This document shows positions 1 through 64,000 of a stretch of DNA of 64,000 nt, in pieces. The notes beneath the pieces were generated by a model. It ran no database searches. It worked only from the letters and a program-made list of their open reading frames with translations, and was not told where the DNA came from. How positions within the stretch are numbered: the stretch's first letter is position 1; each line of letters starts with the position of its first letter. The stretch is from Micromonospora yasonensis (GTDB lineage: Bacteria; Actinomycetota; Actinomycetes; Mycobacteriales; Micromonosporaceae): the NCBI RefSeq assembly GCF_026013475.1, contig NZ_JAPDPH010000007.1:1-64000 (forward strand). Direction: 5' to 3'. A program made the position numbers and the translations under genes.

Positions 1-498
1 GCCGAGCAGGCCGGCGGCCTGGCCGGCGTGGTCACCGCCGCCGGCATGGACGTGCCCGGCCGGCTGGCCGACCTCGACGGCGCCGCCTGGGACCGGATCG
101 TCGGGGTCAACCTGCTCGGCACCGCCGCGGTGGTCCGGGCGGCCGTGCCGTACCTGGAACGCGGGCACGGCACGGTGGTGACCGTGGCGTCCACGCTGGG
201 CGTCAAGGCGGTCAGCGACGCGACCGCGTACTGCGCGGCGAAGTTCGGGGTGGTCGGCTTCACCCGGGCGCTCGCCGCCGAGCTGGCCGGCACGGTCGGC
301 GTGACCCTGCTGATCCCGGGCGGGATGCGCACCGCCTTCTTCGACGACCGGGACGAGAAGTACAAGCCTGGCCCGGACGCCATCCTCAACGACCCGGCGG
401 ACACCGCCGAGGCGGTCCTGTTCGCGCTCTCCCAGCCGCCCGGCTGCGCCGTACGCGAGCTGGTGGTCTGCGCCGAGCAGGAGTCCTCGTACCCGTGA
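1..498 (+). CDS. SDR family oxidoreductase (5' end outside window)
   Basis: This is the C-terminal two thirds of a short-chain dehydrogenase/reductase; the NAD(P)-binding N-terminus lies before base 1 and the frame is open to the edge. Visible family signatures are the NLLGTAAVVRA helix (the conserved Asn of helix 4), the catalytic Ser in VTVASTLG, and the YCAAK catalytic Tyr-Lys pair, followed by a PGGMRT segment. It probably acts as a soluble NAD(P)-dependent sugar or alcohol oxidoreductase; the substrate cannot be read from sequence. Its TGA overlaps the GTG start of the following family 9 glycosyltransferase (GTGA), so the two are translationally coupled. That suggests a role in making or modifying a surface or secondary-metabolite sugar. 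Confidence 0.9.
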   Translation, partial: AEQAGGLAGVVTAAGMDVPGRLADLDGAAWDRIVGVNLLGTAAVVRAAVPYLERGHGTVVTVASTLGVKAVSDATAYCAAKFGVVGFTRALAAELAGTVGVTLLIPGGMRTAFFDDRDEKYKPGPDAILNDPADTAEAVLFALSQPPGCAVRELVVCAEQESSYP

Positions 499-1472
499 TC
501 CTCGTGCTCCGGGCGCTCGGCGTCGGCGACCTCGCGACTGCGGTTCCGGCGCTGCGTGCGCTGCGCGCCGCGTACCCGGGCGAGGAGCTGGCGCTGGTCG
601 CGCCGCGCTGGCTGGCCCCGCTGGTCGACCTCGTCGGCGGGGTGGACCGGCTGGTCGAGGCGGACGGGCTGGGCCACCTCGGGTGGCCCGGCCCCCCGCC
701 CCGCCTGGCGGTCAACCTGCACGGCCGGGGCCCGCAGTCGCACCGGGTGCTGGCCGCCACCCAGCCGGGTCGGCTGTACGCCTTCGCCAACGCCGAGGCC
801 GGGCACCTCGACGGGCCGCCGTGGCGGGCCGACGAGCACGAGGTGGACCGCTGGTGCCGGCTGCTGGCCTGGTACGGCGTTCCGGCCGACCGGGCCGACC
901 TGGCGCTGCGCCGGCCCGGTGCGGGCGGGCTGCCGACCGGGGTGAGCATCGTGCACCCGGGCGCGAAGGCCGGCCCGCGCCGCTGGCCGCCGGAGCGGTT
1001 CGCGGCGGTGGCCCGGGGCCTGGCCGGGCGCGGCCACCGGGTGGTGGTGACCGGGAACCCGGGCGAGCGGGGCATCGCCGACGAGGTGGCCCGCCGGGCC
1101 GGCCTGCCGGCCGACGCGGTGCTGGCCGGGGCCACCGGCCTCGGTGAGCTGGCCGCGCTGGTCGCCCACGCCCGGCTGGTGCTGGCCGGCGATACCGGCA
1201 TCGGTCACCTGGCCACCGCCTACGCCACCCCGTCGGTGCTGCTCTTCGGCCCGGTCCCGCCGGCGCACTGGGGACCGCCGCCGGACCGGCCGTGGCACCA
1301 GGCGCTCTGGGTGGGTCACCGGCCGTCCGGCGACGGCACGGGCGCGCACCCCGCCCTGGCCGAGCTGGACGTGCCGACCGTGCTGGGCGCGGTGAACCGG
1401 GTGGAGCGGGCCACGCTCTGCCGGCCGGGCGTGCCGCGCCAGGCCGCGCCGGTCGTTTCCGCCGCCGGCTGA
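495..1472 (+). CDS. Glycosyltransferase family 9 protein (heptosyltransferase-like)
   Basis: A 325-residue protein with the GT-B layout of ADP-heptose:LPS heptosyltransferases (GT9). The N-terminal Rossmann half starts ILVLRALGVGDLATAVPAL; the C-terminal half has the substrate motif VHPGAKAGPRRWPPERF and the nucleotide-sugar motif LAGDTGIGHLATA followed by LLFGPVPPAHWGPP. Actinomycetes lack LPS, so the acceptor is probably an exopolysaccharide, glycoprotein or natural-product aglycone (inference). The GTG start overlaps the stop of the preceding SDR gene. The length is close to the family norm of 320-350 residues and nothing looks broken. Confidence 0.9.
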   Translation: MILVLRALGVGDLATAVPALRALRAAYPGEELALVAPRWLAPLVDLVGGVDRLVEADGLGHLGWPGPPPRLAVNLHGRGPQSHRVLAATQPGRLYAFANAEAGHLDGPPWRADEHEVDRWCRLLAWYGVPADRADLALRRPGAGGLPTGVSIVHPGAKAGPRRWPPERFAAVARGLAGRGHRVVVTGNPGERGIADEVARRAGLPADAVLAGATGLGELAALVAHARLVLAGDTGIGHLATAYATPSVLLFGPVPPAHWGPPPDRPWHQALWVGHRPSGDGTGAHPALAELDVPTVLGAVNRVERATLCRPGVPRQAAPVVSAAG

Positions 1473-1519
1473 GCCACCCTTTCCTACCCGCCGGTAGCCT
1501 CGCGCCGTACGCTGGGCCG

Positions 1520-2377
1520 GTGAGCGCGGAGTACACCCAGGAGTTCGTGGACGTCGACGGGGCGCGGATCGGCGTCCAGATCTACCCGGAGCCGGCCGGG
1601 CCGCCCGGCGCGCCGGTGGTGCTGATCTGGCCAGCGATGGGCGTCCGGGCCCGCTGGTACCGGCCGTTCGCCGCCGCGCTGCGCGAGGCCGGGCTCGCCG
1701 TGATCGTGGCCGACCTGCGCGGCACCGGCGAGAGCACGCCCGCCCCCGCCCGCACCTGCCGGTACGGCTACGCGGAACTGGCCGCCGACGTCGGCGCGGT
1801 GCTCGACGCGCTCAAGCCGCGGCTGGACGGGCGGACCCGGGTGCTGCTCGGGCACTCCCTCGGCGGGCAGGTCGCGGTGCTGCACCAGGCCCTGCACGAC
1901 GCCGAGCGGGTGGACGGGCTGGCCCTGGTGGCGGTCGGCCTCCCGTGGTGGCGCGGCTACCCGGGGCGGCGCGGCTGGGGCGTGCTGCCGTACACCCAGG
2001 GGATCGCGGCGGTGGCCCGAGTGCTCGGCGTCTGGCCGGGCTGGGGGTTCGGCGGCCGGCAGGCGCGCGGGGTGATCCGCGACTGGGCGTACACCGCGCG
2101 GACCGGCCGGTTCCCGGTGCTCGACGGGGTCGACGCCGAGGCGGCGGTGGCCCGGATGGCCACCCCGGTCCTGGCGGTGAGCGTGGACGACGACCAGTAC
2201 ACCCCGCACGAGACGCTGGACCACCTGTGCGGCAAGCTCGCCGCCGCGCCGGTGACCCGGCACCGCTACACCGTCGCCGAGGCGGGCGGCCCGCTGGACC
2301 ACTTCACCTGGGTCCGCGCCGCCGCCCCGCTGGCCGCCCGGGTCGCCGCGTTCGCCGCCGGCCTGCCGCACCGCTGA
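1520..2377 (+). CDS. Alpha/beta hydrolase
   Basis: A 285-residue alpha/beta-hydrolase fold protein. It shows the strand-3 and oxyanion region (VVLIWPAMGVRARWY), DLRGTGES, the nucleophile elbow LGHSLGGQ (catalytic Ser), and a late acid/His region (VSVDDDQYTPHE, then GGPLDHFTWV). The GTG at 1520 fits the first hydrolase residues. The frame is open further upstream, but that stretch overlaps the glycosyltransferase and is low-complexity. The family acts on esters or related bonds of small hydrophobic substrates; the specific substrate is unknown. It lies about 50 nt after the glycosyltransferase in the same direction. Confidence 0.85.
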   Translation: MSAEYTQEFVDVDGARIGVQIYPEPAGPPGAPVVLIWPAMGVRARWYRPFAAALREAGLAVIVADLRGTGESTPAPARTCRYGYAELAADVGAVLDALKPRLDGRTRVLLGHSLGGQVAVLHQALHDAERVDGLALVAVGLPWWRGYPGRRGWGVLPYTQGIAAVARVLGVWPGWGFGGRQARGVIRDWAYTARTGRFPVLDGVDAEAAVARMATPVLAVSVDDDQYTPHETLDHLCGKLAAAPVTRHRYTVAEAGGPLDHFTWVRAAAPLAARVAAFAAGLPHR

Positions 2378-2458
2378 GGCTTGGCCGCGGAGATCGGGCG
2401 CGTAGTCCGCCGCAACGCGGGTATGCGGCACCGCCCGAACACGGTGGAGGGGGATCAG

Positions 2459-3172
2459 ATGTCCGAACGGCACACGGCGTTGCGCTCCATGCACGATCTG
2501 GGCCTGGCGGCCTGGTTCGGCGGCTCACTGATGGGGGCGCTCGGCGTCAACGGGGCGGCGGCCCAGCTCGAGGACTCGACGCAGCGCCTGCCGGTGGCCT
2601 CGGCGGGCTGGGCGCGGTGGACCCCGGTCAACGCGGCGGCCATCGGCACCCACCTGGCCGGCGCGGTCGGCGAGATGGTCACCGAGAGCCCGCGGGTCGC
2701 CGCCCAGGCCGGGGTGGCCCGGATGAGCGCGGTGAAGACCGCGCTGACCGTGGGCGCGTTGGCGGTGACCGGCTACAGCCGGCTGCTCGGCATGAGGCTG
2801 GCGAAGGCGGGCGGACCGCCCGTCGAGGGGGCCACCGAACCGAGCTACCAGACCCCGGCGAACGTCGCCTCCTGTCAGCGGCAGATGAAGCTGCTCCAGT
2901 GGGCGATCCCGGCGCTGACCGGCGCGCTGGTGGTGGTGACCGCGTACATGAGCGAGCAGCAGCGGCCGGGCCAGGTGTTCCGGGGGCTGCTCGGCCGGGC
3001 GGGCGGGCTGATGTCCAAGCCGAAGACGGTCGGCAAGGTGGCCGCCATCGCCACGCCCGGGCCGAAGACGATCGGCAAGCTCGCCGCGTTTGCCACGCCG
3101 GGACCGAAGGCGATCGGTTCGATCGCCGCGATGGGCGTGGCCAAGCGACGGCTGATGACGGCCGGCCGGTGA
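2459..3172 (+). CDS. Hypothetical membrane-associated protein with C-terminal tandem repeat
   Basis: A 237-residue protein with no family I can name with certainty. ATG 2459 is preceded by a strong GGAGGGGG. Hydrophobic stretches lie near residues 20-40, 90-110 and 145-165, suggesting membrane association. The C-terminal ~60 residues hold a lysine-rich repeat of about 16 residues: KPKTVGKVAAIATPGP, then KTIGKLAAFATPGP, then KAIGSIAAMG. These regularly spaced lysines on an amphipathic surface could bind membrane or nucleic acid (inference). It resembles conserved Actinobacteria hypothetical proteins of membrane type. It is not coupled to its neighbours. Confidence 0.7.
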   Translation: MSERHTALRSMHDLGLAAWFGGSLMGALGVNGAAAQLEDSTQRLPVASAGWARWTPVNAAAIGTHLAGAVGEMVTESPRVAAQAGVARMSAVKTALTVGALAVTGYSRLLGMRLAKAGGPPVEGATEPSYQTPANVASCQRQMKLLQWAIPALTGALVVVTAYMSEQQRPGQVFRGLLGRAGGLMSKPKTVGKVAAIATPGPKTIGKLAAFATPGPKAIGSIAAMGVAKRRLMTAGR

Positions 3173-3315
3173 CCCGCCGGGTGGCCGGCGACTCACATCG
3201 GGGTGGGCCGCCGGCCACGCGGCGTACCCGGGGGCGGGGTCCGGACGGCGCGGCATGACCGGGCGGCCGGCGGGCAATCAGCGCGGACGGGAAGCCAAGC
3301 CAGGTGAGGTGGGCC

Positions 3316-3708
3316 ATGAGCAGCAAGAAGCGACCGGGTACGGGCGACGGGAGCGGGCCGCAGGCGGCCGCCCCGTGGGGCACCACCGACGGCTTCGACG
3401 CCGACCCGCCGTGGGGCGCGGGCGAGGACGCGCCCATGGACGAGGGCAGCGAGGAGAACGCGGTGCCGGAGGGGCGCCGCGGGGAGCGCCGCGCGGCGGG
3501 CGCCGGGCCGGACGGCCCGAAGGCCGGCCGGCACGGACTCGGCTCGGTCGAGCCCACCCGCTACCCGGAGGCCGGACCGGGCGCGCCGCCGGATCCGGCG
3601 CCGTCGGCGCGTACCTTCCCGGACGACAGCGCCGGTGGGGACCTGCCGGACAACGCGCTGGAGGAGGCCACCGGAATGCACCCCGAGGGGTTCCGCCGGC
3701 GCGGCTGA
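3316..3708 (+). CDS. Hypothetical acidic, low-complexity protein
   Basis: A 130-residue hydrophilic protein rich in Gly, Pro, Asp, Glu and Arg, with no recognisable fold or membrane segment, so probably largely disordered. ATG 3316 is chosen over GTG 3304 because an AGGTGAGG-like ribosome site sits just upstream. The C-terminal segment NALEEATGMHPEGFRRRG looks like the most ordered part. It ends 7 nt before the convergent DUF72 gene. Function unknown. Confidence 0.6.
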   Translation: MSSKKRPGTGDGSGPQAAAPWGTTDGFDADPPWGAGEDAPMDEGSEENAVPEGRRGERRAAGAGPDGPKAGRHGLGSVEPTRYPEAGPGAPPDPAPSARTFPDDSAGGDLPDNALEEATGMHPEGFRRRG

Positions 3709-3715
3709 CCACGGA

Positions 3716-4624
3716 TCACCGGCCGGGTCGGGCGCCGGCCGGGTGGCCGGTGGGCACCACGCCGAGCAGCTCGGCGAGCCGGGCCGCGTCCCGCGGGGCC
3801 TGGTCGTCGCAGCAGTTGTTCATCAGCACGTGCAGCTCGGCGCACTGGTCGGCCAGCTCGTGCAGCAGCACGGACCAGCGGCGCAGCTCCTCCGCACCGT
3901 AGGCGTACCGGAATTTCTCCTGTTTGTCGCCGCTCTCCCAGGCGGTGCTGTGCCCGTGGAAGCGGACCACCGCGAGGTCGGTGGTGGCGACCAGGATCGG
4001 CGGCACCGACGAGACGTGCCCCTGTGGCATGTCCACGCACACGTAGCCGAGCCCGTGCTCGCCGAGGAACGTCACCGTGTCGGCCATCGCGTCGTCGGCG
4101 AACCAGGAGGAGTGCCGCAGCTCGACGCCGACCCGGAAGGGCCGGCACCGCCGGGCCGCGGCCAGGATCCGCCGCTTGGCCGCGTCGCCCCGGGCCAGCC
4201 AGGGCGGGAACTGGAGCAGCACCGCGCCGAGCCGGTCGGCCGCCGCGATCGGCGCCAGCGCCGCGTGGAACCGGTCCCAGAGCTCGTCGTTCGCCCCGGC
4301 GGACAGATCCCGCCAGCGGATCCGGCTCGCGCCGCCGGCCGGTCGCAGTTCCCGGGGCAGCGCGGCGACCGGCGTGTGGTGGCCGGTGAAGAGGCGGAAC
4401 GCCTTGACGTCGAAGGTGAACCCGGGCGGGGTTGCCGCCACCCAGCCCTCGGCGGTCTCCGGCAGCGGGATGGCGTAGTACGACGTGTCCACCTCGACCA
4501 GGCCGAACCGCTGCGCGTAGCAGCCGAGGCGACCGGCGGGGGTGTTGACGGCGCGGGGGTACCAGCCGGAACGGACCAGCCCCTGGTCGGCCCAGGAGGA
4601 CGTGCCCACCTTGATGACACCCAT
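3716..4624 (-). CDS. DUF72 (YecE-like) domain protein
   Basis: A 302-residue DUF72 TIM-barrel protein, close to the family's usual 240-300 residues. Signatures are the N-terminal KVGTSSWAD, the GWYP turn, EVDTSYYAIP, FDVKAFRLFTGH, LLQFPPWL, GVELRHSSWF, CVDMPQGH, and near the C-terminus VRFHGHSTAWES, KFRYAY and LMNNCCDD. The fold is phosphatase/endonuclease IV-like, but no activity is established for the family. ATG 4624 begins the conserved MGVIKVGTSSW, so it is preferred over an upstream in-frame extension that overlaps unrelated relic DNA. Confidence 0.88.
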   Translation of the reverse strand: MGVIKVGTSSWADQGLVRSGWYPRAVNTPAGRLGCYAQRFGLVEVDTSYYAIPLPETAEGWVAATPPGFTFDVKAFRLFTGHHTPVAALPRELRPAGGASRIRWRDLSAGANDELWDRFHAALAPIAAADRLGAVLLQFPPWLARGDAAKRRILAAARRCRPFRVGVELRHSSWFADDAMADTVTFLGEHGLGYVCVDMPQGHVSSVPPILVATTDLAVVRFHGHSTAWESGDKQEKFRYAYGAEELRRWSVLLHELADQCAELHVLMNNCCDDQAPRDAARLAELLGVVPTGHPAGARPGR

Positions 4625-4673
4625 GTAATTCAGTGCACCCCGACGTGGCCGGATCGGCAACCGGGGTGGCCCG

Positions 4674-4869
4674 GTGTGGAGGCCGACGCGCTGGTCGGCA
4701 CCCTCGACCTGGACGCCGCGCAACCGCTACCGGTCGCGCCGTGGTTCGAGCCGGGAGCCAGCTGGTCGGTACGCCGGTGCTGCTGCACGTGATCGCGGAG
4801 ACCGCGCAGCACGCCGGTCACGCCGACATCCTTCGCGAATCGATCGACGGGGCCAAGACGATGGGCTGA
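4674..4869 (+). pseudogene. DinB/DUF664-type protein relic (5' truncated, frameshifted)
   Basis: Only the C-terminal ~60 residues of a DinB-superfamily (DUF664, mycothiol-dependent-enzyme-like) gene survive. One frame reads LDAAQPLPVAPWFEPGASWS; the next frame continues LLHVIAETAQHAGHADILRE then SIDGAKTMG. The latter is the classic DUF664 tail with the metal-ligand His of helix 4. The frame changes near 4774: one missing base turns an expected Arg-Val-Leu-Leu-His into CCCT-stop. No start or N-terminal half is present; upstream DNA belongs to the DUF72 gene promoter. A complete gene of the same superfamily lies at 12308-12817. Confidence 0.7.
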
Positions 4870-4886
4870 ATCCCGGGCAGTGATGG

Positions 4887-4903
4887 ATCTCACAATCTGA
4901 GAT
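4887..4903. promoter_or_regulatory. Inverted repeat ATCTCA-N5-TGAGAT
   Basis: A perfect 6-bp inverted repeat around CAATC, in the gap between the DUF664 relic and the gene at 4964. It could be an operator; no regulator is adjacent. Confidence 0.3.
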
Positions 4904-4925
4904 GCGCTTCGGGCGGGGTCCGGAT

Positions 4926-4935
4926 GTGACGTCAC
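4926..4935. promoter_or_regulatory. Palindrome GTGACGTCAC upstream of the membrane protein gene
   Basis: A perfect 10-bp palindrome 28 nt before the ATG at 4964. Its position in a 90-nt non-coding leader makes an operator plausible. The binding protein is unknown. Confidence 0.35.
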
Positions 4936-4963
4936 GACCGGTGGCGGCGCTGAGGGACACGAG

Positions 4964-5746
4964 ATGAACGCACACCGTATGGACCAGGAGACCGTCGAGC
5001 GCCTGCTCGTCGGTCCCGTCGCCCACGCGCCGGACGGTCCGGAGGTGCTCGTCCAGCTCCTCGCCGCCGTCCGCGCCGCCCCCCGACCGCACGAGCTGAG
5101 CGGTGAGGCGGCTGCCCTCCAGGCGTTCCGCCTGGCGCGAGCCGGATCGGCGCCGGTGCTGGCCGCCCGTCCCGGCCGACGGTTCCTGGCCGGCCTGCTC
5201 GGTGCCAAGGTCGCCCTGGCCGCGCTGGTCGCGGCCGCCACCGGCGGCGTGGCGCTGGCCGCCGTCACCGGCACGATGCCCGGCCCGTTGGGTCGCGACC
5301 CGGCCACCACGCCGGGCACCAGCACCACGAGCGGCCCCGCCCCCACGTCCGGCCCCAGCGCCTCCGGAACCCCGGGCGCGAACCGGACCGACGCGCCGGG
5401 CGGCACGCCCGCCCTGGCCGGGCTCTGCATTGCCTACCGGAGCGAGCCGGACGAGAGCCGGCGCCAGGCGCTGGAGTCCCCGCGCTTCGCGGAGCTGGTC
5501 ACGGCAGCGGGTGGTCGGGAGAAGGTCGCCAGCTACTGCAACCGGCTGCTGGACAGGCCGGGCAAGCCGAGCGGGTCCACCGGCGGCGAGACGAAGCGAC
5601 CGGACGCCGAGCCGAGCGGCCGGGTCACCGGCAAACCGGAGCGCACCCCCGCCCCAGCGGTCACCGTCACGCCGACCTCGCAACCGTCCGGTCCGGCGGG
5701 TCCGGCCGGGAACCAGCCCGCCTCGATCGGCCCGACCCGGCACTGA
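4964..5746 (+). CDS. Membrane-anchored hypothetical protein with Pro/Thr-rich extracytoplasmic tail
   Basis: A 260-residue protein of anti-sigma-like layout. The cytoplasmic part (1-72) has helices such as ETVERLLVGP and VLVQLLAAVRAAP. One membrane segment lies around 75-100. A long Pro/Thr/Ser/Gly-rich extracytoplasmic region is interrupted by a short ordered patch (AGLCIAYRSEPDESRRQALE up to VASYCNRLLDRPG) with two Cys that could form a disulfide. No sigma factor gene is adjacent, so calling it an anti-sigma factor would be guesswork. The 3' end runs through a 19-bp duplication and then a strong terminator. Confidence 0.65.
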   Translation: MNAHRMDQETVERLLVGPVAHAPDGPEVLVQLLAAVRAAPRPHELSGEAAALQAFRLARAGSAPVLAARPGRRFLAGLLGAKVALAALVAAATGGVALAAVTGTMPGPLGRDPATTPGTSTTSGPAPTSGPSASGTPGANRTDAPGGTPALAGLCIAYRSEPDESRRQALESPRFAELVTAAGGREKVASYCNRLLDRPGKPSGSTGGETKRPDAEPSGRVTGKPERTPAPAVTVTPTSQPSGPAGPAGNQPASIGPTRH

Positions 5747-5765
5747 GATCGGCCCGACCCGGCAC
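5725..5765 (+). repeat. 19-bp direct duplication spanning a stop codon
   Basis: The 19 bases at 5725-5743 recur exactly at 5747-5765 (period 22). The TGA of the upstream gene (5744-5746) sits between the two copies. This looks like replication slippage at the gene end. Confidence 0.8.
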
Positions 5766-5782
5766 CGAGCGGTGCCGGACCG

Positions 5783-5824
5783 GCCTCGGCCGTGCCGACC
5801 CGGGCGGGTCGGCACGGCCGAGGC
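5783..5824. terminator. Bidirectional terminator hairpin, 19-bp perfect stem
   Basis: Arms 5783-5801 and 5806-5824 are exactly complementary with a GGGC loop. The hairpin lies between the convergent gene at 4964-5746 and the subtilisin gene ending at 5833, so it can stop transcription from both sides. There is no U-tract, as is common in actinomycetes. Confidence 0.8.
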
Positions 5825-5832
5825 GTCGACGG

Positions 5833-7050
5833 TCAGAACGTGGCCACGTTCAGCAGCTTCTCCTGGATGCCGTCCGGGTCGCCGGCCGGCCAGCTGTAGT
5901 TGGTCGTACCGGCCGCCTGGAGGGCCGACTTGACCGCGCTCGGCGTGGCCGTCGGGTGGGTCGCCTTGTAGAGCGCGGCGCCACCGGCGACGTGCGGGCT
6001 GGCCATCGAGGTACCGGAGATGGTGTTGTAGGCGCCGCCCTTCCAGGTCGAGTAGATGCAGACACCCGGAGCCATCAGGTCGACGTCGGCGCCGTAGTTG
6101 GAGAAGTCGGCGATGGTGTCGTCGACGTCGGTGCGGCAGGTGGGCGCCGCGCCGCCGCCCGGCAGACCGTTGAAGTCGGCCAGCGCGGAAACGGTGATGA
6201 CCTCGTCGTACGCGGCCGGCACGTGGTTGGCCGCGTTGTCGGTCTCGTTGCCGGCGGCCACGACGTAGGTCACGCCGGCCGCGACCGACTTGCAGATCGC
6301 CTCGTGCATCGCGTCCTTGTTGCTGCCGCAGGCGCTGTCGGAACCGGAGCCGCCGAGGCTCATGTTGGCGACCTCGATCTCGCTGGCGTGCGCCGTCACG
6401 TAGTCGATGCCGCAGATGATGTCGGAGAAGGTCCCACTGCCGGCGTTGTTGAGCACCCGGACCGGCCAGACCCGGGCGCCCGGGGCCATACCGACCGCGC
6501 CGATGCCGTTGTCCAGCGCGCCGATGGTGCCCGCTACGTGCGAGCCGTGGCCGTTGCCGTCGTTGGCGCTGTTGCCGGTGGAGCAGTTCTTCGCGCCGGC
6601 GGTGTAGACGTTGAGGTCGGGGTGGGTCAGGTCGATGCCGGTGTCGATGACGGCGACGTCGACGTTCACCCGCTCATCCGCGCCGTCGATCTTCGCGGTC
6701 GGGCTCAGTTCCGCGTCGGCCCGGTTGATGCCGGTCGGCGTGGTCTGGGCGTCGGCCGTCGCCACCCTGTCGGGCTGGACGAAGAGCACCCGCGAGTCGC
6801 GGGCGATGCGAGCCGCGGCGGTGGCGCTCATCCGGGCCGAGTAGCCACGCAGGGCGTGCTCGTAGACGTGGCCCACGGTGGCGCCGGTCGCCCGAGCCTG
6901 CTCGGCGGCGACCGACGACGAGTTCGCGTCGGCGCGGAGTACGACGATGTAGCCGGTCTGCACCTCGGCCCGTGGGGCGGCGGTGGCGCCGGTGGCCGAG
7001 GCGGCGACGACGATGCCGGTGAGCATCGCGACGCCCAGTGTCTTGCGCAT
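5833..7050 (-). CDS. Secreted S8 family subtilisin-like serine protease
   Basis: A 405-residue extracellular protease. A signal peptide covers residues 1-24 (MRKTLG, hydrophobic core, ATAAP). An I9 propeptide/inhibitor domain (about 32-95) contains YIVVLRADAN and RVLFVQPD. The peptidase domain has catalytic Asp136 in VAVIDTGID, His168 in NGHGSHVAGT, oxyanion Asn268 in VAAGNETD and Ser348 in SGTSMASPHVAGG, so the triad is complete. ATG 7050 has GGAGAGGA upstream; the in-frame extension before it is not signal-like. It is divergent from the shbA operon, across an AT-rich patch at 7137-7171 that probably holds the promoter. Confidence 0.95.
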   Translation of the reverse strand: MRKTLGVAMLTGIVVAASATGATAAPRAEVQTGYIVVLRADANSSSVAAEQARATGATVGHVYEHALRGYSARMSATAAARIARDSRVLFVQPDRVATADAQTTPTGINRADAELSPTAKIDGADERVNVDVAVIDTGIDLTHPDLNVYTAGAKNCSTGNSANDGNGHGSHVAGTIGALDNGIGAVGMAPGARVWPVRVLNNAGSGTFSDIICGIDYVTAHASEIEVANMSLGGSGSDSACGSNKDAMHEAICKSVAAGVTYVVAAGNETDNAANHVPAAYDEVITVSALADFNGLPGGGAAPTCRTDVDDTIADFSNYGADVDLMAPGVCIYSTWKGGAYNTISGTSMASPHVAGGAALYKATHPTATPSAVKSALQAAGTTNYSWPAGDPDGIQEKLLNVATF

Positions 7051-7341
7051 GCGGTTCCTCTCCACGTGCGATCGGGCCGGTCGGCCCGGATCGAGGCTGG
7101 CGCAGCCGGCAACCCGTGGACCAGAGCCGCCGGCCATTTGTTATTGGAAATATATCAATTTGTGGGAAAAGCCGCACAACGACTGACCCGGCGTCGGAAA
7201 CGCCAGGTCGGAGGAACGCGCATGCGGCTCCTGTCGGGTTATCGCCGGCGGCCGGTGCGGTGTTTCACCCGCCCCCTTGGCGGTACGACGGCGGCCGGTT
7301 ACCGTCGAGCCACGCACAGCGGAAGGGCGTCGTTGACCTCG
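7051..7341. promoter_or_regulatory. Intergenic region between subtilisin and shbA
   Basis: A 291-nt divergent control region. The only AT-rich stretch, 7137-7171 (includes GAAATATATC), is a likely promoter area for the subtilisin gene. A GGAAGGG at 7321-7327 is the ribosome site for the sigma factor. No other gene is seen. Confidence 0.5.
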
Positions 7342-7914
7342 ATGGACACACCGGATCCCGACCTCGTCCGGCGGGCCGTGGCCGGTGACTCCGTGGCGGT
7401 GGCGCGGGTGCTCGGCCAGATCAGGCCGATCGTGGTGCGCTACAGCCTGGCCCGGCTAGGACACGTCGGCGCCGGCGGGGCCACGGCCGAGGACGTCGCC
7501 CAGGAGGTCTGCCTCGCGGTGCTGCGCGCGCTGCCCCGCTTCACCGACCAGGGCCGCCCGTTCCTCGCATTCGTGTACGGCATCGCCGCCCGCAAGGTGG
7601 CCGACGCCTGCCGGGCCGCCGGCCGCGACCGCACGGAGAGCGTCGCCGAGCTGCCCGACACCGTCGACCCCGATCCCGGCCCGGAGCCTCGGGCGGTCAT
7701 CGCCGACCTCGGCGCCCGCCTCTCCGGACTGCTCGCCCAGTTGCCCGCGACCCACCGCGAGATCCTGGTGCTCCGCCTGGGCGTCGGCATGACGGCCGAC
7801 GAGGTCGGTACGGTGCTCGGTATGACCGCTGGGGCCGTACGGCTGGCGCAGCACCGGGCGTTGACCCGGCTGCGCGCCCTCGCCGGTGACTCCGTGGCGG
7901 GGGTGCTTCGGTGA
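7342..7914 (+). CDS. shbA: ShbA-type ECF RNA polymerase sigma factor
   Basis: A 190-residue ECF sigma factor. Region 2 spans about residues 10-95: VRRAVAGD, then ATAEDVAQEVCLAVLRAL, then GRPFLAFVYGIAARKVADA. Region 4 spans about 125-180: LLAQLPATHREILVLR and GMTAGAVRLAQHRALTRLRA. This matches the ShbA/SigD group, which in Streptomyces drives transcription of the principal sigma factor gene hrdB (established knowledge). The GTG of the next gene overlaps the stop, and that gene encodes an RsdA-like anti-sigma factor, which supports the assignment. Start choice is uncertain: GGAAGGG is better spaced for TTG 7333, three codons upstream of ATG 7342. Confidence 0.85.
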   Translation: MDTPDPDLVRRAVAGDSVAVARVLGQIRPIVVRYSLARLGHVGAGGATAEDVAQEVCLAVLRALPRFTDQGRPFLAFVYGIAARKVADACRAAGRDRTESVAELPDTVDPDPGPEPRAVIADLGARLSGLLAQLPATHREILVLRLGVGMTADEVGTVLGMTAGAVRLAQHRALTRLRALAGDSVAGVLR

Positions 7915-9047
7915 ACCGCGCCGGCGCCGGGCCGGAGCCCGAGGACCCGGTGCTGCGCGACGACGCGCTGCTCGACGCGCTCCGCCGCGGCGCGCCACCG
8001 CCGCCCGAGGACCCGGTGGCCGCCCTGCTGGCCGGCTGGCACACCGCGATCGAGACCCGCGCCGCCCGGGTGGAGGCCGCCGCCGCCCGGCCGGCACCGC
8101 CCGAGCCGCGGCCGGCCGCCGCGACGGGACGGCCCGATGTGGACGACGGCACCGACCGGACGGACCACGGGTCCACCGGGCCGGCGGCCGGTCTCCGACG
8201 GGCGCGGCCCGGTGCCGGACGGACCGCCCGCCGACGGGCGCGGATGCTGTCCGGAGCCGCCCTCACCGTCGTCGCGATGACCGGCGGTGTCTGGCTGGGC
8301 GCGGCCCGGGCCGAGCCGGACGGGCTGCTCTGGCCGGTCACCGAACTGGTCTGGACGGAACGGGCCGAGTCCCTGGTCACCGAACGCGAGATCGACCAAC
8401 TGCTGGAGCAGGCACGGCGCGACCTGGGCGCCGGCCGGTACGCCGAGGCCCGCGCCGACCTGGAGCGGGCCGCCACCCTCCTCGCCCACCTCAGCGACGA
8501 CCGGCGCGCCGGCCGGTTGCGGACCGACCTCGACGACCTGCGGGGCCGCCTGCCGGCGGCCGCCGGGCCGGCGAGCCCCACCCCACCGGCGCCCCTGCCG
8601 GGTGCCCCGCTGGCGCCCCCGTCGGCCGGGCAGCCGGTGAGCGATCCGACAGCGGTGACCCCGTCGGCGGTGGTGCTGCCCGACGACGGAGCCGGGCCGG
8701 CGCGGCCGGCGTCGCCGGCCGCGCCCGACCAACCGAGCCACCCCGCCCCGCCCGCGACCGCCCCTGCCGTGGCCACGCCCGTCACCCAGGCCAGCCAGCC
8801 GGCGGACGACCCGGGCGGCGGCACCGGCCGACCGGCGGGCCAGCCGGGCGTATCCGCCACCGACGCGGGCCCGCCGACGGACATCCCGGCCACGGAAGGC
8901 GGTCGACCGGCGCGGAGCACGCCCACCTCCCCTGGAGCTGGCGCGGCGGCCGCCACGAAGACACCGGACCGGGCCGCGCCGGCCCGACCGGCAGCCGGGC
9001 CCGGCGAGGCACCCGCCGCCGTACCGGCTGCTAACTTGCCCCGGTGA
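7911..9047 (+). CDS. RsdA-like membrane anti-sigma factor
   Basis: A 378-residue single-pass membrane protein. The N-terminal ~45 residues (VLRDDALLDALRRG, then DPVAALLAGWHTAIE) resemble the SigD-binding region of mycobacterial RsdA. An Ala/Pro/Arg-rich linker leads to one membrane helix around 112-130 (MLSGAALTVVAMTGGVWLG). Outside lies a helical region with LLEQARRDLGAGRYAEARAD (TPR-like), followed by ~180 residues of Pro/Ala/Thr-rich low complexity. It probably sequesters the sigma factor encoded immediately upstream, whose stop overlaps its GTG. Release presumably needs proteolysis, as for RsdA; this step is inference. Confidence 0.75.
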   Translation: MNRAGAGPEPEDPVLRDDALLDALRRGAPPPPEDPVAALLAGWHTAIETRAARVEAAAARPAPPEPRPAAATGRPDVDDGTDRTDHGSTGPAAGLRRARPGAGRTARRRARMLSGAALTVVAMTGGVWLGAARAEPDGLLWPVTELVWTERAESLVTEREIDQLLEQARRDLGAGRYAEARADLERAATLLAHLSDDRRAGRLRTDLDDLRGRLPAAAGPASPTPPAPLPGAPLAPPSAGQPVSDPTAVTPSAVVLPDDGAGPARPASPAAPDQPSHPAPPATAPAVATPVTQASQPADDPGGGTGRPAGQPGVSATDAGPPTDIPATEGGRPARSTPTSPGAGAAAATKTPDRAAPARPAAGPGEAPAAVPAANLPR

Positions 9048-9733
9048 CTCCGCGGCGTCGACGACTGGCGATCCCTTTCCGGCTGGCCATCGTGCTCAGC
9101 GTGGTGGCCGGCATCGTGCTCACCGCCCTCGGCCCGGCCACGGTGACCGGCCTGTTGCCCTACTTCACCATCCAGAGCAACGTGGCGGTCGGCGCCTTCG
9201 CCGGGTACGCCGCCTGGCGGGCCTGGCAGGGCCGGCCGGAGCCGCGGTCGGCGCTCAAGGGGGCGGTGACGCTCTACATCACCATCACCGGCACGGTCTA
9301 CCACCTGGTGCTGGCCAACCCGGCCAGCCCGTTCGCCATGATCCAGCCGCACCGGGAGCTGGGCGAGTGGTGGGGCAACCAGTTCCTGCACACCGTCGTA
9401 CCGCTGCTCGCGGTCGCCGACTGGGCGCTGTTCGACGGGCGCGGCCGGCTCCGCCTCCGGTACGCCGCCTGGTGGCTGGCGTTCCCGCTGGCGTACCTCG
9501 GGTTCGCCCTGGTGCGCGGCCTGATCGTGCACCGCTACCCGTACCCGTTCATCGACGCCGGCGAGCTGGGCTACACCGGGGTCGCGCTCTCCTCGGTCGT
9601 CTTCGCGTTCGCGTTCTGGCTGCTCGGACTCCTCTTCGTCGGCATCGACAAGGGCCTGGCCCGGCGTACCCGGGCGGTGCCGGCGCCCGCCGGCGCGGCG
9701 GAACCCGAGCAGCCCCGGGCCGCAGCCCGATGA
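9044..9733 (+). CDS. Pr6Pr family integral membrane protein
   Basis: A 229-residue protein with six predicted membrane helices and the hallmarks of the Pr6Pr family: YFTIQSNVAVG near the N-terminus, LYITITGTVYHLVLA, and a conserved H in FLHTVVPLLAVADWALF. The function of the family is unknown. Its GTG overlaps the TGA of the anti-sigma gene, making a three-gene coupled operon. That is notable because there is no obvious functional link. It ends 12 nt before the convergent debranching enzyme gene. Confidence 0.85.
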   Translation: MTPRRRRLAIPFRLAIVLSVVAGIVLTALGPATVTGLLPYFTIQSNVAVGAFAGYAAWRAWQGRPEPRSALKGAVTLYITITGTVYHLVLANPASPFAMIQPHRELGEWWGNQFLHTVVPLLAVADWALFDGRGRLRLRYAAWWLAFPLAYLGFALVRGLIVHRYPYPFIDAGELGYTGVALSSVVFAFAFWLLGLLFVGIDKGLARRTRAVPAPAGAAEPEQPRAAAR

Positions 9734-9745
9734 TCCGGTGCCGGC

Positions 9746-11848
9746 CTACCAGACGCCGGCGCCGGGCTGCTGATCCGGCTCCGGGCCGACCCGGCGGTGG
9801 GGGCGGCGCCGGTCGGCGGGCCGCTCCCGGCCGTAGGCGTCGGCCCGGCCCCAGCGGCCCGGCACGTCCAGCAGCTCGATCTGGCCGTACCCCTCCGGGA
9901 TCGTTGGGTCCACCGCCAGGTTGCCGTCGCAGGGGCGCAGCCCGAGCATGGTGGCGAGCAGCATGAGCAGCCCGCCGGAGGCCCACGACTGCGGCCGGCC
10001 GGCGGCCGGGAGCTGGACCGGGTACTTGGTCACGTCGCGGGAGTAGCCGGCGATCACCTCGGGCACCGAGCCGCCGAGCGTCTCCATCACGGCGAACATG
10101 CCGGCGGCGATCCGGGCCGCCTCGGCGTGGTGCCCGTAGCGGCGCAGGCCGGCCGCGATCAGCGCGTTGTCCGGCGGCCAGACCGCGCCCAGGTGCGCGC
10201 CGACCGGATTGTACGGCCGCTGGCCGGCGGCGTAGGTGCGCACTCCCCAGCCGGAGAACAGGTCCGGCCCGGACAGGTGCGCCGCGAGGGCGTCCGCCCG
10301 CTCCGGCTCGACGATGCCGGTGAAGAGCAGGTGGCCGAGGCTGGAGGTGAGCGCGTCGACCGGTTCCCCGTCGGGGGTCAGCGCGAACGCGTAGTAGCCG
10401 CGGTCGGGCAGCCAGAAGTCACGGTTGAACCGCTCGCGCAGCCGCGCCGCGTCGGCCTCCAGCCGGTCGGCGTACGTCGGGTTGTCCCAGAACTCGCGGG
10501 CCAGCCGGGCGCCCCGGAGCTTCGCGTCGTACGCGTACCCCTGGAGTTCACTGGTGGCCCGGGGGAAGGCGGGCTGGCGGCCGTGCCGGTCCACGACGGC
10601 CTCCGGCGAGTTGCGCCAGGTCTGGTTGGCCACCCCGTTCACCGTGTTGCGCGGCTGGTAGCGCAGATAGCCGTCGCCGCACAGGTCGCCGTACTCGTCG
10701 ATCCAGTCCAGCGCCATCCGGGCCGGGTGGCGCAACTGCCGGACCAGTTGGGCGTCGCCGGTCCAGCGCTCGTACTCGTCGAGCAGGACCACGAAGAGCG
10801 GGGTGGTGTCGACGGCGCCGTAGTAGACCGCGGTGGGCTGCTCGCCGAACGCGGCCGCCTCGCCGTAGCGCAGTTCGGCGAGGATCTTCCCCGGCTCCTC
10901 GTCGTGGTAGTCGTCGAGCTGGCCGCCTTGCAGCAGCGCGAGCAGGCGCAGCGTCGGCGGGGTCAGTTCGGGGGTGAACGGCAGGGTCTGCAGGCAGGTG
11001 ATCATGGCGTCCCGGCCGTAGAGCGCCATCGCCCAGGGCAGACCGCCCACCGGCACCCGTTCGCGGTACGACAGCGGCATGTACCGCAGCGCGGCCAGGT
11101 CGGTCAGCGCCTGGGTGTACGCCGACTCCAGGAACTCGCGCTCCGCGACGAGTTGCGGGGCGTGGTCGAACCACCGGGCCAGGTCCTCTCGCATGTCCCG
11201 GCGGACCTGCCGCCGGTGGGCGGTCAGGCTGGCCCGCAGGTCCTGGCCGCCGGCCCCGTGGATGATCATGGCGACGTGCAGGTCGGTGTGCCACTCGCCG
11301 TTCGGCGCGACCCGGATCCGGAAGGTCATCCCGTGCTGGTCGACCTCCACCGGCTCGGTGCTGGTGACGACGGCCTCCCGGACGAACCGTTCCCGCTGGT
11401 AGCAGAGCCGCAGTTGGCGGCGGGCCGGATCAGCGGTGATGGCCGTCCGGCGGGGCACGGGACGACTGATCTCGGCGGTGTCGGCGAAGTCGCTGCCGAT
11501 CTCCATCCGTACGGTGAACTCGGCCGGTTCGGCCGAGTGGTTGAGCACGGTGATCCGCTCGTTGAAGCTGTCGTTGATGGACCGGTGGCGGATCACCGAC
11601 ACGTCGGCGTCCACGTAGTGGCTGGCGGTGCCGGGGACCAGCACGAACCGGGTCTCGAAGGAGGCCAGCTCGTCCCGGGACAGGGCGTGCAGCCGCTCCC
11701 CGCCGACGGTGAGCACCCAGCGGGACACGAACCGGGTGTCAAAGGACCACAGGCCGATCGGGGCGTACGGGTCGATCTCCATGTCGCCCTGCGTGTCGCC
11801 CATGGCGAAGGAGTTGCCGGCAAGGATGTGGAGCAGTTCGTGCTTCAT
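9746..11848 (-). CDS. Glycogen-debranching-type amylo-alpha-1,6-glucosidase
   Basis: A 700-residue cytosolic glycosidase. The N-terminal domain (about 1-200; LLHILAGNSFAMGDTQGDME and IGLWSFDTRFVSRW) matches the glycogen-debranching N-terminal domain. The rest is an (alpha/alpha)6 barrel with VGGLPWAMALYGRDAMITCL, DDYHDEEPGKILAELRYGE, QPRNTVNGVANQTWRNSPEA and PYNPVGAHLGAVWPPDNALI. The likely substrate is an alpha-glucan branch or a related oligosaccharide. Its ATG overlaps the TGA of the SCP2-like gene upstream (ATGA), so the two are co-translated. It is full length for the family. Confidence 0.9.
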   Translation of the reverse strand: MKHELLHILAGNSFAMGDTQGDMEIDPYAPIGLWSFDTRFVSRWVLTVGGERLHALSRDELASFETRFVLVPGTASHYVDADVSVIRHRSINDSFNERITVLNHSAEPAEFTVRMEIGSDFADTAEISRPVPRRTAITADPARRQLRLCYQRERFVREAVVTSTEPVEVDQHGMTFRIRVAPNGEWHTDLHVAMIIHGAGGQDLRASLTAHRRQVRRDMREDLARWFDHAPQLVAEREFLESAYTQALTDLAALRYMPLSYRERVPVGGLPWAMALYGRDAMITCLQTLPFTPELTPPTLRLLALLQGGQLDDYHDEEPGKILAELRYGEAAAFGEQPTAVYYGAVDTTPLFVVLLDEYERWTGDAQLVRQLRHPARMALDWIDEYGDLCGDGYLRYQPRNTVNGVANQTWRNSPEAVVDRHGRQPAFPRATSELQGYAYDAKLRGARLAREFWDNPTYADRLEADAARLRERFNRDFWLPDRGYYAFALTPDGEPVDALTSSLGHLLFTGIVEPERADALAAHLSGPDLFSGWGVRTYAAGQRPYNPVGAHLGAVWPPDNALIAAGLRRYGHHAEAARIAAGMFAVMETLGGSVPEVIAGYSRDVTKYPVQLPAAGRPQSWASGGLLMLLATMLGLRPCDGNLAVDPTIPEGYGQIELLDVPGRWGRADAYGRERPADRRRPHRRVGPEPDQQPGAGVW

Positions 11849-12219
11849 CGACCGCCCCCTCCGCAGCTCACGACGCGGGGGTGCTGAGCCGCCGCCGGGC
11901 CCGGGAAGAGCCGGCGCAGGGCCAGCAGCAGCCGCAGGTTGCCCTGCACCGTGAGGTCGTTGCGCAGCAGCGCCGCCGCCGGGTGCAGGCGCCCCTCGCT
12001 GAGCCGGTCGAAGACCTCCCGGTCGGCGCGGACCACCAGCTCGGCGTCGTCCGAGGAACGGGTGACCCGGACCTCCTGCCCGTCGATGGTCAGATACCAG
12101 TGCTGGGTCCGCCCGTCGTCGCGCAGGTCGAGCCGGAGGCTGCCGGCCGTGTTCTCCGGCAGGTCAGGGTGCCAACCGGCCACCCGCGTCTCCAGGTGCT
12201 CCACCGCCGAGCTGCGCAT
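11845..12219 (-). CDS. SCP2-like sterol-carrier-domain protein
   Basis: A 124-residue protein with features of a small SCP2-type domain: GSLRLDLRDDGRTQHWYLTI, VTRSSDDAELVVRADREVFD and LRNDLTVQGNLRLLLALRRL. SCP2 domains bind hydrophobic ligands in a pocket. ATG 12219 has GGAGG upstream and is preferred over the upstream in-frame ATG. It is the first gene of a two-gene operon with the debranching glucosidase (4-nt overlap). The link between a lipid-binding fold and glucan debranching is unexplained. Confidence 0.75.
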   Translation of the reverse strand: MRSSAVEHLETRVAGWHPDLPENTAGSLRLDLRDDGRTQHWYLTIDGQEVRVTRSSDDAELVVRADREVFDRLSEGRLHPAAALLRNDLTVQGNLRLLLALRRLFPGPAAAQHPRVVSCGGGGR

Positions 12220-12307
12220 GGGTCCTCCCGTCTCCGGTCGTCCCCACAGGGTTCCCCGGCGGCAGGGTGAGTCCAACTCACCCGATCCAGGTGAGGGCAG
12301 GTGGTGG

Positions 12308-12817
12308 TCAGCCCCGCTGGATGAGCCCGCGTACGTACGTGGCCTGGCCCGCGTGCTGAAGATCGTCCTCCAGCAGGCTCAGCAGCCGCACGCCGAGGGT
12401 GACCGGCGGGTCCCAGTTCTCGTCCACCACCCGGTCGAGGTCGGTCGGCCGCAGGCCGCGCAGGTACGCCAGGGTCCGGTCGACCACCGCCCGGTGGTAG
12501 TCGACGAGGGGCCGGCCGTCGGCCGGCCGGACGGCGGCGATCTGCTCGGGCCCGTGCCCGAAGCCGGTGTCGTCGGGATCGGCGGTCAGTCCGATCCGGC
12601 CCGCCCAGTCGCCGGTGACCCAGAGCTGCTGCTCCCCCAGCACGTCGGACACGCCGTGGTCCTGGATCCGGGTCAGGTGCCAGACCAGCCAGCCCACCGG
12701 GTTCGCGCCGGCGGCCGGGGCCCGTCGCAGCTGCTCCGCGCTCATCCCGCCGACCGCCGACTCGACCAGGTCGGGCAGCCGGCTGTACGCCTCGGTCAGC
12801 AGGTCGTTCACGTCCAC
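12308..12817 (-). CDS. DinB/DUF664 family protein
   Basis: A 169-residue four-helix-bundle protein of the DinB superfamily. The metal-ligand positions are visible: GWLVWHLTRIQDHGVSDVLG (helix 2 His), VDYHRAV (central) and LLSLLEDDLQHAGQATYVRGL (helix 4 His). The superfamily includes mycothiol-dependent transferases and isomerases, so a thiol-dependent detoxification role is likely. GTG 12817 has a GAGGAGCG site upstream and starts the conserved VNDLLTEAYSRLPDLV. It is divergent from the 2H phosphoesterase gene. Confidence 0.85.
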   Translation of the reverse strand: MDVNDLLTEAYSRLPDLVESAVGGMSAEQLRRAPAAGANPVGWLVWHLTRIQDHGVSDVLGEQQLWVTGDWAGRIGLTADPDDTGFGHGPEQIAAVRPADGRPLVDYHRAVVDRTLAYLRGLRPTDLDRVVDENWDPPVTLGVRLLSLLEDDLQHAGQATYVRGLIQRG

Positions 12818-12887
12818 AGGTCCACGCTCCTCCGCCGTCGGTGCCACCTCGGGCAGTACCGCGCGCACGGCCGGGCAAACCTCGCCC

Positions 12888-12893
12888 TAGGCT
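12888..12893 (+). promoter_or_regulatory. -10 element TAGGCT, leaderless start for 2H phosphoesterase
   Basis: TAGGCT lies 6 nt before the GTG at 12900 and no Shine-Dalgarno is present, which fits a leaderless mRNA. Confidence 0.5.
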
Positions 12894-12899
12894 GATCAT

Positions 12900-13415
12900 G
12901 TGGTCGCGGCGCTGGAGTTGTATCTCGACACCGACGCCACCCGGCGGATCCGGGTGCTCTGGGACGCGCTGGAGTCCGAGGGCGTGCAGAGCATGAAGTC
13001 CCTGCTCGAGCAGCGGCACCGGCCGCACGTCTCGCTCGCGGTGGCCCCGCGCTTCGACCCGGAACGGGTCGCCGAGGCGCTCGCCGGGATGGTGGTGGCC
13101 GCCCCGTTGCGGCTGGAGTTCCAGCACGCCGGCCAGTTCGTCGGGCGGGTGCTCTGGCTCGGGCCAAGTCCCACGGCCGACCTGCTGTCCCACCACGCCC
13201 AGGTGCACCACCGGCTCGCCCGGGCCGGCATCGACCTGGTCGAGCACTACCAGCCGGGCCGGTGGGTGCCGCACTGCACGCTGTCCATGCGGGTGCCGAA
13301 CGCGCTGATGGCCGCCGCGGTACGCCGCTGCCTGGAGGTGCTGCCGCTGACCGCCACCGTGGTCGGCGCGTCCGTCACCGACCACGCCCGGGGCATCTCC
13401 CACCCGCTCCCCTGA
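12900..13415 (+). CDS. 2'-5' RNA ligase family (2H phosphoesterase) protein
   Basis: A 171-residue protein with the two His-x-Ser/Thr motifs of the 2H phosphoesterase superfamily: His43-Val-Ser45 in PHVSLAVAP and His125-Cys-Thr127 in WVPHCTLSM, in the usual symmetric spacing. The family hydrolyses or ligates 2',5'- or cyclic phosphodiester bonds in RNA or nucleotides; the physiological substrate is unknown. The GTG at 12900 follows a -10-like TAGGCT by 6 nt, so translation is probably leaderless. It ends 11 nt before the convergent GNAT gene. Confidence 0.88.
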   Translation: MVAALELYLDTDATRRIRVLWDALESEGVQSMKSLLEQRHRPHVSLAVAPRFDPERVAEALAGMVVAAPLRLEFQHAGQFVGRVLWLGPSPTADLLSHHAQVHHRLARAGIDLVEHYQPGRWVPHCTLSMRVPNALMAAAVRRCLEVLPLTATVVGASVTDHARGISHPLP

Positions 13416-13426
13416 CCCGCCGGGGG

Positions 13427-13882
13427 TCAGCGCGGCCCGAAGTCGACCAGGAAGGTCGGGTACTCCGGCTGCGGGCACGGCTCGCCGCGGTGGCCGAGCC
13501 GCTCGTAGAAGGGCGCGGCAAGCTCGCGGTGGGCCTGCCACTCCAGGTGCCGGACCCGCCCGGCCGCCCACTCAGACACCGCCGCGAGCAGCGCCGCGCC
13601 CACCCCGCACCGGCGCCGGTCCGGGCGTACGTAGAGGTCGTGCAGGCGGACGGTGCGGTGCGCGTCACCCGAACGCAGGTGCGGACCGTGGTCCTGGGCG
13701 GCGGCGTACCCGGTCAGCCCGTCGGCGTCCACCGCGCCGAGCAGCGCCCAGCGGGGATCGGCGAGCAGGTCCAGGAACCGCTGCCGGTGCACCGCCGGCG
13801 GATCCTGCCCGACCCCCATGTCGCACAGCATCGGCCAGAGCGCCGGCCAGTCCCGGGCGGTCAGTTCTCGTACCGTCGTCAC
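13427..13882 (-). CDS. GNAT family N-acetyltransferase
   Basis: A 151-residue GNAT-fold acetyltransferase. The acetyl-CoA loop appears as LYVRPDRRRCGVGAALLAAV (motif A, R-x-x-x-x-G-x-G), and the C-terminal beta-bulge region as HRELAAPFYERLGHRGE. The GTG at 13882 begins TTVRELTARDWPALWPML, a typical GNAT N-terminus; the longer in-frame reading overlaps the ArsR promoter on the other strand. The substrate is an unknown small molecule or protein amine. Confidence 0.85.
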   Translation of the reverse strand: MTTVRELTARDWPALWPMLCDMGVGQDPPAVHRQRFLDLLADPRWALLGAVDADGLTGYAAAQDHGPHLRSGDAHRTVRLHDLYVRPDRRRCGVGAALLAAVSEWAAGRVRHLEWQAHRELAAPFYERLGHRGEPCPQPEYPTFLVDFGPR

Positions 13883-13953
13883 GCCGGCCAGGATGCGGTC
13901 CCCGACGACCGCCGGGCCACCGGTTTCCGGGCCACGCCCACCGGTCCGCCGGG

Positions 13954-13981
13954 TTGACAGGCGCATCGGAAAGCCTAGACT
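13954..13981 (+). promoter_or_regulatory. Consensus promoter TTGACA-N16-TAGACT driving the arsR/SRPBCC operon
   Basis: TTGACA at 13954-13959 and TAGACT at 13976-13981 are separated by 16 nt. The predicted start of transcription falls on or next to the GTG at 13990, so the message is leaderless. This also rules out the TTG at 13954 as a translation start, because it is the -35 box. Confidence 0.8.
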
Positions 13982-13989
13982 TACCGTTC

Positions 13990-14310
13990 GTGGCCACTTA
14001 CCAAGGACGGATGCTCGACGCGCTGGGCGATCCGACCCGGCGTGCCGTCTTCGAACTCCTCGCCGCCGGGCCACGTTCGGTCGCCGAGATCGCGGCCGAC
14101 CTGCCGGTCAGCCGTCCCGCGGTGTCCCAGCACCTCAAGGTGCTCAAGGAGGCCGCCCTGGTCTCCTCGACGGCCGTCGGCACCCGCCGCGTCTACACGC
14201 TGGACCCACGGGGTCTGGCCGCCGTGCGCGGCTACTTCGAACAGTTCTGGCAGCAGGCCCTGGCGGCGTTCGCGGACGCCGTCGAGAACCCTCCCGAGGA
14301 GGATCAGTGA
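13990..14310 (+). CDS. ArsR-family winged-helix repressor
   Basis: A 106-residue winged-helix regulator: GRMLDALGDPTRRAVFELLA, then SVAEIAADLPVSRPAVSQHL as the recognition helix, and a wing ending TRRVYTLDP. No metal-binding Cys cluster is present, as in the ArsR subgroup paired with SRPBCC proteins. Its TGA overlaps the GTG of the SRPBCC gene, a very common actinobacterial arrangement. It probably represses its own leaderless promoter. Confidence 0.9.
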   Translation: MATYQGRMLDALGDPTRRAVFELLAAGPRSVAEIAADLPVSRPAVSQHLKVLKEAALVSSTAVGTRRVYTLDPRGLAAVRGYFEQFWQQALAAFADAVENPPEEDQ

Positions 14311-14777
14311 CCACCGCAGACACCGACACCGCCGTACGCACCAGCGTCCACGTCGAGGCGTCGCCCGAGCGCGCCTTCGAGGTCTTCACCGCCGGCATGG
14401 ACCGGTGGTGGGACCGCTCGCATCACGTCCAGCCCGGCACACTCAAGGAAATCGGCGTCGAGCCGCGCGTGGGCGGTCGCCTGTGGGAGGAGAACGACGC
14501 CGGGGACGTCTGCGCCTGGGGCCGGGTGCTGACCTGGGACCCGCCGCGCACCTTCGCGTTCTCCTGGCTCATCGGCCCCGACTGGGGCATCCCCGCTCCC
14601 GACGCGCCCAGCAGCCGGGTCACCGTCACCTTCTCCCCGGAAGGCACCGGGACCCGGGTCGACCTGGTGCACGATCGACTGGACGCGCACGGCCCCGGCT
14701 GGGAGAGCGTCCGGAACGGGGTCGGCAGCGACGGCGGCTGGCCCGCCGGCCTGCGCGAGTACGCCAGGACGGTCTGA
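14307..14777 (+). CDS. SRPBCC (AHSA1-like) family protein
   Basis: A 156-residue START/Bet v1-fold protein: VHVEASPERAFEVFTAGMDR, RVGGRLWEENDAGDVCAWGR, DPPRTFAFSWLIG and VTVTFSPEGTGTRVDLVHDR. The fold encloses a hydrophobic ligand cavity; AHSA1 relatives act as co-chaperones or ligand binders. The 4-nt overlap with the ArsR gene implies joint expression and possibly ligand-linked control. Confidence 0.88.
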   Translation: MTTADTDTAVRTSVHVEASPERAFEVFTAGMDRWWDRSHHVQPGTLKEIGVEPRVGGRLWEENDAGDVCAWGRVLTWDPPRTFAFSWLIGPDWGIPAPDAPSSRVTVTFSPEGTGTRVDLVHDRLDAHGPGWESVRNGVGSDGGWPAGLREYARTV

Positions 14778-14824
14778 CGCCCCGGCCCGGCCCGGTCCGG
14801 CAACACCTCCGCCGGGCCGGGGCG
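14778..14824. terminator. Terminator hairpin after the arsR/SRPBCC operon
   Basis: Arms 14778-14791 and 14811-14824 are perfectly complementary over 14 bp with a 19-nt loop. The hairpin begins at the stop codon of the SRPBCC gene. Confidence 0.65.
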
Positions 14825-14886
14825 GTAACGGGCCGGCGTGGCCGTTCCGCCAGTCAGGCCTACACTTGCCAGATGAGGCAGACCTG

Positions 14887-15714
14887 GTGACCAGCGGAAG
14901 CACGCCGGCCACGGCCTACGGTCACGTCTGCCTGGCGTACGACGACCCGGCCGGGCTCGACGCCTGGGCAGTGGGGTACCTCGCAGCCGGGCTCGCCGCC
15001 GGCGAGCGGGTCGCCCTGATCGCCCCGGGCGCGCCGGACGAACTGGCCCGCCGGCTGGACCGGCTGCCCGGCCGCGACGCCGCGCTGCGCCAGGGCGCCT
15101 TGCGACTCCTCTCCGTCGCGCAGATGTACCGCTCCGGCGGGGTCGTCGACCCGCAGGCCCAGGTCCGGGTGTACGACGCCGCCACCGAGGAGGCGCTGGC
15201 CGCCGGCTACACCGGGCTGCGGGTGGTGGCCGAGGCGACCACGCTCGTCCGCACCGCCGCCCAGCGCGACACCTTCGCCCGCTACGAGCACCTGATGGAC
15301 CACTACATCCGCCGCCGGCCGCTGTCGGTGACCTGCGCGTACGACCGGCGGGAGCTGGGCGGCCCCGCGATCGCGGAGCTGGCCTGCCTGCACCCGGAGA
15401 CCAATGCGGAGGTGCTGTTCCGGCTGCACGCGGCGACCGGCGAGACGGTTGTCGCGCTCGGCGGCGAGCTGGACCCGTCCAACGACCGGCTCTTCGCCGC
15501 CGCCCTCGACCGGGCCGATCCGCGGGGTGTCGACGGCCGGTTGCTGGTCGACGCGACCGGGCTGCGCTTCGTCGACCACCGCAACCTGCTGCACCTGCGT
15601 GACCACGCGCGCCGGCACGGCGCCGACGTCGTGCTGCGCACCTCCCGGTCCGCGGTCGGCCGACTGGTCGAGCTGCTGGACCTCCCGGAGGTCCGGGTCG
15701 AGGTGGGGCGATGA
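14887..15714 (+). CDS. MEDS-STAS sensory protein (anti-sigma-factor-antagonist-like)
   Basis: A 275-residue protein. The N-terminal MEDS domain (about 10-175) starts HVCLAYDDPAGLDAWAVGYL, followed by AAGERVALIAPG and, near its end, a YEHLMDHYIRRRPLSVTCAY segment. The C-terminal STAS-like domain (about 190-275) has VVALGGELDPSNDRLFAAAL, LLVDATGLRFVDHRNLLHL and ADVVLRTSRSAVGRLVELL. The usual phosphorylatable Ser of SpoIIAA-type STAS (D-x-S-G) is replaced around DHRN. GTG 14887 has GATGAGG upstream, and TACACT at 14861 is a possible -10. The stop overlaps the ATG of the MEDS-HATPase gene, which suggests a partner-switching pair. Confidence 0.8.
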   Translation: MTSGSTPATAYGHVCLAYDDPAGLDAWAVGYLAAGLAAGERVALIAPGAPDELARRLDRLPGRDAALRQGALRLLSVAQMYRSGGVVDPQAQVRVYDAATEEALAAGYTGLRVVAEATTLVRTAAQRDTFARYEHLMDHYIRRRPLSVTCAYDRRELGGPAIAELACLHPETNAEVLFRLHAATGETVVALGGELDPSNDRLFAAALDRADPRGVDGRLLVDATGLRFVDHRNLLHLRDHARRHGADVVLRTSRSAVGRLVELLDLPEVRVEVGR

Positions 15715-16673
15715 GGACCGGCGCCGCGGCCGGGCACGTCGGCTACTACCACGAGGCGGTCTGCTACGACTCCGAGGAGCACCTGCTCGCCGTGGTGGTG
15801 CCGTTCCTGCTCGCCGGGGTCGAAGCCGGCGAACCCACGCTGGTGGGTCTCGGCGAACACAACGCGGAACTGGTCCGCCGGGCCCTTCCCGCCGACTCCG
15901 GGGTGGCCTTCCTGCCCGGTGGCGACCTCTACGCCCGCCCGGCCGCCGCGATCAGGGCGTACCGGACGCTGCTGGCCGGACACGTCGCCGAGGGCGCGGA
16001 GCAGATCCGGATCGTCGGCGAGCTGCCGGCTGCCGTCCTCGGCGCGACCTGGGACTGGTGGGCCCGCTACGAGTCGGCCATCAACCACGCGTACGACGAC
16101 TTCCCACTGTGGAGCATGTGCGCGTACGACACCCGGACCACCGCACCGCAGGTGCTGGCGGACGTGGCACGCACCCATCCCCGGACGGCCCGGCCGGACG
16201 GCAGTCACGTGCCCACCGGGTGCTACACCGAACCCGCGAGCTACCTGGCGGAACGACGGCCGGTGCGGCTCGACCCGGTGCAGCGGGCCGCGCCGGTGCT
16301 CGAGCTGACCGACCCGACCCCGGCCGAGGCCCGCGCCGCCGTCCGGGCCGCCGACCGGGGGCAGCTCCCGGCCGACGAGGTCGAGGACCTGATGGTGGCG
16401 GTCAGTGAAATCGTGACCAACGCGCTGCGGCACGGTGACGGACCGGCCCGGATCCGGCTGTGGAGCGGCCCGGACCGGATCGTGGTGACCGTGCACGACC
16501 GCGGGGCCGGCCCGAAGGACCCGTACGCCGGCCTGCTGCCGGCGGGCAACGGCGCGTCCGGCGGCCTCGGGTTGTGGATCAGCCACCAGTCCTGCAACCA
16601 TGTGGCGCTGCACCAGGACGACGGCGGCTTCACCGTCCGGCTGACCGCGGGGAACCCGCACTTCCCGGTCTGA
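15711..16673 (+). CDS. MEDS-HATPase anti-sigma-type serine kinase
   Basis: A 320-residue protein. An N-terminal MEDS domain (about 8-175; GYYHEAVCYDSEEHLLAVVV, AGVEAGEPTLVGLG, then WWARYESAINHAYDDFPLW) is joined to a C-terminal HATPase_c domain (about 210-318). The kinase part shows the N-box VAVSEIVTNALRHGDGPAR, the G1 box VHDRGAGPKDPY, and a G2-like GNGASGGLGLWISHQSCN. This is the RsbW/SpoIIAB-like class seen in Streptomyces. The 4-nt overlap with the MEDS-STAS gene makes a sensor-fused anti-sigma/antagonist couple. The sigma factor target is not encoded next to it. Confidence 0.85.
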   Translation: MRTGAAAGHVGYYHEAVCYDSEEHLLAVVVPFLLAGVEAGEPTLVGLGEHNAELVRRALPADSGVAFLPGGDLYARPAAAIRAYRTLLAGHVAEGAEQIRIVGELPAAVLGATWDWWARYESAINHAYDDFPLWSMCAYDTRTTAPQVLADVARTHPRTARPDGSHVPTGCYTEPASYLAERRPVRLDPVQRAAPVLELTDPTPAEARAAVRAADRGQLPADEVEDLMVAVSEIVTNALRHGDGPARIRLWSGPDRIVVTVHDRGAGPKDPYAGLLPAGNGASGGLGLWISHQSCNHVALHQDDGGFTVRLTAGNPHFPV

Positions 16674-16829
16674 CCGGCTGGGGGAACGGCTCCCGAGCCG
16701 GTCCGGAACCGCCGAAGGCCGGGGTGGGGCTGGGGCTCGCACGCCGACGGCGGTACCGTTGCGCCTCATCATGCCCTGCGGGGCGGTCATCCGCCGGCCT
16801 GGCGCTGGCGAACCGACGGAGGATGGCGA

Positions 16830-18293
16830 ATGTCCAACGGCGAGGAACCGTTCGCACCGCACGACGACGTGTCCGGGCGGCCGAGGTTCGAGACGGCGTT
16901 GCGTGGCTACGACAAACGCCAGGTGGACCGGTACGTCGAGCAGCTGGACGGCGAACTGTCCGCAGTGGTGGCCGGCCGGGACCGGGCGTACGCGCAGGCG
17001 CGGGAGCTGACCGCGCAGCTGCAGCGGGTCCAGGCCGAGGCGGCCGAGCTGCGGCAACGGCCGGCGGAGGTGGACCGGGCGTCCTTCCGCGACCTCGGCC
17101 CGATGGTCGACCAGATCCTCGACCTGGCCGAGCGGCAGGCCGGGCAGATCGCCGAGACCGCCGGCAAGCGGGCCGCCGACCTGCAGGCCCAGGCCGAGAA
17201 GGTGCTGGCCACCGCCCAGGAGGAGGCGGCCCGGGAGCGGCGTGAGCTGGAGGAGGAGCTGTCCCACCGCCGCGCCGAGGCGGAGCGGGCGGACGAGGAG
17301 CGGCGGACCGCCGCGCAGGCGGAGCTGACCGCGATCCGGGAGCTGGCGGAGAAACTGCGGTCGGAGGGGCAGGCCGCTCACGAGCGGGCACAGCAGGAGG
17401 CGAAACGGATCGCCGAGCAGAGCACCCAGCAGGTGGAGCAGGCCCGGTCGGCGTCGGAGGCGCTGGTGAAGGCGGCCCGCACCCAGATCCAGCAGGAGGT
17501 ACAGGCCACCCGGAGCAAGGCCCAGCAGGAGCTGGCCCAGTGGCAGGCCACCATGGCCCGCGAGCTGGACGAGCGGCGGGCCGCCGCCGAGCAGGAGCTG
17601 GCCGACCGGGCCAGCGCCGCCGAGCGGGACATCGCCGCCCTGGTCGCCGAGGCCCAGCAGTACGCCACCGAGGTCCGCGAACGGGCCGACGAGGAGACCG
17701 CGTCCCACCAGGAGCAGCTGTCCACCGTGCAGCAGGAGATCCAGCAGCGGCAGGAGACGCTGGCGCAGCTGCAGGCCGAGCTGGACACCGTCGCCAAGGA
17801 GCTGGAGCGAAGCCAGCAGGAGATCGGGACGGTCGAGCGGGAGGGCGCCGCGCTGGAGGAGCGGCTGGTCGAGGTGCGCCGGGAGCTGGCCGCCGAGACC
17901 AAGCGACTGGACGACGCGCGCCGCGCGGCGGACCTGGCCGAGCAGCATGCCAAGGAGACCCGGGCCCGGGTGCAGCGGGAGGCGAAGCGGGTCGCCGACC
18001 TGGCCGCGGCGGCGGTCATGGCGGCCGCCGCGGGCGGCGCGGAGACCGCCGAGTACCCGATGGTGACGGCGCGAACGCTGGACGAGCCGGTGGTTACCGC
18101 GTCGGCGGAGCGTCCCGCCGTACCCGCTGCGGAGCGACCTGCCCTGGAGGCCGTCCCCGAGCGGCCGGCGCTGGACGGTCCCAGCTTCAACGCGTTCGCG
18201 GTTCGCCCGCCGGCCCCGCGGCACGCCCCGGAGGTGGAGATCACCGGCGAACTTACCGCCGGCCCGGACACCGGGATCCCGGCCAACGCCTGA
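16830..18293 (+). CDS. DivIVA-like long coiled-coil protein
   Basis: A 487-residue protein. An N-terminal DivIVA-type segment (about 15-55; FETALRGYDKRQVDRYVEQL) precedes a nearly continuous coiled coil from about 45 to 400, rich in Glu, Gln, Arg and Ala. The C-terminal ~100 residues are Pro/Ala-rich and probably disordered. Actinobacterial DivIVA relatives and FilP/Scy-type proteins organise polar growth and the cytoskeleton; that role is inferred. ATG 16830 follows GGAGGATGGCGA. The gene has a strong 14-bp terminator just after it. Confidence 0.8.
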   Translation: MSNGEEPFAPHDDVSGRPRFETALRGYDKRQVDRYVEQLDGELSAVVAGRDRAYAQARELTAQLQRVQAEAAELRQRPAEVDRASFRDLGPMVDQILDLAERQAGQIAETAGKRAADLQAQAEKVLATAQEEAARERRELEEELSHRRAEAERADEERRTAAQAELTAIRELAEKLRSEGQAAHERAQQEAKRIAEQSTQQVEQARSASEALVKAARTQIQQEVQATRSKAQQELAQWQATMARELDERRAAAEQELADRASAAERDIAALVAEAQQYATEVRERADEETASHQEQLSTVQQEIQQRQETLAQLQAELDTVAKELERSQQEIGTVEREGAALEERLVEVRRELAAETKRLDDARRAADLAEQHAKETRARVQREAKRVADLAAAAVMAAAAGGAETAEYPMVTARTLDEPVVTASAERPAVPAAERPALEAVPERPALDGPSFNAFAVRPPAPRHAPEVEITGELTAGPDTGIPANA

Positions 18294-18301
18294 CGACGCC
18301 C

Positions 18302-18335
18302 CCTGACCGGCGCCCCGCCCCGGGCGCCGGTCAGG
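18302..18335. terminator. Bidirectional terminator, 14-bp perfect stem
   Basis: Arms CCTGACCGGCGCCC (18302-18315) and GGGCGCCGGTCAGG (18322-18335) enclose a 6-nt loop. The hairpin sits between the convergent coiled-coil gene and the SARP gene. Confidence 0.8.
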
Positions 18336-18415
18336 AGCCGGCCGGCTCATCGTCGTCTCCGCTCCGCCGTACGCGGCCTCCATCATGGTCTCCGGGCGAC
18401 GATCCGAAGGCCGGT

Positions 18416-21400
18416 TCAGGTGCGGCGCAGCGCGGCCAGGTACCGGGCGACCGGGCCGGCGGTGAGCACGCCGCTGCCGGCGCCGGCCAGCTCATCCGCG
18501 GCGGGCAGCAGCTCGTCGTACAGCCGGGCGGCGGCGGCCCGGTCCGCCAGCGCGACGGCCGCCCGGGCGGCGAGGCAGAGCCGCGCCTCGCGCAGCAGGT
18601 CGTGCGGCGATTCCGGCAGGAATCGCAGCGCCTCGGCGGCCTCGTCCCGGCGGCCGGCGGTCAGCGCCGCGAGCGGTCGCACCCACGGCTCGTACGGGCC
18701 CCAGTCGGGGCCGTCGACCAGCGCCGGCCGGAGGTCTTCGTCGGTGGACAGCCGCAGGCAGAGCAGGGCGAACGGAAGCAGTCCCGGGGCCATGCCGGGC
18801 ATCTGACCGCCGTCGAGTCGACCCGCCGCCGCCCGATACGCGGCCTCCGCCTCCGCCCGGCGTCCCTGCACCGCCTCGCGCAGGGCGGCGTACCAGGCGG
18901 TGAAGACGCCGACCAGCGGCAGGTCGTACCGCTCGGCGAGCCGGTCGGCGGCGGCCGCGTGCGCGTCGGCGGCGGCCAGGTCGGCGTACGCGCAGTGTGC
19001 CTGCAGCGCGATGAGGTGCCCCAGCACCTCGAAGGTCAACAGGTGGTGCCGGGCTGCCAGGTCGACCAGTTCGACGCCGATGCGGGCCCGTTCGGGGGCC
19101 AGGCCGGTCCGCCAGAAGGTGTGCATGAACCGGGCGTTGAGGGCGAAGGCCAGCAGCGCCGGTTCGCCCACCTCGCGGGCGATCTCCTCCGCCTCGGCCG
19201 CCGCCCGTCGCCCCCGGTCGGTGGTGCTGCCGCGCAGTTCGAGGGCGAGGGTGCTGAGCAGCCGGCTGCGGCGTTCCGCCGGGTCGGCGGGGAGCGCGAC
19301 GAGGGCGCTCGCGGCGGCGGCGACGATCCGCCGGGACAGTTCCTCGTCGTCGTTGCGGGTCCAGACCGCCGGCACGTCGAAGGCGGCCAGCACGTCGGCG
19401 GTCAGCCCGGGGTCGTCGAGCCGGTCCACGGTGGCGACGGCCTCGGCCCGCAGCCGCCGGGTCCGGTCGAGGTGGCCGGTGACGGCGAGGTTGCGGCCCC
19501 AGCCGATGAGCGCGGCCAGTCGACCGCGTACGTCGTCGCCGCCGGCCCGGTCGTGGGCGGCGACGGCCTGCTGCCAGAGCCGGGCCGCCTCGTGGGGGCG
19601 GTAGCGGCGCTCGGCCCGTGCCGCCGCGTCCCGGGCGTGGCGGGCGGCGCGGGTGGCGGCGGACCGACCGGTGGCCTGTCCGAAGTGGTGGGCGAGGGCG
19701 ACGGCGTCCTCCGGCCGCAGCCGCTCGAGCGCCGCCCCGACGGCGGCGTGCCAGCGGGCCCGGCGCGGTGCCGACACGTCGGTGTAGAGGGTGTCGCGGA
19801 CCAAAATGTGGCTGAACCGGGTGCCGTCCGGGGTGAGGAACCCGGCCTGTACGGCCCGGTCCACGGCGTCGAGCATGGCGTCCTCGCCGACGAGGGCGGC
19901 CAGCACGTCCGCGTCGACGTCCCGGCCGATCACCGCGGCCTGCCGGAGCACCGTACGGGCCGGCTCGGGCAGTTGCGCCAGGCGGTGCCGGATGACGTCC
20001 CGCACGCCGGCCGGGACGGTGTCCAGCGCGGCGGCGCCTGCCACGGCGAGCAGCCGGGCCAGTTCCCGGACGAAGAACGGGTTGCCGCTGCTGCGCCGGT
20101 GCAGCACGCGGACCGCGGCCGGGTCGGGCTGCATCCCGGCAACGGCCCGGACCAGGTCGGCGGTCTCGGCCTCGGACAGCCCGCCCAGATAGACCCGGAC
20201 GGGTTCGGCGCCGGCGAGCCGGGCGAGCGCCGAGGTCAGCTCGGCGGTGATCCCGGTGGCCCGGTAGGTGCCGACCACCAGCACCGGTCCGGTCACCGGC
20301 GCGGGGCCGGTGACCAGGGCGGTCAGCAGGTCGAGGGTGTCCTCGTCGGCCCGGTGCAGGTCGTCGACGACCACCAGCACCGGGGCCTGCCGCGCCGCCC
20401 TGGTCAGCTGCCCGGCGGCGATCTCGTGCAGCCGGTACCGGGCCACGGCCGGCTCCTCGGCTGGCTCGGCGGGCGGCGCCCCGTGCGGGCCGGGCAGCGC
20501 GGCGGCGATCTGCGTCCACGGCCAGGTGGCGGGACCGCCCTCGTACTCGGGCACCCGCCCCCACGCGCCGGTCCAGCCGGCCTCGACAAGTCGGTCGGTG
20601 AGCGCCTCGACGAACGCGGTCTTGCCGGCGCCCGCGTCCCCGGAGACCAGGGCGAGGGCCGGCCGGCCGTGCCGGGCCACCTCCTCGGCGAGCCCGGCCA
20701 ACGCGGCCAGCTCGGCGCCGCGCCCGACGAAGGGCCGCCGGTGCCCGGGCTGCTCGGCGGCGGCGCCCACCCTGGGCAGCGGCCCCATGACGGGTCGGAC
20801 GCGACGGCCCGGCGGCGGCTCGACGGCGGGGGCGACCGCCGATCCGGGCCGTCCGACCGCGGGCGGGGGCGCCAGGGGCGCGTCGAGGTGCGGAGCCTGG
20901 GCCAGGATGTCGGCCTCGAGCCGGCGCAACCCCGGGCCGGGGTCCACCCCGAGTTCCGCCACCAGCACCTCCCGGGCCCGCCGCAGCGCGGCCAACGCGT
21001 CGCCCTGCCGGCCCGTCCGGTAGAGGGCGACGGCGAGCAACTGCCACGCCTCCTCCCGGAACGGGTGGTTGGCGGTGTGGGCGCGCAGATCGGAGGCGGC
21101 CTCGGCACCGCGGCCCAGCGCCAGCAGCGCCTCGGCCCGCCGTTCGACCGCCAGCGTCCGCAGCTCGTCCAGCCGGTCGATCTCCGCCCGTGCCCAGGGC
21201 GCGTCGACGAACTCGGCGTACGCGGGTCCGCGCCAGAGGGCGAGCGCGTCGTCCAGCGCGGCGAGCGACCGCTCGTCCCGCCCGGCCACCCGCAGTTCGC
21301 CCGCCTCGCCGAGCGCCGCCTCGAACCGGCCGGCGTCGACCGTTTCGGGGGCGGCGTGCAGCGCGTACCCGGGTGGGGCGGTGACCAGCAGTCGGGCCGG

Positions 21401-21667
21401 CTGCCGCGGCGGCCGGTCGGGTTCCAGGGCCCGGCGTAGGTCCGCGACGAAGGTCCGGACGGCCGCGACCGCGCCCTCCGGCGGCTCGGCCCAGAGGTCG
21501 CCGACGAGCCGGTCGACCGGCACCACCCGGCCCCGGGCGACCAGCAGGCGCGCCAGCACCGCGCGCGGCCGGGTGCCCTTCAGCGGCACGGGGCCCCGGT
21601 CGTCGGCGGCCACCACCGGCCCGAGCACGCCGAAGGTCACCCTGGGTGCGCTCGGCCGGCTGGTCAC
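18416..21667 (-). CDS. AfsR/SARP-family transcriptional regulator (BTAD-AAA ATPase-TPR)
   Basis: A 1,083-residue regulator. Residues 8-95 form an OmpR-like winged helix (VTFGVLGPVVAADDRGPVPL, then AAVRTFVADLRRALEPD). Residues 100-250 form the BTAD domain. An AAA/STAND ATPase follows, with Walker A SGDAGAGKTAF (343-350) and Walker B VLVVVDDLHRADED. The C-terminal half is TPR/helical repeat. Such large SARPs activate secondary-metabolite or morphological genes. GTG 21667 is chosen because TAGAGT (minus strand, 21680-21675) lies 7 nt upstream, which fits a leaderless start. No biosynthetic cluster is adjacent; the divergent neighbour is a hydrolase. Confidence 0.9.
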   Translation of the reverse strand: MTSRPSAPRVTFGVLGPVVAADDRGPVPLKGTRPRAVLARLLVARGRVVPVDRLVGDLWAEPPEGAVAAVRTFVADLRRALEPDRPPRQPARLLVTAPPGYALHAAPETVDAGRFEAALGEAGELRVAGRDERSLAALDDALALWRGPAYAEFVDAPWARAEIDRLDELRTLAVERRAEALLALGRGAEAASDLRAHTANHPFREEAWQLLAVALYRTGRQGDALAALRRAREVLVAELGVDPGPGLRRLEADILAQAPHLDAPLAPPPAVGRPGSAVAPAVEPPPGRRVRPVMGPLPRVGAAAEQPGHRRPFVGRGAELAALAGLAEEVARHGRPALALVSGDAGAGKTAFVEALTDRLVEAGWTGAWGRVPEYEGGPATWPWTQIAAALPGPHGAPPAEPAEEPAVARYRLHEIAAGQLTRAARQAPVLVVVDDLHRADEDTLDLLTALVTGPAPVTGPVLVVGTYRATGITAELTSALARLAGAEPVRVYLGGLSEAETADLVRAVAGMQPDPAAVRVLHRRSSGNPFFVRELARLLAVAGAAALDTVPAGVRDVIRHRLAQLPEPARTVLRQAAVIGRDVDADVLAALVGEDAMLDAVDRAVQAGFLTPDGTRFSHILVRDTLYTDVSAPRRARWHAAVGAALERLRPEDAVALAHHFGQATGRSAATRAARHARDAAARAERRYRPHEAARLWQQAVAAHDRAGGDDVRGRLAALIGWGRNLAVTGHLDRTRRLRAEAVATVDRLDDPGLTADVLAAFDVPAVWTRNDDEELSRRIVAAAASALVALPADPAERRSRLLSTLALELRGSTTDRGRRAAAEAEEIAREVGEPALLAFALNARFMHTFWRTGLAPERARIGVELVDLAARHHLLTFEVLGHLIALQAHCAYADLAAADAHAAAADRLAERYDLPLVGVFTAWYAALREAVQGRRAEAEAAYRAAAGRLDGGQMPGMAPGLLPFALLCLRLSTDEDLRPALVDGPDWGPYEPWVRPLAALTAGRRDEAAEALRFLPESPHDLLREARLCLAARAAVALADRAAAARLYDELLPAADELAGAGSGVLTAGPVARYLAALRRT

Positions 21668-21674
21668 GTCGACC

Positions 21675-21680
21675 ACTCTA
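21675..21680 (-). promoter_or_regulatory. -10 element TAGAGT, leaderless start for the SARP gene
   Basis: On the minus strand TAGAGT is followed by 7 nt and then the GTG at 21667. No Shine-Dalgarno is present. Confidence 0.5.
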
Positions 21681-21799
21681 GGCAGGCCCCGGCCGGCGGA
21701 CCGGCGCTCCGGCCAGGGCACTCATCCGACACTGATCCGCTGCTCATCCGCCCCGGTCATGGTCGACCCGGACCAGACGACACCCGGAGAGGACCTCTC

Positions 21800-22678
21800 G
21801 TGACACCGATGATCCCTGGATTCGACCAACACCGCGTCCCCGTCGCCGACGGCGTCACCCTGCACGCCGCGGTCGGCGGCACCGGCCGCCCGATCGTGCT
21901 GCTGCACGGGTTCCCGCAGACCCACCTGATGTGGCGGCACGTCGCCGCCGATCTGGCCGCCGATCACACCGTGATCTGCCCGGACCTGCGGGGCTACGGG
22001 GCCAGCGACAAGCCCGTCGACACGGACGGCACGGCCTACGCGAAGCGCACCATGGCCGCCGATGTGGTGGCCCTCGCCCGGGCGCTGGGGCACGAGCGGT
22101 TCGCCCTGGCCGGGCACGACCGGGGCGCCCTGGTGGCCATCCGCGCCGGCCTGGACCACCCGGACGTGGTCACCCACCTGGCCTCGCTGGACGTGCTGCC
22201 CACCCTCGACATGTGGGAGGTCATGCACGGGGTGACCGCCGCCGTCGGATTCCACCTCTACCTGATGGCGCAGCCGCCCGGCCTGCCCGAGCAGCTGATC
22301 GGGGCCGCCCCGGACGCCTTCTTCGGCTACTTCCTGGACCTCTGGGCCGGTGACCCGGACGCGATCCCCGCCGACGTCCGGGCCGCCTACCTGCGGGCCT
22401 GCCGGGCGGCGGTGCCCTCGATCGTCGCCGACTACCGGGCGTCGGCCGGCGTCGACGTCGAGCACGACCGGGCCGACCGGGCGGCGGGGAATCGGCTGCG
22501 CATGCCGGTGACCGTGCTCCAGCAGGACTGGGGATCGGCGCTGGGCTTCGACGCGGCGGCGCTCTGGCGGGCCTGGGCCACGGACCTGCGGCACGTGCCG
22601 GTCCCGTACGGGCACTTCATGGCGGAGGAAGCTCCGGCCGAGGTGGTGAAGGAGCTGCGCGCGTTGCTGGCCCGGTGA
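21800..22678 (+). CDS. Alpha/beta hydrolase, haloacetate dehalogenase/epoxide hydrolase-like
   Basis: A 292-residue alpha/beta hydrolase: IVLLHGFPQTHLMWRHVA (HG oxyanion motif), VICPDLRGYGASDKP, and a nucleophile elbow with Asp, GHDRGALVA. Asp as nucleophile is the mark of haloalkane/fluoroacetate dehalogenases and epoxide hydrolases rather than esterases. The C-terminal His lies in VPYGHFMAEEAP. GTG 21800 is preceded by GGAGAGGA. It is divergent from the SARP gene with a ~130-nt gap, so it may be a SARP target (inference). Confidence 0.88.
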   Translation: MTPMIPGFDQHRVPVADGVTLHAAVGGTGRPIVLLHGFPQTHLMWRHVAADLAADHTVICPDLRGYGASDKPVDTDGTAYAKRTMAADVVALARALGHERFALAGHDRGALVAIRAGLDHPDVVTHLASLDVLPTLDMWEVMHGVTAAVGFHLYLMAQPPGLPEQLIGAAPDAFFGYFLDLWAGDPDAIPADVRAAYLRACRAAVPSIVADYRASAGVDVEHDRADRAAGNRLRMPVTVLQQDWGSALGFDAAALWRAWATDLRHVPVPYGHFMAEEAPAEVVKELRALLAR

Positions 22679-22758
22679 GCAACCGCGTTGACGGGTGCCG
22701 GGGGGAGACGGGCCGCACCTCCGGCACCGGGCACCGCCACCCGTCCCGGGAGTCCCGC

Positions 22759-23065
22759 GTGCCCGCGTACCGTCTCTTCCTCGTCCTCAGCGGCGTCGGC
22801 GCTGCTGGCCGCGAACGTGGTCTGGGCGGTCGGCGCGGTCTGCGTCGACGGCGCGTTGGAGGCCTGGGCCGCCGACGAGATCGGGGTGGCGCGGGTCGGC
22901 CGGGCGTTCGTCCGGGCCGGGCAGCTCGCCCAGGTGGGCACCGTGCTCGGCGCCGGCGTCTTCCTGGTCCCGGTGCTCTGGTTCGCGCTCGCCGCCCGGC
23001 GTTCCGCGGCAACGGTCCACATGGCAATCCCGGACCGCACCCGCGTCGCGCAACCGGCGCCCTGA
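22759..23065 (+). pseudogene. MFS transporter relic (internal deletion, frameshift, 3' truncated)
   Basis: Two pieces of a major-facilitator transporter are joined out of frame. GTG 22759 (behind GGGAG) opens VPAYRLFLVLSGV, the first membrane helix of a DHA3-like MFS protein. After about 22795 the reading jumps to another frame: LLAANVVWAVGAVCVDGALE, AWAADEIGVARVGRAFVRAG, QLAQVGTVLGAGVFLVPVLW. In intact relatives these parts are separated by roughly 70 residues, and several hundred more follow. Both are lost here, and the frame ends at 23065. Confidence rests on recognition of the MFS segments. Confidence 0.65.
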
Positions 23066-23143
23066 GGGTCTTGCCCTGGACCTTGAGGCATGTCAATATT
23101 TGATCACTTTGCGTGTGTCTCTGACTTCGGGGGGTTGATCGAC

Positions 23144-23518
23144 GTGCGGAAGATTTCCTCGATCGCGGCGGCGGCCACACTGGCCGTCGGCTGCACGGGT
23201 GTCGCGGTGGTCAGCGCGGCGGCGCCGGCAAGTGCCACCTGCAGCCACTACCACGAGAACGTCGACACCAAATTCGGCCAGCTCTTCAACGCCAGCAACG
23301 TCAACATCCGCACCGGCCCGCACACGAGCTGCCCCTCCCTGGGCTACGGGCAGTTCAGCCACAGCGTGGACTTCCACTGCTTCACCAACGGCGACCGGGT
23401 GAGCGCGAACGGCCACACCACCTACACCTGGACCTACCTGAAGGACACCACGACCGGGGTGTCCGGCTGGGTCGCCGACGCCCTGCTGGACGGCCTCGGC
23501 AGCGGCATCGCCTGCTGA
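23144..23518 (+). CDS. Small secreted SH3-like domain protein
   Basis: A 124-residue exported protein. The signal peptide (about 1-32) has RK, a hydrophobic Ala/Val core and an ASA cleavage site. The mature part has one bacterial SH3-type unit (SNVNIRTGPHTSCPSLGYGQ, then VDFHCFTNGDRVSANG and WTYLKDTTTGVSGWVADALL), with four Cys that may pair. GTG 23144 follows a G-rich site; TTG 23135 is an alternative. Such proteins bind cell wall or act as secreted ligands. The AT-rich stretch at 23091-23115 probably contains its promoter. Confidence 0.8.
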   Translation: MRKISSIAAAATLAVGCTGVAVVSAAAPASATCSHYHENVDTKFGQLFNASNVNIRTGPHTSCPSLGYGQFSHSVDFHCFTNGDRVSANGHTTYTWTYLKDTTTGVSGWVADALLDGLGSGIAC

Positions 23519-23561
23519 CCGTCCCCGCGCCGGCCGCGACGAGCGGGCAGGATGGCTCGAC

Positions 23562-24530
23562 ATGGACACCATCGAGCCGATCCTGTACCCGCCGATCGAG
23601 CCGTACGCCACGCATCGGGTGGCCGTCGGCGACGGCCACGAGCTGTACGTGGAGGAGGTGGGCCGGCCGGACGGCGTGCCGGTGGTCTTCCTGCACGGCG
23701 GCCCCGGCGGCGGCCTCGTGCCAGCGGCCCGGCGGTTCTTCGACCCGGACCGCTACCGCGTGGTGCTGTTCGACCAGCGGGGCGCGGGCCGGAGCACGCC
23801 GGCGGGTGGCCTGCGCGGCAACACCACCTGGCACCTGGTCGACGACATGGAGGTGATCCGCGAGCGGCTCGGGGTCGACTCGTGGCTGGTGTTCGGCGGG
23901 TCGTGGGGCGTCACCCTCGGCCTGGCGTACGCGCAGACCCACCCCACCCGGGTCACCGGCCTGATCCTGCGCGGCGTCCTGCTCATGCGCCGCACCGAGC
24001 GGGACTGGTTCTACCAGGGCGGCCTGCGCCACCTCCAGCCGGACGAGTGGGACCGGTTCGTCGCGCCGATCCCGGAGCCGGAGCGGGACGACGTGCTGGC
24101 CGCGTACCACCGGCGGTTGCACGGACCGGACGAGGCGGAGGCGCGGGCCTGCGCGGCGGCGTGGGGCCGGTGGGAGGCGGTGAACTCCTCGCTGGTGCCG
24201 GACGCCGGCCTGCTCGCGCACTTCACCGCCGACGCGCACGCCCTGCCGATCGCCCGGATCCTCTCCCACTACGTCTGGCACGGCGGCTTCCTCAGCGCAG
24301 ACACGCAACTCCTCGACGGGGTGGACCGGATCCGCCACCTGCCCGCCGTCATCATCAACGGCCGCTACGACCTGTGCTGCCCAACCGTGTCCGCGTACGA
24401 CCTGGCGCGGCGCTGGCCGGAGGCGGAGCTGCGGATCGTGCCGGACGCCGGGCACTCGGCGGCGGAGCCGGGCATCGCCCGGGAACTGCTACGCGCCACC
24501 GACGAGTTCGCCGTCCGGCTCGCCGGCTGA
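23562..24530 (+). CDS. pip: Prolyl aminopeptidase
   Basis: A 322-residue S33-family peptidase that removes N-terminal proline. Visible signatures are the oxyanion motif VVFLHGGPGGGLVPAARRFF, VVLFDQRGAGRSTP, the nucleophile FGGSWGVTLGLAYAQTHP (Ser in GGSWG), the family-specific RRTERDWFYQGG, an acid region INGRYDLCCP and a catalytic His in PDAGHSAAEPG. The length is normal. CAGGAT (23548-23553) lies 8 nt before ATG 23562, so initiation is probably leaderless. The last 42 nt overlap the end of the convergent nucleotidyltransferase gene. Confidence 0.93.
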   Translation: MDTIEPILYPPIEPYATHRVAVGDGHELYVEEVGRPDGVPVVFLHGGPGGGLVPAARRFFDPDRYRVVLFDQRGAGRSTPAGGLRGNTTWHLVDDMEVIRERLGVDSWLVFGGSWGVTLGLAYAQTHPTRVTGLILRGVLLMRRTERDWFYQGGLRHLQPDEWDRFVAPIPEPERDDVLAAYHRRLHGPDEAEARACAAAWGRWEAVNSSLVPDAGLLAHFTADAHALPIARILSHYVWHGGFLSADTQLLDGVDRIRHLPAVIINGRYDLCCPTVSAYDLARRWPEAELRIVPDAGHSAAEPGIARELLRATDEFAVRLAG

Positions 24531-25328
24531 GCGAGCCGGCGCTCCGCTCAGTTGCTGGACGCTGTGCTCTGCGGCCAGCAGCGCGCGAATCGCGTCGCCG
24601 ATCACCGGGTCCACCGGGAAGCGCGCCGCCAACCACTCCAGGGTCACCCGGGCCGCCTCGCGGTTGCGCTGGTAGCCGGGCACCATCTCCGCCAGCGGCA
24701 GCACCTCCGGCGGGTACGCCCGCTCCACCCGGCGGCTGGGGTCGAACGGGTCCCGCCGGTGCGCGGTCGCCTCGGGGGCGGTCAGCCGGAGCAGCGCGAG
24801 CACCCGGTCCACCGCGTACGACTGGATGAACCGCGACGCGGTGAGCCGCTCCCCGCGCAGCTCGCGGTGCAGGCCGACGTAGAGGTTGGTCAGCGCCTCG
24901 TTGAGGTGGAACTCGACGGTGTCGTACGGCGTGCCGGGCCGGGGTGGCGGACCGGACTCGGCCAGGCCGGCGGGCGCGTCGGGGCGCTGCCACACCACCC
25001 GGGCGCCGGTGAACGGCAGCCGGGCCAACTCGTCGACCGTGAAGACCGCGTACTCGACGAAGATGCCGTCGGCGTAGAGCGCCTTGCGTCCGTTCCGCTC
25101 GTTGCGGAAGCTGTACGCCACCGGGCAGGGCACCGCCAGCCAGTCGACCGAGTCGACGTACCGGGCCACCGCCCCGTCCCGCACGACGAGGAAGAAGTCC
25201 AGGTCGGAGTGGGCGTCGAGGCGGTCGTGCTCGGCACCGGCGGACCCGAGGCCGAGCAGCGCCAGGGTGTCCGGCCGGGCGGCGAGGTGGACGGCGAGGT
25301 CGTCGAGTCGACGCAGCATCGGGTGCAT
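24489..25328 (-). CDS. Nucleotidyltransferase-fold protein (aminoglycoside/lincosamide NTase-like)
   Basis: A 279-residue protein with a pol-beta-type nucleotidyltransferase N-terminus: ALLGLGSAGAEHDRLDAHSD, then LDFFLVVRDG, i.e. G-S followed by D-x-D metal ligands. It continues with a helical C-terminal domain (VEFHLNEALTNLYVGLHREL). Relatives adenylylate antibiotics or other small molecules, but many are of unknown function, so resistance should not be assumed. GGAAGG precedes ATG 25328. The 3' end overlaps pip by 42 nt on the opposite strand, so antisense pairing of the two messages is unavoidable. Confidence 0.8.
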   Translation of the reverse strand: MHPMLRRLDDLAVHLAARPDTLALLGLGSAGAEHDRLDAHSDLDFFLVVRDGAVARYVDSVDWLAVPCPVAYSFRNERNGRKALYADGIFVEYAVFTVDELARLPFTGARVVWQRPDAPAGLAESGPPPRPGTPYDTVEFHLNEALTNLYVGLHRELRGERLTASRFIQSYAVDRVLALLRLTAPEATAHRRDPFDPSRRVERAYPPEVLPLAEMVPGYQRNREAARVTLEWLAARFPVDPVIGDAIRALLAAEHSVQQLSGAPARSAGEPDGELVGGA

Positions 25329-25530
25329 CCGTCGTCCCTTCCGTGAAGAGTCGACGTTTCAGCCCGTACGGCCCTGCACCGCCGCCGGGGTCGCGACACC
25401 GATGCGGCCCATTCTGCCCCGTGCGGGCGTCTGGTTCACCCCTGCTCGGCCCGTAGCGGTCGGGTTTCCGTCGTCCGGGCGCCCCCTCGTGATCTACCCA
25501 GCCACCACCGCCGGTGGCAGGATCATCCGC

Positions 25531-26364
25531 GTGACGGGTTCGCTGTTCGCGGTCAGTGATCTCCACGTGTCGTACGAGGAGAACCGTAGGGTGGTCGACC
25601 GCCTGCAGCCGGAGTCGGCGGACGACTGGCTGATCGTGGCCGGTGACGTGGCCGAACTGTTCGGCGCGGTCGAGGAGACGTTGCGGCTGCTCCGCGACCG
25701 GTTCGCCCAGGTGATCTGGGCGCCGGGCAACCACGAGCTGTGGACGCACCCGTCCGACCCGGTGACCCTGCGCGGGCAGGAGCGCTACGCGGCGCTGGTG
25801 GCGATGTGCCGTGACCTCGGCGTGCTGACCCCGGAGGACGACTTCCCGGTCTGGCAGTCGGAGGACGGGCCGGTGGTGGTGGCCCCGCTGTTCCAGCTCT
25901 ACGACTACTCGTTCCGCGCGCCGGGCACCAGCAGCAAGGAGGAGTCGCTACGCCGGGCGTACGACGCCGGGGTGGTGTGCACCGACGAGGTGCTGCTGCA
26001 CCCGGACCCGTACCCGGACCGGGAGTCCTGGTGCTGGGCGCGGCTGGCCGAGACCGAACGCCGGCTCGCCGCCGTCGACCCGGCCCTGCCGACCGTCCTG
26101 GTCAGCCACTGGCCATTGGTGCGCCAGCCCACCGAGGTCCTCTGGTACCCGGAGTTCGCCCAGTGGTGCGGCACCGAGCGCACCGCCGACTGGCACGTCC
26201 GGCACCGGGCGGTCGCCGCCGTCTACGGGCACCTGCACATCCCCCGCACCACGGAGTACGACGGGGTGCGCTTCGAGGAGGTGTCGCTGGGCTACCCGCG
26301 CGAGTGGCGCAGAAGGGGCGACGAGCCTCAGCCCATGCGCCGGATCCTGGGCGGCAAGCAGTGA
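25531..26364 (+). CDS. pptH: Metallophosphoesterase, PptH-like (phosphopantetheinyl hydrolase)
   Basis: A 277-residue calcineurin-type phosphoesterase with all metal motifs: VSDLHVSYEENRRVV (D-x-H), VAGDVAE (G-D), APGNHELW (G-N-H-E), VSHWPLVRQPT and YGHLHIPR (G-H-x-H). Its stop overlaps the start of a 4'-phosphopantetheinyl transferase gene. The same pairing occurs in Mycobacterium (Rv2795c PptH with PptT), where PptH removes the phosphopantetheine arm (established for that pair). The symbol rests on this gene order plus the fold. GTG 25531 follows CAGGAT (25518-25523) by 7 nt, pointing to leaderless translation. Confidence 0.85.
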   Translation: MTGSLFAVSDLHVSYEENRRVVDRLQPESADDWLIVAGDVAELFGAVEETLRLLRDRFAQVIWAPGNHELWTHPSDPVTLRGQERYAALVAMCRDLGVLTPEDDFPVWQSEDGPVVVAPLFQLYDYSFRAPGTSSKEESLRRAYDAGVVCTDEVLLHPDPYPDRESWCWARLAETERRLAAVDPALPTVLVSHWPLVRQPTEVLWYPEFAQWCGTERTADWHVRHRAVAAVYGHLHIPRTTEYDGVRFEEVSLGYPREWRRRGDEPQPMRRILGGKQ

Positions 26365-27020
26365 TCGAGACCCTGCTGCCCCCGGCCGTCGTGACGGTCC
26401 ACGCCTTCTCCGACATCCCCGGCGAGGCCCCGTACCCGGGCGAGGAGGACCTGGTCGCCAAGGCCGTGGAGATTCGCCGCCGCGAGTTCGTCACCGCCCG
26501 CCGCTGCGCCCGCGAGGCGCTGGGCAAGCTGGGCCACGCCCCGGCTCCGATCCGCTCCGGCCCTCGCCGGGAGCCGGTGTGGCCGGCCGGGGTGGTCGGC
26601 AGCATCACCCACTGCGCCGGCTACCGGGCGGCGGCGGTCGCCCGGGACACCGACCTGGCCGCCGTCGGCATCGACGCGGAACCGCACGACATCCTCCCCG
26701 AGGGGGTGGGTGCGGCGGTGACCGTCCGCGGCGAGCCGGAGCTGCTGCGCCGGCTCGGCCGGGGGAACCCGACCGTCCACTGGGGTCGGCTGCTGTTCAG
26801 CGCCAAGGAGTCGGTCTACAAGGCGTGGTACCCGCTGACCGGGCGCTGGCTCGGCTTCGAGGACGCCGAGCTGTCCATCGACCCCGCCGCCGGGACCTTC
26901 ACCGCCCGGGTGCTGGTCGACGGCACCCGCGCCGACGGCGGGCCGCCGCTGACCGAGCTGCACGGCCGCTGGCTGGTCGCCCGCGGCCTGATCGTCACGG
27001 CCGTGACCGTGCCCTGTTGA
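26361..27020 (+). CDS. pptT: 4'-phosphopantetheinyl transferase (PptT-like)
   Basis: A 219-residue Sfp-type PPTase that attaches the phosphopantetheine arm of CoA to carrier proteins of fatty-acid, polyketide and non-ribosomal peptide synthases. Motifs: EPVWPAGVVGSITHCAGYRA (P1 region), the metal-binding VGIDAEPHD (Asp105, Glu107) and FSAKESVYKAWYPLTGRW (Glu150, Lys154). GTG 26361 overlaps the TGA of the pptH-like gene, so the loading and unloading enzymes are made together. A damaged unrelated gene follows directly. Confidence 0.93.
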   Translation: MIETLLPPAVVTVHAFSDIPGEAPYPGEEDLVAKAVEIRRREFVTARRCAREALGKLGHAPAPIRSGPRREPVWPAGVVGSITHCAGYRAAAVARDTDLAAVGIDAEPHDILPEGVGAAVTVRGEPELLRRLGRGNPTVHWGRLLFSAKESVYKAWYPLTGRWLGFEDAELSIDPAAGTFTARVLVDGTRADGGPPLTELHGRWLVARGLIVTAVTVPC

Positions 27021-27544
27021 CCGACCCCCTGTCCAGGCGGGCGTCCAGTCGCCGTCAGGAGCTCTGCCAGGTCGGCGGCCGGGCTACGGCGTTGGGGGGG
27101 GCGGAGGATCCGCGCGTCGCGGCGGCGCTGGCCCACACCGGCTGGCAGGGGCGGCTACGGCCCACCACCTGCCACCTGTGCTCCTGCTACACCACCCTGT
27201 ACGTCCAGGTCACACCGGACGGCGGCGCGGTCTGGTCACCGCAGAACACGCCGCCGAGCTGGCTGCCGCGCTCCACCGAGGACCCGCCCACGCTGCTGCC
27301 TGCCGTCGGGCCGCGCCGAGCCACGCCCTACCAGGCCAGCGCCTGGCACGAGGGCGGGTCAACGCTCGGCGGCCACCCGCAGTGGATCCAGGACGCGGAG
27401 CACGTCGGCTGCCCGGCGTGCGGGGAGCCGATGGACTACGTCGGCCTCGTCGGCGGCGCCGACCTCGACTTCGGCGAAGGCGCCTACTACCTCCACCTGC
27501 ACGCGCCGTGCGGCCTCGCCGCCGTCAACTACCAGCAGAGTTGA
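27017..27544 (+). CDS. Probable 5'-truncated YwqG/DUF1963-like protein
   Basis: The open frame after pptT encodes a recognisable C-terminal half: AALAHTGWQGRLRPTTCHLC, then SCYTTLYVQVTPDGGAVWSP, GGHPQWIQDAEHVGCPACGE, then GEGAYYLHLHAPCGLAAVNY. Two C-x-x-C pairs could bind zinc. From memory, intact relatives carry about 150 more residues at the N-terminus that are missing here. The only available start is TTG 27017, which overlaps the pptT stop and lacks a good ribosome site, and a G8 run at 27093-27100 marks a possible indel. It may be a remnant or a short coupled gene of 175 residues. Confidence 0.5.
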   Translation: MTDPLSRRASSRRQELCQVGGRATALGGAEDPRVAAALAHTGWQGRLRPTTCHLCSCYTTLYVQVTPDGGAVWSPQNTPPSWLPRSTEDPPTLLPAVGPRRATPYQASAWHEGGSTLGGHPQWIQDAEHVGCPACGEPMDYVGLVGGADLDFGEGAYYLHLHAPCGLAAVNYQQS

Positions 27545-27547
27545 CAG

Positions 27548-28366
27548 CTAGCCCACGCTCTCGGCCAGGGGCGCGGGCTCGTCGGCCATGGCCGCCACGG
27601 CCCGGAGCAGCTCGGCCGCCGGGGCGTCCGCCGGGAAGAACGTCTCGATGGAGATCTCGTCCAGCGTCACGTCCCGGGGCGAACCGAACATCGTCATCGT
27701 GTAGAGCAGCGCCAGCTCGCCGTACTCGGTCGCCAGCCGCAGCGGGACGACCAGATCCTCGGCCGGCGCGGCGGCGACCGGGCTCGGCTCCGGCGCCGGG
27801 TAACTCTCCAGTTCCGCCAGCAGCTCGGCCAAGCCTTCGGCGGCGGTGCGGGCGAGCTGGCGGCGGACCCGGCGCAGCACGTGCGCCCGCCACTGCGCGA
27901 GGTTCACGATCCGCCGGGACAGGCCGTCCGGATGCAGCGTCGCGCGCAGCACGTTGACCCGTGGCGTCCGCAGCTCCTCCGGCACCCCCTGCAGGAACAC
28001 CGCCATGGTGCGGTTCGCGGCGAGCATTTCCCACCGTACGTTGACGGCCAGCGCCGGATTCGGCTCGTGGCCGGCGAGGACGGCCTCCACGGCGGCCCGC
28101 GCGGCGCCGAGGTCGGTGAACGGCCGCTCGGGGTGCACCGGCGCGAACCCGGCGGCGAGGTAGAGCGTGTTGCGCTCCCGCAGCGGCACGTCCAGCTCGT
28201 CGCAGAGCCGCTCGATCATGCCGCGGCTCGGGTTGGCCCGCCCGGTCTCGACGAAGCTGAGGTGCCGGGTGGACAGCTCGGCCGAGACCGACACGTCGAG
28301 CTGTGAGCGGCCTCGCCGCTCCCGCCAGCGCCGAATCAACACGCCCACCGGTTCGGTCCTGGTCAT
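27548..28366 (-). CDS. XRE-family regulator with MmyB-like ligand domain
   Basis: A 272-residue transcription factor. An N-terminal XRE helix-turn-helix (about 5-65; LIRRWRERRGRSQLDVSVSA, RHLSFVETGRANPSRGMIER) is joined to an MmyB-like C-terminal domain (WEMLAANRTMAVFLQGVPEE, LHPDGLSRRIVNLAQWRAHV, LVVPLRLATEYGELALLYTM, FGSPRDVTLDEISIETFFPAD). Members control nearby oxidoreductase or NTF2-like genes and bind fatty-acid-like ligands. ATG 28366 is correct since the upstream frame runs through the intergenic promoter. It is divergent from the SnoaL-like gene, its probable target. Confidence 0.9.
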   Translation of the reverse strand: MTRTEPVGVLIRRWRERRGRSQLDVSVSAELSTRHLSFVETGRANPSRGMIERLCDELDVPLRERNTLYLAAGFAPVHPERPFTDLGAARAAVEAVLAGHEPNPALAVNVRWEMLAANRTMAVFLQGVPEELRTPRVNVLRATLHPDGLSRRIVNLAQWRAHVLRRVRRQLARTAAEGLAELLAELESYPAPEPSPVAAAPAEDLVVPLRLATEYGELALLYTMTMFGSPRDVTLDEISIETFFPADAPAAELLRAVAAMADEPAPLAESVG

Positions 28367-28497
28367 GGCACCAGCCTCACGCGTAACGCGGCACGGGGCA
28401 ATGACCTCCCAGGTAATCGACGCCGACCGGGTCGGGGCCGCACGGTTCCAGGTGTGGCAGCCGCCGCACCGCACCGTCGACACGAGGAGGAACCACC

Positions 28498-28887
28498 ATG
28501 ACATCCGCGTACCAGGCCACCGTCGAGCGCTACGTCCGGTTCTGGAACACCGGCAAGCCCGACGAGCAGCAGGAACTCGCCGCGGAGACGTTCACCGACG
28601 ACGTCCGGTACCACGCGGTGATCGGGGTGTTCACCGGCCGCCAGGCGCTGATCGGCTTCCACGACCAGTTCACCGGGCACATGACCGACGCGGTGTTCCA
28701 GCGCCGTGGCGAGCCGCAGTTCCACCACGACCGGGGCCGGCTGCTGTGGGAGATCGAGGTGGGTGACGGAAAGTCCTTCGCCACCGGCACCGATGTGCTG
28801 GTGTTCGACGCGGACGGCCGGATCAGCGAGATCACGGCGTTCCTGGACCGGGCGCCGGAAGGCTTCGACCCGCACGCCCACCACTGA
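28498..28887 (+). CDS. SnoaL-like (NTF2-fold) protein
   Basis: A 129-residue NTF2-fold polyketide-cyclase/SnoaL-like protein: VERYVRFWNTGKPDEQQELA, TFTDDVRYHAVIGVFTGRQA, LLWEIEVGDGKSFATGTDVL and FDADGRISEITAFLDRAPEG. This cone-shaped fold binds small hydrophobic molecules; an enzymatic role cannot be assigned. A strong GAGGAGGAACCACC precedes the ATG. It shares a 131-nt divergent promoter region with the XRE/MmyB regulator. Confidence 0.88.
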   Translation: MTSAYQATVERYVRFWNTGKPDEQQELAAETFTDDVRYHAVIGVFTGRQALIGFHDQFTGHMTDAVFQRRGEPQFHHDRGRLLWEIEVGDGKSFATGTDVLVFDADGRISEITAFLDRAPEGFDPHAHH

Positions 28888-28899
28888 CCCCGCGACGAT

Positions 28900-28929
28900 C
28901 CCGGCGGGGCGGTGGTCCGCCCCGCCGGG
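28900..28929. terminator. Bidirectional terminator, 13-bp stem
   Basis: Arms CCCGGCGGGGCGG (28900-28912) and CCGCCCCGCCGGG (28917-28929) enclose a TGGT loop. It lies between the convergent SnoaL-like and cyclophilin genes. Confidence 0.8.
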
Positions 28930-28936
28930 TCGGGGT

Positions 28937-29695
28937 TCAGTGGCCCCGCTTGGCCCGGTGGATCTCCACCGGCAGGGCCGGCGCGCCGTCGATCGGCGCC
29001 GGGTCCTCCGGCGTGGCGGCGATCCCGCCGGCCGCGATCCGGTCCAGGGTGGCCAGCCCGGCCTCGTCGACGGTGCCGAAGACGGTGTAGTTGGGGCGCA
29101 GCGCCGAGTCGGACTGGACCAGGAAGAACTGGCTGCCGTTGGTGTCCGGTCCGGCGTTGGCCATGGCCAGGGTGCCCCGGGCGTAGAGCCGGCGGACCCC
29201 GGTCGGGTCGGTCGGCGCCGGCGGCAGGTCGGTGGGGAGTTCGTCGGCGTACCGGTAGCCCGGGCCGCCCTCGCCGGTGCCGGACGGGTCGCCGCACTGC
29301 AGCACCTTCAGCGTCGGGTACGCGGTGAGCCGGTGGCACGGCGTCCGGTCGTAGAACACGTGTCGGGCCAGGTGCAGGAAGCTCTGCACGGTGCACGGGG
29401 CCTGTTCCCGGTCGAGGGTCAGCCCGATCGGCCCCTGGTTGGTGTGCAGGGTGACCCGGACCGCGCCGTGGTCGGGCGTGTGTCGGGGGTCCGGCGGCAG
29501 CGGCACCGGCCGGGCCGCCGGCTCATCCGGCGTCGGTGTGTACGCGCACGGCCCCGCCGTGGGCGCCGGCGTGACGGCCGGCGCCGCGGTCGCGGCGGCG
29601 CCCCCGGTGGTGACCAGCGCGGCGGAGATCACCACCACGCCGGCCAGGCGGGACAGCAGCGGCGGGACGGCGTGCGGTCGGGTGTCGCTCGACAC
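28937..29695 (-). CDS. Exported/membrane-anchored cyclophilin-type peptidyl-prolyl isomerase
   Basis: A 252-residue protein. A signal/anchor sequence (about 12-40; LLSRLAGVVVISAALVTTGG) precedes a Pro-rich linker and a cyclophilin domain (about 85-250): VTLHTNQGPIGLTLDREQAP, VQSFLHLARHVFYDRTPCHR, the catalytic/PPIase core GTLAMANAGPDTNGSQFFL and NYTVFGTVDEAGLATLDRIA. It probably assists folding of exported proteins. GTG 29695 has GGGAGGA upstream; longer readings overlap the divergent enzyme gene. Confidence 0.88.
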   Translation of the reverse strand: MSSDTRPHAVPPLLSRLAGVVVISAALVTTGGAAATAAPAVTPAPTAGPCAYTPTPDEPAARPVPLPPDPRHTPDHGAVRVTLHTNQGPIGLTLDREQAPCTVQSFLHLARHVFYDRTPCHRLTAYPTLKVLQCGDPSGTGEGGPGYRYADELPTDLPPAPTDPTGVRRLYARGTLAMANAGPDTNGSQFFLVQSDSALRPNYTVFGTVDEAGLATLDRIAAGGIAATPEDPAPIDGAPALPVEIHRAKRGH

Positions 29696-29795
29696 GTGGG
29701 TCCTCCCTGGACTCGTGGGACCAGAAAGATCGAAGTCTATGGACCTGGTGGGCCGATGTCGATGACCGCCGACCGTCGATGGCAGGATCATGGGC

Positions 29796-30872
29796 ATGTC
29801 TGTGCTGCCCGGTGAGCTGAGCACGCCGTATCCGGTAGTCGACGTGGACGTGCTGGACCGCAACGTGCGGGCGATGGCGGCGAGCGCCGCCGCACGCGGG
29901 ATCGCGCTTCGGCCGCACGCCAAGACCCACAAGTGCCTGCAGATCGCCCACCGCCAGCGGGAAGCCGGTGCGGTGGGCCTGACCATCGCCACCATCAGCG
30001 AGGCCGAGGTGCTCGCCGAGGCCGGGTTCACCGACCTCTTCATCGCGTACCCGATCTGGGCGTCGCCGGCCCGCGCCCGGCGGCTGCGCGCGCTCGCCGA
30101 GCGCGCGTCGCTGCGGATCGGGGTGGACTCGACCGAGGCCGCCGCCCTCCTCGCCGACGCCCTGCGCGGAACCGGCGCCGAACTGCTCGTCGAGATCGAC
30201 AGCGGGCATCACCGCAGCGGGGTACGGCCGGAGGCGGCGGGCGAGGTGGCCGTGGCGGCGGCCCGAGGCGGCGCCCGGGTCGGCGGCGTCTTCACCTTTC
30301 CCGGCCACGGCTACGCGCCGGGCCGGCGGGATTCGGCGGCGGCCGACGAGGCCGCCGCGCTGGACCGGGCGACGGCGGCGCTCACCGCCGTCGGCATCGA
30401 TCCCCGGGTACGCAGCGGCGGGTCGACGCCCACCGCGGCGGCGGCGGACCCCCGCGCACTCACCGAGATGCGTCCCGGGGTCTACGTCTTCAACGACGCG
30501 CAGCAGGTCGAGCTGGGCGGCTGCGACTGGTCGGACGTGGCGCTGACGATCGCCGCGACCGTGGTGAGCAGGTCCGGGTCGCGTGTCATCCTCGACGCCG
30601 GCGGCAAGGTCCTCGGCGCGGACCAGGCCGCCTGGGCAACCGGGGCCGGTCGGCTGCCCGACCACCCCGAGGCCCGTATCACCGCGCTGTCCGAGCATCA
30701 CGCCACGGTCACCTTCCCCGAGGGGCAGCCCACCGTGCGGCTCGGCGACGTCGTCCGGGTGGCGCCCAACCACGTGTGCGCCGCGGTCAACCTCGCCGAC
30801 GAGTTCGTCGTCGTGTCCGGCGGTCGGGAGATCGACCGCTGGGCCGTCGCCGCCCGCGGCGCCAACACCTGA
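29796..30872 (+). CDS. D-threonine aldolase/D-serine dehydratase-like PLP enzyme
   Basis: A 358-residue fold-type III PLP enzyme (alanine-racemase N-domain). The PLP lysine is Lys43 in LRPHAKTHKCLQIA. The C-terminal domain holds the metal site His326-x-Cys328 in VAPNHVCAAVNLADEFVVVS, typical of DSD1-type D-serine dehydratases and D-threonine aldolases. The substrate is therefore probably a beta-hydroxy D-amino acid. CAGGAT (29783-29788) is 7 nt before ATG 29796, favouring this leaderless start over ATG 29790. It is divergent from the cyclophilin gene. Confidence 0.88.
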   Translation: MSVLPGELSTPYPVVDVDVLDRNVRAMAASAAARGIALRPHAKTHKCLQIAHRQREAGAVGLTIATISEAEVLAEAGFTDLFIAYPIWASPARARRLRALAERASLRIGVDSTEAAALLADALRGTGAELLVEIDSGHHRSGVRPEAAGEVAVAAARGGARVGGVFTFPGHGYAPGRRDSAAADEAAALDRATAALTAVGIDPRVRSGGSTPTAAAADPRALTEMRPGVYVFNDAQQVELGGCDWSDVALTIAATVVSRSGSRVILDAGGKVLGADQAAWATGAGRLPDHPEARITALSEHHATVTFPEGQPTVRLGDVVRVAPNHVCAAVNLADEFVVVSGGREIDRWAVAARGANT

Positions 30873-30898
30873 GGCGTACGGCGCGGCGAAGGTCCTGA

Positions 30899-31324
30899 TC
30901 ACCGGTACGTCGACGGCGCAGCCGGGTGACGCCTCCCCCACCAGGGCAGGAGTTGGGCGAGGCCGAACAGCACCTCGACGGCGAGGAACAGCCACAGCAT
31001 CCGGGTGACACCCTGGGCCAGCGCGTACGCCTGCCACATCGCGAACAGCGTGCGCGCGATGCCATCGAACAGTCCGTGCACAGGCCGCGTCCGGACGATG
31101 CGCAGGAGGGCCCAGACGACCACGACCGAGCCCATCAGGTTCGCGAACAGAGTCTGCACCGGGTCAAGGGCGGGCAGCACGCCCAGTCCGAGGGCGTTAC
31201 CGAGCCGTGACAGCGCGTCGTGCAGCAGTGCGTAGGTCCACGGCGTCGCGAAGCCCGCGGTGACGACGAGGTCGTACCAGGCGCTCGCGCGGACGAGACG
31301 AAGGTAGGCGGGACGGGGGTGCAC
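30899..31324 (-). CDS. Four-helix integral membrane protein under MerR control
   Basis: A 141-residue membrane protein with hydrophobic helices around 15-35, 55-80, 92-110 and 112-132 (for example YDLVVTAGFATPWTYALLHD and LFLAVEVLFGLAQLLPWWG). I do not recognise the family. GTG 31324 has AGGAGG upstream. Its promoter contains a MerR-type dyad between -35 and -10, and the MerR gene is divergent, so expression is probably inducible by the MerR signal. Confidence 0.75.
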   Translation of the reverse strand: MHPRPAYLRLVRASAWYDLVVTAGFATPWTYALLHDALSRLGNALGLGVLPALDPVQTLFANLMGSVVVVWALLRIVRTRPVHGLFDGIARTLFAMWQAYALAQGVTRMLWLFLAVEVLFGLAQLLPWWGRRHPAAPSTYR

Positions 31325-31361
31325 GACGACCTCCTGCTGGTCGGGCTGCGGGGATGCCCGA

Positions 31362-31392
31362 CGCTAAACCCTGGAGTACGCTCCAAGGTCAA
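31362..31392 (-). promoter_or_regulatory. MerR-type promoter/operator with elongated spacer
   Basis: On the minus strand TTGACC (31392-31387) is followed by an 18-19-nt spacer and a TTTAGC/TTAGCG -10. The spacer carries the dyad TGGAG-N4-CTCCA (plus 31372-31385). A dyad in a long spacer is the classic architecture on which MerR activators act. Confidence 0.65.
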
Positions 31393-31414
31393 GTCCACGA
31401 GCCGGCGGGGTGCC

Positions 31415-31828
31415 ATGCGTATCGGGGAACTGGCCGCGCGAGCGGGTACGAGCACGGACACCATCCGTTTCTACGAGAAGGTCGGCCTGGTCGCGGGCCG
31501 GCGGCTGCCGAACGGCTACCGCGACTTCCCGCCGGAGACGGTGGAGTGGTTGCACTACGTCCGCACGGCGCAGCTCCTCGGCTTCTCGCTGGCGGAGATC
31601 GCCCGGACCGGCGAGCAACTGCGCGACGCGCCCGACACCGCAGCGGCGCTGTCGGCGCTGTTCCGGGAGAAGATCGCCGTCATCGACGCCCGGATGGCCG
31701 AACTCGCCGCCCTGCGCGACGACCTCACCGCCCGCGCCGACACCGGGTGTCCGTTGCGTCCGGCCAGCCCGGAGGGGAACACCGGGCCCCGCCGGGCTAC
31801 GGTTTCGTCATCACCGGGACGGCCCTAA
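31415..31828 (+). CDS. MerR-family transcriptional regulator
   Basis: A 137-residue regulator: RIGELAARAGTSTDTIRFYE (helix-turn-helix), KVGLVAGRRLPNGYRDFPPE, then VEWLHYVRTAQLLGFSLAEI and a dimerisation coiled coil (REKIAVIDARMAELAALRDD). Only one Cys (TGCPLRP, near 112) follows the coil, so it is not a classical mercury-type sensor. It resembles the zinc/copper or redox subgroup, or a ligand-binding one. It is divergent from the membrane protein gene whose promoter carries the dyad. Confidence 0.9.
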   Translation: MRIGELAARAGTSTDTIRFYEKVGLVAGRRLPNGYRDFPPETVEWLHYVRTAQLLGFSLAEIARTGEQLRDAPDTAAALSALFREKIAVIDARMAELAALRDDLTARADTGCPLRPASPEGNTGPRRATVSSSPGRP

Positions 31829-31869
31829 GCTGGGGGTCGGTACCGCGCTGTGAGCAGGGAGGGAGCGCC

Positions 31870-32328
31870 ATGAGCCAGACCGAGCGGACGGACTTCACCG
31901 ACGAATGGAACGTGGCCGAGGACGACGGCGTCCTGGACGCCTCGGACACCCTCGACGACGGCGTCGGCGATCCCCTCGACACCGGCATCGCCCCGGCGGA
32001 TCGCTGGGCGGGAGCGAACCGGTTCGGCACCACCCCGGCGGAGGAGCGGGCCGGCGAGTCCCTCGCGCAGCTGCTCGCCCAGGAGGAGCCGGACATCGAC
32101 CCGTACGCCGAGCCGGACGACGACGAGGACGAGCTGACCCGCCGCGGGTACGAGCGGGAGGCGCGGACGGGGCGCCTGGTCGCCCCCGACGCGGCCTTCG
32201 GCGAGGATCAGGAGGCGGATTCGTTCGCCTGGGACGCCGGGATCGACGGCGGCGGGGCCAGCGCGGAGGAAGCCGCGGTCCACCTGGTCGACGACCCGGA
32301 GGGCCCGGGCGACGGCCCGTTGCGCTGA
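31870..32328 (+). CDS. DUF5709 family protein
   Basis: A 152-residue very acidic, hydrophilic protein with the layout of actinobacterial DUF5709: DGVLDASDTLDDGVGDPLDT, PADRWAGANRFGTTPAEERA, GESLAQLLAQEEPDID, then RRGYEREARTGRLVAPD and a tail EEAAVHLVDDPEG. No catalytic or membrane features are seen and the function is unknown. GGAGGGAGCGCC precedes the ATG. Confidence 0.85.
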   Translation: MSQTERTDFTDEWNVAEDDGVLDASDTLDDGVGDPLDTGIAPADRWAGANRFGTTPAEERAGESLAQLLAQEEPDIDPYAEPDDDEDELTRRGYEREARTGRLVAPDAAFGEDQEADSFAWDAGIDGGGASAEEAAVHLVDDPEGPGDGPLR

Positions 32329-32567
32329 GGCCACGAACCGCGCCACCTCAGGCGCTCGGCGCCGGGGGCTCGACGGATCCGGTCACGATCCCGGAACCTC
32401 CGGCTGCGCCCGCCCGGGCCGGTCGTCGGGCTCGGCGCCGGGGAGGCCGGTCCGATCCAGTTGAAGGTTGCGAGCGGTCGATTTCTTGACGTGCTGCTCG
32501 CAAGCTATATCTGGCCGGCCGGGCTCGGATTCTGGTCAGACTTACTTCGGCGATACCGGACAGCAGG
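32329..32567. other. Non-coding gap before the secreted protein terminator
   Basis: About 240 nt with a somewhat AT-richer core at 32479-32555. I see no gene, tRNA or clear promoter assignable to a neighbour, since both flanking genes end here. Confidence 0.5.
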
Positions 32568-32601
32568 CCGGACCCGCGCCGACTGATCGACGCGGGTCCG
32601 G
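32568..32601. terminator. Terminator hairpin for the large secreted protein gene
   Basis: Arms CCGGACCCGCG (32568-32578) and CGCGGGTCCGG (32591-32601) form an 11-bp stem with a 12-nt loop, 17 nt beyond the stop codon of the minus-strand gene. Confidence 0.75.
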
Positions 32602-32618
32602 TGATCTCAGCTAGCGGT

Positions 32619-35600
32619 TCAACAGGTGCCGGGTCGGAGGGCGAAGTCGGTGGTGAGCGTCTTGCCCGCCTTGATACTCACCTTCTGGGACTGCGGGACC
32701 CAACCGTCGCGGGCCACGATGACCTCGATCGGGTTGGCGCCCGACGGCGCCCAGATGGCGTACTTGCCGTTGGCGTCGGCCTTCAGGGTGAACGTCCAGC
32801 CGCCCCTGCCGTTGACCTGAACGGTGGCGCCGCGCAGGGCGGCGCTGTTGCCCTGACAGTCGATGCCGGTGACGGTGCCGGTCAGCTTGCCCCAGTCCTT
32901 GGGCGGGTTGACCACCATCGTCACGTCGATCGGCGCGACCGCGTACGGGGTGTCGGACTTGATCCCGAGTTGCGCGGTGTAGGTGCCGGGCTGCTCCACC
33001 TCCGCCGAGGTGGCGTCGAGCGAGACGTCCACCGTGACGCTCTGTCCAGGCTGGAGCGTCGCCGTGGTGGGAGACGCGGACAGCCACGGTACGTCGGTGA
33101 CGGTGGCGCACTGGTCGAAGCCGGGCAGCAGTTCGCTTTCCGGCGTCGGGGTGAACCCGCCGGTCGATCCACCGACCTTCACGAACCCGCACGCCGCCCC
33201 GGCCCGGTAGCGGGCGAAGTTGGCGTTGGGCAGCGCCGACCAGGAGTTGGCCGCCGGGTCGTACGCCCAACCCTGGTTGGTGACGATGGTGGAGTTGTTG
33301 ATGACACCCGTGGACAGCAGGAGCAGTCCGTTGGCGGTGTCGGCGGCCACGCCCCAGAAGTCGACCGGCAGGTCGGCCAGCTGGGTCCAGGTGTTGGTGC
33401 CCGGGTTGTAGCCGTAGGTGCTCTTCAGGGTCGTCGGCCCGTTACCGCCGGCGCAGTAGACCGTGCCGTTGATCCCGCCGCAGCCCTGCCAGGCGACGGC
33501 GACCGGGTACGGCGCGACGGTGGTGAACGAGTCAGCTCCCGGGTTGTACCGGACGACCGCGTTGGACTTGGCGCAGTTGCCGTCCACGCACCCGCCGACC
33601 AGGTAGATCTGGCCGTCGGCCACCGCGATGCCAGGGGCTGCCCGCGGCGCCGGGTTGACCGCGGCCCGGGTCTGCCAGGCGTTGGTGGCGGGGTCGTAGG
33701 CGTACACCTTGCTGGACGTGTTACCGGCCGTGTCCCAGCCGCCGAACACGTACAGCTTGCCGTCGACAAACGCCGCCGCCGGCTTCTCCAGCGCCGCCGG
33801 CAGGTCGGCGATCCGGGTCCAGGCGTTCGTCGCCGGGTCGTACACGTAGCTGTTGGCGAGGTTGGCGCTGCCGGAGACCCCGCCCACCGAGTAGACCTTG
33901 CCGTCGTACGCGGCCACGGCGTTATCCATCACCGGGACCGGGTAGTTGGCGGTGTTGACCCACGGCGGCGCGTACGGGGACGGCTCGACCGGGTCACCGG
34001 CCTTGTTGTCGCCCAGCCAGCCGATCGACGTGCCACTGCCCTTGACCAGGTTGTTCTGCAGTGGCGCGCCGCGCGGCCCGAGGATCTCGAAGCCGCCGCG
34101 CCGCTCGGACAGGTCGACGGTGGCCGGCGCGTTGCCGGTGTTGGTGATCGTCGTCTTCACCGTCGACTTCTGCCCGAGCGTCTGGGTGCCGGTCAGCGAC
34201 GGCGGGGTGATGGTCAGCCGGCCGGCCTTGAGCAGGTAGTCGGCTCGGTTGCTTTGGTCGGCCGCGACGTTCACGGTGGAGGTGACCGACCCGTAGTTGC
34301 TCTTCGCCGCCGTGAACGGGTGCTCCCCGCTCAGCGACGAGAACATCCAGTAGAAGCCATCGCCGAGGTTGCCGTCGTCCGGCGTCGCCGCGGTGGTGGC
34401 CTTCTCGGCCGGCTTGTCCACGCTGGTCACCGTGGCGCCGTTCAGACCGCCCGAGATGTTGCTGTCGAGCACCTGGCCGAGCACGAGTCCACCGGGGATC
34501 GGGTCGCAGGACCGGTTGACGACGGAGAAGTTGTCGACCTCCCACCACCAGGCGTAGGTGGCCTGGTGGTGGAACCGGATCCGCACGTCGGCGTGCCCGC
34601 CGGCCTGCGGGATCTGGACCTCCTCGAGCACCGGGCCACGGCGGCTGGTGGTGGTCCAGTTCGAGGCGATCACCCAGGTGTTACCGCCGTCGAGGCTGAA
34701 CTCGACGTTGGCGAAACCGTTGAGTGCCCGGTAGTCGCTGTTGAACCGCAGCACCGGCGACGGCACGGCGGTCAGGTCCAGCGACGGGGTGATCAGGTCG
34801 GAGTCGACGGGCTTGCCGGAACCGGCCGCATCGGTGTCCACGATCGCGTACTTGCCGGTGCCGCCGGTGAGGTTGCCCCGGTTGCGCGGGTCGGTGAACA
34901 CCCAGCCGCCGTTGGCGGTACGGTTCACCACGTTCCAGCCCTCCGGGGTCGTCCCCGACTCGAAGGACTCGGTGAGCACCGGGGTGCCGTAGTTGAACTT
35001 GTAGCCGGCGGCGGTGCAGGTGTTCTCGACGGAAAGGTCGAAGTTCTTCACCTGGTCGCCGTCACCGACGGTGATCTGCGCGGCGCCCTGCTGGTACGCC
35101 GGGTACATCGCCTTCACGGTGAGCCCATACTCGCCGGCCGGCAGGTCGACGGAGTACGCGCCGGTGGCGGGATCGGTGAACACCGGTCCGCCCGGCTTGC
35201 CGGCCACGTCGATCCGCGCGTACAGCGGCCAGCCGTGCCCGGAGCCGTCCTTCACCACGCCGGAGACCTTACGGGCCGGTACGGCGTCGAGGGTGAAGTT
35301 CGCGGTCACGCTGCCGCCGTCGGTGACGGTGACCGTCTGGGTCTTCGGCGCGAAGCCGAACGCCGATGCGGTCAGCTCGTGCTGCCCGGCCGGCAGGCTC
35401 AGCTTGTAGCCGCCCTGGTCGTCGGTAACGGTGCCGCTGCCGCCGACGCGCACGGTAGCGCCGGCGATCGGCGCGCCGCCGGACTTGGTGACCTTGCCGG
35501 TGACCTCACCGTGCGGCCCGGCGACGCAGTTGGGGAACTTCATCGCCCCGACGCGGGTGTGCCACGTAGCGGAGCTGGTGGTGGTCAGGTACTCGGAGGT

Positions 35601-37181
35601 GAACCAGAAGGTGCAGCCGTCGGTCGGGTCCACCGACATCGAGCTGTAGTCACCCCAGCGGGCCGCCGAGTGGGTCTGCGCGCCCGTCCCGGCGATCAGC
35701 GTCCGCTCGCTCTGCCCGAGCTGGCCGAGCGGGTCACCCGAGAGCCGGCCGGCCATCCGGATCGACGGGTACGAGGTGCTGCTCGACGCCGAGTAGCCGA
35801 AGGCGATGTTGCCGGAGACGTCCATCGCGCCGCTGGACATCCAGCGGTGCTCGGCGTCCGGCGCGTAGGTGCCCTGCTGGTTGATGCGCCAGTCGGTGGG
35901 CGAGCTGCTCTGCAGCTCGTACCACCGGATGCCGGCGTGGTCCGTGCCGTCGGCGTCGACCGTGTGGTTCAGCACGATCGAGGCGTGGTCGCCGAAGTTC
36001 CGGTAAGCGGCCCGGTTCATCAACCGGTCGGCGATCGCGTCCAACCGCGCCGAGGTGCCCTGCTGGGGGACGCAGGTGCGGGCGTAGTTGCACATGTTCG
36101 AGTCGAACGGCGCGGTTTCCAGGTAGCGGCTCGGGGCCAGGTTGTTGCCGAATGTGGAGTTTGCCGGGTTGCCCCAGTCAACTTTGAAGTCCCACATAAG
36201 CAACCGGTCCGTGGGCGAGATGCCCCACGCGTCGTCGTCGAACATGACGAACGGGTTCGGCGCCCCGGCCGACGGGGCGAGACCCTCCGAGTCGGACGGC
36301 AGCAGGCCACCGAAGTCCGGTCCGAGGTGGAAGTACACCATCCGGGCCGCCTGGCCGGAGAGCATCTTCTCCCGCTCGAACGCCACTGCGCCGGCACCGA
36401 CGAACGACGGCGCGAACTCGTTGGCCGTCATGTAGTAGGCGTCCGGCCAGATCCCGAACTTCGGGTAGTCGTTCATCCGGGTCTGGTGGTACAGGAAGTC
36501 GTACCGGTAGAAGGCGCCGGTCGGGTCACCGGTCTGCGAGATGGCGATGCACTGGTGCATGCCGGACGACCCGCCGGGCAGGGCGAACTGGGTGAGCATC
36601 CACCGGTCGGCGGCCTCGTCGTAGAGCACGACGGGGTCGCCGTCGTTGCGGGTCTCGCAGGGTCCGCCGAAGCCCGACCAGATGGCGTTGCCGGGCAGCG
36701 GTCCGAGCAGCAGGCTGCCGGTCTTGCTGTAGACGGCGTAGTGCAGGTTCACCATCTGCACGTAGTGGTTGGGCCCCACGTCGCCGTTGGTGTCCGGCGG
36801 CAGCACCCCGTCGATGTTGCCGACGCCCTCGAAGTTGGCGGCGAACTCAGGTACCTGAGACGCGGTGAAGCCTCGCTGCACGGCATCGCTTCCCGCCTTG
36901 GCGGTCAGCTCCGCCGCCTGCCGGTCGAGCGATCGAGCGGGCTGTACCGCATTTGCCGATACCTGTCCATCTTTTTGTTTCGGAGCGATTTCGCGCAGTT
37001 TCCGAGACAGGTCATGTTTGGCGGCTTGGCGCACTTCGGCCTTTGCGGCCGGGCGGGCGGGAGCGGCGGATTCGGGGCCCACGGGTTGGGCGACCGCTGG
37101 TAGAGCGCCGAGGAGCAGGGCTGCGGTGGCCAGAACGGCGACCGGCCCGGCCCTCAGCAGTCCATTTCGCGTCTTGCGCAT
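32619..37181 (-). CDS. 1,520-residue secreted multidomain protein (carboxypeptidase-regulatory and Kelch repeats)
   Basis: Signal peptide at 1-32 (MRKTRNGLLRAG, hydrophobic core, AVAQP). About 100-560 form a beta-rich domain with VLPPDTNGDVGPNHYVQMVN, YPKFGIWPDAYYMTANEF and AARWGDYSSMSVDPTDGCTF, probably a propeller; no protease triad is visible. Then follow carboxypeptidase-regulatory-like domains (GEVTGKVTKSGGAPIAGATV and two more), a MAM/jelly-roll-like domain (LTESFESGTTPEGWNVVN), Kelch-type repeats (SYVYDPATNAWTRIADLPAA and similar), a BACON-like Ig domain (WLSASPTTATLQPGQSVTVD), and a last regulatory domain. ATG 37181 has AGGAGG 10 nt upstream. It is likely a surface adhesin or polymer-binding protein. 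Confidence 0.88.
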   Translation of the reverse strand: MRKTRNGLLRAGPVAVLATAALLLGALPAVAQPVGPESAAPARPAAKAEVRQAAKHDLSRKLREIAPKQKDGQVSANAVQPARSLDRQAAELTAKAGSDAVQRGFTASQVPEFAANFEGVGNIDGVLPPDTNGDVGPNHYVQMVNLHYAVYSKTGSLLLGPLPGNAIWSGFGGPCETRNDGDPVVLYDEAADRWMLTQFALPGGSSGMHQCIAISQTGDPTGAFYRYDFLYHQTRMNDYPKFGIWPDAYYMTANEFAPSFVGAGAVAFEREKMLSGQAARMVYFHLGPDFGGLLPSDSEGLAPSAGAPNPFVMFDDDAWGISPTDRLLMWDFKVDWGNPANSTFGNNLAPSRYLETAPFDSNMCNYARTCVPQQGTSARLDAIADRLMNRAAYRNFGDHASIVLNHTVDADGTDHAGIRWYELQSSSPTDWRINQQGTYAPDAEHRWMSSGAMDVSGNIAFGYSASSSTSYPSIRMAGRLSGDPLGQLGQSERTLIAGTGAQTHSAARWGDYSSMSVDPTDGCTFWFTSEYLTTTSSATWHTRVGAMKFPNCVAGPHGEVTGKVTKSGGAPIAGATVRVGGSGTVTDDQGGYKLSLPAGQHELTASAFGFAPKTQTVTVTDGGSVTANFTLDAVPARKVSGVVKDGSGHGWPLYARIDVAGKPGGPVFTDPATGAYSVDLPAGEYGLTVKAMYPAYQQGAAQITVGDGDQVKNFDLSVENTCTAAGYKFNYGTPVLTESFESGTTPEGWNVVNRTANGGWVFTDPRNRGNLTGGTGKYAIVDTDAAGSGKPVDSDLITPSLDLTAVPSPVLRFNSDYRALNGFANVEFSLDGGNTWVIASNWTTTSRRGPVLEEVQIPQAGGHADVRIRFHHQATYAWWWEVDNFSVVNRSCDPIPGGLVLGQVLDSNISGGLNGATVTSVDKPAEKATTAATPDDGNLGDGFYWMFSSLSGEHPFTAAKSNYGSVTSTVNVAADQSNRADYLLKAGRLTITPPSLTGTQTLGQKSTVKTTITNTGNAPATVDLSERRGGFEILGPRGAPLQNNLVKGSGTSIGWLGDNKAGDPVEPSPYAPPWVNTANYPVPVMDNAVAAYDGKVYSVGGVSGSANLANSYVYDPATNAWTRIADLPAALEKPAAAFVDGKLYVFGGWDTAGNTSSKVYAYDPATNAWQTRAAVNPAPRAAPGIAVADGQIYLVGGCVDGNCAKSNAVVRYNPGADSFTTVAPYPVAVAWQGCGGINGTVYCAGGNGPTTLKSTYGYNPGTNTWTQLADLPVDFWGVAADTANGLLLLSTGVINNSTIVTNQGWAYDPAANSWSALPNANFARYRAGAACGFVKVGGSTGGFTPTPESELLPGFDQCATVTDVPWLSASPTTATLQPGQSVTVDVSLDATSAEVEQPGTYTAQLGIKSDTPYAVAPIDVTMVVNPPKDWGKLTGTVTGIDCQGNSAALRGATVQVNGRGGWTFTLKADANGKYAIWAPSGANPIEVIVARDGWVPQSQKVSIKAGKTLTTDFALRPGTC

Positions 37182-37415
37182 CAGGCGACGACCTCCTAGC
37201 TGACGGCGGCCGCGGGTGCTGGCCGCCGAGTGACGCAGTGTCAGGAAAACCGCAGGTAGGCGGCATCCTGCGATCATCGTCGATGTGTATCGATCTTCTC
37301 TCAAGCCCAGAAGCTGGGCAGATATGAGGCAAAACCGGTCCAATATCGAGCTTCACGTTTGAACGATTCACCGCTGATGTTGACCAGCCCTCGCGCAAGT
37401 TGATTTCCTTCTCCC
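37182..37415. promoter_or_regulatory. Divergent control region of the large secreted protein and wHTH gene
   Basis: A 234-nt AT-richer region between the two divergent starts. It includes TTGACC at 37380-37385, a possible -35 for the plus-strand regulator. No gene is seen inside. Confidence 0.4.
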
Positions 37416-37925
37416 ATGAGCAGTCCTGGGGGGGATTTTGACGAGCAGCCGGTCATACTCTGTGTGACCGCCGACCGCAGCAAGCGGGCACAAGTGGCTC
37501 GGCTCATGAGCGGCAAGGGCGTCGTGCTGATGTTCCCCGACCTGCAGGCGGTCCGCACCTTGCTGTTCGACGACACCGGCGCCTCCGCGGCCCGCGAAAC
37601 GGATCCGGTGGCCCTCGGGCGCCTGGTGGTCGACCAGCAGCGGCAACAGGCCAGCTGGGCCGGGCGCGCCCTCCCCCTGACCCGGCTGGAGCGAGACGTA
37701 CTCACCGCCCTGGCCAACCCACCCCTGCGCGTCTGGACATATCAGCAGCTCTACGAGCGGGTCTGGGGGGCGGACTACCTGGACGACGCGGCAGCCGTCC
37801 GGTCCACCGTCAAGCGACTGCGTGCCAAGCTCCGCGAGGCGAACGCCACCATCGCGGTGGAGGCCGCACGGGGTGTCGGCTACTCCCTGGTGGACACCAC
37901 CTCGCACGGTCGACACTGGTCGTAG
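37416..37925 (+). CDS. Orphan OmpR/PhoB-type winged-helix regulator without a receiver domain
   Basis: A 169-residue DNA-binding protein. The C-terminal domain (about 75-165) is a PhoB/OmpR winged helix: LPLTRLERDVLTALANPPLR, VWTYQQLYERVWGADYLDDA, then AAVRSTVKRLRAKLREANAT and the wing VEAARGVGYSLVDT. The N-terminal ~70 residues (VILCVTADRSKRAQVARLMS) resemble the first part of a receiver but lack its phosphorylation Asp and Lys region. Control is therefore probably not by phosphorelay. It is divergent from the secreted-protein gene, its likely target. Confidence 0.8.
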   Translation: MSSPGGDFDEQPVILCVTADRSKRAQVARLMSGKGVVLMFPDLQAVRTLLFDDTGASAARETDPVALGRLVVDQQRQQASWAGRALPLTRLERDVLTALANPPLRVWTYQQLYERVWGADYLDDAAAVRSTVKRLRAKLREANATIAVEAARGVGYSLVDTTSHGRHWS

Positions 37926-38040
37926 GCTGCGGCCCGTCGGACGCGACGAGAGAGCCTGCCTCGCACAGCGGGCGCCCCGCCGGGACCGGTCGTGGTTGGT
38001 GCCGACCTAGACGCAGCACGGTAGGCACCGCCGGTCGCGG

Positions 38041-38046
38041 TAGGTT
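38041..38046 (+). promoter_or_regulatory. -10 element TAGGTT, leaderless start for the AlkD-like gene
   Basis: TAGGTT lies 8 nt before ATG 38055, and no ribosome-binding site is seen. Confidence 0.45.
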
Positions 38047-38054
38047 GCACAGTC

Positions 38055-38765
38055 ATGGCCACGACTGCGGACGTCCGTGACGAACTCGCCAGCCTCGCCG
38101 ACCCGCGCCGGGCGCAGGGAGTGAGCCGGTTTCTGCAGATGATTCCAGGCGGATATGGCGAAGGCGACCAGGCCATCGGCGTCTCCGTGCCGGAACAGCG
38201 CAGGGTGGCCGGCCGGTACTGGCGCGAACTCTCCCTGGCCGAAACGGCGATGCTGCTGAAGAGCGGCGTGCACGAGGAGAGGCTGACGTCACTCTTCATC
38301 CTGGTACGAAAGTTCACCAAGGGGGACGCGGAGGAACGGGGCAAGATCTTCAGCATTGTCCTGGCCAACACCGGCCGCATCAACAACTGGGACCTGGTGG
38401 ACTCATCCGCGCCGTACATCGTCGGCCCCTGGCTGATCGACAAGGACCGGAGTGTCCTGGATCGGCTGGCCGAGTCGAGCCTGCTCTGGGACCGGCGGAT
38501 CGCCATCATGGCAACTCTCGCCTTCATCAAAGCCGGCGATTTCCATTGGACCTTCCGGCTCGGTGAACGGCTTCTGCGTGACCCACACGACCTCGTCCAC
38601 AAGGCGGTCGGCTGGATGCTGCGCGAGGTCGGCAACCGTGACAGAATGGCGGAGGAGGACTTCCTGGCCCGGCATTACCGGGTCATGCCACGGGTCATGC
38701 TGCGGTACGCGATCGAAAAGTTTGAACCGCAGCGACGCAGGGAGTACCTCTCCGGCCTGGTCTAG
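38055..38765 (+). CDS. DNA alkylation repair protein (AlkD-like HEAT repeats)
   Basis: A 236-residue all-helical protein matching the DNA-alkylation-repair (PF08713) family: QMIPGGYGEGDQAIGVSVPE near the N-terminus, LFILVRKFTKGDAEERGKIF, INNWDLVDSSAPYIVGPWLI, LLWDRRIAIMATLAFIKAGD and VHKAVGWMLREVGNRD. These correspond to the HEAT-like repeats with the conserved Trp-Asp and Arg DNA-contact region. It probably removes alkylated bases. Base composition is less GC-biased than its neighbours, so recent acquisition is possible. Confidence 0.9.
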   Translation: MATTADVRDELASLADPRRAQGVSRFLQMIPGGYGEGDQAIGVSVPEQRRVAGRYWRELSLAETAMLLKSGVHEERLTSLFILVRKFTKGDAEERGKIFSIVLANTGRINNWDLVDSSAPYIVGPWLIDKDRSVLDRLAESSLLWDRRIAIMATLAFIKAGDFHWTFRLGERLLRDPHDLVHKAVGWMLREVGNRDRMAEEDFLARHYRVMPRVMLRYAIEKFEPQRRREYLSGLV

Positions 38766-38987
38766 ATGGATGGAAGCATGGTGCGAAAGATTTTTGCCGG
38801 CGCAGTCCTCGCCGCAGTGCCGGTTGTCTACATCTCCGTCGTCGTGCTTTATAGAACACCCCTCGCCGATGAGTTGAATTCGTTGGCGAGTGGGCCGGTC
38901 GACGAATTCGCGCCCCTTATCTTCATGGGCGGGATGCTGGCTTCTGTTGTTGCGTTCGGGTGGCTGATGAGAAGCGGCAACTCATAG
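38766..38987 (+). CDS. Small two-helix membrane protein
   Basis: A 73-residue (or 69 from ATG 38778) protein with two hydrophobic helices: KIFAGAVLAAVPVVYISVVV and FAPLIFMGGMLASVVAFGWL. It starts on the base after the stop of the AlkD-like gene, and GGATGGAAG lies before the second ATG, which is the likelier start. Lower GC than average. No family recognised. Confidence 0.55.
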   Translation: MDGSMVRKIFAGAVLAAVPVVYISVVVLYRTPLADELNSLASGPVDEFAPLIFMGGMLASVVAFGWLMRSGNS

Positions 38988-39088
38988 GGTCACGGCTTGT
39001 CAGTGGTGTCCTGATTGGCAGCGTTCCGTGCCGGGATTGCCGACCTTGCGGTAGGGATTGACTGCGGCGTCAGTGGGAAGGCCGCACC

Positions 39089-40240
39089 ATGGCCGCTCTG
39101 CGGGGGTCGGGCCGCCCGGCGGAGCGCTCCGGCCGGGCACGGGTGCTGCCGGCCGTACGGCGTTTTCTCGCCACCCGGCAGTTGGCTGCCGTTGCGGTGG
39201 TGTCGGTCCAGGCGGGGCTCGCCACTGCCGCCGCCTGGATCATCGCCATGGATTTCCTCGGCCGCGACGCGCCGGTCTTCGCACCCGTGGCCGCTCTCGC
39301 CACCATCGCCTCCGCGACCGGGCAACGCACCAGGCAGACCGTGGAACTACTCATCGGCGTCGGGCTGGGCATCACGGTGGCCGACATTCTGCTCTACTTC
39401 ATCGGCAGCGGAGCGTGGCAGATCGCCGTGGTCGTCTCCAGTTCCGTCGCGCTCGGCCTGTTGGTCGCCGGCCGCAGCGGTGCCCTGGTCAGTCAGGCCG
39501 GCGCCACCGCCACGCTGTTCGCCACACTGGCCGGGAACCAACGCAGCCTTGAGCTACCCCGCATCATCGACGCCGCGGTGGGCACGTCGATCGGCTTTCT
39601 CGCCGTGGCGCTGCTCCTGCCCCTCGACCCGTTGGGGGCCGTCGACCGGGCCGCCAAACCGTTCTTCACTCACCTGGCCGCCGCCATTCACACGACCGCC
39701 CAGGCCCTGGCCACCGGCGACCGGGACCGGGCCATGCGAGCGCTGGACAGCTTCGACGAGGTCGCCATCGACTCCACGCGCCTCAACGAAGCCTTGCGGG
39801 CCGCCGAGGAAAACGTGACCATCGCCCCGTGGTGGCGCCGCCGGCGCGACCGCTACCGGCAGTACCGTGCGGCCGTCGATCAACTCGACGGCTTCACCAC
39901 CGACATCCGGGTGATGATCCGCCGGATCGCCACCCTGCTCGAATACCGCGAACCTGTCCCGCGCCCGCTGCACCGGGCCGTCGACACCCTCGGCGATGCC
40001 CTGGCCCACCTCCACCGCGATTGCACCACCGCCCAGCCATCAGGACGGACCCACCAGTGCGTTCTCGAAGCCGCACGCCTGGCCGGCTACGCCGACAGGC
40101 ACCAACCCTTCCCGTTCGGCGAGGCCGTCGTTCTGCAGATCCGTAGCGCCGCCAGCGACCTGCTGCGCGCCGCCGGCGTCACCCCCCAGCAGGCCAACCG
40201 CCTGGTCCGCGAAGCCGCAACGAAACCGGACGGCCGGTAA
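39089..40240 (+). CDS. FUSC-family membrane protein (aromatic-acid-exporter-like)
   Basis: A 383-residue protein. The N-terminal ~170 residues form six membrane helices (RQLAAVAVVSVQAGLATAAA, RDAPVFAPVAALATIASATG, IGVGLGITVADILLYFIGSG, AGATATLFATLAGNQ and others) of the FUSC family, followed by a helical cytoplasmic domain. FUSC proteins export aromatic acids or act in envelope stress. ATG 39089 follows GGGAAGG. It stands alone in the plus direction before the convergent VOC gene. Confidence 0.85.
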   Translation: MAALRGSGRPAERSGRARVLPAVRRFLATRQLAAVAVVSVQAGLATAAAWIIAMDFLGRDAPVFAPVAALATIASATGQRTRQTVELLIGVGLGITVADILLYFIGSGAWQIAVVVSSSVALGLLVAGRSGALVSQAGATATLFATLAGNQRSLELPRIIDAAVGTSIGFLAVALLLPLDPLGAVDRAAKPFFTHLAAAIHTTAQALATGDRDRAMRALDSFDEVAIDSTRLNEALRAAEENVTIAPWWRRRRDRYRQYRAAVDQLDGFTTDIRVMIRRIATLLEYREPVPRPLHRAVDTLGDALAHLHRDCTTAQPSGRTHQCVLEAARLAGYADRHQPFPFGEAVVLQIRSAASDLLRAAGVTPQQANRLVREAATKPDGR

Positions 40241-40288
40241 CTGACTGGAGATACCGATTGAGGTCCGCCGTCCGGCCCCTCGTGGCGA

Positions 40289-40675
40289 TTACTTCGGCTG
40301 CACGATCTGGATCAGATTGCCACACGTGTCATCGAACACGGCGGTGATGACCGGCCCCATTTCTACGGGCTCCTGCGTGAACAGCACACCGAGCTGCCTC
40401 AGCCGGTTGTGTTCCGCGGCGATGTCGTCGACGGCGAACTGCGTGAGGGGGATGCCGTCGCTGACCAGGGCCTCTTTGAACGCCTTGGCGGCCGGGTGCG
40501 CGTCGGGCTCCAGCAACAGTTCGACACCGTCCGGCTGATCGGGCGAGACAACGGTCAACCACCGGTACTCACCCACCGGCACCTCGGTCTTCTTCACAAA
40601 GCCCAGCACCTCTGTGTAGAAGCGCAGCGCCTTGTCCTGATCATCGACGTATACGCTGGTCAGGTTGATCTTCAT
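40289..40675 (-). CDS. VOC family (glyoxalase/bleomycin-resistance-fold) protein
   Basis: A 128-residue vicinal-oxygen-chelate protein: INLTSVYVDDQDKALRFYTE, GEYRWLTVVSPDQPDGVELL, QFAVDDIAAEHNRLRQLGVL and AVFDDTCGNLIQIVQPK. The usual first metal His (H in H-V-x-L) is replaced by Ser-Val, so it may bind rather than convert its ligand. Its start lies inside the end of the ArsR gene (35-nt overlap), so both are made from the leaderless ArsR promoter. Confidence 0.9.
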   Translation of the reverse strand: MKINLTSVYVDDQDKALRFYTEVLGFVKKTEVPVGEYRWLTVVSPDQPDGVELLLEPDAHPAAKAFKEALVSDGIPLTQFAVDDIAAEHNRLRQLGVLFTQEPVEMGPVITAVFDDTCGNLIQIVQPK

Positions 40676-40961
40676 GGCATCTCCTGTCGGATTCGGGCCG
40701 GAGCCATCGCTCGGCGATGGTCTGCAACGGCCGGATATCGATGTGGTGGAACTTGTAGCGGCCCTGCCGGCGGGTGACGATCAGGCCGGCGGCCTCCAGG
40801 ACGTCAAGGTGCTGGGAGATCGCCTGGCGCGACGACGTGATCTGGTGCCTGGTGGCCAACCGGCCACAGATCTCGAACAGGGTCTGACCGTCACGTTCGG
40901 TCAGCTCGTCGAGGATCTGCCGGCGGGTGGGGTCGGCCAGTGCCTGGTACAGGTCACCCAT
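40641..40961 (-). CDS. ArsR-family repressor (autoregulated)
   Basis: A 106-residue winged-helix regulator: LYQALADPTRRQILDELTER, TSSRQAISQHLDVLEAAGLI and TRRQGRYKFHHIDIRPL. It lacks the metal-binding Cys motif and resembles the SdpR-like subgroup that accompanies VOC or SRPBCC proteins. It begins 7 nt after the -10 box TATTGT, so its mRNA is leaderless. A 10-bp-arm palindrome fills its promoter spacer, which strongly suggests autorepression. Confidence 0.9.
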   Translation of the reverse strand: MGDLYQALADPTRRQILDELTERDGQTLFEICGRLATRHQITSSRQAISQHLDVLEAAGLIVTRRQGRYKFHHIDIRPLQTIAERWLRPESDRRCHEDQPDQRIRR

Positions 40962-40971
40962 GCAGCCCACA

Positions 40972-40995
40972 ATAGGCAAGCGACAGCTTGCCTAT
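40972..40995 (-). promoter_or_regulatory. ArsR operator: palindrome between -35 and -10
   Basis: ATAGGCAAGC (40972-40981) and GCTTGCCTAT (40986-40995) form a perfect inverted repeat around GACA. On the minus strand it overlaps TTGATA (-35, 40998-40993) and TATTGT (-10, 40974-40969) and fills the 18-nt spacer. The start codon follows 7 nt later. Confidence 0.8.
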
Positions 40996-41046
40996 CAAGA
41001 GGGCATGGTCGGCGCTTGAGCGAAGCGTACGGACGGTGGCGATGGT

Positions 41047-43305
41047 TCAGCAGGCGGCGCGTACGATCTCCCGCGCCGCACGGGCGAGCTCCTCGTCGTG
41101 CGGCCGGCCCAGCGCACGCGCGAGCTGGATGGTCCGGTCGAGCAGCGCCAGCGCCTCGTCATAGCGGCCCGTCGCGCGGCACGTCTCGGCGTAGGTGTGC
41201 AGGAAGTCGATCTCCAGCTGTACCTCGGCCAGCGGTTCCAGCAGTTCGAAGGCGCGCCGGTGCTGTTCGATCGCCCTCTCGGGTGAACCCATGATCCGCA
41301 GCGCGACCCCGAGATAGTTGTGGCACCACGCCTGGTTGTGTTGAAGGTTGTTCTGCTCGGACAGCCGCAACGCATCATGCAGCGTTCGCAGCGACTCCGC
41401 CGGGTCGTGCGATGCCAGTGCGACACCGAGGGTGACCAGCCCGGTGATCTGGGCGGGCCCGTCGGCCAGGGCGACGGATGCCCGGGCGAGTTCGACGGCT
41501 TCGTCGTGCCGCCCGAGGTGAAGGGTCACCCATCCGTCGAAGGCCAGGGCCTGTGATTGTCCGGCGTGGTTGCCGATCTTCTCGAACAGCTCGCGTGCCC
41601 GCCGGAACTGCGCCTGTGCCGCTGTCAGGTCGCCGAGATCCCGGCGCACGAAACCGATGCGCAGGGCCAGGCCGGCTGCGAGGTCGCCGTCGTCCGGCCC
41701 GGACTGCTCGGCCAGTTCGTAGGCGGAGAGCGCCTCGGCGAGGCGTCCGGCGGCGGCACGGGCGTAGCCGAGGTCCGCGAGCAGCGAAGCCCGCTGCTGG
41801 TCGCGGCCGAGCCGTGCCGCGGCGGCCGCGGCGGCTTCGAGCAGGCGCGCTTGGTCGTCGGTGCCGCGGTGCCGGAAGAACCAGACCCGCATGGCCTGCG
41901 GCAGTTCGGCCACCACCTCGTCCATCCCGAGCCGCACGGCGGCGTCGAAGCCGGCCACCAGGTTGACGTACTCCAGGTCGAACCAGGCCATGGCCTTCGC
42001 CGGATCTCCCGGCGAGGGTTGCTTACGGTGCGGTGCGGGCAGTGTCTGATCGTGGGCGACGGCCAGCGCCAGATAGTGCCTCAGGACCCGGCGCAGGGCG
42101 GCTTCGGTCTGTGGCTCCTCGTCGGCGGCGATGTCCGCCGCGTACTGCCGGATCAGATCGTGCATCCGGTACCGCCCGGGCGAGGGCTCCTGGACCAGGT
42201 GGGCGTCGACCAGCTCCTCCAGCGCCACGTCGACCCGGTCGGGTGGCAGGTCGGTGAGCGCACCCGCCACCGCCGCGTCGAAGTCGGCGCCCGGCAGGAC
42301 GCCCAGCAGCCGGAACATGCGGCGCTGGACCGCCTCGAGCTGCCGGAGGGACATGCTGAACGCGGAGTCGAAGCGGCTGGGGGTGGTGCTTAGCCGCTCG
42401 GCCAGCACCCCCACCGTCCAGCCTGGGCGGTGGCGAAGCCGTGCGCCCGCCATCCGTAACGCCAGCGGGAGCCCGCCGCACTGCCGTAGCACGTGGCTGA
42501 CCGCTTCCTCGTCGGTGAGCGCGAGCCCGGCCGCCCGGCCGAACAGGTGCGCCGCGTCGGCGTCGGCCAGTGGCTCCAGGGACACCGGTGGCACCCCGTC
42601 CAGGCTGACCAGCCGGTGGCGGCTGGTGATCAGGACCGCGGACTTCCCCGCGCCGGGGAGCAGCGGGCGCACCTGATCCGCGTCGACCGCGTTGTCGAGC
42701 ACGACGAGAACCCGCCGGCGCGACAGCTCCGACCGCCAGAGCGCCGCGCGTTCGGCGGGGCCGGCCGGTGGGTGCGTGACGTCCAGCGCGCCCAGTAGCC
42801 GGCCCAACGCGGCGTGCGGCTCCAGCGGCTCCTGACCCGGGGTGAAGCCGTGCAGGTCGAGGTAGAGCCCGCCGTCCGGATAGGTCGGGGCGAGCCGATG
42901 GGCGACGCGTACGGCGAGGCTGGTCTTGCCCACGCCCGCCATGCCGTCGATGGCGGCCGCACCGGCCGTGTTCAGCAGCTCTTCGACCAGCGCGGACTCC
43001 GCTTCCCGGCCGGTGAAGTCGAACAGGTCGGCTGGCAGGTCGTTGCGGCGCGGGGCGGGCGCCGCGCCGGCTTTGGCCGCCTCGGCCCACACCGCCCGCA
43101 GTGGCCGGGGGTCGCGGCCCACGGCCCGGCACAGCGCCACGACGGCCTCCCATGGCGGCACGAGCTGACCGGTCAGGTACCGCGAGAGCGACGAACTGCT
43201 CAGGCCCGTCTGGCGGGCAAGGGCGCGGAGGCTGAGCCCGCTCAGCTCCTTGATCCGGGCGAGCTGAGCCACCAGTCGCTCCTGGGGGCTGGACACGCGC
43301 AACAC
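41047..43305 (-). CDS. STAND protein: XRE HTH, NB-ARC ATPase and TPR repeats
   Basis: A 752-residue protein. XRE helix-turn-helix at about 10-60 (LSGLSLRALARQTGLSSSSL, RYLTGQLVPPWEAVV). NB-ARC NTPase at about 95-350: Walker A GMAGVGKTSLA (121-129), Walker B VLVVLDNAVD, RNBS ITSRHRLVSLDGV and GLPLAL (CGGLPLALRMAGA). TPR repeats run from about 470 to the end. This is the AfsR/SARP-related STAND layout in which ligand sensing by TPR releases ATPase-gated DNA binding. GTG 43305 is the longest start; GTG 43296 lies 7 nt after TACGGT, so a leaderless start there is equally likely. It is divergent from the CMD gene. Confidence 0.88.
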   Translation of the reverse strand: MLRVSSPQERLVAQLARIKELSGLSLRALARQTGLSSSSLSRYLTGQLVPPWEAVVALCRAVGRDPRPLRAVWAEAAKAGAAPAPRRNDLPADLFDFTGREAESALVEELLNTAGAAAIDGMAGVGKTSLAVRVAHRLAPTYPDGGLYLDLHGFTPGQEPLEPHAALGRLLGALDVTHPPAGPAERAALWRSELSRRRVLVVLDNAVDADQVRPLLPGAGKSAVLITSRHRLVSLDGVPPVSLEPLADADAAHLFGRAAGLALTDEEAVSHVLRQCGGLPLALRMAGARLRHRPGWTVGVLAERLSTTPSRFDSAFSMSLRQLEAVQRRMFRLLGVLPGADFDAAVAGALTDLPPDRVDVALEELVDAHLVQEPSPGRYRMHDLIRQYAADIAADEEPQTEAALRRVLRHYLALAVAHDQTLPAPHRKQPSPGDPAKAMAWFDLEYVNLVAGFDAAVRLGMDEVVAELPQAMRVWFFRHRGTDDQARLLEAAAAAAARLGRDQQRASLLADLGYARAAAGRLAEALSAYELAEQSGPDDGDLAAGLALRIGFVRRDLGDLTAAQAQFRRARELFEKIGNHAGQSQALAFDGWVTLHLGRHDEAVELARASVALADGPAQITGLVTLGVALASHDPAESLRTLHDALRLSEQNNLQHNQAWCHNYLGVALRIMGSPERAIEQHRRAFELLEPLAEVQLEIDFLHTYAETCRATGRYDEALALLDRTIQLARALGRPHDEELARAAREIVRAAC

Positions 43306-43370
43306 CGTACCCGTCCCGGCCCGCGCAACCGGACCGGCGGTGCGTTTGCGCTGCTAGACGGGGTTCTTCG

Positions 43371-43390
43371 TGTCCCACGGTGTCCCACGG
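43371..43390. repeat. Tandem 10-bp repeat in the STAND/CMD divergent promoter region
   Basis: TGTCCCACGG occurs twice head to tail (43371-43380 and 43381-43390), midway between the divergent starts. Candidate site for the XRE domain of the STAND protein. Confidence 0.5.
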
Positions 43391-43460
43391 GCCGCGCTGG
43401 CCCCGGCATCCCGATGGTCGGATGACTCCCGTCAGCAACACCCGTGACGAAGGAGAAGCG

Positions 43461-43916
43461 ATGTCGACCGAGCGCATGCCGAACCCGGCCGTTCTGATCC
43501 CCGAGGCGATGGCGGCCCTGATGGCCGTCAACCGGGCCGTCGCGGGCGCCGGAGTGGACGGCAAGGTGCTGGCGCTGAGCCACCTGCGGGCCAGCCAGAT
43601 CAACGGCTGCGGCCCGTGCGTGGCCGGGGGCGCGCACCAGGCCCGGCAGCACGGCGCGACCGCAGACCAGCTGCACGCCGTCGCCGCGTGGCGGGAGACG
43701 CCATGGTTCAGCGACGAGGAGCGCGCCGCGCTGGCCCTGACCGAGGCCGTGACGCGGCTCGCCGACCAGCCGGACCCGGTGCCGGACCAGGTGTGGGACA
43801 TGGCCGCCACGCACTTCGACCAGAAGGAGCTGGCCGCGCTGCTGCTCAACATCGCGATCACCAACGCCTTCAACCGCCTCAACGCGCCGACCCGCCAGCA
43901 GGCCGGCAATTGGTGA
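43461..43916 (+). CDS. Carboxymuconolactone decarboxylase/AhpD family protein
   Basis: A 151-residue AhpD-like helical protein with the redox motif Cys50-Gly-Pro-Cys53 followed by His59 (NGCGPCVAGGAH) and ALTEAVTRLADQPDPV further on. The C-x-x-C-x5-H layout indicates thiol peroxidase/disulfide reductase activity rather than lactone decarboxylation. AAGGAGAAGCG precedes ATG 43461. It may be controlled by the divergent STAND regulator. Confidence 0.9.
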   Translation: MSTERMPNPAVLIPEAMAALMAVNRAVAGAGVDGKVLALSHLRASQINGCGPCVAGGAHQARQHGATADQLHAVAAWRETPWFSDEERAALALTEAVTRLADQPDPVPDQVWDMAATHFDQKELAALLLNIAITNAFNRLNAPTRQQAGNW

Positions 43917-43980
43917 TATTTGTTCCCGAAACGCGACTAGTACCCGCCTGTAGCCACACGTCACAGAAAGAGGAATTGTC

Positions 43981-44439
43981 ATGGCGACCACCACGAAGAC
44001 CACCGCCGCGAACGGCAAGAAGTACGACGGCTTCACCGCTGAGGAGCGCGACGCGATGAAGGAGCGCGCCAAGGAGCTCAAGACGAGCGCTCGGCGGGGC
44101 GCCAAGACCGACACGGAGAGCGAGGTGCTCGCGAAGATCGCCGAAATGCCGGAGTCCGACCGGGCGATCGCCGAGCGGTTGCACGCCGTGATCAAGACCA
44201 ACGCGCCGGTCCTCACCCCCAAGCTCTGGTACGGGATGCCCGCCTACGCCCGCAACGGAAAGGTGGTCTGCCACTTCCAGCCTGCGGCCAAGTTCAAGAC
44301 GCGGTACGCAGTGCTCGGCTTCAGTGACGGGGCGAACCTCGACGAGGGCACCATCTGGCCGACCTCGTACGCCCTGACCGAGCTGACCGCCGACGACGAG
44401 GCGAGGATCGGCGCGCTCGTGAAGCAGGCGGTGAGCTGA
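43981..44439 (+). CDS. DUF1801 (YdhG-like) protein
   Basis: A 152-residue protein. A Lys-rich N-terminus (FTAEERDAMKERAKELKTSA) precedes a DUF1801 core: MPESDRAIAERLHAVIKTNA, LTPKLWYGMPAYARNGKVVC, FQPAAKFKTRYAVLGFSDGA and IWPTSYALTELT. Relatives are linked to iron handling, but no biochemical role is firm. AAAGAGGAATTGTC precedes the ATG. The intergenic DNA upstream is unusually AT-rich. Confidence 0.85.
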   Translation: MATTTKTTAANGKKYDGFTAEERDAMKERAKELKTSARRGAKTDTESEVLAKIAEMPESDRAIAERLHAVIKTNAPVLTPKLWYGMPAYARNGKVVCHFQPAAKFKTRYAVLGFSDGANLDEGTIWPTSYALTELTADDEARIGALVKQAVS

Positions 44440-44519
44440 GGGCCGGACGGAGGGGGGTGGCTCTGGCTACTGGCACGGGCTGGCACGCCGCCATCTGATC
44501 CCGCGGCTCGGGCGGCTCA

Positions 44520-44556
44520 TTGAGGGGTGGGGCGGCTAAGCCGCCCCACCCCTCAA
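44520..44556. terminator. Terminator hairpin, 17-bp perfect stem with TAA loop
   Basis: Arms TTGAGGGGTGGGGCGGC (44520-44536) and GCCGCCCCACCCCTCAA (44540-44556) are exact complements with a 3-nt loop. It follows the DUF1801 gene by about 80 nt. Confidence 0.85.
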
Positions 44557-44722
44557 CCTTCAAGATCAAGACTTCGGTAGGCCGGCGTCACCAAGTGCCG
44601 TCGACCTCCTCTGTCGTCTTTGCGGCACTGCCCGTCACCATATCCAGGGTGATAACTATTGGTACCTGGGTGAACACTGAGAGCGAGTTTGGATATCGGC
44701 CGCCGCGCTGGGAGGTACGTCC
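44557..44722 (+). promoter_or_regulatory. Promoter region of the ABC exporter gene
   Basis: A 166-nt AT-richer leader (for example GTGATAACTATTGGTACC at 44650-44667) ending in GGGAGG before the ATG. A single -35/-10 pair cannot be fixed by eye. Confidence 0.4.
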
Positions 44723-46696
44723 ATGGCAGAGACCGCGACCACCGGGCGAGACACCGAGGCTGAACGACCCGACTCGCCCGCGGAGTCGGTGTTGCCCGAG
44801 TTGCGGGCGATGTGGTGGGAGACCGGGGTGCGGGCACGGGCGCAGGCCGGCTTGTTCGCGGTGTTCGCCGAGCTCCCCCGGCTGGTCTGGGCCGCCCTAC
44901 AGGTCAGTTGGCGCGCCGACCGCAGCCGCACATCGATAGTGGCGGCGACGACGGTCGGGGCGGGGGTGATGGCGGCGTTCGGGCTCCTCGCCACGCAGCG
45001 GGTACTCGTAGAACTGTTCGCTGGAGGACCGACCGCGGACAAGGTGGTGGCGGCGCTGCCGGCGCTGGCGGCGCTGGCCGCGGCGACCGCGCTGCGCGCG
45101 GGCATGGCGACAACGATGGGTTACGCCCAGAACGGCCTGAATCCGAAGGTGGACCGGGATGTGGAGCGGGGCCTGTTCGAGATGACCACCGCCGTGCGGC
45201 TGGAGGCGTTCGACGCCGACGCGTTCGCTGACGACATGGAACGCGCCTCCCGCGGTGCGGACTCCACCACCTCGCTGGTGCAGTCGTCGATGAATCTCCT
45301 CGCCGGGCTGGCCGGGCTGCTCGCCGTGGCCGTCGCCGTCGTGGTGATCCATCCGCTGCTGCTGTTGGCACTGCTGGTGGCAACGGTGCCGAACGCGTGG
45401 GCGTCACTGCGGGCCGGGCACCTGCGCTACCAGACCTACGCCGCGGGCTCGGTACGCCGGCGCCGCTTGTGGCTGCTGCACCGGCTGATGGCCGAACGCG
45501 ACTCCGCGCCCGAGTTGCGCTCCTACGGGCTGCGCCGCTTTTTGCTCGACCAGTACGACCGGGTCATGGGCGTGGAGACCGACATACAGCTCGCTCTGGC
45601 CCGGCGGGTCACCACGACCACCACCGTGGGATCGATGATCGCGGGGGTGGCCACCGCCGTGGTCTACGTGCTGCTCGGGCTGCTGCTGGTCGACGGGCAG
45701 ATCCCCCTCGCCGCCGCGGCGACCTGCGTGGTGGCGGTGCAGTCCGCGCAGCGTTCGCTGGCCGTCGTCACCTTCCAGGTCGACCGCGTCTACACCGAGG
45801 GCCAGCACTTCCGCGACTACACCGGATTCATGACCCGCGCCGTCACCTACCTACCCGACGAAACCACCCGGACCGCGAGCGCGGCCCCGGACCGGCTCCG
45901 GGAGTTGAGCGTCGAGGAGGTGAGCCTGTGCTACCCCGACCGGGACACCCCCGCCGTCGACCAGGTGACACTGACGATCCACGCGGGGCAGACAGTGGCG
46001 TTCGTCGGCGAGAACGGCTCCGGCAAGTCCACACTCGCCGCGATGATCGCGATTCTGCGAGCTCCCACCGCGGGGACCATCCGCTGGAATGGCCGGCTGC
46101 TGTCGGACTGGGACGTCGACGCGCTACGAGCCCGCATCGCGGTCGTCACGCAGGAGTACCACAAGTGGCCCTTCACCGCCGCGACGAACATCGCCATCGG
46201 TGACATCGGCACCGAACACTGCCAGGAGCGCATTGAGACGGCCGCCGCCCGGGCCGTCGCCCACGACATGATCACCGAACTGCCGCACGGGTACGAAACC
46301 CTGCTCGACCGCACCTTCGCCAACGGCCAGGACCTCTCCGGCGGGCAGTGGCAGCGCATCACCGCCGCCCGCGGCTTCCTCCGCGACGCGGAACTGCTCA
46401 TCATGGACGAGCCGTCCTCCGCCCTCGACCCGCGCGCCGAAGACGCCCTCTTCCAAGCCATCCGCGACCGGCAAGGCCGCGCCACCACCATCCTCATCAC
46501 CCACCGGCTGGCCAACGTCCGCCACGCCGACCGGATCTACGTCCTGCACCACGGCCGCCTCGTCGAGTCCGGCAGCCACGACGAGCTGATGGCCGCCCGC
46601 AGCCGGTACGCCGAGCTGTTCACCCTCCAGGCCGCCGGCTACGACACCAGCCAGGCGGCCAGCGCGCCGCTGCCCCGCCAACCGACATCTGCTTGA
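44723..46696 (+). CDS. ABC transporter, fused permease and ATPase (exporter type)
   Basis: A 657-residue half-transporter. The N-terminal membrane domain (about 65-350) has helices such as SIVAATTVGAGVMAAFGLLA and LLAGLAGLLAVAVAVVVIHP. The nucleotide-binding domain (about 395-630) has Walker A GENGSGKST (429-437), the signature LSGGQWQR (538-545), Walker B LLIMDEPSSALD and the H-loop ILITHRLANVRHADRI. It should work as a homodimer; relatives include lantipeptide/peptide exporters. The first 60 residues are an Ala/Arg-rich cytoplasmic lead. GGGAGG precedes the ATG. Confidence 0.92.
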   Translation: MAETATTGRDTEAERPDSPAESVLPELRAMWWETGVRARAQAGLFAVFAELPRLVWAALQVSWRADRSRTSIVAATTVGAGVMAAFGLLATQRVLVELFAGGPTADKVVAALPALAALAAATALRAGMATTMGYAQNGLNPKVDRDVERGLFEMTTAVRLEAFDADAFADDMERASRGADSTTSLVQSSMNLLAGLAGLLAVAVAVVVIHPLLLLALLVATVPNAWASLRAGHLRYQTYAAGSVRRRRLWLLHRLMAERDSAPELRSYGLRRFLLDQYDRVMGVETDIQLALARRVTTTTTVGSMIAGVATAVVYVLLGLLLVDGQIPLAAAATCVVAVQSAQRSLAVVTFQVDRVYTEGQHFRDYTGFMTRAVTYLPDETTRTASAAPDRLRELSVEEVSLCYPDRDTPAVDQVTLTIHAGQTVAFVGENGSGKSTLAAMIAILRAPTAGTIRWNGRLLSDWDVDALRARIAVVTQEYHKWPFTAATNIAIGDIGTEHCQERIETAAARAVAHDMITELPHGYETLLDRTFANGQDLSGGQWQRITAARGFLRDAELLIMDEPSSALDPRAEDALFQAIRDRQGRATTILITHRLANVRHADRIYVLHHGRLVESGSHDELMAARSRYAELFTLQAAGYDTSQAASAPLPRQPTSA

Positions 46697-46716
46697 GGAC
46701 ACCAACGGCGAGCCTT

Positions 46717-48297
46717 TCACCGATGCGCTCTGGCGGCGATGGCCGGCCCCGCGCGGAGGGCCGCGAGCTGGATCTGCAACGCCAGCCTGGTTCGCGGTGA
46801 CTCGAGGTCGATGGTGACGACCTCGGTGAGGCGGCGCATCCGGTGTCGGAGGGTGTTGGGGTGGACGTGCAGCTCTCGGGCGGCCTTCTGCGGGTCACCC
46901 TGCTGGTCGAGCCAGGCGGAGATGGTGGCGACGTAGTCGGTGCCGCGGTTGCGGTCGTGGGCGACGAGGTCGGGCAAAGGACCGCCGACGAGCAGGTCGA
47001 CCTGTGGCACTGCGGCGACCACCCGGTGTACGACCACCTCGGCCCAGAGGTCCTCGAACCGGAGCACCGGGCCCCGCCGGTGGGCCGAGTCGTGCAGGGC
47101 GAGCAGTTCCGCCGCCTCGACGCGGGAGCGCGGCAGGTCCGTCAGGTGTGCGGCGGTGCTCCCGGACGCAGCGTGCAACCCCGGGTCGTGCTCGGCGATG
47201 TCGTGGATCAGCCGCTCCAGCCACCGCCAGGAGCCCGCCGACTCGCCGGCGTCGACCACGACGGCGAACAGGAGGTCTCCGACGTCGGTGATCAGCGGCT
47301 GGTGCCAGCCATGCCGACGGGTGATCGACTCCCACAGGGCCAGGTTGTGCACCATCTCCCCCGTCCCGCCGTGCGCGCCGAGCGCGACGACCCGCCATGG
47401 GCCGTCGGGCAGGCCCAGGTCTTCGCGGCTCATCCGGCCGGAGGCCCGCAGGGCGGCCCGTAGCCGGTCGGCCGACACCCGCCGGACGACATCGGCCTGT
47501 ACCCGCAGGCGCAGCAGGTGCAGGGCCAACACCGAGGCGGCAGCCTGGAGATCGCGCAGGCGTTCCTGGGGCACCGGCCCCTCGACCACGGCCCAGATCG
47601 AGCCGAGCAGCTCACCTCCGGCGCGGATCGGGATGACGAGGCGGGGCAGCGTGCCGTCCGGACCCTGCGGCACGAAGATCAGCTGACTGCCCGTCGCGAT
47701 CTTGCGGAAGACACCGCGGGAGCGGAAGTGCGCGATGACGTCGCCGGGCACACGGCGTCCGACGATGGTCGAGACGCGTGCCGGGTCCGTGCGGTCCTGG
47801 CGGGATGAGTAGGCGATCACCCGGTACTGGGCGTCCTCGATCGTCACTGGCGCGTCGAGTACGGCGGCGGTCGCGTCGGCGAGGGCGAACAATTCGTCGT
47901 ACACGCCGGCTTCACCGGTCTCGGGCGGGCCCGGCGCGGCGGCGCGGTCGATCACCCCGCGCAGCAGCCAGACGAGCTGCGCCCAGGATCCGTGGCTCTG
48001 CAGCTCGACCAGGGTCAGGTGGCGCTCGGCAGCCGACGCCATCACCACCGGATGCGCGGCCAACGGAGGCTTGAGGACGAGGCCTGCCGCGGCAACCGCG
48101 GCGCAGCGCTCGATCACGGCGAGAGCCTGCTCCGGCGTGGTGACACCGGCACCCAGCACCAGGTCGCCGCTCTGGCCCGTCGGTGCGTCGTCGAGTTCGG
48201 CGATGGTCACGTCGCGGACCTCCGCGTCACCGGCGGGCACGACGATCTTGAGCAGGGCGGCACCGACGGCATCGGCCACGCCAGCGGTGGTGATCAT
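46717..48297 (-). CDS. PucR-family transcriptional regulator
   Basis: A 526-residue regulator. N-terminal part (1-250) has a purine-catabolism-type/GAF-like sensory region (TIAELDDAPTGQSGDLVLGA and VYDELFALADATAAVLDAPV). A central GGDEF-like region (about 290-440) follows. The C-terminal PucR HTH is at about 455-515 (SAWLDQQGDPQKAARELHVH, PNTLRHRMRRLTEVVTIDLE). Start ATG 48297 lies 6 nt after CATAAT, so translation is probably leaderless. It is divergent from a D-amino-acid dehydrogenase gene and an 11-bp inverted repeat separates them, so it probably senses an amino acid and controls that enzyme. Confidence 0.9.
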   Translation of the reverse strand: MITTAGVADAVGAALLKIVVPAGDAEVRDVTIAELDDAPTGQSGDLVLGAGVTTPEQALAVIERCAAVAAAGLVLKPPLAAHPVVMASAAERHLTLVELQSHGSWAQLVWLLRGVIDRAAAPGPPETGEAGVYDELFALADATAAVLDAPVTIEDAQYRVIAYSSRQDRTDPARVSTIVGRRVPGDVIAHFRSRGVFRKIATGSQLIFVPQGPDGTLPRLVIPIRAGGELLGSIWAVVEGPVPQERLRDLQAAASVLALHLLRLRVQADVVRRVSADRLRAALRASGRMSREDLGLPDGPWRVVALGAHGGTGEMVHNLALWESITRRHGWHQPLITDVGDLLFAVVVDAGESAGSWRWLERLIHDIAEHDPGLHAASGSTAAHLTDLPRSRVEAAELLALHDSAHRRGPVLRFEDLWAEVVVHRVVAAVPQVDLLVGGPLPDLVAHDRNRGTDYVATISAWLDQQGDPQKAARELHVHPNTLRHRMRRLTEVVTIDLESPRTRLALQIQLAALRAGPAIAARAHR

Positions 48298-48325
48298 TGC
48301 CGAATTATGCCTGCACGTTGTCCCG

Positions 48326-48358
48326 CCAGGCCAATCGCCACGATCAAGATTGGCCTGG
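48326..48358. promoter_or_regulatory. PucR operator candidate: 11-bp inverted repeat
   Basis: CCAGGCCAATC (48326-48336) and GATTGGCCTGG (48348-48358) are perfect inverted arms around 11 nt, located between the divergent PucR and dehydrogenase genes. Confidence 0.7.
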
Positions 48359-48431
48359 CCGAACAATGACGTTCGGTCACGCCGGGGACAGGATGGGCCG
48401 GATCCCAGGTGCCCTGAAGGAGAGAGATCGG

Positions 48432-49694
48432 ATGCCTGCCATGAGTTCCCCGCCTTCCCCCCAACGCGTCGCCGTCGTCGGCGCCGGCATGGTCGGGTTG
48501 GCCACCGCCTGGTTCCTGCAGGAGCGAGGGGTGCAGGTCACGGTGCTCGACCGTACGGGGGTGGCGGCGGGCGCGTCGTGGGGCAACGCCGGCTGGCTCA
48601 CCCCGGGCATCACCACTCCCCTGCCGGAGCCGGCGGTGCTGCGCTACGGGCTGCGCGCCGTCCTGAGCCCGTCGTCGCCGGTCTACGTACCGCCCCGCGC
48701 GGACCTCCGGCTGCTGCGGTTCCTGACCGGCTTCGCCCGGCACAGCACCCCCACGAAGTGGCGGACCGCGATGCGCGCCTACATCCCGATGAACCGGCGC
48801 GCGTTCGAGGCGTTCGACGCATTGGCGGACGGCGGGGTCGCGTCGATGACGAACGAGGCGAAGTCGTTCATCGCCGCGTACCGGACCGAGGCCGAACGGT
48901 CGGTCCTGCTGGACGAGCTGGCGCACATCCACGCCGCGGGTCAGGGAATCGAGTTCGACGTCCTCACCGGGGCCGAGGCGCGCGAGGTGGAACCCGCACT
49001 GTCGGACGCCATCGGCGCCGCCATCCGGCTGCACGACCAACGGTTCATCAACCCGGGGCACTACGTGCACGCGCTCGCCGACTCCGTCCGCGCCCGCGGA
49101 GCGTCGCTGGTGACCGGGACGGAGGTAGTGGACATCCGTGACGAGAGCGCGGCGGTCCGGGTGGTGACCGCCGACGGCGCGGACGAGCGCTACGACGCGG
49201 TGGTGCTGGCGACCGGCACGTGGCTCGGCGACCTGGCGCGGCGCTTCGGCGTCCGGACCGTCGTGCAGGCCGGCCGGGGGTACAGCTTCAGCGTGCAGAT
49301 CGAACACGTTCCCGCCGGACCCGTGTACTTCCCGGCGCAGCGCGTGGCGTGCACGCCCCTCGGCGACCGGTTACGCGTCGCCGGGATGATGGAGTTCCGC
49401 AGCGCCGAGGCGCCGCTGGACCCACGCCGGATCCTCGCGATCGCCGAGGCCGCCCGTCCCCTGCTGCGCGGCGCCGACCTGGACGCCCGGGTCGACGAAT
49501 GGGTCGGGGCCCGGCCCTGCACCCCGGACGGCCTTCCCCTGATCGGCGCGACCAGGTCACCACGGGTCTTCGCCGCCGGTGGTCACGGCATGTGGGGCAT
49601 CACCCTCGGCCCGCTCACCGGGAGGCTGCTCACCGAGCAGATCACCACCGGCCGGCAGCCCGAGGAGCTCCGGCCGTTCGACCCGCTGCGCTGA
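48432..49694 (+). CDS. FAD-dependent D-amino-acid dehydrogenase
   Basis: A 420-residue DadA/DAO-type flavoenzyme. FAD-binding motif VAVVGAGMVGLATAWFLQER with the acidic strand end TVLDRT; substrate domain with GASWGNAGWLTPGI and QRFINPGHYVHALADS; second FAD contact AVVLATGTWLGDLARRFG; and C-terminal PCTPDGLPLIGATR then GHGMWGITLGPLTGRLLTEQ. It oxidises D-amino acids (or a similar imino acid) to the keto acid and ammonia. GGAGAGAG precedes ATG 48432. The divergent PucR gene and the palindrome argue for substrate-induced control. Confidence 0.9.
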   Translation: MPAMSSPPSPQRVAVVGAGMVGLATAWFLQERGVQVTVLDRTGVAAGASWGNAGWLTPGITTPLPEPAVLRYGLRAVLSPSSPVYVPPRADLRLLRFLTGFARHSTPTKWRTAMRAYIPMNRRAFEAFDALADGGVASMTNEAKSFIAAYRTEAERSVLLDELAHIHAAGQGIEFDVLTGAEAREVEPALSDAIGAAIRLHDQRFINPGHYVHALADSVRARGASLVTGTEVVDIRDESAAVRVVTADGADERYDAVVLATGTWLGDLARRFGVRTVVQAGRGYSFSVQIEHVPAGPVYFPAQRVACTPLGDRLRVAGMMEFRSAEAPLDPRRILAIAEAARPLLRGADLDARVDEWVGARPCTPDGLPLIGATRSPRVFAAGGHGMWGITLGPLTGRLLTEQITTGRQPEELRPFDPLR

Positions 49695-49819
49695 CACCTC
49701 GTCGTGCCGGCGTTCCGTCACCGTCGCTCGACAGCACCACGGCCCCGCTGATCGGCACTGCGGGCGGAGCGCCACAGCGCTCCGCCCGCAGTCATTTCCG
49801 ACCCGGAAGGAAACCGATC

Positions 49820-50191
49820 ATGTACGCCGCGAGCAGGCAGGACGAGCTGGGTGTGCTGCGCATCGTCCTGGAGGAGCAGTACGAGCGACACAGCACCCAA
49901 CTGGCGCTGCTGGCCCGCCAGGCGCGGCAGGCGCCCGGTGACGGCGCCGGCCTTGACGCCGCTTCCGCACTGGCCGCCGCGTCCCGACGAGCCCTGAGCG
50001 ACATCGCCCGGGCACTGCACTACCTGGAACTGGGCCACTACGGCAGCTGCGTCAGGTGTCACCGCGACATCCCGATCGAACAGCTGGCGCTCCGGCCGGC
50101 GGGGCGGTTCTGCATCACCTGCCAAGCCGGCACCACCCCGACGTCGCCCACAGCGGGCCCACCTAGGCGTACGCTGTACGGCCACGGGTAG
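49820..50191 (+). CDS. TraR/DksA-family zinc-finger protein
   Basis: A 123-residue protein. An N-terminal coiled coil (VLRIVLEEQYERHSTQLALL, ASALAAASRRALSDIARALH) precedes a C4 zinc finger with Cys77, Cys80, Cys98 and Cys101 (SCVRCHRDIP then FCITCQAG). DksA-like proteins enter the RNA polymerase secondary channel; whether this one does is unproven, as the coiled-coil tip Asp pair is not obvious. GGAAGGAAACC precedes ATG 49820. No operon partner. Confidence 0.88.
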   Translation: MYAASRQDELGVLRIVLEEQYERHSTQLALLARQARQAPGDGAGLDAASALAAASRRALSDIARALHYLELGHYGSCVRCHRDIPIEQLALRPAGRFCITCQAGTTPTSPTAGPPRRTLYGHG

Positions 50192-50274
50192 CGGGCTCAC
50201 GGGTGTCGGGTGCGGAGCTCGTCGACAAGATGGGCGGTGGCTAAATCCCTGGTCGGCCGATAGGCGTATCACCG

Positions 50275-50955
50275 ATGATTGCGGCCATGGCCACGACCCG
50301 ACGAGCTGACAGCTGCACCCCCGGGACGCTCGATGGCCACTTGGGTGGCAATGCCGCCTCGATCCGGGCGACGACCCGCGCCCTGGCGAAGGTCGAGTCC
50401 GCCATGGCCGTGGTGCTCGTCGAGGGCATCAGCGACCAGATCGCCCTGGAAACGGCCGCAGTGGGCCGCGGCCGGGATCTCGAGGCGGAGCGGGTCGTGA
50501 TTGTGCCGATCGGCGGGGCGCACGCGATCAGCCGCTTCCTGACGAGGTTGGCACCCCTGGGCACTCGGGTGCGACTTGCCGGCCTGTGTGACGTGCGCGA
50601 GGAGGAGGTATTCCGGCGCGGGCTGGACGTGACCCGTGTTGGCTCACCCCGCACGCGCACCGACATGGAGCACCTCGGGTTCTACGTCTGCGTCAACGAT
50701 CTGGAGGAGGAGCTGATCCGCGCCCTCGGCACCGCACGGGTCGAAGCACTCTTCGACTCGCAGGGCGACCTCCGATCGTTCCGCTCGTTCCAGAGCCAGC
50801 CCGCGTGGCGCGGCCGGGAGCCCGAAGCGCAGCTGTGGCGCTTCCTGCGCAGCAGCTCACGCCGTAACCTGCGCTACGCGCGGCTGCTCGTCGAGGCGGC
50901 AGTTGGCCGGGATATCTTGCCGCGGCCGCTCGACGCGCTGCTCACCACCGTTTGA
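50275..50955 (+). CDS. Stand-alone TOPRIM (OLD-like) protein
   Basis: A 226-residue protein. The TOPRIM domain (about 43-140) contains the acidic residues Glu50 (AVVLVEGISDQIALE) and Asp106 with following acids (LAGLCDVREEEVFRR). This is the nuclease/transferase half of OLD-family proteins, but the ATPase half is absent and no helicase or ATPase gene is adjacent. The C-terminal region is helical and basic. Start ATG 50275 (or 50287); TAGGCG lies 8 nt before the first, suggesting a leaderless message. It could be a nuclease partner or a decayed OLD gene; the domain itself looks intact. Confidence 0.8.
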   Translation: MIAAMATTRRADSCTPGTLDGHLGGNAASIRATTRALAKVESAMAVVLVEGISDQIALETAAVGRGRDLEAERVVIVPIGGAHAISRFLTRLAPLGTRVRLAGLCDVREEEVFRRGLDVTRVGSPRTRTDMEHLGFYVCVNDLEEELIRALGTARVEALFDSQGDLRSFRSFQSQPAWRGREPEAQLWRFLRSSSRRNLRYARLLVEAAVGRDILPRPLDALLTTV

Positions 50956-50965
50956 CCCACGAAGC

Positions 50966-51835
50966 TCAAGCCTCGATCGTCTGCCCCTGGATCTCCGTCG
51001 CGGCGGTGACGAGCCAGAATGCCCCCTTCAGCTGTACGCCGTCGGGTTGCTCGTAGTTGCCCAGTGCGGTGGTGAGCGCGATCCGCGCACGGGTGGCGGC
51101 CTTCCGGTCACCGTTTTCGAGCAGTGCCCGTGCCGGTCCGCTGCCGAGAACGAGCTGAGCGGCGTCCGCGGCGTCGTGTCCGTAGGTCATGGCTGGGTCG
51201 AGGCCGGTGATGGTGATGTCGCGGAAGCCGGCCGCGGTCAGCAGTTCGTCGATGCGTTGGGGGTCGGCGAGGGAGAACATGCCCGGCTCGTACGTCGCCC
51301 TCGGATCGCTGCGCGGGACGCGGCCGGCCAGCGCGGTCATGAATACGGTGAACCACTGCTGGTCCCCGACGGCTCGCGCGCAGGTGAACGCCAGGCGCCC
51401 GCCGGGCCGCAGCGCGTGCGCGATGTTGGTGAAGGCCGCCGCGGGGTCGGCAAAGAAGGTCAGTCCGCCGCGGCTGAGGGCGACATCGAACTCGCCGGGC
51501 GGAAACCGGTATACCTGTACGTCGCCCTGCTCGAACCGGACGTTGGTCAGCCCTTCGCCGGCGGCGTGGGTTCGCGCTGCCTGCAGCATCGGGCCGGACA
51601 GGTCGACCCCTGTCGCGGATCCGTCCCGGGCGCGCCGGGCGGCCAGCCGGGTGGTCTGGCCGTTACCGCAGCCGAGGTCGAGCACCCGGTCGTCCGGGTT
51701 GATCCCGGCCGCCGTGAGAAGCGCTTCGTTGAGCTCCGCGCTGACCGCGTCCCACTGGGCGGCGTGGTCGGCCCAGTGCCTGCCTTCAGGCCCGTTCCAC
51801 GCCTCGGCCTGCTCAACGTTGACGATCGGCTGCAT
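50966..51835 (-). CDS. Class I SAM-dependent methyltransferase
   Basis: A 289-residue protein with SAM-binding motifs VLDLGCGNGQTTRLAARRA (motif I), TGVDLSGPMLQAA (II), FEQGDVQVYRFPPGEFDVAL (III), then RGGLTFFADPAAAFTNIAHA and LRPGGRLAFT. Residues 185-280 are a substrate domain (FSLADPQRIDELLTAAGF). The acceptor is unknown. Its start lies 23 nt inside the preceding membrane-protein gene, so the two form an operon. Confidence 0.92.
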   Translation of the reverse strand: MQPIVNVEQAEAWNGPEGRHWADHAAQWDAVSAELNEALLTAAGINPDDRVLDLGCGNGQTTRLAARRARDGSATGVDLSGPMLQAARTHAAGEGLTNVRFEQGDVQVYRFPPGEFDVALSRGGLTFFADPAAAFTNIAHALRPGGRLAFTCARAVGDQQWFTVFMTALAGRVPRSDPRATYEPGMFSLADPQRIDELLTAAGFRDITITGLDPAMTYGHDAADAAQLVLGSGPARALLENGDRKAATRARIALTTALGNYEQPDGVQLKGAFWLVTAATEIQGQTIEA

Positions 51836-52337
51836 GTGCCACCTCCGAGGTTGCCGCCTGACCGGGCCGCCGCCGGCCCGGTTTGAAGACGCCGAGGACC
51901 ACGTTGATCCCCAGGAACAGCAGTGCCGTGGCCGGTGCCGCCACCGCCACGACCCGGTCGCCGCGTGGCATGCCGAGCGGCGACGACCCGACCGCCGCCG
52001 CGGCGGCTGCGTGCCCGAGCCGGGGTACGAGCAAAGCCAGGGCGGCTGCGGCGAGTACCGCCGCGAGCGCGAGCTTGACGGTGACCCAGCCGTGCCGCAG
52101 TGGCCGCCACGGCCCTGCCGCCGCCAGGGCCAGGCCGCTCAGCACGCTGCCGATCGCCAACGGCGCGACCAGCCACCGGCCGAGCAGGTACGCCGCCGGG
52201 TACACCGCGTGCGGATCGGCGCCGCGCAGGCCGGACACACCCAGCGCCAGGAGCGCCGCGTCGGCACCCAGCGCACCCACCGTGACGATGACGTGGGCGG
52301 CCAGCAGCAGACGACGAGAACCCGGGGGCAGGTACAT
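51813..52337 (-). CDS. Integral membrane protein (DUF2269-like)
   Basis: A 174-residue protein with four hydrophobic helices (LLLAAHVIVTVGALGADAAL, YLLGRWLVAPLAIGSVLSGL, VKLALAAVLAAAALALLVPR and VAAPATALLFLGINVVLGVF). It resembles the DUF2269 group; the function is unknown. ATG 52337 has GAGGGAGAG upstream. It is co-transcribed with the methyltransferase gene and divergent from the TetR gene. Confidence 0.75.
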   Translation of the reverse strand: MYLPPGSRRLLLAAHVIVTVGALGADAALLALGVSGLRGADPHAVYPAAYLLGRWLVAPLAIGSVLSGLALAAAGPWRPLRHGWVTVKLALAAVLAAAALALLVPRLGHAAAAAAVGSSPLGMPRGDRVVAVAAPATALLFLGINVVLGVFKPGRRRPGQAATSEVAHAADRQR

Positions 52338-52354
52338 CGGATCTCTCCCTCCCG

Positions 52355-52383
52355 TTGACGTGGCCACAGCTGTGGGCCATGGT
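52355..52383 (+). promoter_or_regulatory. TetR operator candidate: palindrome inside a promoter
   Basis: The perfect palindrome CCACAGCTGTGG (52364-52375) sits between TTGACG (52355-52360) and CATGGT (52378-52383, a weak -10) at 17-nt spacing. It lies in the divergent region of the membrane-protein and TetR genes. Confidence 0.45.
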
Positions 52384-52512
52384 GGACACCCGTACGATGT
52401 CGAACACGATGTCCGAGTATGGTCGCGGGCAGGGAGCCGGTTCAACGATCAGAACAGCGCCACGATCCGTTACCGGACATCCGCTGGCTACTGTTCGCAA
52501 AGTGGGTGGGAG

Positions 52513-53157
52513 ATGCCGGGACAAGACCGCCGGGTCCGGCGCAGCCAACGCCTTCTTCGTGAGGCGCTCGTCGCCCTGATCCCGGAAAAGGGCTACGACC
52601 GGATCACCGTGCAGGACATCCTCGACCGCGCCGACGTGGGACGCTCCACCTTCTACAGCCACTACCGGGACAAGGACGACCTGCTGCTGGCCGGCTTCGA
52701 CGACCTCCGCACCGACCTGAAGCGCGACCTCGACGCCCTCAGCCCCGGCGTGCCACCCCATCCGACCAGTCCGACCGGCGTGATCTTCGCCCACGCTTAC
52801 CGCCACCGAGACCTCTACAAGGCGCTGTGCGGCCGGCGCGGCGGCACCGTCGCGCAGCGCCACCTGCACCGGCTCGTCAGCGACCTGCTCCGCGACCACC
52901 TGCGCCCGCACATCGAGACCGCCGGCAGCGACCTGCCGGTCGACGTCGCAGCCGCGTTCTACACCTCCGCGGCCCTCGGCATGCTCACCTGGTGGGTCGA
53001 CCAGGACTTCCGGCCCGGACCCGCCGCCCTCGCCAGCATCTATCAGCGGCTCGCCGCACCCGGCCTGCTCGCCGCACTCGCCGCGCCGGCATCCACGCCA
53101 CCATCCTCGATCGAGAAGCACACTGGGACGTCCCACGGGCGCCCGGCACCGGGCTGA
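52513..53157 (+). CDS. TetR-family transcriptional repressor
   Basis: A 214-residue regulator with the TetR helix-turn-helix at about 10-60 (REALVALIPEKGYDRITVQD, ILDRADVGRSTFYSHYRDKD) and a helical ligand domain (FAHAYRHRDLYKALCGRRGG, AAFYTSAALGMLTWWVDQDF). GGGAG precedes ATG 52513. It is divergent from the membrane-protein/methyltransferase operon, which it probably represses; the palindrome between them is a candidate operator. Confidence 0.9.
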   Translation: MPGQDRRVRRSQRLLREALVALIPEKGYDRITVQDILDRADVGRSTFYSHYRDKDDLLLAGFDDLRTDLKRDLDALSPGVPPHPTSPTGVIFAHAYRHRDLYKALCGRRGGTVAQRHLHRLVSDLLRDHLRPHIETAGSDLPVDVAAAFYTSAALGMLTWWVDQDFRPGPAALASIYQRLAAPGLLAALAAPASTPPSSIEKHTGTSHGRPAPG

Positions 53158-53471
53158 CCATCACGGTGGCCCGCGCCCTGCTGCCTCGTACCAGGGCACT
53201 GCTCGGCGCGGTCCCGCGAGCTGCGATGGGTAGATTTCCCGGACTCCTCGCGGTCGATGCGGTCTCGAGCTGTCGCCCGCTGCCGACTGGTGTCGACACG
53301 CGTCGACGAGTTGCCCGGCTGTCCGGGCCCGGCCGCCTGCGACTGCCCTCGTCCTGGTCTGCCAGCGACGCCTGTACTTCGGCTCGCCTCGACCCCGGCC
53401 AGAACCCAGGCGGCTCCCCGGCGTCGAAGTTGGCACTAGCGCCAACAGGTTTGCTGTGGAAACCTATTGGC
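53158..53471. other. Non-coding gap with two inverted repeats
   Basis: About 314 nt without a convincing gene. Its last 45 nt hold two 6-bp-arm inverted repeats in front of the membrane-protein start (listed separately). The rest shows no promoter or RNA structure I can name. Confidence 0.5.
53429..53465. promoter_or_regulatory. Two adjacent inverted repeats, likely operator for the downstream HTH gene
   Basis: GTTGGC-N6-GCCAAC (53429-53446) is followed directly by AGGTTT-N7-AAACCT (53447-53465). They end 6 nt before ATG 53472 and are probably bound by the winged-helix protein encoded at 54147. Confidence 0.45.
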
Positions 53472-54150
53472 ATGACCACTGATTCGGTACCCGCCGGTGG
53501 CGATCCCCGGCGGCTGTTGTCGGAGGCGCGCGGCCTCGCGCGCCGGGTGCGGGTCGACCAGCGGGTGACCTGGTTCGCGCTGCTGGTGCTGGCCGCGGTG
53601 ACGTTCGTGGGGATCTGGTTCGACTGGTACTTCCTCGTCCTCCACTGCGTGGGCGACGGCACCGTGTGCCAGTTCTCGCGTCAAGGCGTGCTGTACTACT
53701 GGCCGCCGGCGCTGCTGCTGGCGTACGCGGCGATCGCCGTCTGCTACGTGCGGGTCGCCCGGGTGCGGGGGCTGGGCGCCCGGGTGCTGCCGTACGCGCT
53801 CACCGGTGTCGCGCTGACCGTCCTGTTCACCGCCGCCTGGGTGGCGGCGCGCCTGTACTTCCCGAGCCACCCGCACCAGTTCCCGTACTGGGTGCTCGTG
53901 CTGGACCGGCTGATCGCACCGTGGGGCACGATCGGGGTGGCGCTGCTGGTGCTGGCCCGGCTGGAGCGCAACGTCGGGCTGCTGGTGTTCACCCTCGGGC
54001 TACCTGGCGGTGGCACTGGTGCCGATCGACCTCGGCTGGCACTGGCAGGGCCAGAACAGCACGGCGTTCCTGCCGCAGCAGATCATCAACGGCACCGTGC
54101 TGCTGCTGGGCGCGATCGGCTTCCGGCTGGCCGACCGGCGGCGCCGGTGA
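53472..54150 (+). pseudogene. Frameshifted five-helix membrane protein gene
   Basis: ATG 53472 opens a membrane protein (FALLVLAAVTFVGIWFDWYF, ALLLAYAAIAVCYVRVARVR, YALTGVALTVLFTAAWVAAR, LIAPWGTIGVALLVLARLER, LLVFTLG). At the GGG of 53997-53999 the sensible protein changes frame to YLAVALVPIDLGWHWQGQNS and ends LLLGAIGFRLADRRRR at TGA 54148-54150. Removing one G restores Leu-Gly-Tyr. Without the shift the frame runs straight into the next gene, which begins at 54147, giving one 344-residue open frame. This may be a real indel or a sequencing error in a G-run. Confidence 0.75.
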
Positions 54151-54506
54151 CCGCCGAGAACGGGGCCCCGGAACCGCCCGAGCCCGCCCACCCGGTCACG
54201 GGGCTGGACGAGGTGGTGCACCAGCGGGTACGCCTCGGCATCCTCACCATCGCGCACGAGGCCCGCCGGGTCGAGTTCGGCTACCTGCGTACCCAACTGG
54301 ACCTGACCGCCGGGAACCTCTCCAAGCACCTGAGCGTGCTGGATGCGGCCGGCCTGATCGAGGTCGAGAAGGGCTACGAGGGCAGGCGTGGCCGTACCTG
54401 GATCACGCTCACCGCCGCTGGCAGCACCGCGCTCACCGACGAGATCGAACGGCTCAAGCTGCTCATCGCCCGCGTCGAGACCACCGACGCCCCGGAGGAC
54501 CGATGA
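54147..54506 (+). CDS. Winged-helix transcriptional regulator (MarR/PadR-like HTH_34)
   Basis: A 119-residue regulator: LDEVVHQRVRLGILTIAHEA, VEFGYLRTQLDLTAGNLSKH, LSVLDAAGLIEVEKGYEGRR and GRTWITLTAAGSTALTDEIE. This is the HTH_34 group that commonly accompanies small membrane proteins. GTG 54147 overlaps the TGA of the membrane gene's natural end (GTGA). Because of the upstream frameshift it is also in frame with that gene, so its translation may now partly depend on readthrough of the fusion. Confidence 0.88.
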   Translation: MTAENGAPEPPEPAHPVTGLDEVVHQRVRLGILTIAHEARRVEFGYLRTQLDLTAGNLSKHLSVLDAAGLIEVEKGYEGRRGRTWITLTAAGSTALTDEIERLKLLIARVETTDAPEDR

Positions 54507-54565
54507 ACAGCGCACTGACCCGCCGACACCTGCTCGACATCTGGCTCAACGTACTCGACGCGCCT
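54503..54565 (+). pseudogene. Stub of a 3'-truncated gene following the regulator
   Basis: ATG 54503 overlaps the regulator stop (ATGA) and gives MNSALTRRHLLDIWLNVLDA, a coherent coupled gene start. About 20 codons later, near 54560, it runs into the antisense strand of a LuxR fragment. The frame stays open to 54871 only as a shadow. The original gene has lost its 3' part. Confidence 0.55.
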
Positions 54566-54856
54566 TCAGGTCGGGCGGTGGACGTTGGCGTCTCGGGCGC
54601 GGGCTACGGCCTGGGCCCGGTCTTCGACGCCGAGTTTGAGCAGCACGTTGGAGACGTGGTTCTGCACCGTCTTGGGGCTGATCCCGAGCCGGGCGGCGAT
54701 CGCTTGGTTGGACTGGCCGGCAGCCATCCGGGCCAGGACATCGAACTCGCGCTCGGTGAGCTGCGGAAACGGGTTGGCCGGGTTGGTGTCGGCGAGCGCG
54801 GCGAACATCCGGCTTCGCCGCTGTCCCGAGGGCAACTGGGAGATGCGCCCCTCCAC
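54566..54856 (-). pseudogene. C-terminal fragment of a NarL/LuxR-type response regulator
   Basis: About 85 codons encode a LuxR helix-turn-helix: FPQLTEREFDVLARMAAGQS, NQAIAARLGISPKTVQNHVS, NVLLKLGVEDRAQAVARARD. The N-terminal receiver domain is missing. Recognisable sequence begins near RMFAALADTNPANPF (about 54810); what lies before it belongs to no response regulator. With the stub at 54503 this marks two nearby breakpoints. An isolated LuxR HTH could still be expressed from ATG 54856 but has no visible promoter. Confidence 0.65.
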
Positions 54857-55002
54857 CCAACCGCTTCATAGGCCGGCCTGCGGGTTTCCAAAACCCGCAC
54901 GCCACCGGCTACCCGGTCGACGTGGAATTCTGGGGTGGTGAGGCCGAGTCCTGCTGCCCGCCGAACCCGCCTCAGCCCGGCAAGTAGCAGAGAATAGAAC
55001 CG

Positions 55003-55794
55003 ATGCGTAGCGACTGGACCGCTCTGCCCGAGAGTGTCACGACAGGGATCGCCGAACGGATCGGTGGAACCTTCGACGTAACCCCGGCTTCGAGTGGCAA
55101 CCATGCGGAGATCGCCTCGACGGTCACCGGGCCAGCCGGACCGGTCTTCGTCAAGGCGACCTTGGGAGAGTTGAGCGTTCGGTCAATGCGCTACGAGATG
55201 GCGGCAACCCGGGCCATCGATCGGCACCCGCCCGAAGTCCTGTGGCAGTTCGAGTCCGATGGCTGGCTAGTGGTGGGGACCGAGCATCTTGCCGGTCCCC
55301 ACCCCGACCTGTCACCCGGCAGCGCGGATCTCGATCTGCTCGCAGTCACGCTGAAGGCACTTCAGGAGACTCCCGCGCCGGGCGAGCCATGGTTCACCCC
55401 GACAGCCCGGCTCGGGTTCGCGCACCCGGCGATGGACGGCGAGACACTAATCCACTCCGACCTCAACCCGGCCAACCTGATCGTTACCATGCAGGGCCTA
55501 CGGATTGTCGATTGGGCGTGGGCAACCAAGGCGGCTCCATGGGTCGAACTCGCGTTGCTCGTCCAGTGGCTGATCGGCAGCGGCCACAGCGCCGAACAGG
55601 CAGAAGAATGGCTAGCGCAGTTTCCCGCATGGACGGCGACTGACCGCGAGGTCTTGGACGACTTCGCGTCAAGAAACGCATCGAAGTGGTCGGCGAAGTC
55701 CCGGCAGAGCACCAAGGGCTGGGTACACGACCTCGCGATGTGGACCGGCGAGTGGGCGGCCCACCGGACCGACGGCCATCAGTCACGCCGGTGA
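55003..55794 (+). CDS. Aminoglycoside-phosphotransferase-fold kinase
   Basis: A 263-residue APH-like protein. The Lys of the nucleotide lobe is in VFVKATLG (Lys51); the Brenner catalytic loop is HSDLNPANLIV (His151, Asp153, Asn158) and the metal site IVDWAW (Asp170). Most such small APH proteins phosphorylate unknown metabolites, so antibiotic resistance is not implied. Composition is less GC-biased than core genes, which fits the scarred region it sits in. No ribosome site is obvious and a leaderless start is possible. Confidence 0.85.
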   Translation: MRSDWTALPESVTTGIAERIGGTFDVTPASSGNHAEIASTVTGPAGPVFVKATLGELSVRSMRYEMAATRAIDRHPPEVLWQFESDGWLVVGTEHLAGPHPDLSPGSADLDLLAVTLKALQETPAPGEPWFTPTARLGFAHPAMDGETLIHSDLNPANLIVTMQGLRIVDWAWATKAAPWVELALLVQWLIGSGHSAEQAEEWLAQFPAWTATDREVLDDFASRNASKWSAKSRQSTKGWVHDLAMWTGEWAAHRTDGHQSRR

Positions 55795-55977
55795 TCCATT
55801 GCGGGCCGCCCTCTCGTCAGGCGGGTGCCGGTAACGGTACGGCCCAGCTCCACGATCAGCCGGCGGGCCCAGTCGGGAACGGTAACCAGTACCGCCGCCG
55901 GGTGACCGACAACGGTCGAACACCAGAGCCGAACTGCCTGCTCCCAATCCGCGCCCAATTTAGGGGGCAACAGCGCA

Positions 55978-56012
55978 GAAGCCCGTTACCGGTGGTTCCG
56001 GCGACGGGCTTC
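55978..56012 (-). terminator. Hairpin beyond the distal tRNA-Val repeat, probable original tRNA terminator
   Basis: GAAGCCCGT (55978-55986) and ACGGGCTTC (56004-56012) form a 9-bp stem with a 17-nt loop, 20 nt past the partial tRNA copy. It is probably the terminator that followed the tRNA gene before the insertion. Confidence 0.55.
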
Positions 56013-56031
56013 CTACCTGCCTACATTGGTG

Positions 56032-56075
56032 GTGGGCGATACTGGGATCGAACCAGTGACCTCTTCGGTGTGAAC
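56032..56075 (-). repeat. Distal att repeat: partial tRNA-Val copy (44 bp)
   Basis: Identical to 58965-59008, the tRNA 3' half from the anticodon loop to one base beyond the discriminator. It lacks the 5' half, so it cannot make a tRNA. It marks the far end of the insertion. Confidence 0.85.
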
Positions 56076-56111
56076 TCTCGGCGAGCGGGTCGGATCAGGC
56101 TTGATGCAAGG

Positions 56112-56420
56112 TCAGACGGCCTGCTGACGCGCTTCTCGGCCCGGTTCGGCTGGCACTGTTGCTGTACTTCGCTGCTGTACTGCTGGCGTGGACCGGTCGG
56201 CCTCCCTGACCCATCCGAGAAAGCGGCGGTGCAGCACGCCGGCCGGCGTCCAGGGCATGTCCTCGGTCGCCTGGACGAGGTAGGAGCCGAGGTAGAGGGC
56301 CAGCGACACCGGGGCGTCGGCGTACTCCGCCCGTAGCTCCCGTCTGCGAGTTGGGCAGGGCCAGGGCAGGTCGCAGCCTCCGCAGCTCCAGATCGGCATG
56401 ACGGGGCCGTGGGTGGTCAC
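56112..56420 (-). CDS. Small hypothetical protein of the tRNA-Val element (WPCP type)
   Basis: A 102-residue protein: PVMPIWSCGGCDLPWPCPTR, ELRAEYADAPVSLALYLGSY, MPWTPAGVLHRRFLGWVR. Three Cys (C-x-x-C and WPCP) could bind zinc. Similar proteins occur next to GntR regulators in actinomycete plasmids and AICEs (recalled, not searched). GTG 56420 overlaps the stop of the gene before it. The last ~20 codons run through the 22-bp arm-like repeat, so the C-terminus may have been altered by rearrangement. Confidence 0.65.
   Translation of the reverse strand: MTTHGPVMPIWSCGGCDLPWPCPTRRRELRAEYADAPVSLALYLGSYLVQATEDMPWTPAGVLHRRFLGWVREADRSTPAVQQRSTATVPAEPGREARQQAV
56159..56180 (+). repeat. Left 22-bp repeat (possible integrase arm site)
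   Basis: Exact copy of 58894-58915 in the same orientation, 83 nt inside the left att repeat. It begins TTGCTGTACTTCG and contains an internal GCTGTAC duplication. Confidence 0.8.
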
Positions 56421-56596
56421 CGCACGCCCTCCAGGAACCGGGTGGTGATGATCCGGGCCTGCCGGCTGGTCGCCCATTCCACCTGCCAGCACGGGTACGG
56501 CGTCAGCCGCGACCACCAGGCTCGGCAACCGGCGCACATGCCGTCGAGCCCACGTACGTGCACCGCGAGGATCGCCTGCACCTGCCCGTCGTTCAC
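56417..56596 (-). CDS. Tiny hypothetical protein of the tRNA-Val element
   Basis: A 59-residue protein with a C-x-x-C (LDGMCAGCRAWWSRLTPYPC) and a basic C-terminus (ARIITTRFLEGVR). GTG 56596 is behind GGAGGGGG. Its stop overlaps the next start (GTGA) and its start overlaps the previous stop (TAGTG), so three genes are translated as a chain. Too short for a standard ORF cut-off but well supported by coupling. Confidence 0.55.
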   Translation of the reverse strand: MNDGQVQAILAVHVRGLDGMCAGCRAWWSRLTPYPCWQVEWATSRQARIITTRFLEGVR

Positions 56597-56778
56597 TACT
56601 CCCCCTCCGTCGGCCAGTGGCCACGGTTGATCGGAATCCGGTGCCGGGCGCGACATGGCAGCTCGGCTCCGCACCGGCAGACCCGCCGCCATCGCCGCCA
56701 GCACCAGACCGGCCGATGCCGCCTCGCGAGAGTCATCGCTGCGGCGAGCAGGTAGTCCTCGTACGAGACACGCCGCAC
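56596..56778 (-). CDS. Tiny Arg/Trp/Cys-rich protein of the tRNA-Val element
   Basis: A 60-residue basic protein: VSYEDYLLAAAMTLARRHRP, VWCWRRWRRVCRCGAELPCR, ARHRIPINRGHWP. It has four Cys in a zinc-ribbon-like arrangement. GTG 56778 follows GAGGGGGAG. It is the first gene of the three-gene minus operon that diverges from the GntR gene. Confidence 0.55.
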   Translation of the reverse strand: MRRVSYEDYLLAAAMTLARRHRPVWCWRRWRRVCRCGAELPCRARHRIPINRGHWPTEGE

Positions 56779-56857
56779 CGGATCTCCCCCTCGGGCCTCG
56801 GCGACGGCACGGCGGCCGGGCCTTGGCTGGTCATCCGATCGCCGCGCCTGCCGATTT

Positions 56858-56923
56858 ACCGTACATACGTAGGACTGTAGATACAATAATCTGTAGAGCT
56901 GTTGGACACGTAGCGTCACATTC
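56858..56923. promoter_or_regulatory. Divergent promoters and GntR operator region of the element
   Basis: The most AT-rich part of the element. Minus promoter: TTGTAT (56886-56881), 17 nt, TACGGT (56863-56858). Plus side: TAGCGT (56911-56916) 7 nt before GTG 56924. CTGTAGA occurs twice (56875-56881, 56891-56897), a plausible GntR site. Confidence 0.6.
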
Positions 56924-57325
56924 GTGATCGACCCCAGCGCGGATCGCGCAGTGTTTCGGCAGCTCGCCGACCTACTGCGCAACCGGATCATGTCCGGCGA
57001 CCTCGCGCCCGGCGCGTCGCTGCCCAGCGAGCTGCGACTGGCTCAGGAGCATGGACTGAGCCGGACAAGCGTCCGGCAGGCCATCTCCCTACTCCGGTCG
57101 GAAGGGCTCGTGACCGTCCAACCCCCGCGCGGCACCTTCGTCCGCAGCATGGAACCGACCGAGACGGTGACCCTACTCAAGGGCGACACCGCCTCCGCCC
57201 GGATGCCCACCCCTGCCGAACGCAAGGAGCTGGACATCGGCGAAGGCGTCCCCGTCCTAGTGGTGTTCCGCGCCGACGGCTCCCGCGAGCTGTACCCCGC
57301 CGACCGCATCCGCGTCGGCCGCTGA
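56924..57325 (+). CDS. GntR-family regulator (KorSA-like)
   Basis: A 133-residue regulator. The GntR winged helix (about 8-75) reads VFRQLADLLRNRIMSGDLAP, GASLPSELRLAQEHGLSRTS, VRQAISLLRSEGLVTVQPPR and GTFVR. Only ~55 residues follow, shorter than a UTRA/FCD domain and like the minimal GntR proteins of conjugative actinomycete elements. GTG 56924 is leaderless (TAGCGT 7 nt upstream). It probably represses both its own and the divergent small-gene promoter. Confidence 0.88.
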   Translation: MIDPSADRAVFRQLADLLRNRIMSGDLAPGASLPSELRLAQEHGLSRTSVRQAISLLRSEGLVTVQPPRGTFVRSMEPTETVTLLKGDTASARMPTPAERKELDIGEGVPVLVVFRADGSRELYPADRIRVGR

Positions 57326-57501
57326 TCTACGCATTACGAGTCGGCCCCCGGGTGCTGGTCCGCCGCCTGGTCCTCCTCCTCGACCTGGTGCCTGAGTCCG
57401 CGATTGTCCGCTGCTGCTCGCCGGTTAGGCTGCTCGCTTGGCTGCCCGGCGAGCCCGAACGCCTTAGTCCGTAAGAGTCGGAACGCCGCGAGCCAGTCTG
57501 C
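57326..57501. other. Non-coding gap between GntR and ASCH genes
   Basis: About 176 nt, both flanking genes ending here. No terminator stem or gene is clear. Confidence 0.4.
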
Positions 57502-57921
57502 TCAGACGGCGTGCACCAACCGGAAGCGCTCGAGCACCACCAGTGTCTCGTCGTCAACGATGAAATCGGGATCGCCCAGCTCTGCACGCACTTCCGCGCT
57601 GTGCCAGAACGCCTCGTGCCCTGCTCGCCACTGCGCCACCGACTTGTCTCCCTCGCCCTCGTCCAAGGCGTGTTGCAGGTCGACATCGGCGAGCCGTACC
57701 ACCCGCACCTCGGTCAACTCAATCACCGCTACCCGCCGGTCCTCAGAGTCCACCACCGCCGATCGCTCGCCGACCTCCGGCAGTGGTTCATTCGCGCATT
57801 CGTAGCCGACCAGCAGTGCGGAAGTGGTGGTCTTCGCGCCGGACAGGATCGCGGCCACCAACTTGTCCCGCAGCGGCCCGGGGAACGCGAACTCAGCACG
57901 CGGAAGATCATCGAGTTCCAT
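57502..57921 (-). CDS. ASCH-domain protein
   Basis: A 139-residue ASCH-fold protein: AEFAFPGPLRDKLVAAILSG, KTTTSALLVGYECANEPLPE, VGERSAVVDSEDRRVAVIEL and VAQWRAGHEAFWHSAEVRAE. ASCH domains bind RNA or modified nucleotides; some act as cytidine amidohydrolases. It is autonomous here and located in the tRNA-Val element, so it is cargo rather than a core function. Confidence 0.85.
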   Translation of the reverse strand: MELDDLPRAEFAFPGPLRDKLVAAILSGAKTTTSALLVGYECANEPLPEVGERSAVVDSEDRRVAVIELTEVRVVRLADVDLQHALDEGEGDKSVAQWRAGHEAFWHSAEVRAELGDPDFIVDDETLVVLERFRLVHAV

Positions 57922-58166
57922 CCGGGAAGGGTACGCGAACTGGCCAGCCGCGAGCGACCTCTCGCTTACAAGGCGGTTTCCGGCGACGGCCGCGGCGTCC
58001 GTAACCGTTCGGGACGTCCGCGACCTTTGCTTGATCCGTCCGGTGGTGTCCGCCGACGGTCAGCTCCGTTGATGTCAGCTGCGGATGTCAGCCGAAGCGC
58101 TGAGCTCCGACCGCCACGCCGGCACGGGAAGCCGGCAACCTCACCGACGGTGCCAGCGGCCCGGCA
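57922..58166. other. Non-coding gap upstream of ASCH, downstream of SUKH
   Basis: About 245 nt of ordinary GC-rich DNA; presumably the ASCH promoter lies here. No specific element identified. Confidence 0.4.
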
Positions 58167-58830
58167 CTAGGTCTGGCGAGAGGAGTAGAGGCAGACGTGG
58201 TTGAGATAGGTGGGCGTTTCCCGTCGAGGCTTGCGACCGGCAGGTGAGGTGAGAGCGTCCCAGTCGTCGGCGCTCATCGGGAATGGCCCCCAGTGCGGCA
58301 GGTAGAAGGGTCGCCGCGGTGGGGCGGCCACCGTGAACGGCTTGAACTCCGGATCCGCGATCACGCGATAGACGAACTCGGCCGTCGATATGTCGAGCTG
58401 GTGCCACGGCTCGATGCCGTCCCACCGAGCGACCACAGGCCACCGGTCGGTCTCCACGGCGCGGTCCGCCAGCCAGTAGTACTCCCCTTCGGTCTGATCG
58501 CTGCCCCATTGGATCAGCCCCGACCCCCTTGTCAGGCTCGTAAATCTCGTAGGGGGCCCACAACCGCGCGGAGTCATCACGGCTTGTCCACTGCCGGAAA
58601 AAATCCCACGTCCGAAGCAGCGGCTGCGCGTGATCGTCGGTCGGCCGCAGAAGGTCCAGGTACGCGTAGAACGCCCCCGGCACGAACCGCCGGCACAGCT
58701 CCTTGAAGTCCGATGGCAGGGCGACGCCGAGTTCCGCCTCCACCTGCTCCCAGTCGGCGCCGCCCTCAGGCTCGTGGCGCCATCCGGTCACGTCGATGAT
58801 CCGGTCGATCCACGTCAACTGATCATTCAC
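58167..58830 (-). pseudogene. SUKH (SMI1/KNR4) family protein gene with one-base frameshift
   Basis: Frame 1 from GTG 58830: LTWIDRIIDVTGWRHEPEGG, ADWEQVEAELGVALPSDFKE, LCRRFVPGAFYAYLDLLRPT, LWAPYEIYEPD. After a C5 run (58524-58528) the protein continues in another frame: GLIQWGSDQTEGEYYWLADR, WDGIEPWHQLDISTAEFVYR, ADPEFKPF, ending at 58167. Deleting one base joins the two halves into a normal ~220-residue SUKH protein, a family rich in immunity proteins for contact toxins. No toxin is encoded here. Indel or sequencing error cannot be told apart. Confidence 0.75.
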
Positions 58831-58893
58831 GGCCGGCAAAGTAACAGCACAGGCGGACATCCCCTCGCCTGCTCGTCACCCGCCCGCTGACCA

Positions 58894-58915
58894 TTGCTGT
58901 ACTTCGCTGCTGTAC
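58894..58915 (+). repeat. Right 22-bp repeat (possible integrase arm site)
   Basis: Exact copy of 56159-56180 in the same orientation, 49 nt inside the tRNA-proximal att repeat. Confidence 0.8.
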
Positions 58916-58923
58916 GGAAGCAG

Positions 58924-58957
58924 AAAGGCCACCTCCCGAACCCGGGAAGTGGCCTTT
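58924..58957 (-). terminator. tRNA-proximal terminator hairpin
   Basis: AAAGGCCACCTCCCG (58924-58938) pairs with CGGGAAGTGGCCTTT (58943-58957) with one mismatch and an AACC loop. It lies 9 nt past the tRNA 3' end and inside the element, so it probably terminates the tRNA after insertion. Confidence 0.7.
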
Positions 58958-58964
58958 GACCTGC

Positions 58965-59008
58965 GTGGGCGATACTGGGATCGAACCAGTGACCTCTTCG
59001 GTGTGAAC
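58965..59008 (-). repeat. Proximal att repeat within tRNA-Val (44 bp)
   Basis: The 3' half of the tRNA gene; identical to 56032-56075. This pairing defines the integrated segment. Confidence 0.85.
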
Positions 59009-59037
59009 GAAGCGCTCTCCCGCTGAGCTAATCGCCC
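58966..59037 (-). tRNA. tRNA-Val (anticodon CAC)
   Basis: A 72-nt cloverleaf on the minus strand. The acceptor stem GGGCGAT pairs with ATCGCCC, followed by discriminator A; CCA is not encoded. The D-arm contains AGCTCAGCGGGAGAGC; the anticodon stem CTTCG/CGAAG encloses loop TTCACAC, giving anticodon CAC (codon GTG). The T-arm contains GGTTCGATCCC. The 3' half is duplicated at 56032-56075, so the tRNA served as attB and was restored intact on this side. Confidence 0.93.
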
Positions 59038-59088
59038 TCAGCGCCGATGACTCTACCTGATCGAGACCGCGGACCAAAAACCCGGGGT

Positions 59089-59631
59089 TCAGTGCGTCGC
59101 GAGGTAGTGCAGGACCTGTGCGACGAGGTCGATGCCGAGGCTGTACTTCAGCGACAGCCACACCACGACGGACACGAAGACGAGCCCGACGACGCCGAGC
59201 ACGAAGCGCACTCCGAGCGACCGCCTGGTCACCCAACGCGTCCAGGCGTGGACGTTGCGGCGGGTGAAGGCGAGCAGCCGGCGGGCCCAGTGGAACTCGA
59301 CGGCCCAGACGCCGAGGCCGGCGATCACCAGCAGCCAGCCGGGGCCGGGCAGCGGGATGAGGGCGATACCCACGGTGACGATGATCGCGCCGAGGGCGCC
59401 GATGAAGATCTTGAGCGCGATGCGGCCGGTGGGGTTGGCCCGGATCAGCTCGAGGGTGGTGTGCAGCCGCCCCCGCCAGCCACGGCGACGGCGCTCCGCG
59501 AGCGAGACTCCGCCACCCTGCGGATCACTGTCGACTGGCACCTCGTTCCCCCGCCTTTCGGCTGCTCGGGCCGCTCCTTTCGGTGGGCCGGCCATGGTCG
59601 CGACGGGTTCCTCAGTGGAGCCGAGGACCAT
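59089..59631 (-). CDS. TIGR02611 family membrane protein
   Basis: A 180-residue protein. A cytoplasmic Arg-rich N-terminus (about 1-70) leads to two close hydrophobic segments around IALKIFIGALGAIIVTVGIA and LLVIAGLGVWAVEFHWARRL, linked by the hallmark PLPGPGW turn, and a third helix near VLGVVGLVFVSVVVWLSL. The family is actinobacterial with unknown function. ATG 59631 has GGGGGTGGAA upstream; GTG 59637 is two codons earlier. Confidence 0.85.
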   Translation of the reverse strand: MVLGSTEEPVATMAGPPKGAARAAERRGNEVPVDSDPQGGGVSLAERRRRGWRGRLHTTLELIRANPTGRIALKIFIGALGAIIVTVGIALIPLPGPGWLLVIAGLGVWAVEFHWARRLLAFTRRNVHAWTRWVTRRSLGVRFVLGVVGLVFVSVVVWLSLKYSLGIDLVAQVLHYLATH

Positions 59632-59902
59632 TTCCACCCCCAGTGTCGCCCGGGACCGTCACCCCTGCTGACGACTGGACGTTACCGGAGTAAGTCGACG
59701 ACTGAACCACCCGTTGCCGGGCGGGATCACGGACTGGGCGAAGCGGAATCCTACAAGAATTTTCACGTTCTCGGAGGCGTTCCAACCCCCTTCCCACCAC
59801 TGGGTGAAGTCAGCGTATGGCGGAGCGTAGCCAGGAGTAGCGCCTGAGTATGGGAAAAGCGGGACACGCGCGTTCCGCAGCGGTGCCGGGGGGAGAACGT
59901 CC
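59632..59902. other. Intergenic region upstream of the SsgB-like gene
   Basis: About 270 nt containing the divergent promoters of the TIGR02611 and SsgB-like genes. AT-richer patches lie at 59748-59772 and 59845-59865; no consensus pair is certain. Confidence 0.4.
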
Positions 59903-60334
59903 ATGAGTGTCATCCGACCGACGACCGTAGAGGTCGAGACGTCGCTAAGGCTCGTCGCGCCTGACGCCACCGCATTGCCGGTGCGTGCCAGTCTGCGTTA
60001 CGACCCTGCTGACCCGTATGCGGTCCACGTCCTATTTCACGCCGAATCTGCCGGCGGCGAGGCGGTGAGCTGGTCGTTCGCCCGCGAACTGCTGGTCACC
60101 GGGCTCGACGAGCCGGCCGGCATCGGCGACGTCCGGGTGTGGCCATGGGCCACCCCGCGCGGCGACTTCGTCGCGCTCGCGCTGTCGTCCCCGGACGGCA
60201 ACGCCCTCTTCGAGGTCCCGCGCAGCGTTCTCGTGCGCTTCCTGCGCCGGACCTACGTCGTCGTCCCGCGCGGCCGCGAGGCCGAGCACCTGGACGTCGA
60301 CACGGCGGTGAACCGGCTGCTCGCCGGCCGCTGA
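59903..60334 (+). CDS. SsgA/SsgB-family sporulation and cell-division regulator
   Basis: A 143-residue SsgA-like protein closest in pattern to SsgB: VETSLRLVAPDATALPVRAS, LRYDPADPYAVHVLFHAESA, VSWSFARELLVTGLDEPAG, DVRVWPWATPRGDFVALALS and LEVPRSVL-like FEVPRSVLVRFLRRTYVVVP. SsgB recruits FtsZ to future septum sites in sporulating actinomycetes (established in Streptomyces). GGGGGGAGAACGTCC precedes the ATG. This gene is the best single marker that the organism sporulates. Confidence 0.9.
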   Translation: MSVIRPTTVEVETSLRLVAPDATALPVRASLRYDPADPYAVHVLFHAESAGGEAVSWSFARELLVTGLDEPAGIGDVRVWPWATPRGDFVALALSSPDGNALFEVPRSVLVRFLRRTYVVVPRGREAEHLDVDTAVNRLLAGR

Positions 60335-60404
60335 CGACGTACCACGGGGCCGCGCGGATCTGCCGAGTCCGCGCGGCCCCGGGCCGTCAGCCAGGGGTAC
60401 GACG

Positions 60405-61184
60405 TCAGCCGTGCGTCGTGATCCCACCGTCGACCGGGATCACCGCCCCGGTCAGGTACGCCCCGGCCCGCGACGACAGGTAGATCGCGGCACCCGCCAT
60501 GTCCTCGGGCCGGCCGATCCGCCCGAGTGGCACCTGCTGCTCGATCGCCGCCCGGGACGCCGGGTCGTCCAGCGCGAAGGCCATCATCTTGCTCTCGAAC
60601 GGCCCCGGCGCGATCGCGTTGACCGTGATCCGCTCGCCGGCGAGCTGGTGGGCGAGGTTGCGGGTGAGCATGTGCACGGCCGCCTTGGTGGCGGAGTACG
60701 CGTACACCTCCATCCACGGCACGCGGAGGCCGTCGATCGACCCGATGTTGATCACGCGGGCCGGGTCGTCGGCGGTGGCTGCCGTGCGTAGTGCCGGCAG
60801 CAGCGCGGTGGTGAGCCGGAAGACGGCCTTGACGTTGACCGCCCAGAGCTTGTCGAAGGCGCTCTCCGGGTACGATTCCAGCGGCGCGCCCCAGGTGGCG
60901 CCGGCGTTGTTCACCAGCACGTCGAGCCGGTCGCCGGTGCGTTCCCGCACGGCCGCGGCCAGCCCCAGCGCGCCCTCGTCGTGGCTGAGGTCGGCGGGGA
61001 TCGCCTCGCACGAGCCCTCGGCGGCGAGTTCCTTGGCCACGGTCTCGCAGACGTCGGCCTTCCGTGCGGAGATGATCACCTTCGCGCCGGCCTGCACGAA
61101 GCCCCGGGCGATCATCAGCCCGATCCCTCGTGAGCCACCGGTGACCAGGACCGTCTTACCTTCGACCGAGAACAGATCCGTCAT
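60405..61184 (-). CDS. SDR family oxidoreductase
   Basis: A 259-residue classical SDR: VLVTGGSRGIGLMIARGFVQ (cofactor), LDVLVNNAGATWGAPLESYP (NNAG), VINIGSIDGLRVPWMEVYAY with catalytic Ser and YSATK (Tyr, Lys), then VNAIAPGPFESKMMAFAL. The G-G-S-R-G-I-G motif with Arg favours NADP(H). The substrate is unknown. ATG 61184 is used; ATG 61190 is two codons upstream. It is divergent from an AraC regulator with a 12-bp palindrome between them. Confidence 0.9.
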   Translation of the reverse strand: MTDLFSVEGKTVLVTGGSRGIGLMIARGFVQAGAKVIISARKADVCETVAKELAAEGSCEAIPADLSHDEGALGLAAAVRERTGDRLDVLVNNAGATWGAPLESYPESAFDKLWAVNVKAVFRLTTALLPALRTAATADDPARVINIGSIDGLRVPWMEVYAYSATKAAVHMLTRNLAHQLAGERITVNAIAPGPFESKMMAFALDDPASRAAIEQQVPLGRIGRPEDMAGAAIYLSSRAGAYLTGAVIPVDGGITTHG

Positions 61185-61247
61185 GCCCATCCCATCGCGA
61201 GTCGGCGGTGGTCGCGGGCCGGTCCGGCGGTCCGGCGACCCTGGCGC

Positions 61248-61259
61248 TACCGATCGGTA
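61248..61259. promoter_or_regulatory. Palindrome TACCGATCGGTA between SDR and AraC genes
   Basis: A perfect 12-bp palindrome about 60 nt from the SDR start and 95 nt from the AraC start. Its length and symmetry resemble a TetR-type site, although the adjacent regulator is AraC-type. Confidence 0.5.
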
Positions 61260-61353
61260 ACCTAACTGTCCCGCGTCCGGGGCGACAAGACCGGCCCCGA
61301 GCGGTGGAAATGCCGAGATGCAGGATGCACCTCGGCCGGTTAACGTCGAGTCG

Positions 61354-62268
61354 ATGGTCACTACCGGACAGCGCCCCCCGTCCAGCCGTACCGACCTGCC
61401 TCCCCTCCGACCCGGTGCCGACGAGATCGCCACCGGAGCGCTCGCCGACCTCGCGCCCGAGTCCGGCTGGCCCCGCCCGGTCCTGCTCGACGCCGAGCTG
61501 CTGATCCTGGTCACCGGCGGTCACGGCACGGCCGAGCTGGACTTCCGGGCGCTGCCCTGCCGGCCCGGCACGCTGCTGCGGGTCCGCCCCGGCCAGGTGC
61601 TGCGCTGCCTCGGCCCGCAGCTGGACGCCACGGTGGTGCGCTGGGGCGCCGGGACGCTGCGCGGGCTGGACGTCGACCCGGACGCGGTGCCGACGTACCG
61701 GCAGCTCGCCGGGGAGGACGAGGACGCGGTGATCAGCGAGGTGACCCAGCTGGCAGTGGACGCCGACCGGCACGCCAGGATACCCGCCGCCGCGCCGCTG
61801 CTCCGCCACCAGCTCGCCGTGCTGCTGCTGCGGCTGAGCCTGCTGCCCGTCGCCGAGGGACCGGCGCAGCACCGGGCGGAGACGGAGACCTTCCGCCGGC
61901 TCTGCCGGGAGGTGGAACGCGGCTACCAGTACACCCGCCGGGTGGAGGATTACGCCGCCAGGCTCGGCTGTTCGGTGCGTACGCTCACCCGCGCCTGCCT
62001 GGCGGTGACCGGCCGCAGCGCCAAGCAGGTGATCGACGAGCGGGTGGCGTTGCAGGCCAGCCGACTGCTCGCCGCCACCGACGAGCCGATCGCCCGGATC
62101 GGCCGCTGGCTCGGCTTCCCCGAGCCGACCAACTTCGGCCGATTCTTCACCCGCGAGGTGGGGGTCAGCCCGGGCGCGTTCCGGGCCGCCCGGGCACGGC
62201 CGATCCCGGTCCGCATGGTGCGCCCCCGTCCGCCCGCCGACTCCCCCAGCCCGGCGCCCCAGGCATGA
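61354..62268 (+). CDS. AraC-family transcriptional regulator
   Basis: A 304-residue regulator. An N-terminal cupin-like domain (about 25-130; VLLDAELLILVTGGHGTAEL, LPCRPGTLLRVRPGQVLRCL) is joined to the double-HTH AraC domain (about 185-285; VERGYQYTRRVEDYAARLGC, SVRTLTRACLAVTGRSAKQV, WLGFPEPTNFGRFFTREVGV). ATG 61354 lies 7 nt after TAACGT (61341-61346), pointing to a leaderless start. It probably controls the divergent SDR gene. Confidence 0.9.
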   Translation: MVTTGQRPPSSRTDLPPLRPGADEIATGALADLAPESGWPRPVLLDAELLILVTGGHGTAELDFRALPCRPGTLLRVRPGQVLRCLGPQLDATVVRWGAGTLRGLDVDPDAVPTYRQLAGEDEDAVISEVTQLAVDADRHARIPAAAPLLRHQLAVLLLRLSLLPVAEGPAQHRAETETFRRLCREVERGYQYTRRVEDYAARLGCSVRTLTRACLAVTGRSAKQVIDERVALQASRLLAATDEPIARIGRWLGFPEPTNFGRFFTREVGVSPGAFRAARARPIPVRMVRPRPPADSPSPAPQA

Positions 62269-62275
62269 TGGCAGC

Positions 62276-62731
62276 GTGCAGATCTCCGCGCGCGGCGACT
62301 ACGCGGTCCGGGCCGCGCTGAGCCTGGCCCAGGCGTACCCCCGCCTGCTGTCCACCCAGGCCATCGCCGCCGAGCAGGACATGCCCCGCAAGTTCCTGGA
62401 GGCGGTGCTGGCGGACCTGCGCCGGGCCGGGATCGTCCGGGCGCAGCGCGGTGCCGAGGGCGGCTACACGCTGGCCCGGCCGCCGCGCGAGGTCACCGTC
62501 GGGCAGATCCTGCGGGCCGTCGACGGCCCGTTGGCCGGGGTACGCGGGATGCGCCCCGAGCAGACCCGGTACGAGGGCGCGGCGGAGAACCTGCCCCGGC
62601 TCTGGGTGGCGGTGCGCGCCTCGGTGCGTCGGGTGGTCGACGAGGTGAGCCTCGCCGACCTGGTCACCGGCCGCCTTCCGGCCCACGTCCGCAAGCTGAC
62701 CGGCCTCCCCGGCGCCTGGGAACCCCGCTGA
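62276..62731 (+). CDS. Rrf2-family regulator without cysteine
   Basis: A 151-residue Rrf2 winged-helix protein: ISARGDYAVRAALSLAQAYP, STQAIAAEQDMPRKFLEAVL, LRRAGIVRAQRGAEGGYTLA and REVTVGQILRAVDGPLAGVR. It contains no Cys at all, so it cannot bind an Fe-S cluster as IscR, NsrR or RsrR do; CymR is a known precedent for a non-cluster Rrf2 regulator. It starts 7 nt after the AraC stop; CATGAT 6 nt before GTG 62276 may allow separate leaderless expression. Confidence 0.9.
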   Translation: MQISARGDYAVRAALSLAQAYPRLLSTQAIAAEQDMPRKFLEAVLADLRRAGIVRAQRGAEGGYTLARPPREVTVGQILRAVDGPLAGVRGMRPEQTRYEGAAENLPRLWVAVRASVRRVVDEVSLADLVTGRLPAHVRKLTGLPGAWEPR

Positions 62732-62840
62732 CCCCCGCTCCGGTCACCGTCCATGGCGGAGGCGGGCCGGTTTCGCGGAACAGCGCTTCGGGCATGTTCG
62801 ATGCGGCAGAGGCAGCCAGCGATACGAGAGGAGCCCGGCG

Positions 62841-63020
62841 ATGGGCATCGTGTTCCGCAAGCGGCAGAAGTTCGGCCCGCTGATCCTGAACTTCACCGAG
62901 CACGGCTTCTCGTCCTGGAGCATCAAGATCGGCAAGTGGTCGTGGAACTCCCGGACCCGGGCCCACCGGGTCGACCTGCCGGGGCCGCTGTCCTGGAAGC
63001 AGGACAAGTCCCGGGCGTGA
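62841..63020 (+). CDS. DUF4236 family small protein
   Basis: A 59-residue protein with the DUF4236 layout: an N-terminal MGIVFRKRQKFGPLILNF (R-K-R and F-G-P like the family's RFRK/GP), a short beta hairpin and HRVDLPGPLSWKQD. Basic and probably folded as a small beta unit; function unknown. AGGAG precedes ATG 62841. Missed by a 60-residue size cut-off. Confidence 0.75.
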   Translation: MGIVFRKRQKFGPLILNFTEHGFSSWSIKIGKWSWNSRTRAHRVDLPGPLSWKQDKSRA

Positions 63021-63112
63021 CGTCCCGAGGTCGGGCGGGGTGCCGGTGGGGTTCTTCGGCACCCCGCCCGACGTCCGGGCATCCGATCGTCCGGCTCGGG
63101 CGTCCTTCGTGG

Positions 63113-64000
63113 TCAGGCGGATGACGCGGCGTCCCCGGCCGGAGCGGTGCTGATCACCGCGTCGCCGCCGAGCCGGCCGTGCTCGGGGTCGCGGGTCACC
63201 GCCCCGGAGGCGAGCAGCGAGGTCAGCGCCCGGTTCGCGTCGGCGGCCCGGTAGACGGTCGAGGTGGCCGTGAAGCGGCGCAGCTCGGTGACCGTACGCG
63301 GGCCGGAGCGGGCGAGTTCGGCCAGCAGTTCCCGGCGCAGCGGGCCGGGGTCCGGGGCGAGGCTGATGTCGAGCAGTCGCCCGGCCGGGTCGGCCGGGTC
63401 CCGGTAGCGGACCCCGGCGTACTCGTCGACCGCCCAGAGCGCGTCCTTGACGGCTTCGAGGCTCCGGTCGGAGCCGCTGGCATAGGCCAGCAGCCGGGCC
63501 GCCCCACCCTCGGCGGGGACCAGCTCCACCTCGGTGACCAGCGGGAACCCGGCCGCGGCCAGGGCCTGCCGGACGGGTCGACCGGGCGCGGTGACCAGCA
63601 GCAGCTCGGCCGGGCGGCCGGTGGCCACGGCGGCCAGCAGGGCCGGGTCGGGCGCGCCGCCGTCGACCACGGCGAGGAGTGGGGCGCCGGCCGCGCCGGC
63701 GGCCTTGAGCGCCACCGGCAGCCGGTCCGGGTGGCCGGGCACCACGTGCACGGCCACGTCCGCCGGCAGGCCGGCCTCGGCCGCGCCGAGGCGGGCCGGC
63801 AGGTCCGCGCCGCCCTCGGCGAGCACCAGCACGGTCAGCCGCCGGCCGCGCAGCCGGTCGGCGAACTCGGCCACCACCCGCAGCGCGGCCTCCGCGCCGG
63901 CGGTGTCGTCCCCGGCGTACGCGAGGGCCAGGGTGGCCCGCCGGGAGCGGTGCAACGCTCCCGGCAGCCAGTGGTCGAGCTGCCGGACGAGCAGCTCGCG
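63113..64000 (-). CDS. TcmP-like three-Cys-motif partner protein (5' end outside window)
   Basis: The last 295 residues of a protein whose start is beyond base 64000. The visible N-terminal part (RELLVRQLDHWLPGALHRSR, RATLALAYAGDDTAGAEAAL) resembles TcmP-type proteins (K-x-x-L-L-x-x-Y-L-D-x-W-L then F-A-G-P-G). The C-terminus has a wHTH-like module (LEAVKDALWAVDEYAGVRYR, LRRELLAELARSGPRTVTEL, YRAADANRALTSLLASGAVT) as in the GMT-like wHTH. TcmP proteins act with a radical-SAM/three-Cys partner not visible here. The assignment rests on pattern memory. Confidence 0.55.
   Translation of the reverse strand, partial: RELLVRQLDHWLPGALHRSRRATLALAYAGDDTAGAEAALRVVAEFADRLRGRRLTVLVLAEGGADLPARLGAAEAGLPADVAVHVVPGHPDRLPVALKAAGAAGAPLLAVVDGGAPDPALLAAVATGRPAELLLVTAPGRPVRQALAAAGFPLVTEVELVPAEGGAARLLAYASGSDRSLEAVKDALWAVDEYAGVRYRDPADPAGRLLDISLAPDPGPLRRELLAELARSGPRTVTELRRFTATSTVYRAADANRALTSLLASGAVTRDPEHGRLGGDAVISTAPAGDAASSA

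Follow-up and report, generated by a model that had tools for sequence, protein, structure and literature searches.

Two genes on the forward strand, here called A and B, lie in tandem within the window, by which is meant the whole 64,000-nucleotide stretch of Micromonospora yasonensis DNA that was analyzed. A joins a MEDS domain to a STAS domain, B joins a MEDS domain to a HATPase domain, and the stop codon of A overlaps the start codon of B (Table 1). The preliminary description had put such a pair at 14887-16673, with MEDS on both halves and a 4-nt overlap. The coordinates are correct, and the Pfam matches of A and B and the ATGA at 15711-15714 bear out the arrangement.

Table 1. Features of the A/B locus in window coordinates.
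Feature	Position	Strand	Basis
-10-like box TACACT upstream of A, conserved in Micromonosporaceae	14861..14866	+	motif count
5-codon mini-ORF (ATG...TGA), stop overlapping the A GTG start by 4 nt	14873..14890	+	motif count; function inferred only
Gene A, MEDS-STAS protein, 275 aa, GTG start	14887..15714	+	ORF and Pfam; relatives conserved
A MEDS domain; fold predicted as RecA-like (KaiC/FlaH), Walker A absent	14923..15396	+	PF14417 and predicted fold
STAS domain of A	15451..15684	+	profile alignment; SpoIIAA match
A D196 codon	15472-15474	+	STAS alignment
A D230-H231-R232 codons (Asp-His-Arg replacing Asp-Ser-Ser)	15574-15582	+	STAS alignment
ATGA overlap, 4 nt, A stop / B start	15711..15714	+	sequence
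Gene B, MEDS-HATPase protein, 320 aa, ATG start, NCBIfam RsbA_anti_sig	15711..16673	+	ORF, Pfam, NCBIfam
B MEDS domain; fold predicted as RecA/KaiC-like, Walker A absent	15750..16181	+	profile and predicted fold
HATPase domain of B; N-box E233/N237, G1 D263, G2 G285/G287	16326..16646	+	SpoIIAB/RsbW match, conservation
B R208 codon	16332-16334	+	SpoIIAB alignment

Upstream of A lie a -10-like box and a mini-ORF that contains GAGG, a motif resembling a ribosome-binding site. Box and mini-ORF occur together at 30 of 31 type I loci, when shifts of the start by whole codons are allowed, and at none of 528 neighboring gene starts; this background was counted by the same motif rule, at gene starts that a simple GC3 caller had placed. 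For the mini-ORF, a spacing of 14 nt, a value picked after the loci had been viewed, is found at the called start in 61 of 111 rows. A SigB/F-type autoregulatory promoter upstream of A was rejected as a candidate (2 of 139, against 1.1 in shuffles).

Domains and predicted folds

In A, Pfam places MEDS at residues 13-170 (E 6e-42) and STAS_2 at residues 189-266 (E 2e-9); in B, MEDS covers residues 14-157 (E 9e-28) and HATPase_c_2 residues 206-312 (E 1.3e-18). Both MEDS matches, at 143.6 bits for A and 97.5 bits for B, exceed the curated cut-off of 29.8 bits for PF14417, and no further MEDS match at E 0.001 was found in the same genome. The models of the two proteins have a pLDDT of 93-94. The STAS part of the A model superposes on SpoIIAA and is matched by Foldseek to 1tid, 1til and 1th8, with a sequence-profile match to 1th8_B (E 0.007). 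The HATPase part of the B model superposes on SpoIIAB/RsbW, and RsbW and SpoIIAB are also the best sequence matches of B among solved structures. The preliminary description had itself named a profile placing the second domain of A outside the STAS fold as an outcome that would count against it. Pfam and the predicted fold agree on STAS, and the proposal thus survives its own test. Domains and predicted folds likewise support its view of A and B as a couple of the antagonist/anti-sigma type.

B also belongs to NCBIfam NF041045, "RsbA_anti_sig", scoring 305.3 bits against a cut-off of 210 over model positions 1-302 of 303; A, at 59 bits, falls far under that cut-off. RsbA of Streptomyces coelicolor is an RsbW homolog whose gene lies in a sigB operon. 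The NCBIfam model spans B only, leaving out the MEDS-STAS partner. The preliminary description was not aware of a characterized system of this exact form, and none was found among the open-licence papers listed, but the architecture of B was already a named family. MSMEG_1787, once considered as a MEDS-HATPase precedent from M. smegmatis, was dropped, as it is described as a protein of 194 aa with an extension of only 30 residues (PMC7693655).

Both MEDS domains are predicted to have the core of the RecA-like ATPases KaiC and FlaH. For A, the predicted fold matches FlaH (4yds, Z 15.0, 3.1 Å, 160 aligned) and KaiC (4o0m, Z 14.7, 2.8 Å, 161 aligned), at sequence identities of 6 and 12%, respectively. 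For B, RecA/KaiC-type chains reach a Z of about 11, and PH0250 (2ekd) a Z of 12.3. Unlike these ATPases, both domains lack Walker A: none of the 139 pairs has the motif GxxxxGK[ST] in either protein. With DcmR and other MEDS sensors, A and B share the Pfam domain, which is N-terminal there too; the outputs differ, being STAS and HATPase here. MEDS proteins of Methanosarcina have been predicted to be sensors of growth substrates (PMC1592074).

The pair had been called "sensor-duplicated". A recent duplication is, however, rejected by a tree of MEDS domains from 28 pairs, hand-picked for diversity, where a single branch separates A-MEDS from B-MEDS (SH-aLRT 100%). Aligned with each other, the two domains are 32% identical (E 3e-13). 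They represent anciently split subfamilies, and a ligand common to both therefore does not follow. A conserved core, paired through this alignment, is common to the two: H13/H14, R112/R100, E134/E121, C150/C137, Y152/Y139 and H169/H156 (A/B). Among relatives, MEDS is sometimes found on one half only of a STAS/HATPase couple, and across actinomycetes it is fused to STAS in some, to HATPase in others, and to each of them in still others.

Conservation of the pair and its neighborhood

The fair test of pairing is the set of loci picked by A alone, since 60 others had been selected for a visible or suspected pair. In the best 80 of 150 relatives picked by A alone, a B gene adjoins A in all 80 loci, and the 4-nt overlap is present in 75. 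The pool of relatives was drawn from two sets of at least 150 matches each; 145 were taken from the second, five rows of already included genomes being omitted. The pair-selected loci comprised 53 with the pair visible and 7 suspected, with L036 and L055 omitted as incomplete. An open frame of 964 aa in L036 was not counted as a natural A-B fusion, because its STAS part seems to be out of frame, which points to a frameshift. Of the 59 pairs in this set, the window included, 56 have the -4 overlap; the others show a broken B (L030), a gap of +4 (L033), and a reversed gene order with the overlap kept (L049).

The pair is present in five named actinomycete families. Its overlap is retained in diverged pairs that are 23-35% identical to the window pair, and overlap and gene order persist across changed gene neighborhoods. 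Within the genus, 58 of 121 genomes each hold one copy of A, and 63 have no match at E 1e-45. A phylum-wide search with A3 at E 1e-15 hit 24 of 396 genomes. It was set aside as a count of A because, of the 28 matches listed, 22 reach no further than model position 185 and cover little past MEDS. One MEDS-STAS gene (L160) has no HATPase found in its 5.6-kb locus. In a further set of 20 loci, one is a flank without a MEDS match (L158), and another has MEDS and HATPase in two frames (L161).

On a quick tree of A, which came with long-branch warnings, the type of B switches at least three times (parsimony 5). This, in turn, means that the specificity of the pair was either re-learned or is loose. 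Coevolution of A and B was dropped as a proof of pairing, the trees being partly incongruent.

Three SigBFG sigma genes stand above the family cut-off in the genome; no SigBFG match lies on the window's contig. Sigma genes were found neither among nine scanned neighbors of the window pair (the gene after B and eight more) nor among 19 scanned genes from 17 relatives' loci, and no PP2C gene was found among these neighbors. The window pair, thus, does not have the sigma gene next to it that marks a spoIIA- or sigB-type operon, and a sigma target is proposed from homology. Among the 20 genes formed by those 19 and the gene after B, two are relevant to sigma control. One, in L019, is a HATPase gene standing alone ahead of A; the other, ahead of A in L007, encodes a zf-HC2 zinc finger, of a kind found in other anti-sigma factors. 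In L050, the scanned neighbor is a second MEDS-STAS gene; the remainder are enzymes, other regulators, or unassigned. Neighborhoods differ among groups of relatives, which makes the neighboring genes unhelpful as a clue to the signal.

Phospho-acceptor position, docking residues and ATP site

In Bacillus, the STAS gene directly precedes the HATPase gene in both SpoIIAA-SpoIIAB and RsbV-RsbW. In the textbook form of partner switching, the kinase-anti-sigma phosphorylates its antagonist. For SpoIIAA and RsbV, this involves a phosphorylatable Ser/Thr after a conserved Asp. In a profile alignment, however, D230-H231-R232-N233 of A aligns with D57-S58-S59-G60 of SpoIIAA, which puts H231 at the position of Ser58.

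The family agrees. Among 138 A proteins (125 distinct), the residue at this position is H in 110, V in 15, A in 7, L in 3, Y in 2 and M in 1, with Ser or Thr in none, and D-H-R is retained in 93. Alignment and census thus confirm the earlier remark that DHRN stands in place of the canonical serine context. As controls on the reading of the site, of 20 STAS rows aligned from the same genome, 10 have S after D (the window row is among the 20, and some rows are poorly aligned), and D-S-T-G is found in a HATPase-STAS protein adjoining a MEDS-STAS gene in L151 and L152. The serine at this site is absent in every MEDS-bearing STAS, and in both STAS-only partners read beside a MEDS-HATPase.

In RsbV-RsbW, Arg23 of RsbW touches Asp23 of RsbV, Glu49 of RsbW touches the phospho-acceptor Ser56, and RsbV Glu21 lies at the clash point with the sigma factor, as PMC7340262 describes. 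Positions in A and B were matched via SpoIIAA and SpoIIAB, with R20 and E46 of SpoIIAB equated to R23 and E49 of RsbW by a common offset of three. The equivalent of Asp23, D196 of A, is kept in 138 of 138 proteins; that of Arg23, R208 of B (aligned with SpoIIAB R20), in 136 of 136. E194 of A matches Glu21 and is E in 113 of 138. The GHKL ATP site of B is kept as well: E233, the kinase glutamate equivalent to Glu49, in 136 of 136, N237 in 135, D263 in 132, G285 in 135 and G287 in 136. Left out of this census are L128 (a fragment), from both sets, and L106 and L030, from the B set only; as some contigs belong to the same genomes, the 136 B rows are 123 distinct.

A and B thus match the Bacillus systems in gene order and in STAS and HATPase folds, keep the Asp23:Arg23 docking pair and the kinase Glu, and mostly keep the sigma-clash Glu. 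They differ in that both bear MEDS, A is without the phospho-serine, and no sigma gene was found beside the window pair. D196 and R208 are, of course, features of the wider families, and are no proof that A binds this B.

A proposed switch and its alternatives

Beside the domains, predicted folds, motifs, overlap and conservation observed for the two genes, we infer a contact between A and B and a logic free of phosphorylation. With a probability of roughly one in two, A and B are an antagonist pair like SpoIIAA:SpoIIAB in which phosphorylation at the usual site cannot switch off A, and in which MEDS and the nucleotide on B probably set binding. Here, A and B would be made together from overlapping genes as stoichiometric partners. 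The STAS domain of A would dock on the HATPase domain of B as SpoIIAA does on SpoIIAB, with D196-R208 as a predicted contact. B, keeping an intact ATP site and its kinase glutamate, would have E233 facing H231 of A. Because A has no acceptor serine at the usual place, B would not be able to inactivate it by the usual phosphorylation. By default, A would probably hold B. Release of B would depend on the nucleotide that B carries and on MEDS in A, in B or in both, the MEDS domains being putative KaiC-like sensors without a P-loop.

Freed B would bind and silence a target of its own. This would most likely be a sigma factor of the SigB/F/G type whose gene lies elsewhere; the sigma target, the ligand and the direction of the signal are guesses. 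A HATPase homolog may carry an anti-sigma name without binding sigma: RsbW3 of M. smegmatis is described as binding RsbW1 instead (PMC7693655). A stronger form of the proposal is doubtful. In it, the switch is never phosphorylated, MEDS:MEDS pairing across the complex reads one signal on both sides, and a His231-Glu233 contact is a lock that replaces Ser-Glu phosphotransfer.

Alternatively, A might be a sensor-STAS antagonist like RsbR, which keeps B in store. B would then be no anti-sigma factor but a switch kinase like RsbT, or an adaptor, and a signal would free it to act on another protein, be it a PP2C phosphatase, another STAS protein or another HATPase. The plan of A is indeed that of RsbR, with an N-terminal sensor and a C-terminal STAS domain; the genome holds many other STAS and HATPase matches, and the scanned genes near the pair include no sigma gene. 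Further, the stressosome is described as signaling even without its phospho-sites (PMC3944199), and the target of M. smegmatis RsbW3 is another HATPase protein (PMC7693655). We nevertheless consider this unlikely: the best solved-structure matches of B are RsbW and SpoIIAB, its NCBIfam name is that of an anti-sigma factor, the scanned neighbors include no PP2C gene, and one-to-one coupling would fit RsbV/RsbW better than a stressosome.

Phosphorylation may, of course, have moved, with B phosphorylating A on H231, to give a phospho-histidine, or on another residue. SpoIIAB-type kinases, however, act on Ser/Thr, and ATP binding alone serves sigma binding in their family. A move is favored by an ATP site and an E233 that hardly vary, if at all, despite the lost serine, by the His at the Ser58 position in 110 of 138 proteins, and by the phosphorylation of His by the HATPase domains of histidine kinases. 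In the other 28 proteins, the position is taken by V, A, L, Y or M, so that His is not required family-wide, and such a move is quite improbable. Still less probable is that A and B are an ordinary RsbV/RsbW pair, with the serine lost by drift and MEDS domains that serve as passive dimerization modules. Both enzyme-like domains are otherwise canonical, as this would have it, but drift sits poorly with the 93 proteins that retain D-H-R and the 110 that retain H231, with invariant polar residues in the MEDS domains of both halves, and with an overlap and gene order that survive changes of neighborhood.

The SpoIIAA:SpoIIAB-like reading has partial counterparts elsewhere. RsfA of Mycobacterium, an anti-anti-sigma factor controlled by two cysteines, is likewise described as ruled by something besides a serine switch; its control is by cysteine redox, and the available part of the source does not mention MEDS (PMC10950880). 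Sigma-SsdA and SipA of Actinoplanes missouriensis, from the same bacterial family, also have unusual, rewired sigma/anti-sigma domains. They differ in being sigma-STAS and STAS-HATPase proteins, and the available part of their description mentions neither DcmR nor MEDS (PMC10733313).

A family with docking residues and ATP site kept and the acceptor serine gone would uncouple binding from phosphorylation, which usually go hand in hand. Spread over several actinomycete families, such a family would let one ask how sensor domains alone can gate a STAS:HATPase complex. For the MEDS domain, so far known largely from methanogens and DcmR, it would supply a predicted fold, KaiC-like without the P-loop, and, in the control of sigma factors in actinomycetes, a role open to testing.

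The gene pair and its relatives

Genes A and B are best read as encoding a stoichiometric antagonist couple, the two halves of which would dock as SpoIIAA docks with SpoIIAB, with no phosphorylation at the usual site. The bases ATGA end A and begin B, giving a 4-nt overlap. The architecture of B is already a named family (NCBIfam RsbA_anti_sig). B passes the cut-off of that model, NF041045, along its whole length; A matches it weakly (59 bits against a cut-off of 210). No MEDS match beyond A and B was found in the 7.7-Mb genome at E 0.001. The literature searched, which comprised open-licence papers, described neither an A-B pair with MEDS in both partners, nor the lost serine of MEDS-STAS proteins, nor a KaiC-like fold of the MEDS sensor.

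Features of the pair, with the HATPase-STAS genes of two relatives' loci (L151, L152)
Feature	Position	Strand	Remarks
-10-like box	14861-14866	+	5' of A; in Micromonosporaceae mostly TAGACT or TACACT
5-codon mini-ORF	14873-14890	+	TGA overlaps A start by 4 nt
Gene A, MEDS-STAS	14887-15714	+	GTG start, 275 aa
A MEDS domain	residues 13-170		E 6e-42 (Pfam)
A STAS_2 domain	residues 189-266		E 2e-9 (Pfam)
Gene B, MEDS-HATPase	15711-16673	+	ATG start, 320 aa
B MEDS domain	residues 14-157		E 9e-28 (Pfam)
B HATPase_c_2 domain	residues 206-312		E 1.3e-18 (Pfam)
L151 HATPase-STAS gene	3419-4228	counted along reverse strand	canonical D-S-T-G site; adjoins MEDS-STAS gene without site
L152 HATPase-STAS gene	3436-4245	counted along reverse strand	canonical D-S-T-G site; adjoins MEDS-STAS gene without site

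Within the genus, at least 74 of 121 genomes hold a MEDS match, and an A of the window's type is found in 58 of the 121, as a single copy in each. When GTDB contigs were searched with 22 aligned A proteins, 150 relatives of A came up, the best 80 being retained. These best 80 of 150 span Micromonospora, Plantactinospora, Actinoplanes, Saccharothrix, Amycolatopsis, Lentzea, Pseudonocardia, Kribbella, Nocardioides, Nocardia and others; the closest named ones are from Micromonospora, with at most 79% identity, which suggests a Micromonospora host. B adjoins A in all of the 80, with the 4-nt overlap in 75; of the other five junctions, two are -1, one is +12, one is +6 in a fragment, and one is -322, where the start was probably miscalled. 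A separate set, picked mostly because the pair was visible, has the overlap in 56 of 59 pairs (the window's counted), and there it persists in pairs only 23-35% identical to the window's. Gene neighbourhoods vary from one group of relatives to another. Thus, the two genes stay together as their genomic setting changes.

Individual loci show additions and rearrangements. At L049 (4983-6844) the order is reversed, MEDS-HATPase coming first, with the 4-nt overlap still present; at L050 a second MEDS-STAS gene follows B. At four loci (L015, L019, L020, L040), the MEDS-STAS gene is immediately preceded on its own strand by an additional short, HATPase-like open frame; that of L019, the only one of the four scanned, matches HATPase_c_2 (Pfam, E 1.2e-6). 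A zf-HC2 zinc-finger gene lies 5' of the pair on the same strand at L007 (3394-4245), and a few loci have members of its family; zf-HC2 is a domain of some anti-sigma factors. In the window, a gene 3' of the pair (16830-18293) encodes a coiled-coil-like protein that matches DivIVA weakly (E 2e-4, under the curated cut-off), and its family adjoins the pair in 12 loci, the window's counted.

The acceptor site and the predicted docking surface

Profile alignment places D230-H231 of A on D57-S58 of SpoIIAA. None of 138 A proteins, 125 of them distinct, has Ser or Thr at the position of SpoIIAA Ser58; the residue is His in 110, Val in 15, Ala in 7, Leu in 3, Tyr in 2 and Met in 1, and the full D-H-R occurs in 93. 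As a control for this reading of the site, Ser stands there in 10 of 20 aligned STAS rows of the same genome, which include A itself and of which some align poorly. A second control comes from L151 and L152, where the MEDS-STAS protein beside the canonical HATPase-STAS protein has D-L-S-C, a layout that is possibly intermediate between phospho and non-phospho switches. STAS-only partners of MEDS-HATPase proteins (L153, L154) are also without the serine, having D-V-D-G and D-V-A-G.

A report on the RsbV-RsbW crystal structure (PMC7340262) describes RsbW Arg23 as bonding RsbV Asp23, RsbW Glu49 as contacting the phospho-acceptor Ser56 of RsbV, and RsbV Glu21 as the clash point with the sigma factor. 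The equivalents, taken via alignments to SpoIIAA and SpoIIAB, are B R208 (kept in 136/136) for Arg23, A D196 (138/138) for Asp23, B E233 (136/136) for Glu49 and A E194 (Glu in 113/138) for Glu21. The ATP site of B is intact, with N237 in 135, D263 in 132, G285 in 135 and G287 in all of 136 proteins. Judged from these alignments, the SpoIIAA:SpoIIAB-like contact residues checked are all present except the acceptor, whose place opposite B E233 appears mostly to be occupied by histidine.

Confident AlphaFold models (mean pLDDT 93.1 for A, 93.6 for B) match SpoIIAA in the C-terminal half of A (1tid, 1til, 1th8). That of B matches SpoIIAB (1til_E; Z 14.0, 3.3 Å, 123 aligned), and also RsbW (6m36) and mycobacterial UsfX (8jzt, 8ih8).

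The two sensors and the start of gene A

The MEDS part of A or B has no sequence match in the PDB at E 0.1. In the models, FlaH (4yds; Z 15.0, 3.1 Å, 160 aligned) and KaiC (Z up to 14.7, 2.8 Å, 161 aligned) are structural matches of the A domain, while the B domain resembles RecA-like chains and KaiC (Z about 11; 2ekd, Z 12.3). A Walker A motif is absent from both proteins in all of 139 pairs. Given both observations, the modelled MEDS domain appears to be a KaiC-type core from which the P-loop has been lost.

The two sensors of the window are 32% identical. In a tree of 56 MEDS domains from 28 chosen pairs, one branch (100% SH-aLRT) parts all A-MEDS from all B-MEDS, implying no sensor duplication within recent pairs. 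On a quick tree of A, which carried long-branch warnings, the B type changes five times, at least three of these forced by supported branches; if that tree is right, B has been exchanged within an unchanged gene layout. Both sensors conserve H13/H14, G35/G36, R112/R100, E134/E121, C150/C137, Y152/Y139 and H169/H156 (A/B), and C15, in 134 of 138, is specific to A. As a guess, these His and Cys residues could serve to bind a metal or a cofactor, or to sense redox.

Upstream of A, the Micromonosporaceae arrangement is the -10-like box, about six bases, and then the ATG or GTG of the mini-ORF. Of the 31 loci in one group (type I), 30 have both box and mini-ORF. Among the best 80 of 150 A relatives, so do 36/45 Micromonosporaceae loci versus 0/35 others. 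These relatives are not independent, and the spacing rule behind the counts was fixed after the loci had been inspected. As background, the two features never coincide at 528 neighbouring genes or at 2234 in-frame start codons there, and the mini-ORF alone is found at 7 and 13, respectively. By inspection, the mini-ORF peptide is apparently not conserved, and its bases also hold a G-rich ribosome-binding-like motif, mostly GAGG or GGGG. Such sequence features make it possible that a leaderless mini-ORF loads ribosomes for A.

A proposed switch and its variants

Bound A:B is likely the default state of the antagonist couple, because the genes overlap and the antagonist would not be inactivable by phosphorylation at the usual site. 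The MEDS domains, together with nucleotide on B, would open the complex. The target of B would probably be a SigB/F/G-type sigma factor in trans. Three such factors score over the family cut-off in the same genome, all on contigs other than the pair's, and those genes beside the pair that were scanned include no sigma gene. On another contig (C334:71874-72878, minus strand), a single 502-aa frame of the same genome apparently joins a SigBFG sigma domain to a STAS domain after it, as in sigma-SsdA of Actinoplanes; its product is a possible partner for B.

Work on M. smegmatis RsbW3 (PMC7693655) has this RsbW homologue binding RsbW1, not SigF, a warning against assuming a sigma target for B. RsfA, which switches via redox of two cysteines (PMC10950880), and the stressosome, in which an S59A strain still responds (PMC3944199), supply precedents for switches that need no serine phosphate.

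Nineteen loci with MEDS matches not seen as pairs show other layouts. A STAS-only protein accompanies MEDS-HATPase at L153 and L154, and MEDS-STAS accompanies HATPase or HATPase-STAS at L147, L151 and L152. No STAS was found beside MEDS-HATPase in L155-L157, L162 and L161 (the last split over two frames), and L160 has MEDS-STAS with no HATPase in view within the locus. In 8 of the 19, MEDS lacks a STAS or HATPase partner domain. Open frames of 208-224 aa at L144, L145, L149 and L150 have MEDS as their sole match among the four domain models used, and are possibly free sensor modules. From this variety of layouts, it follows that MEDS may sit on the STAS half of a switch, on the HATPase half, or on both.
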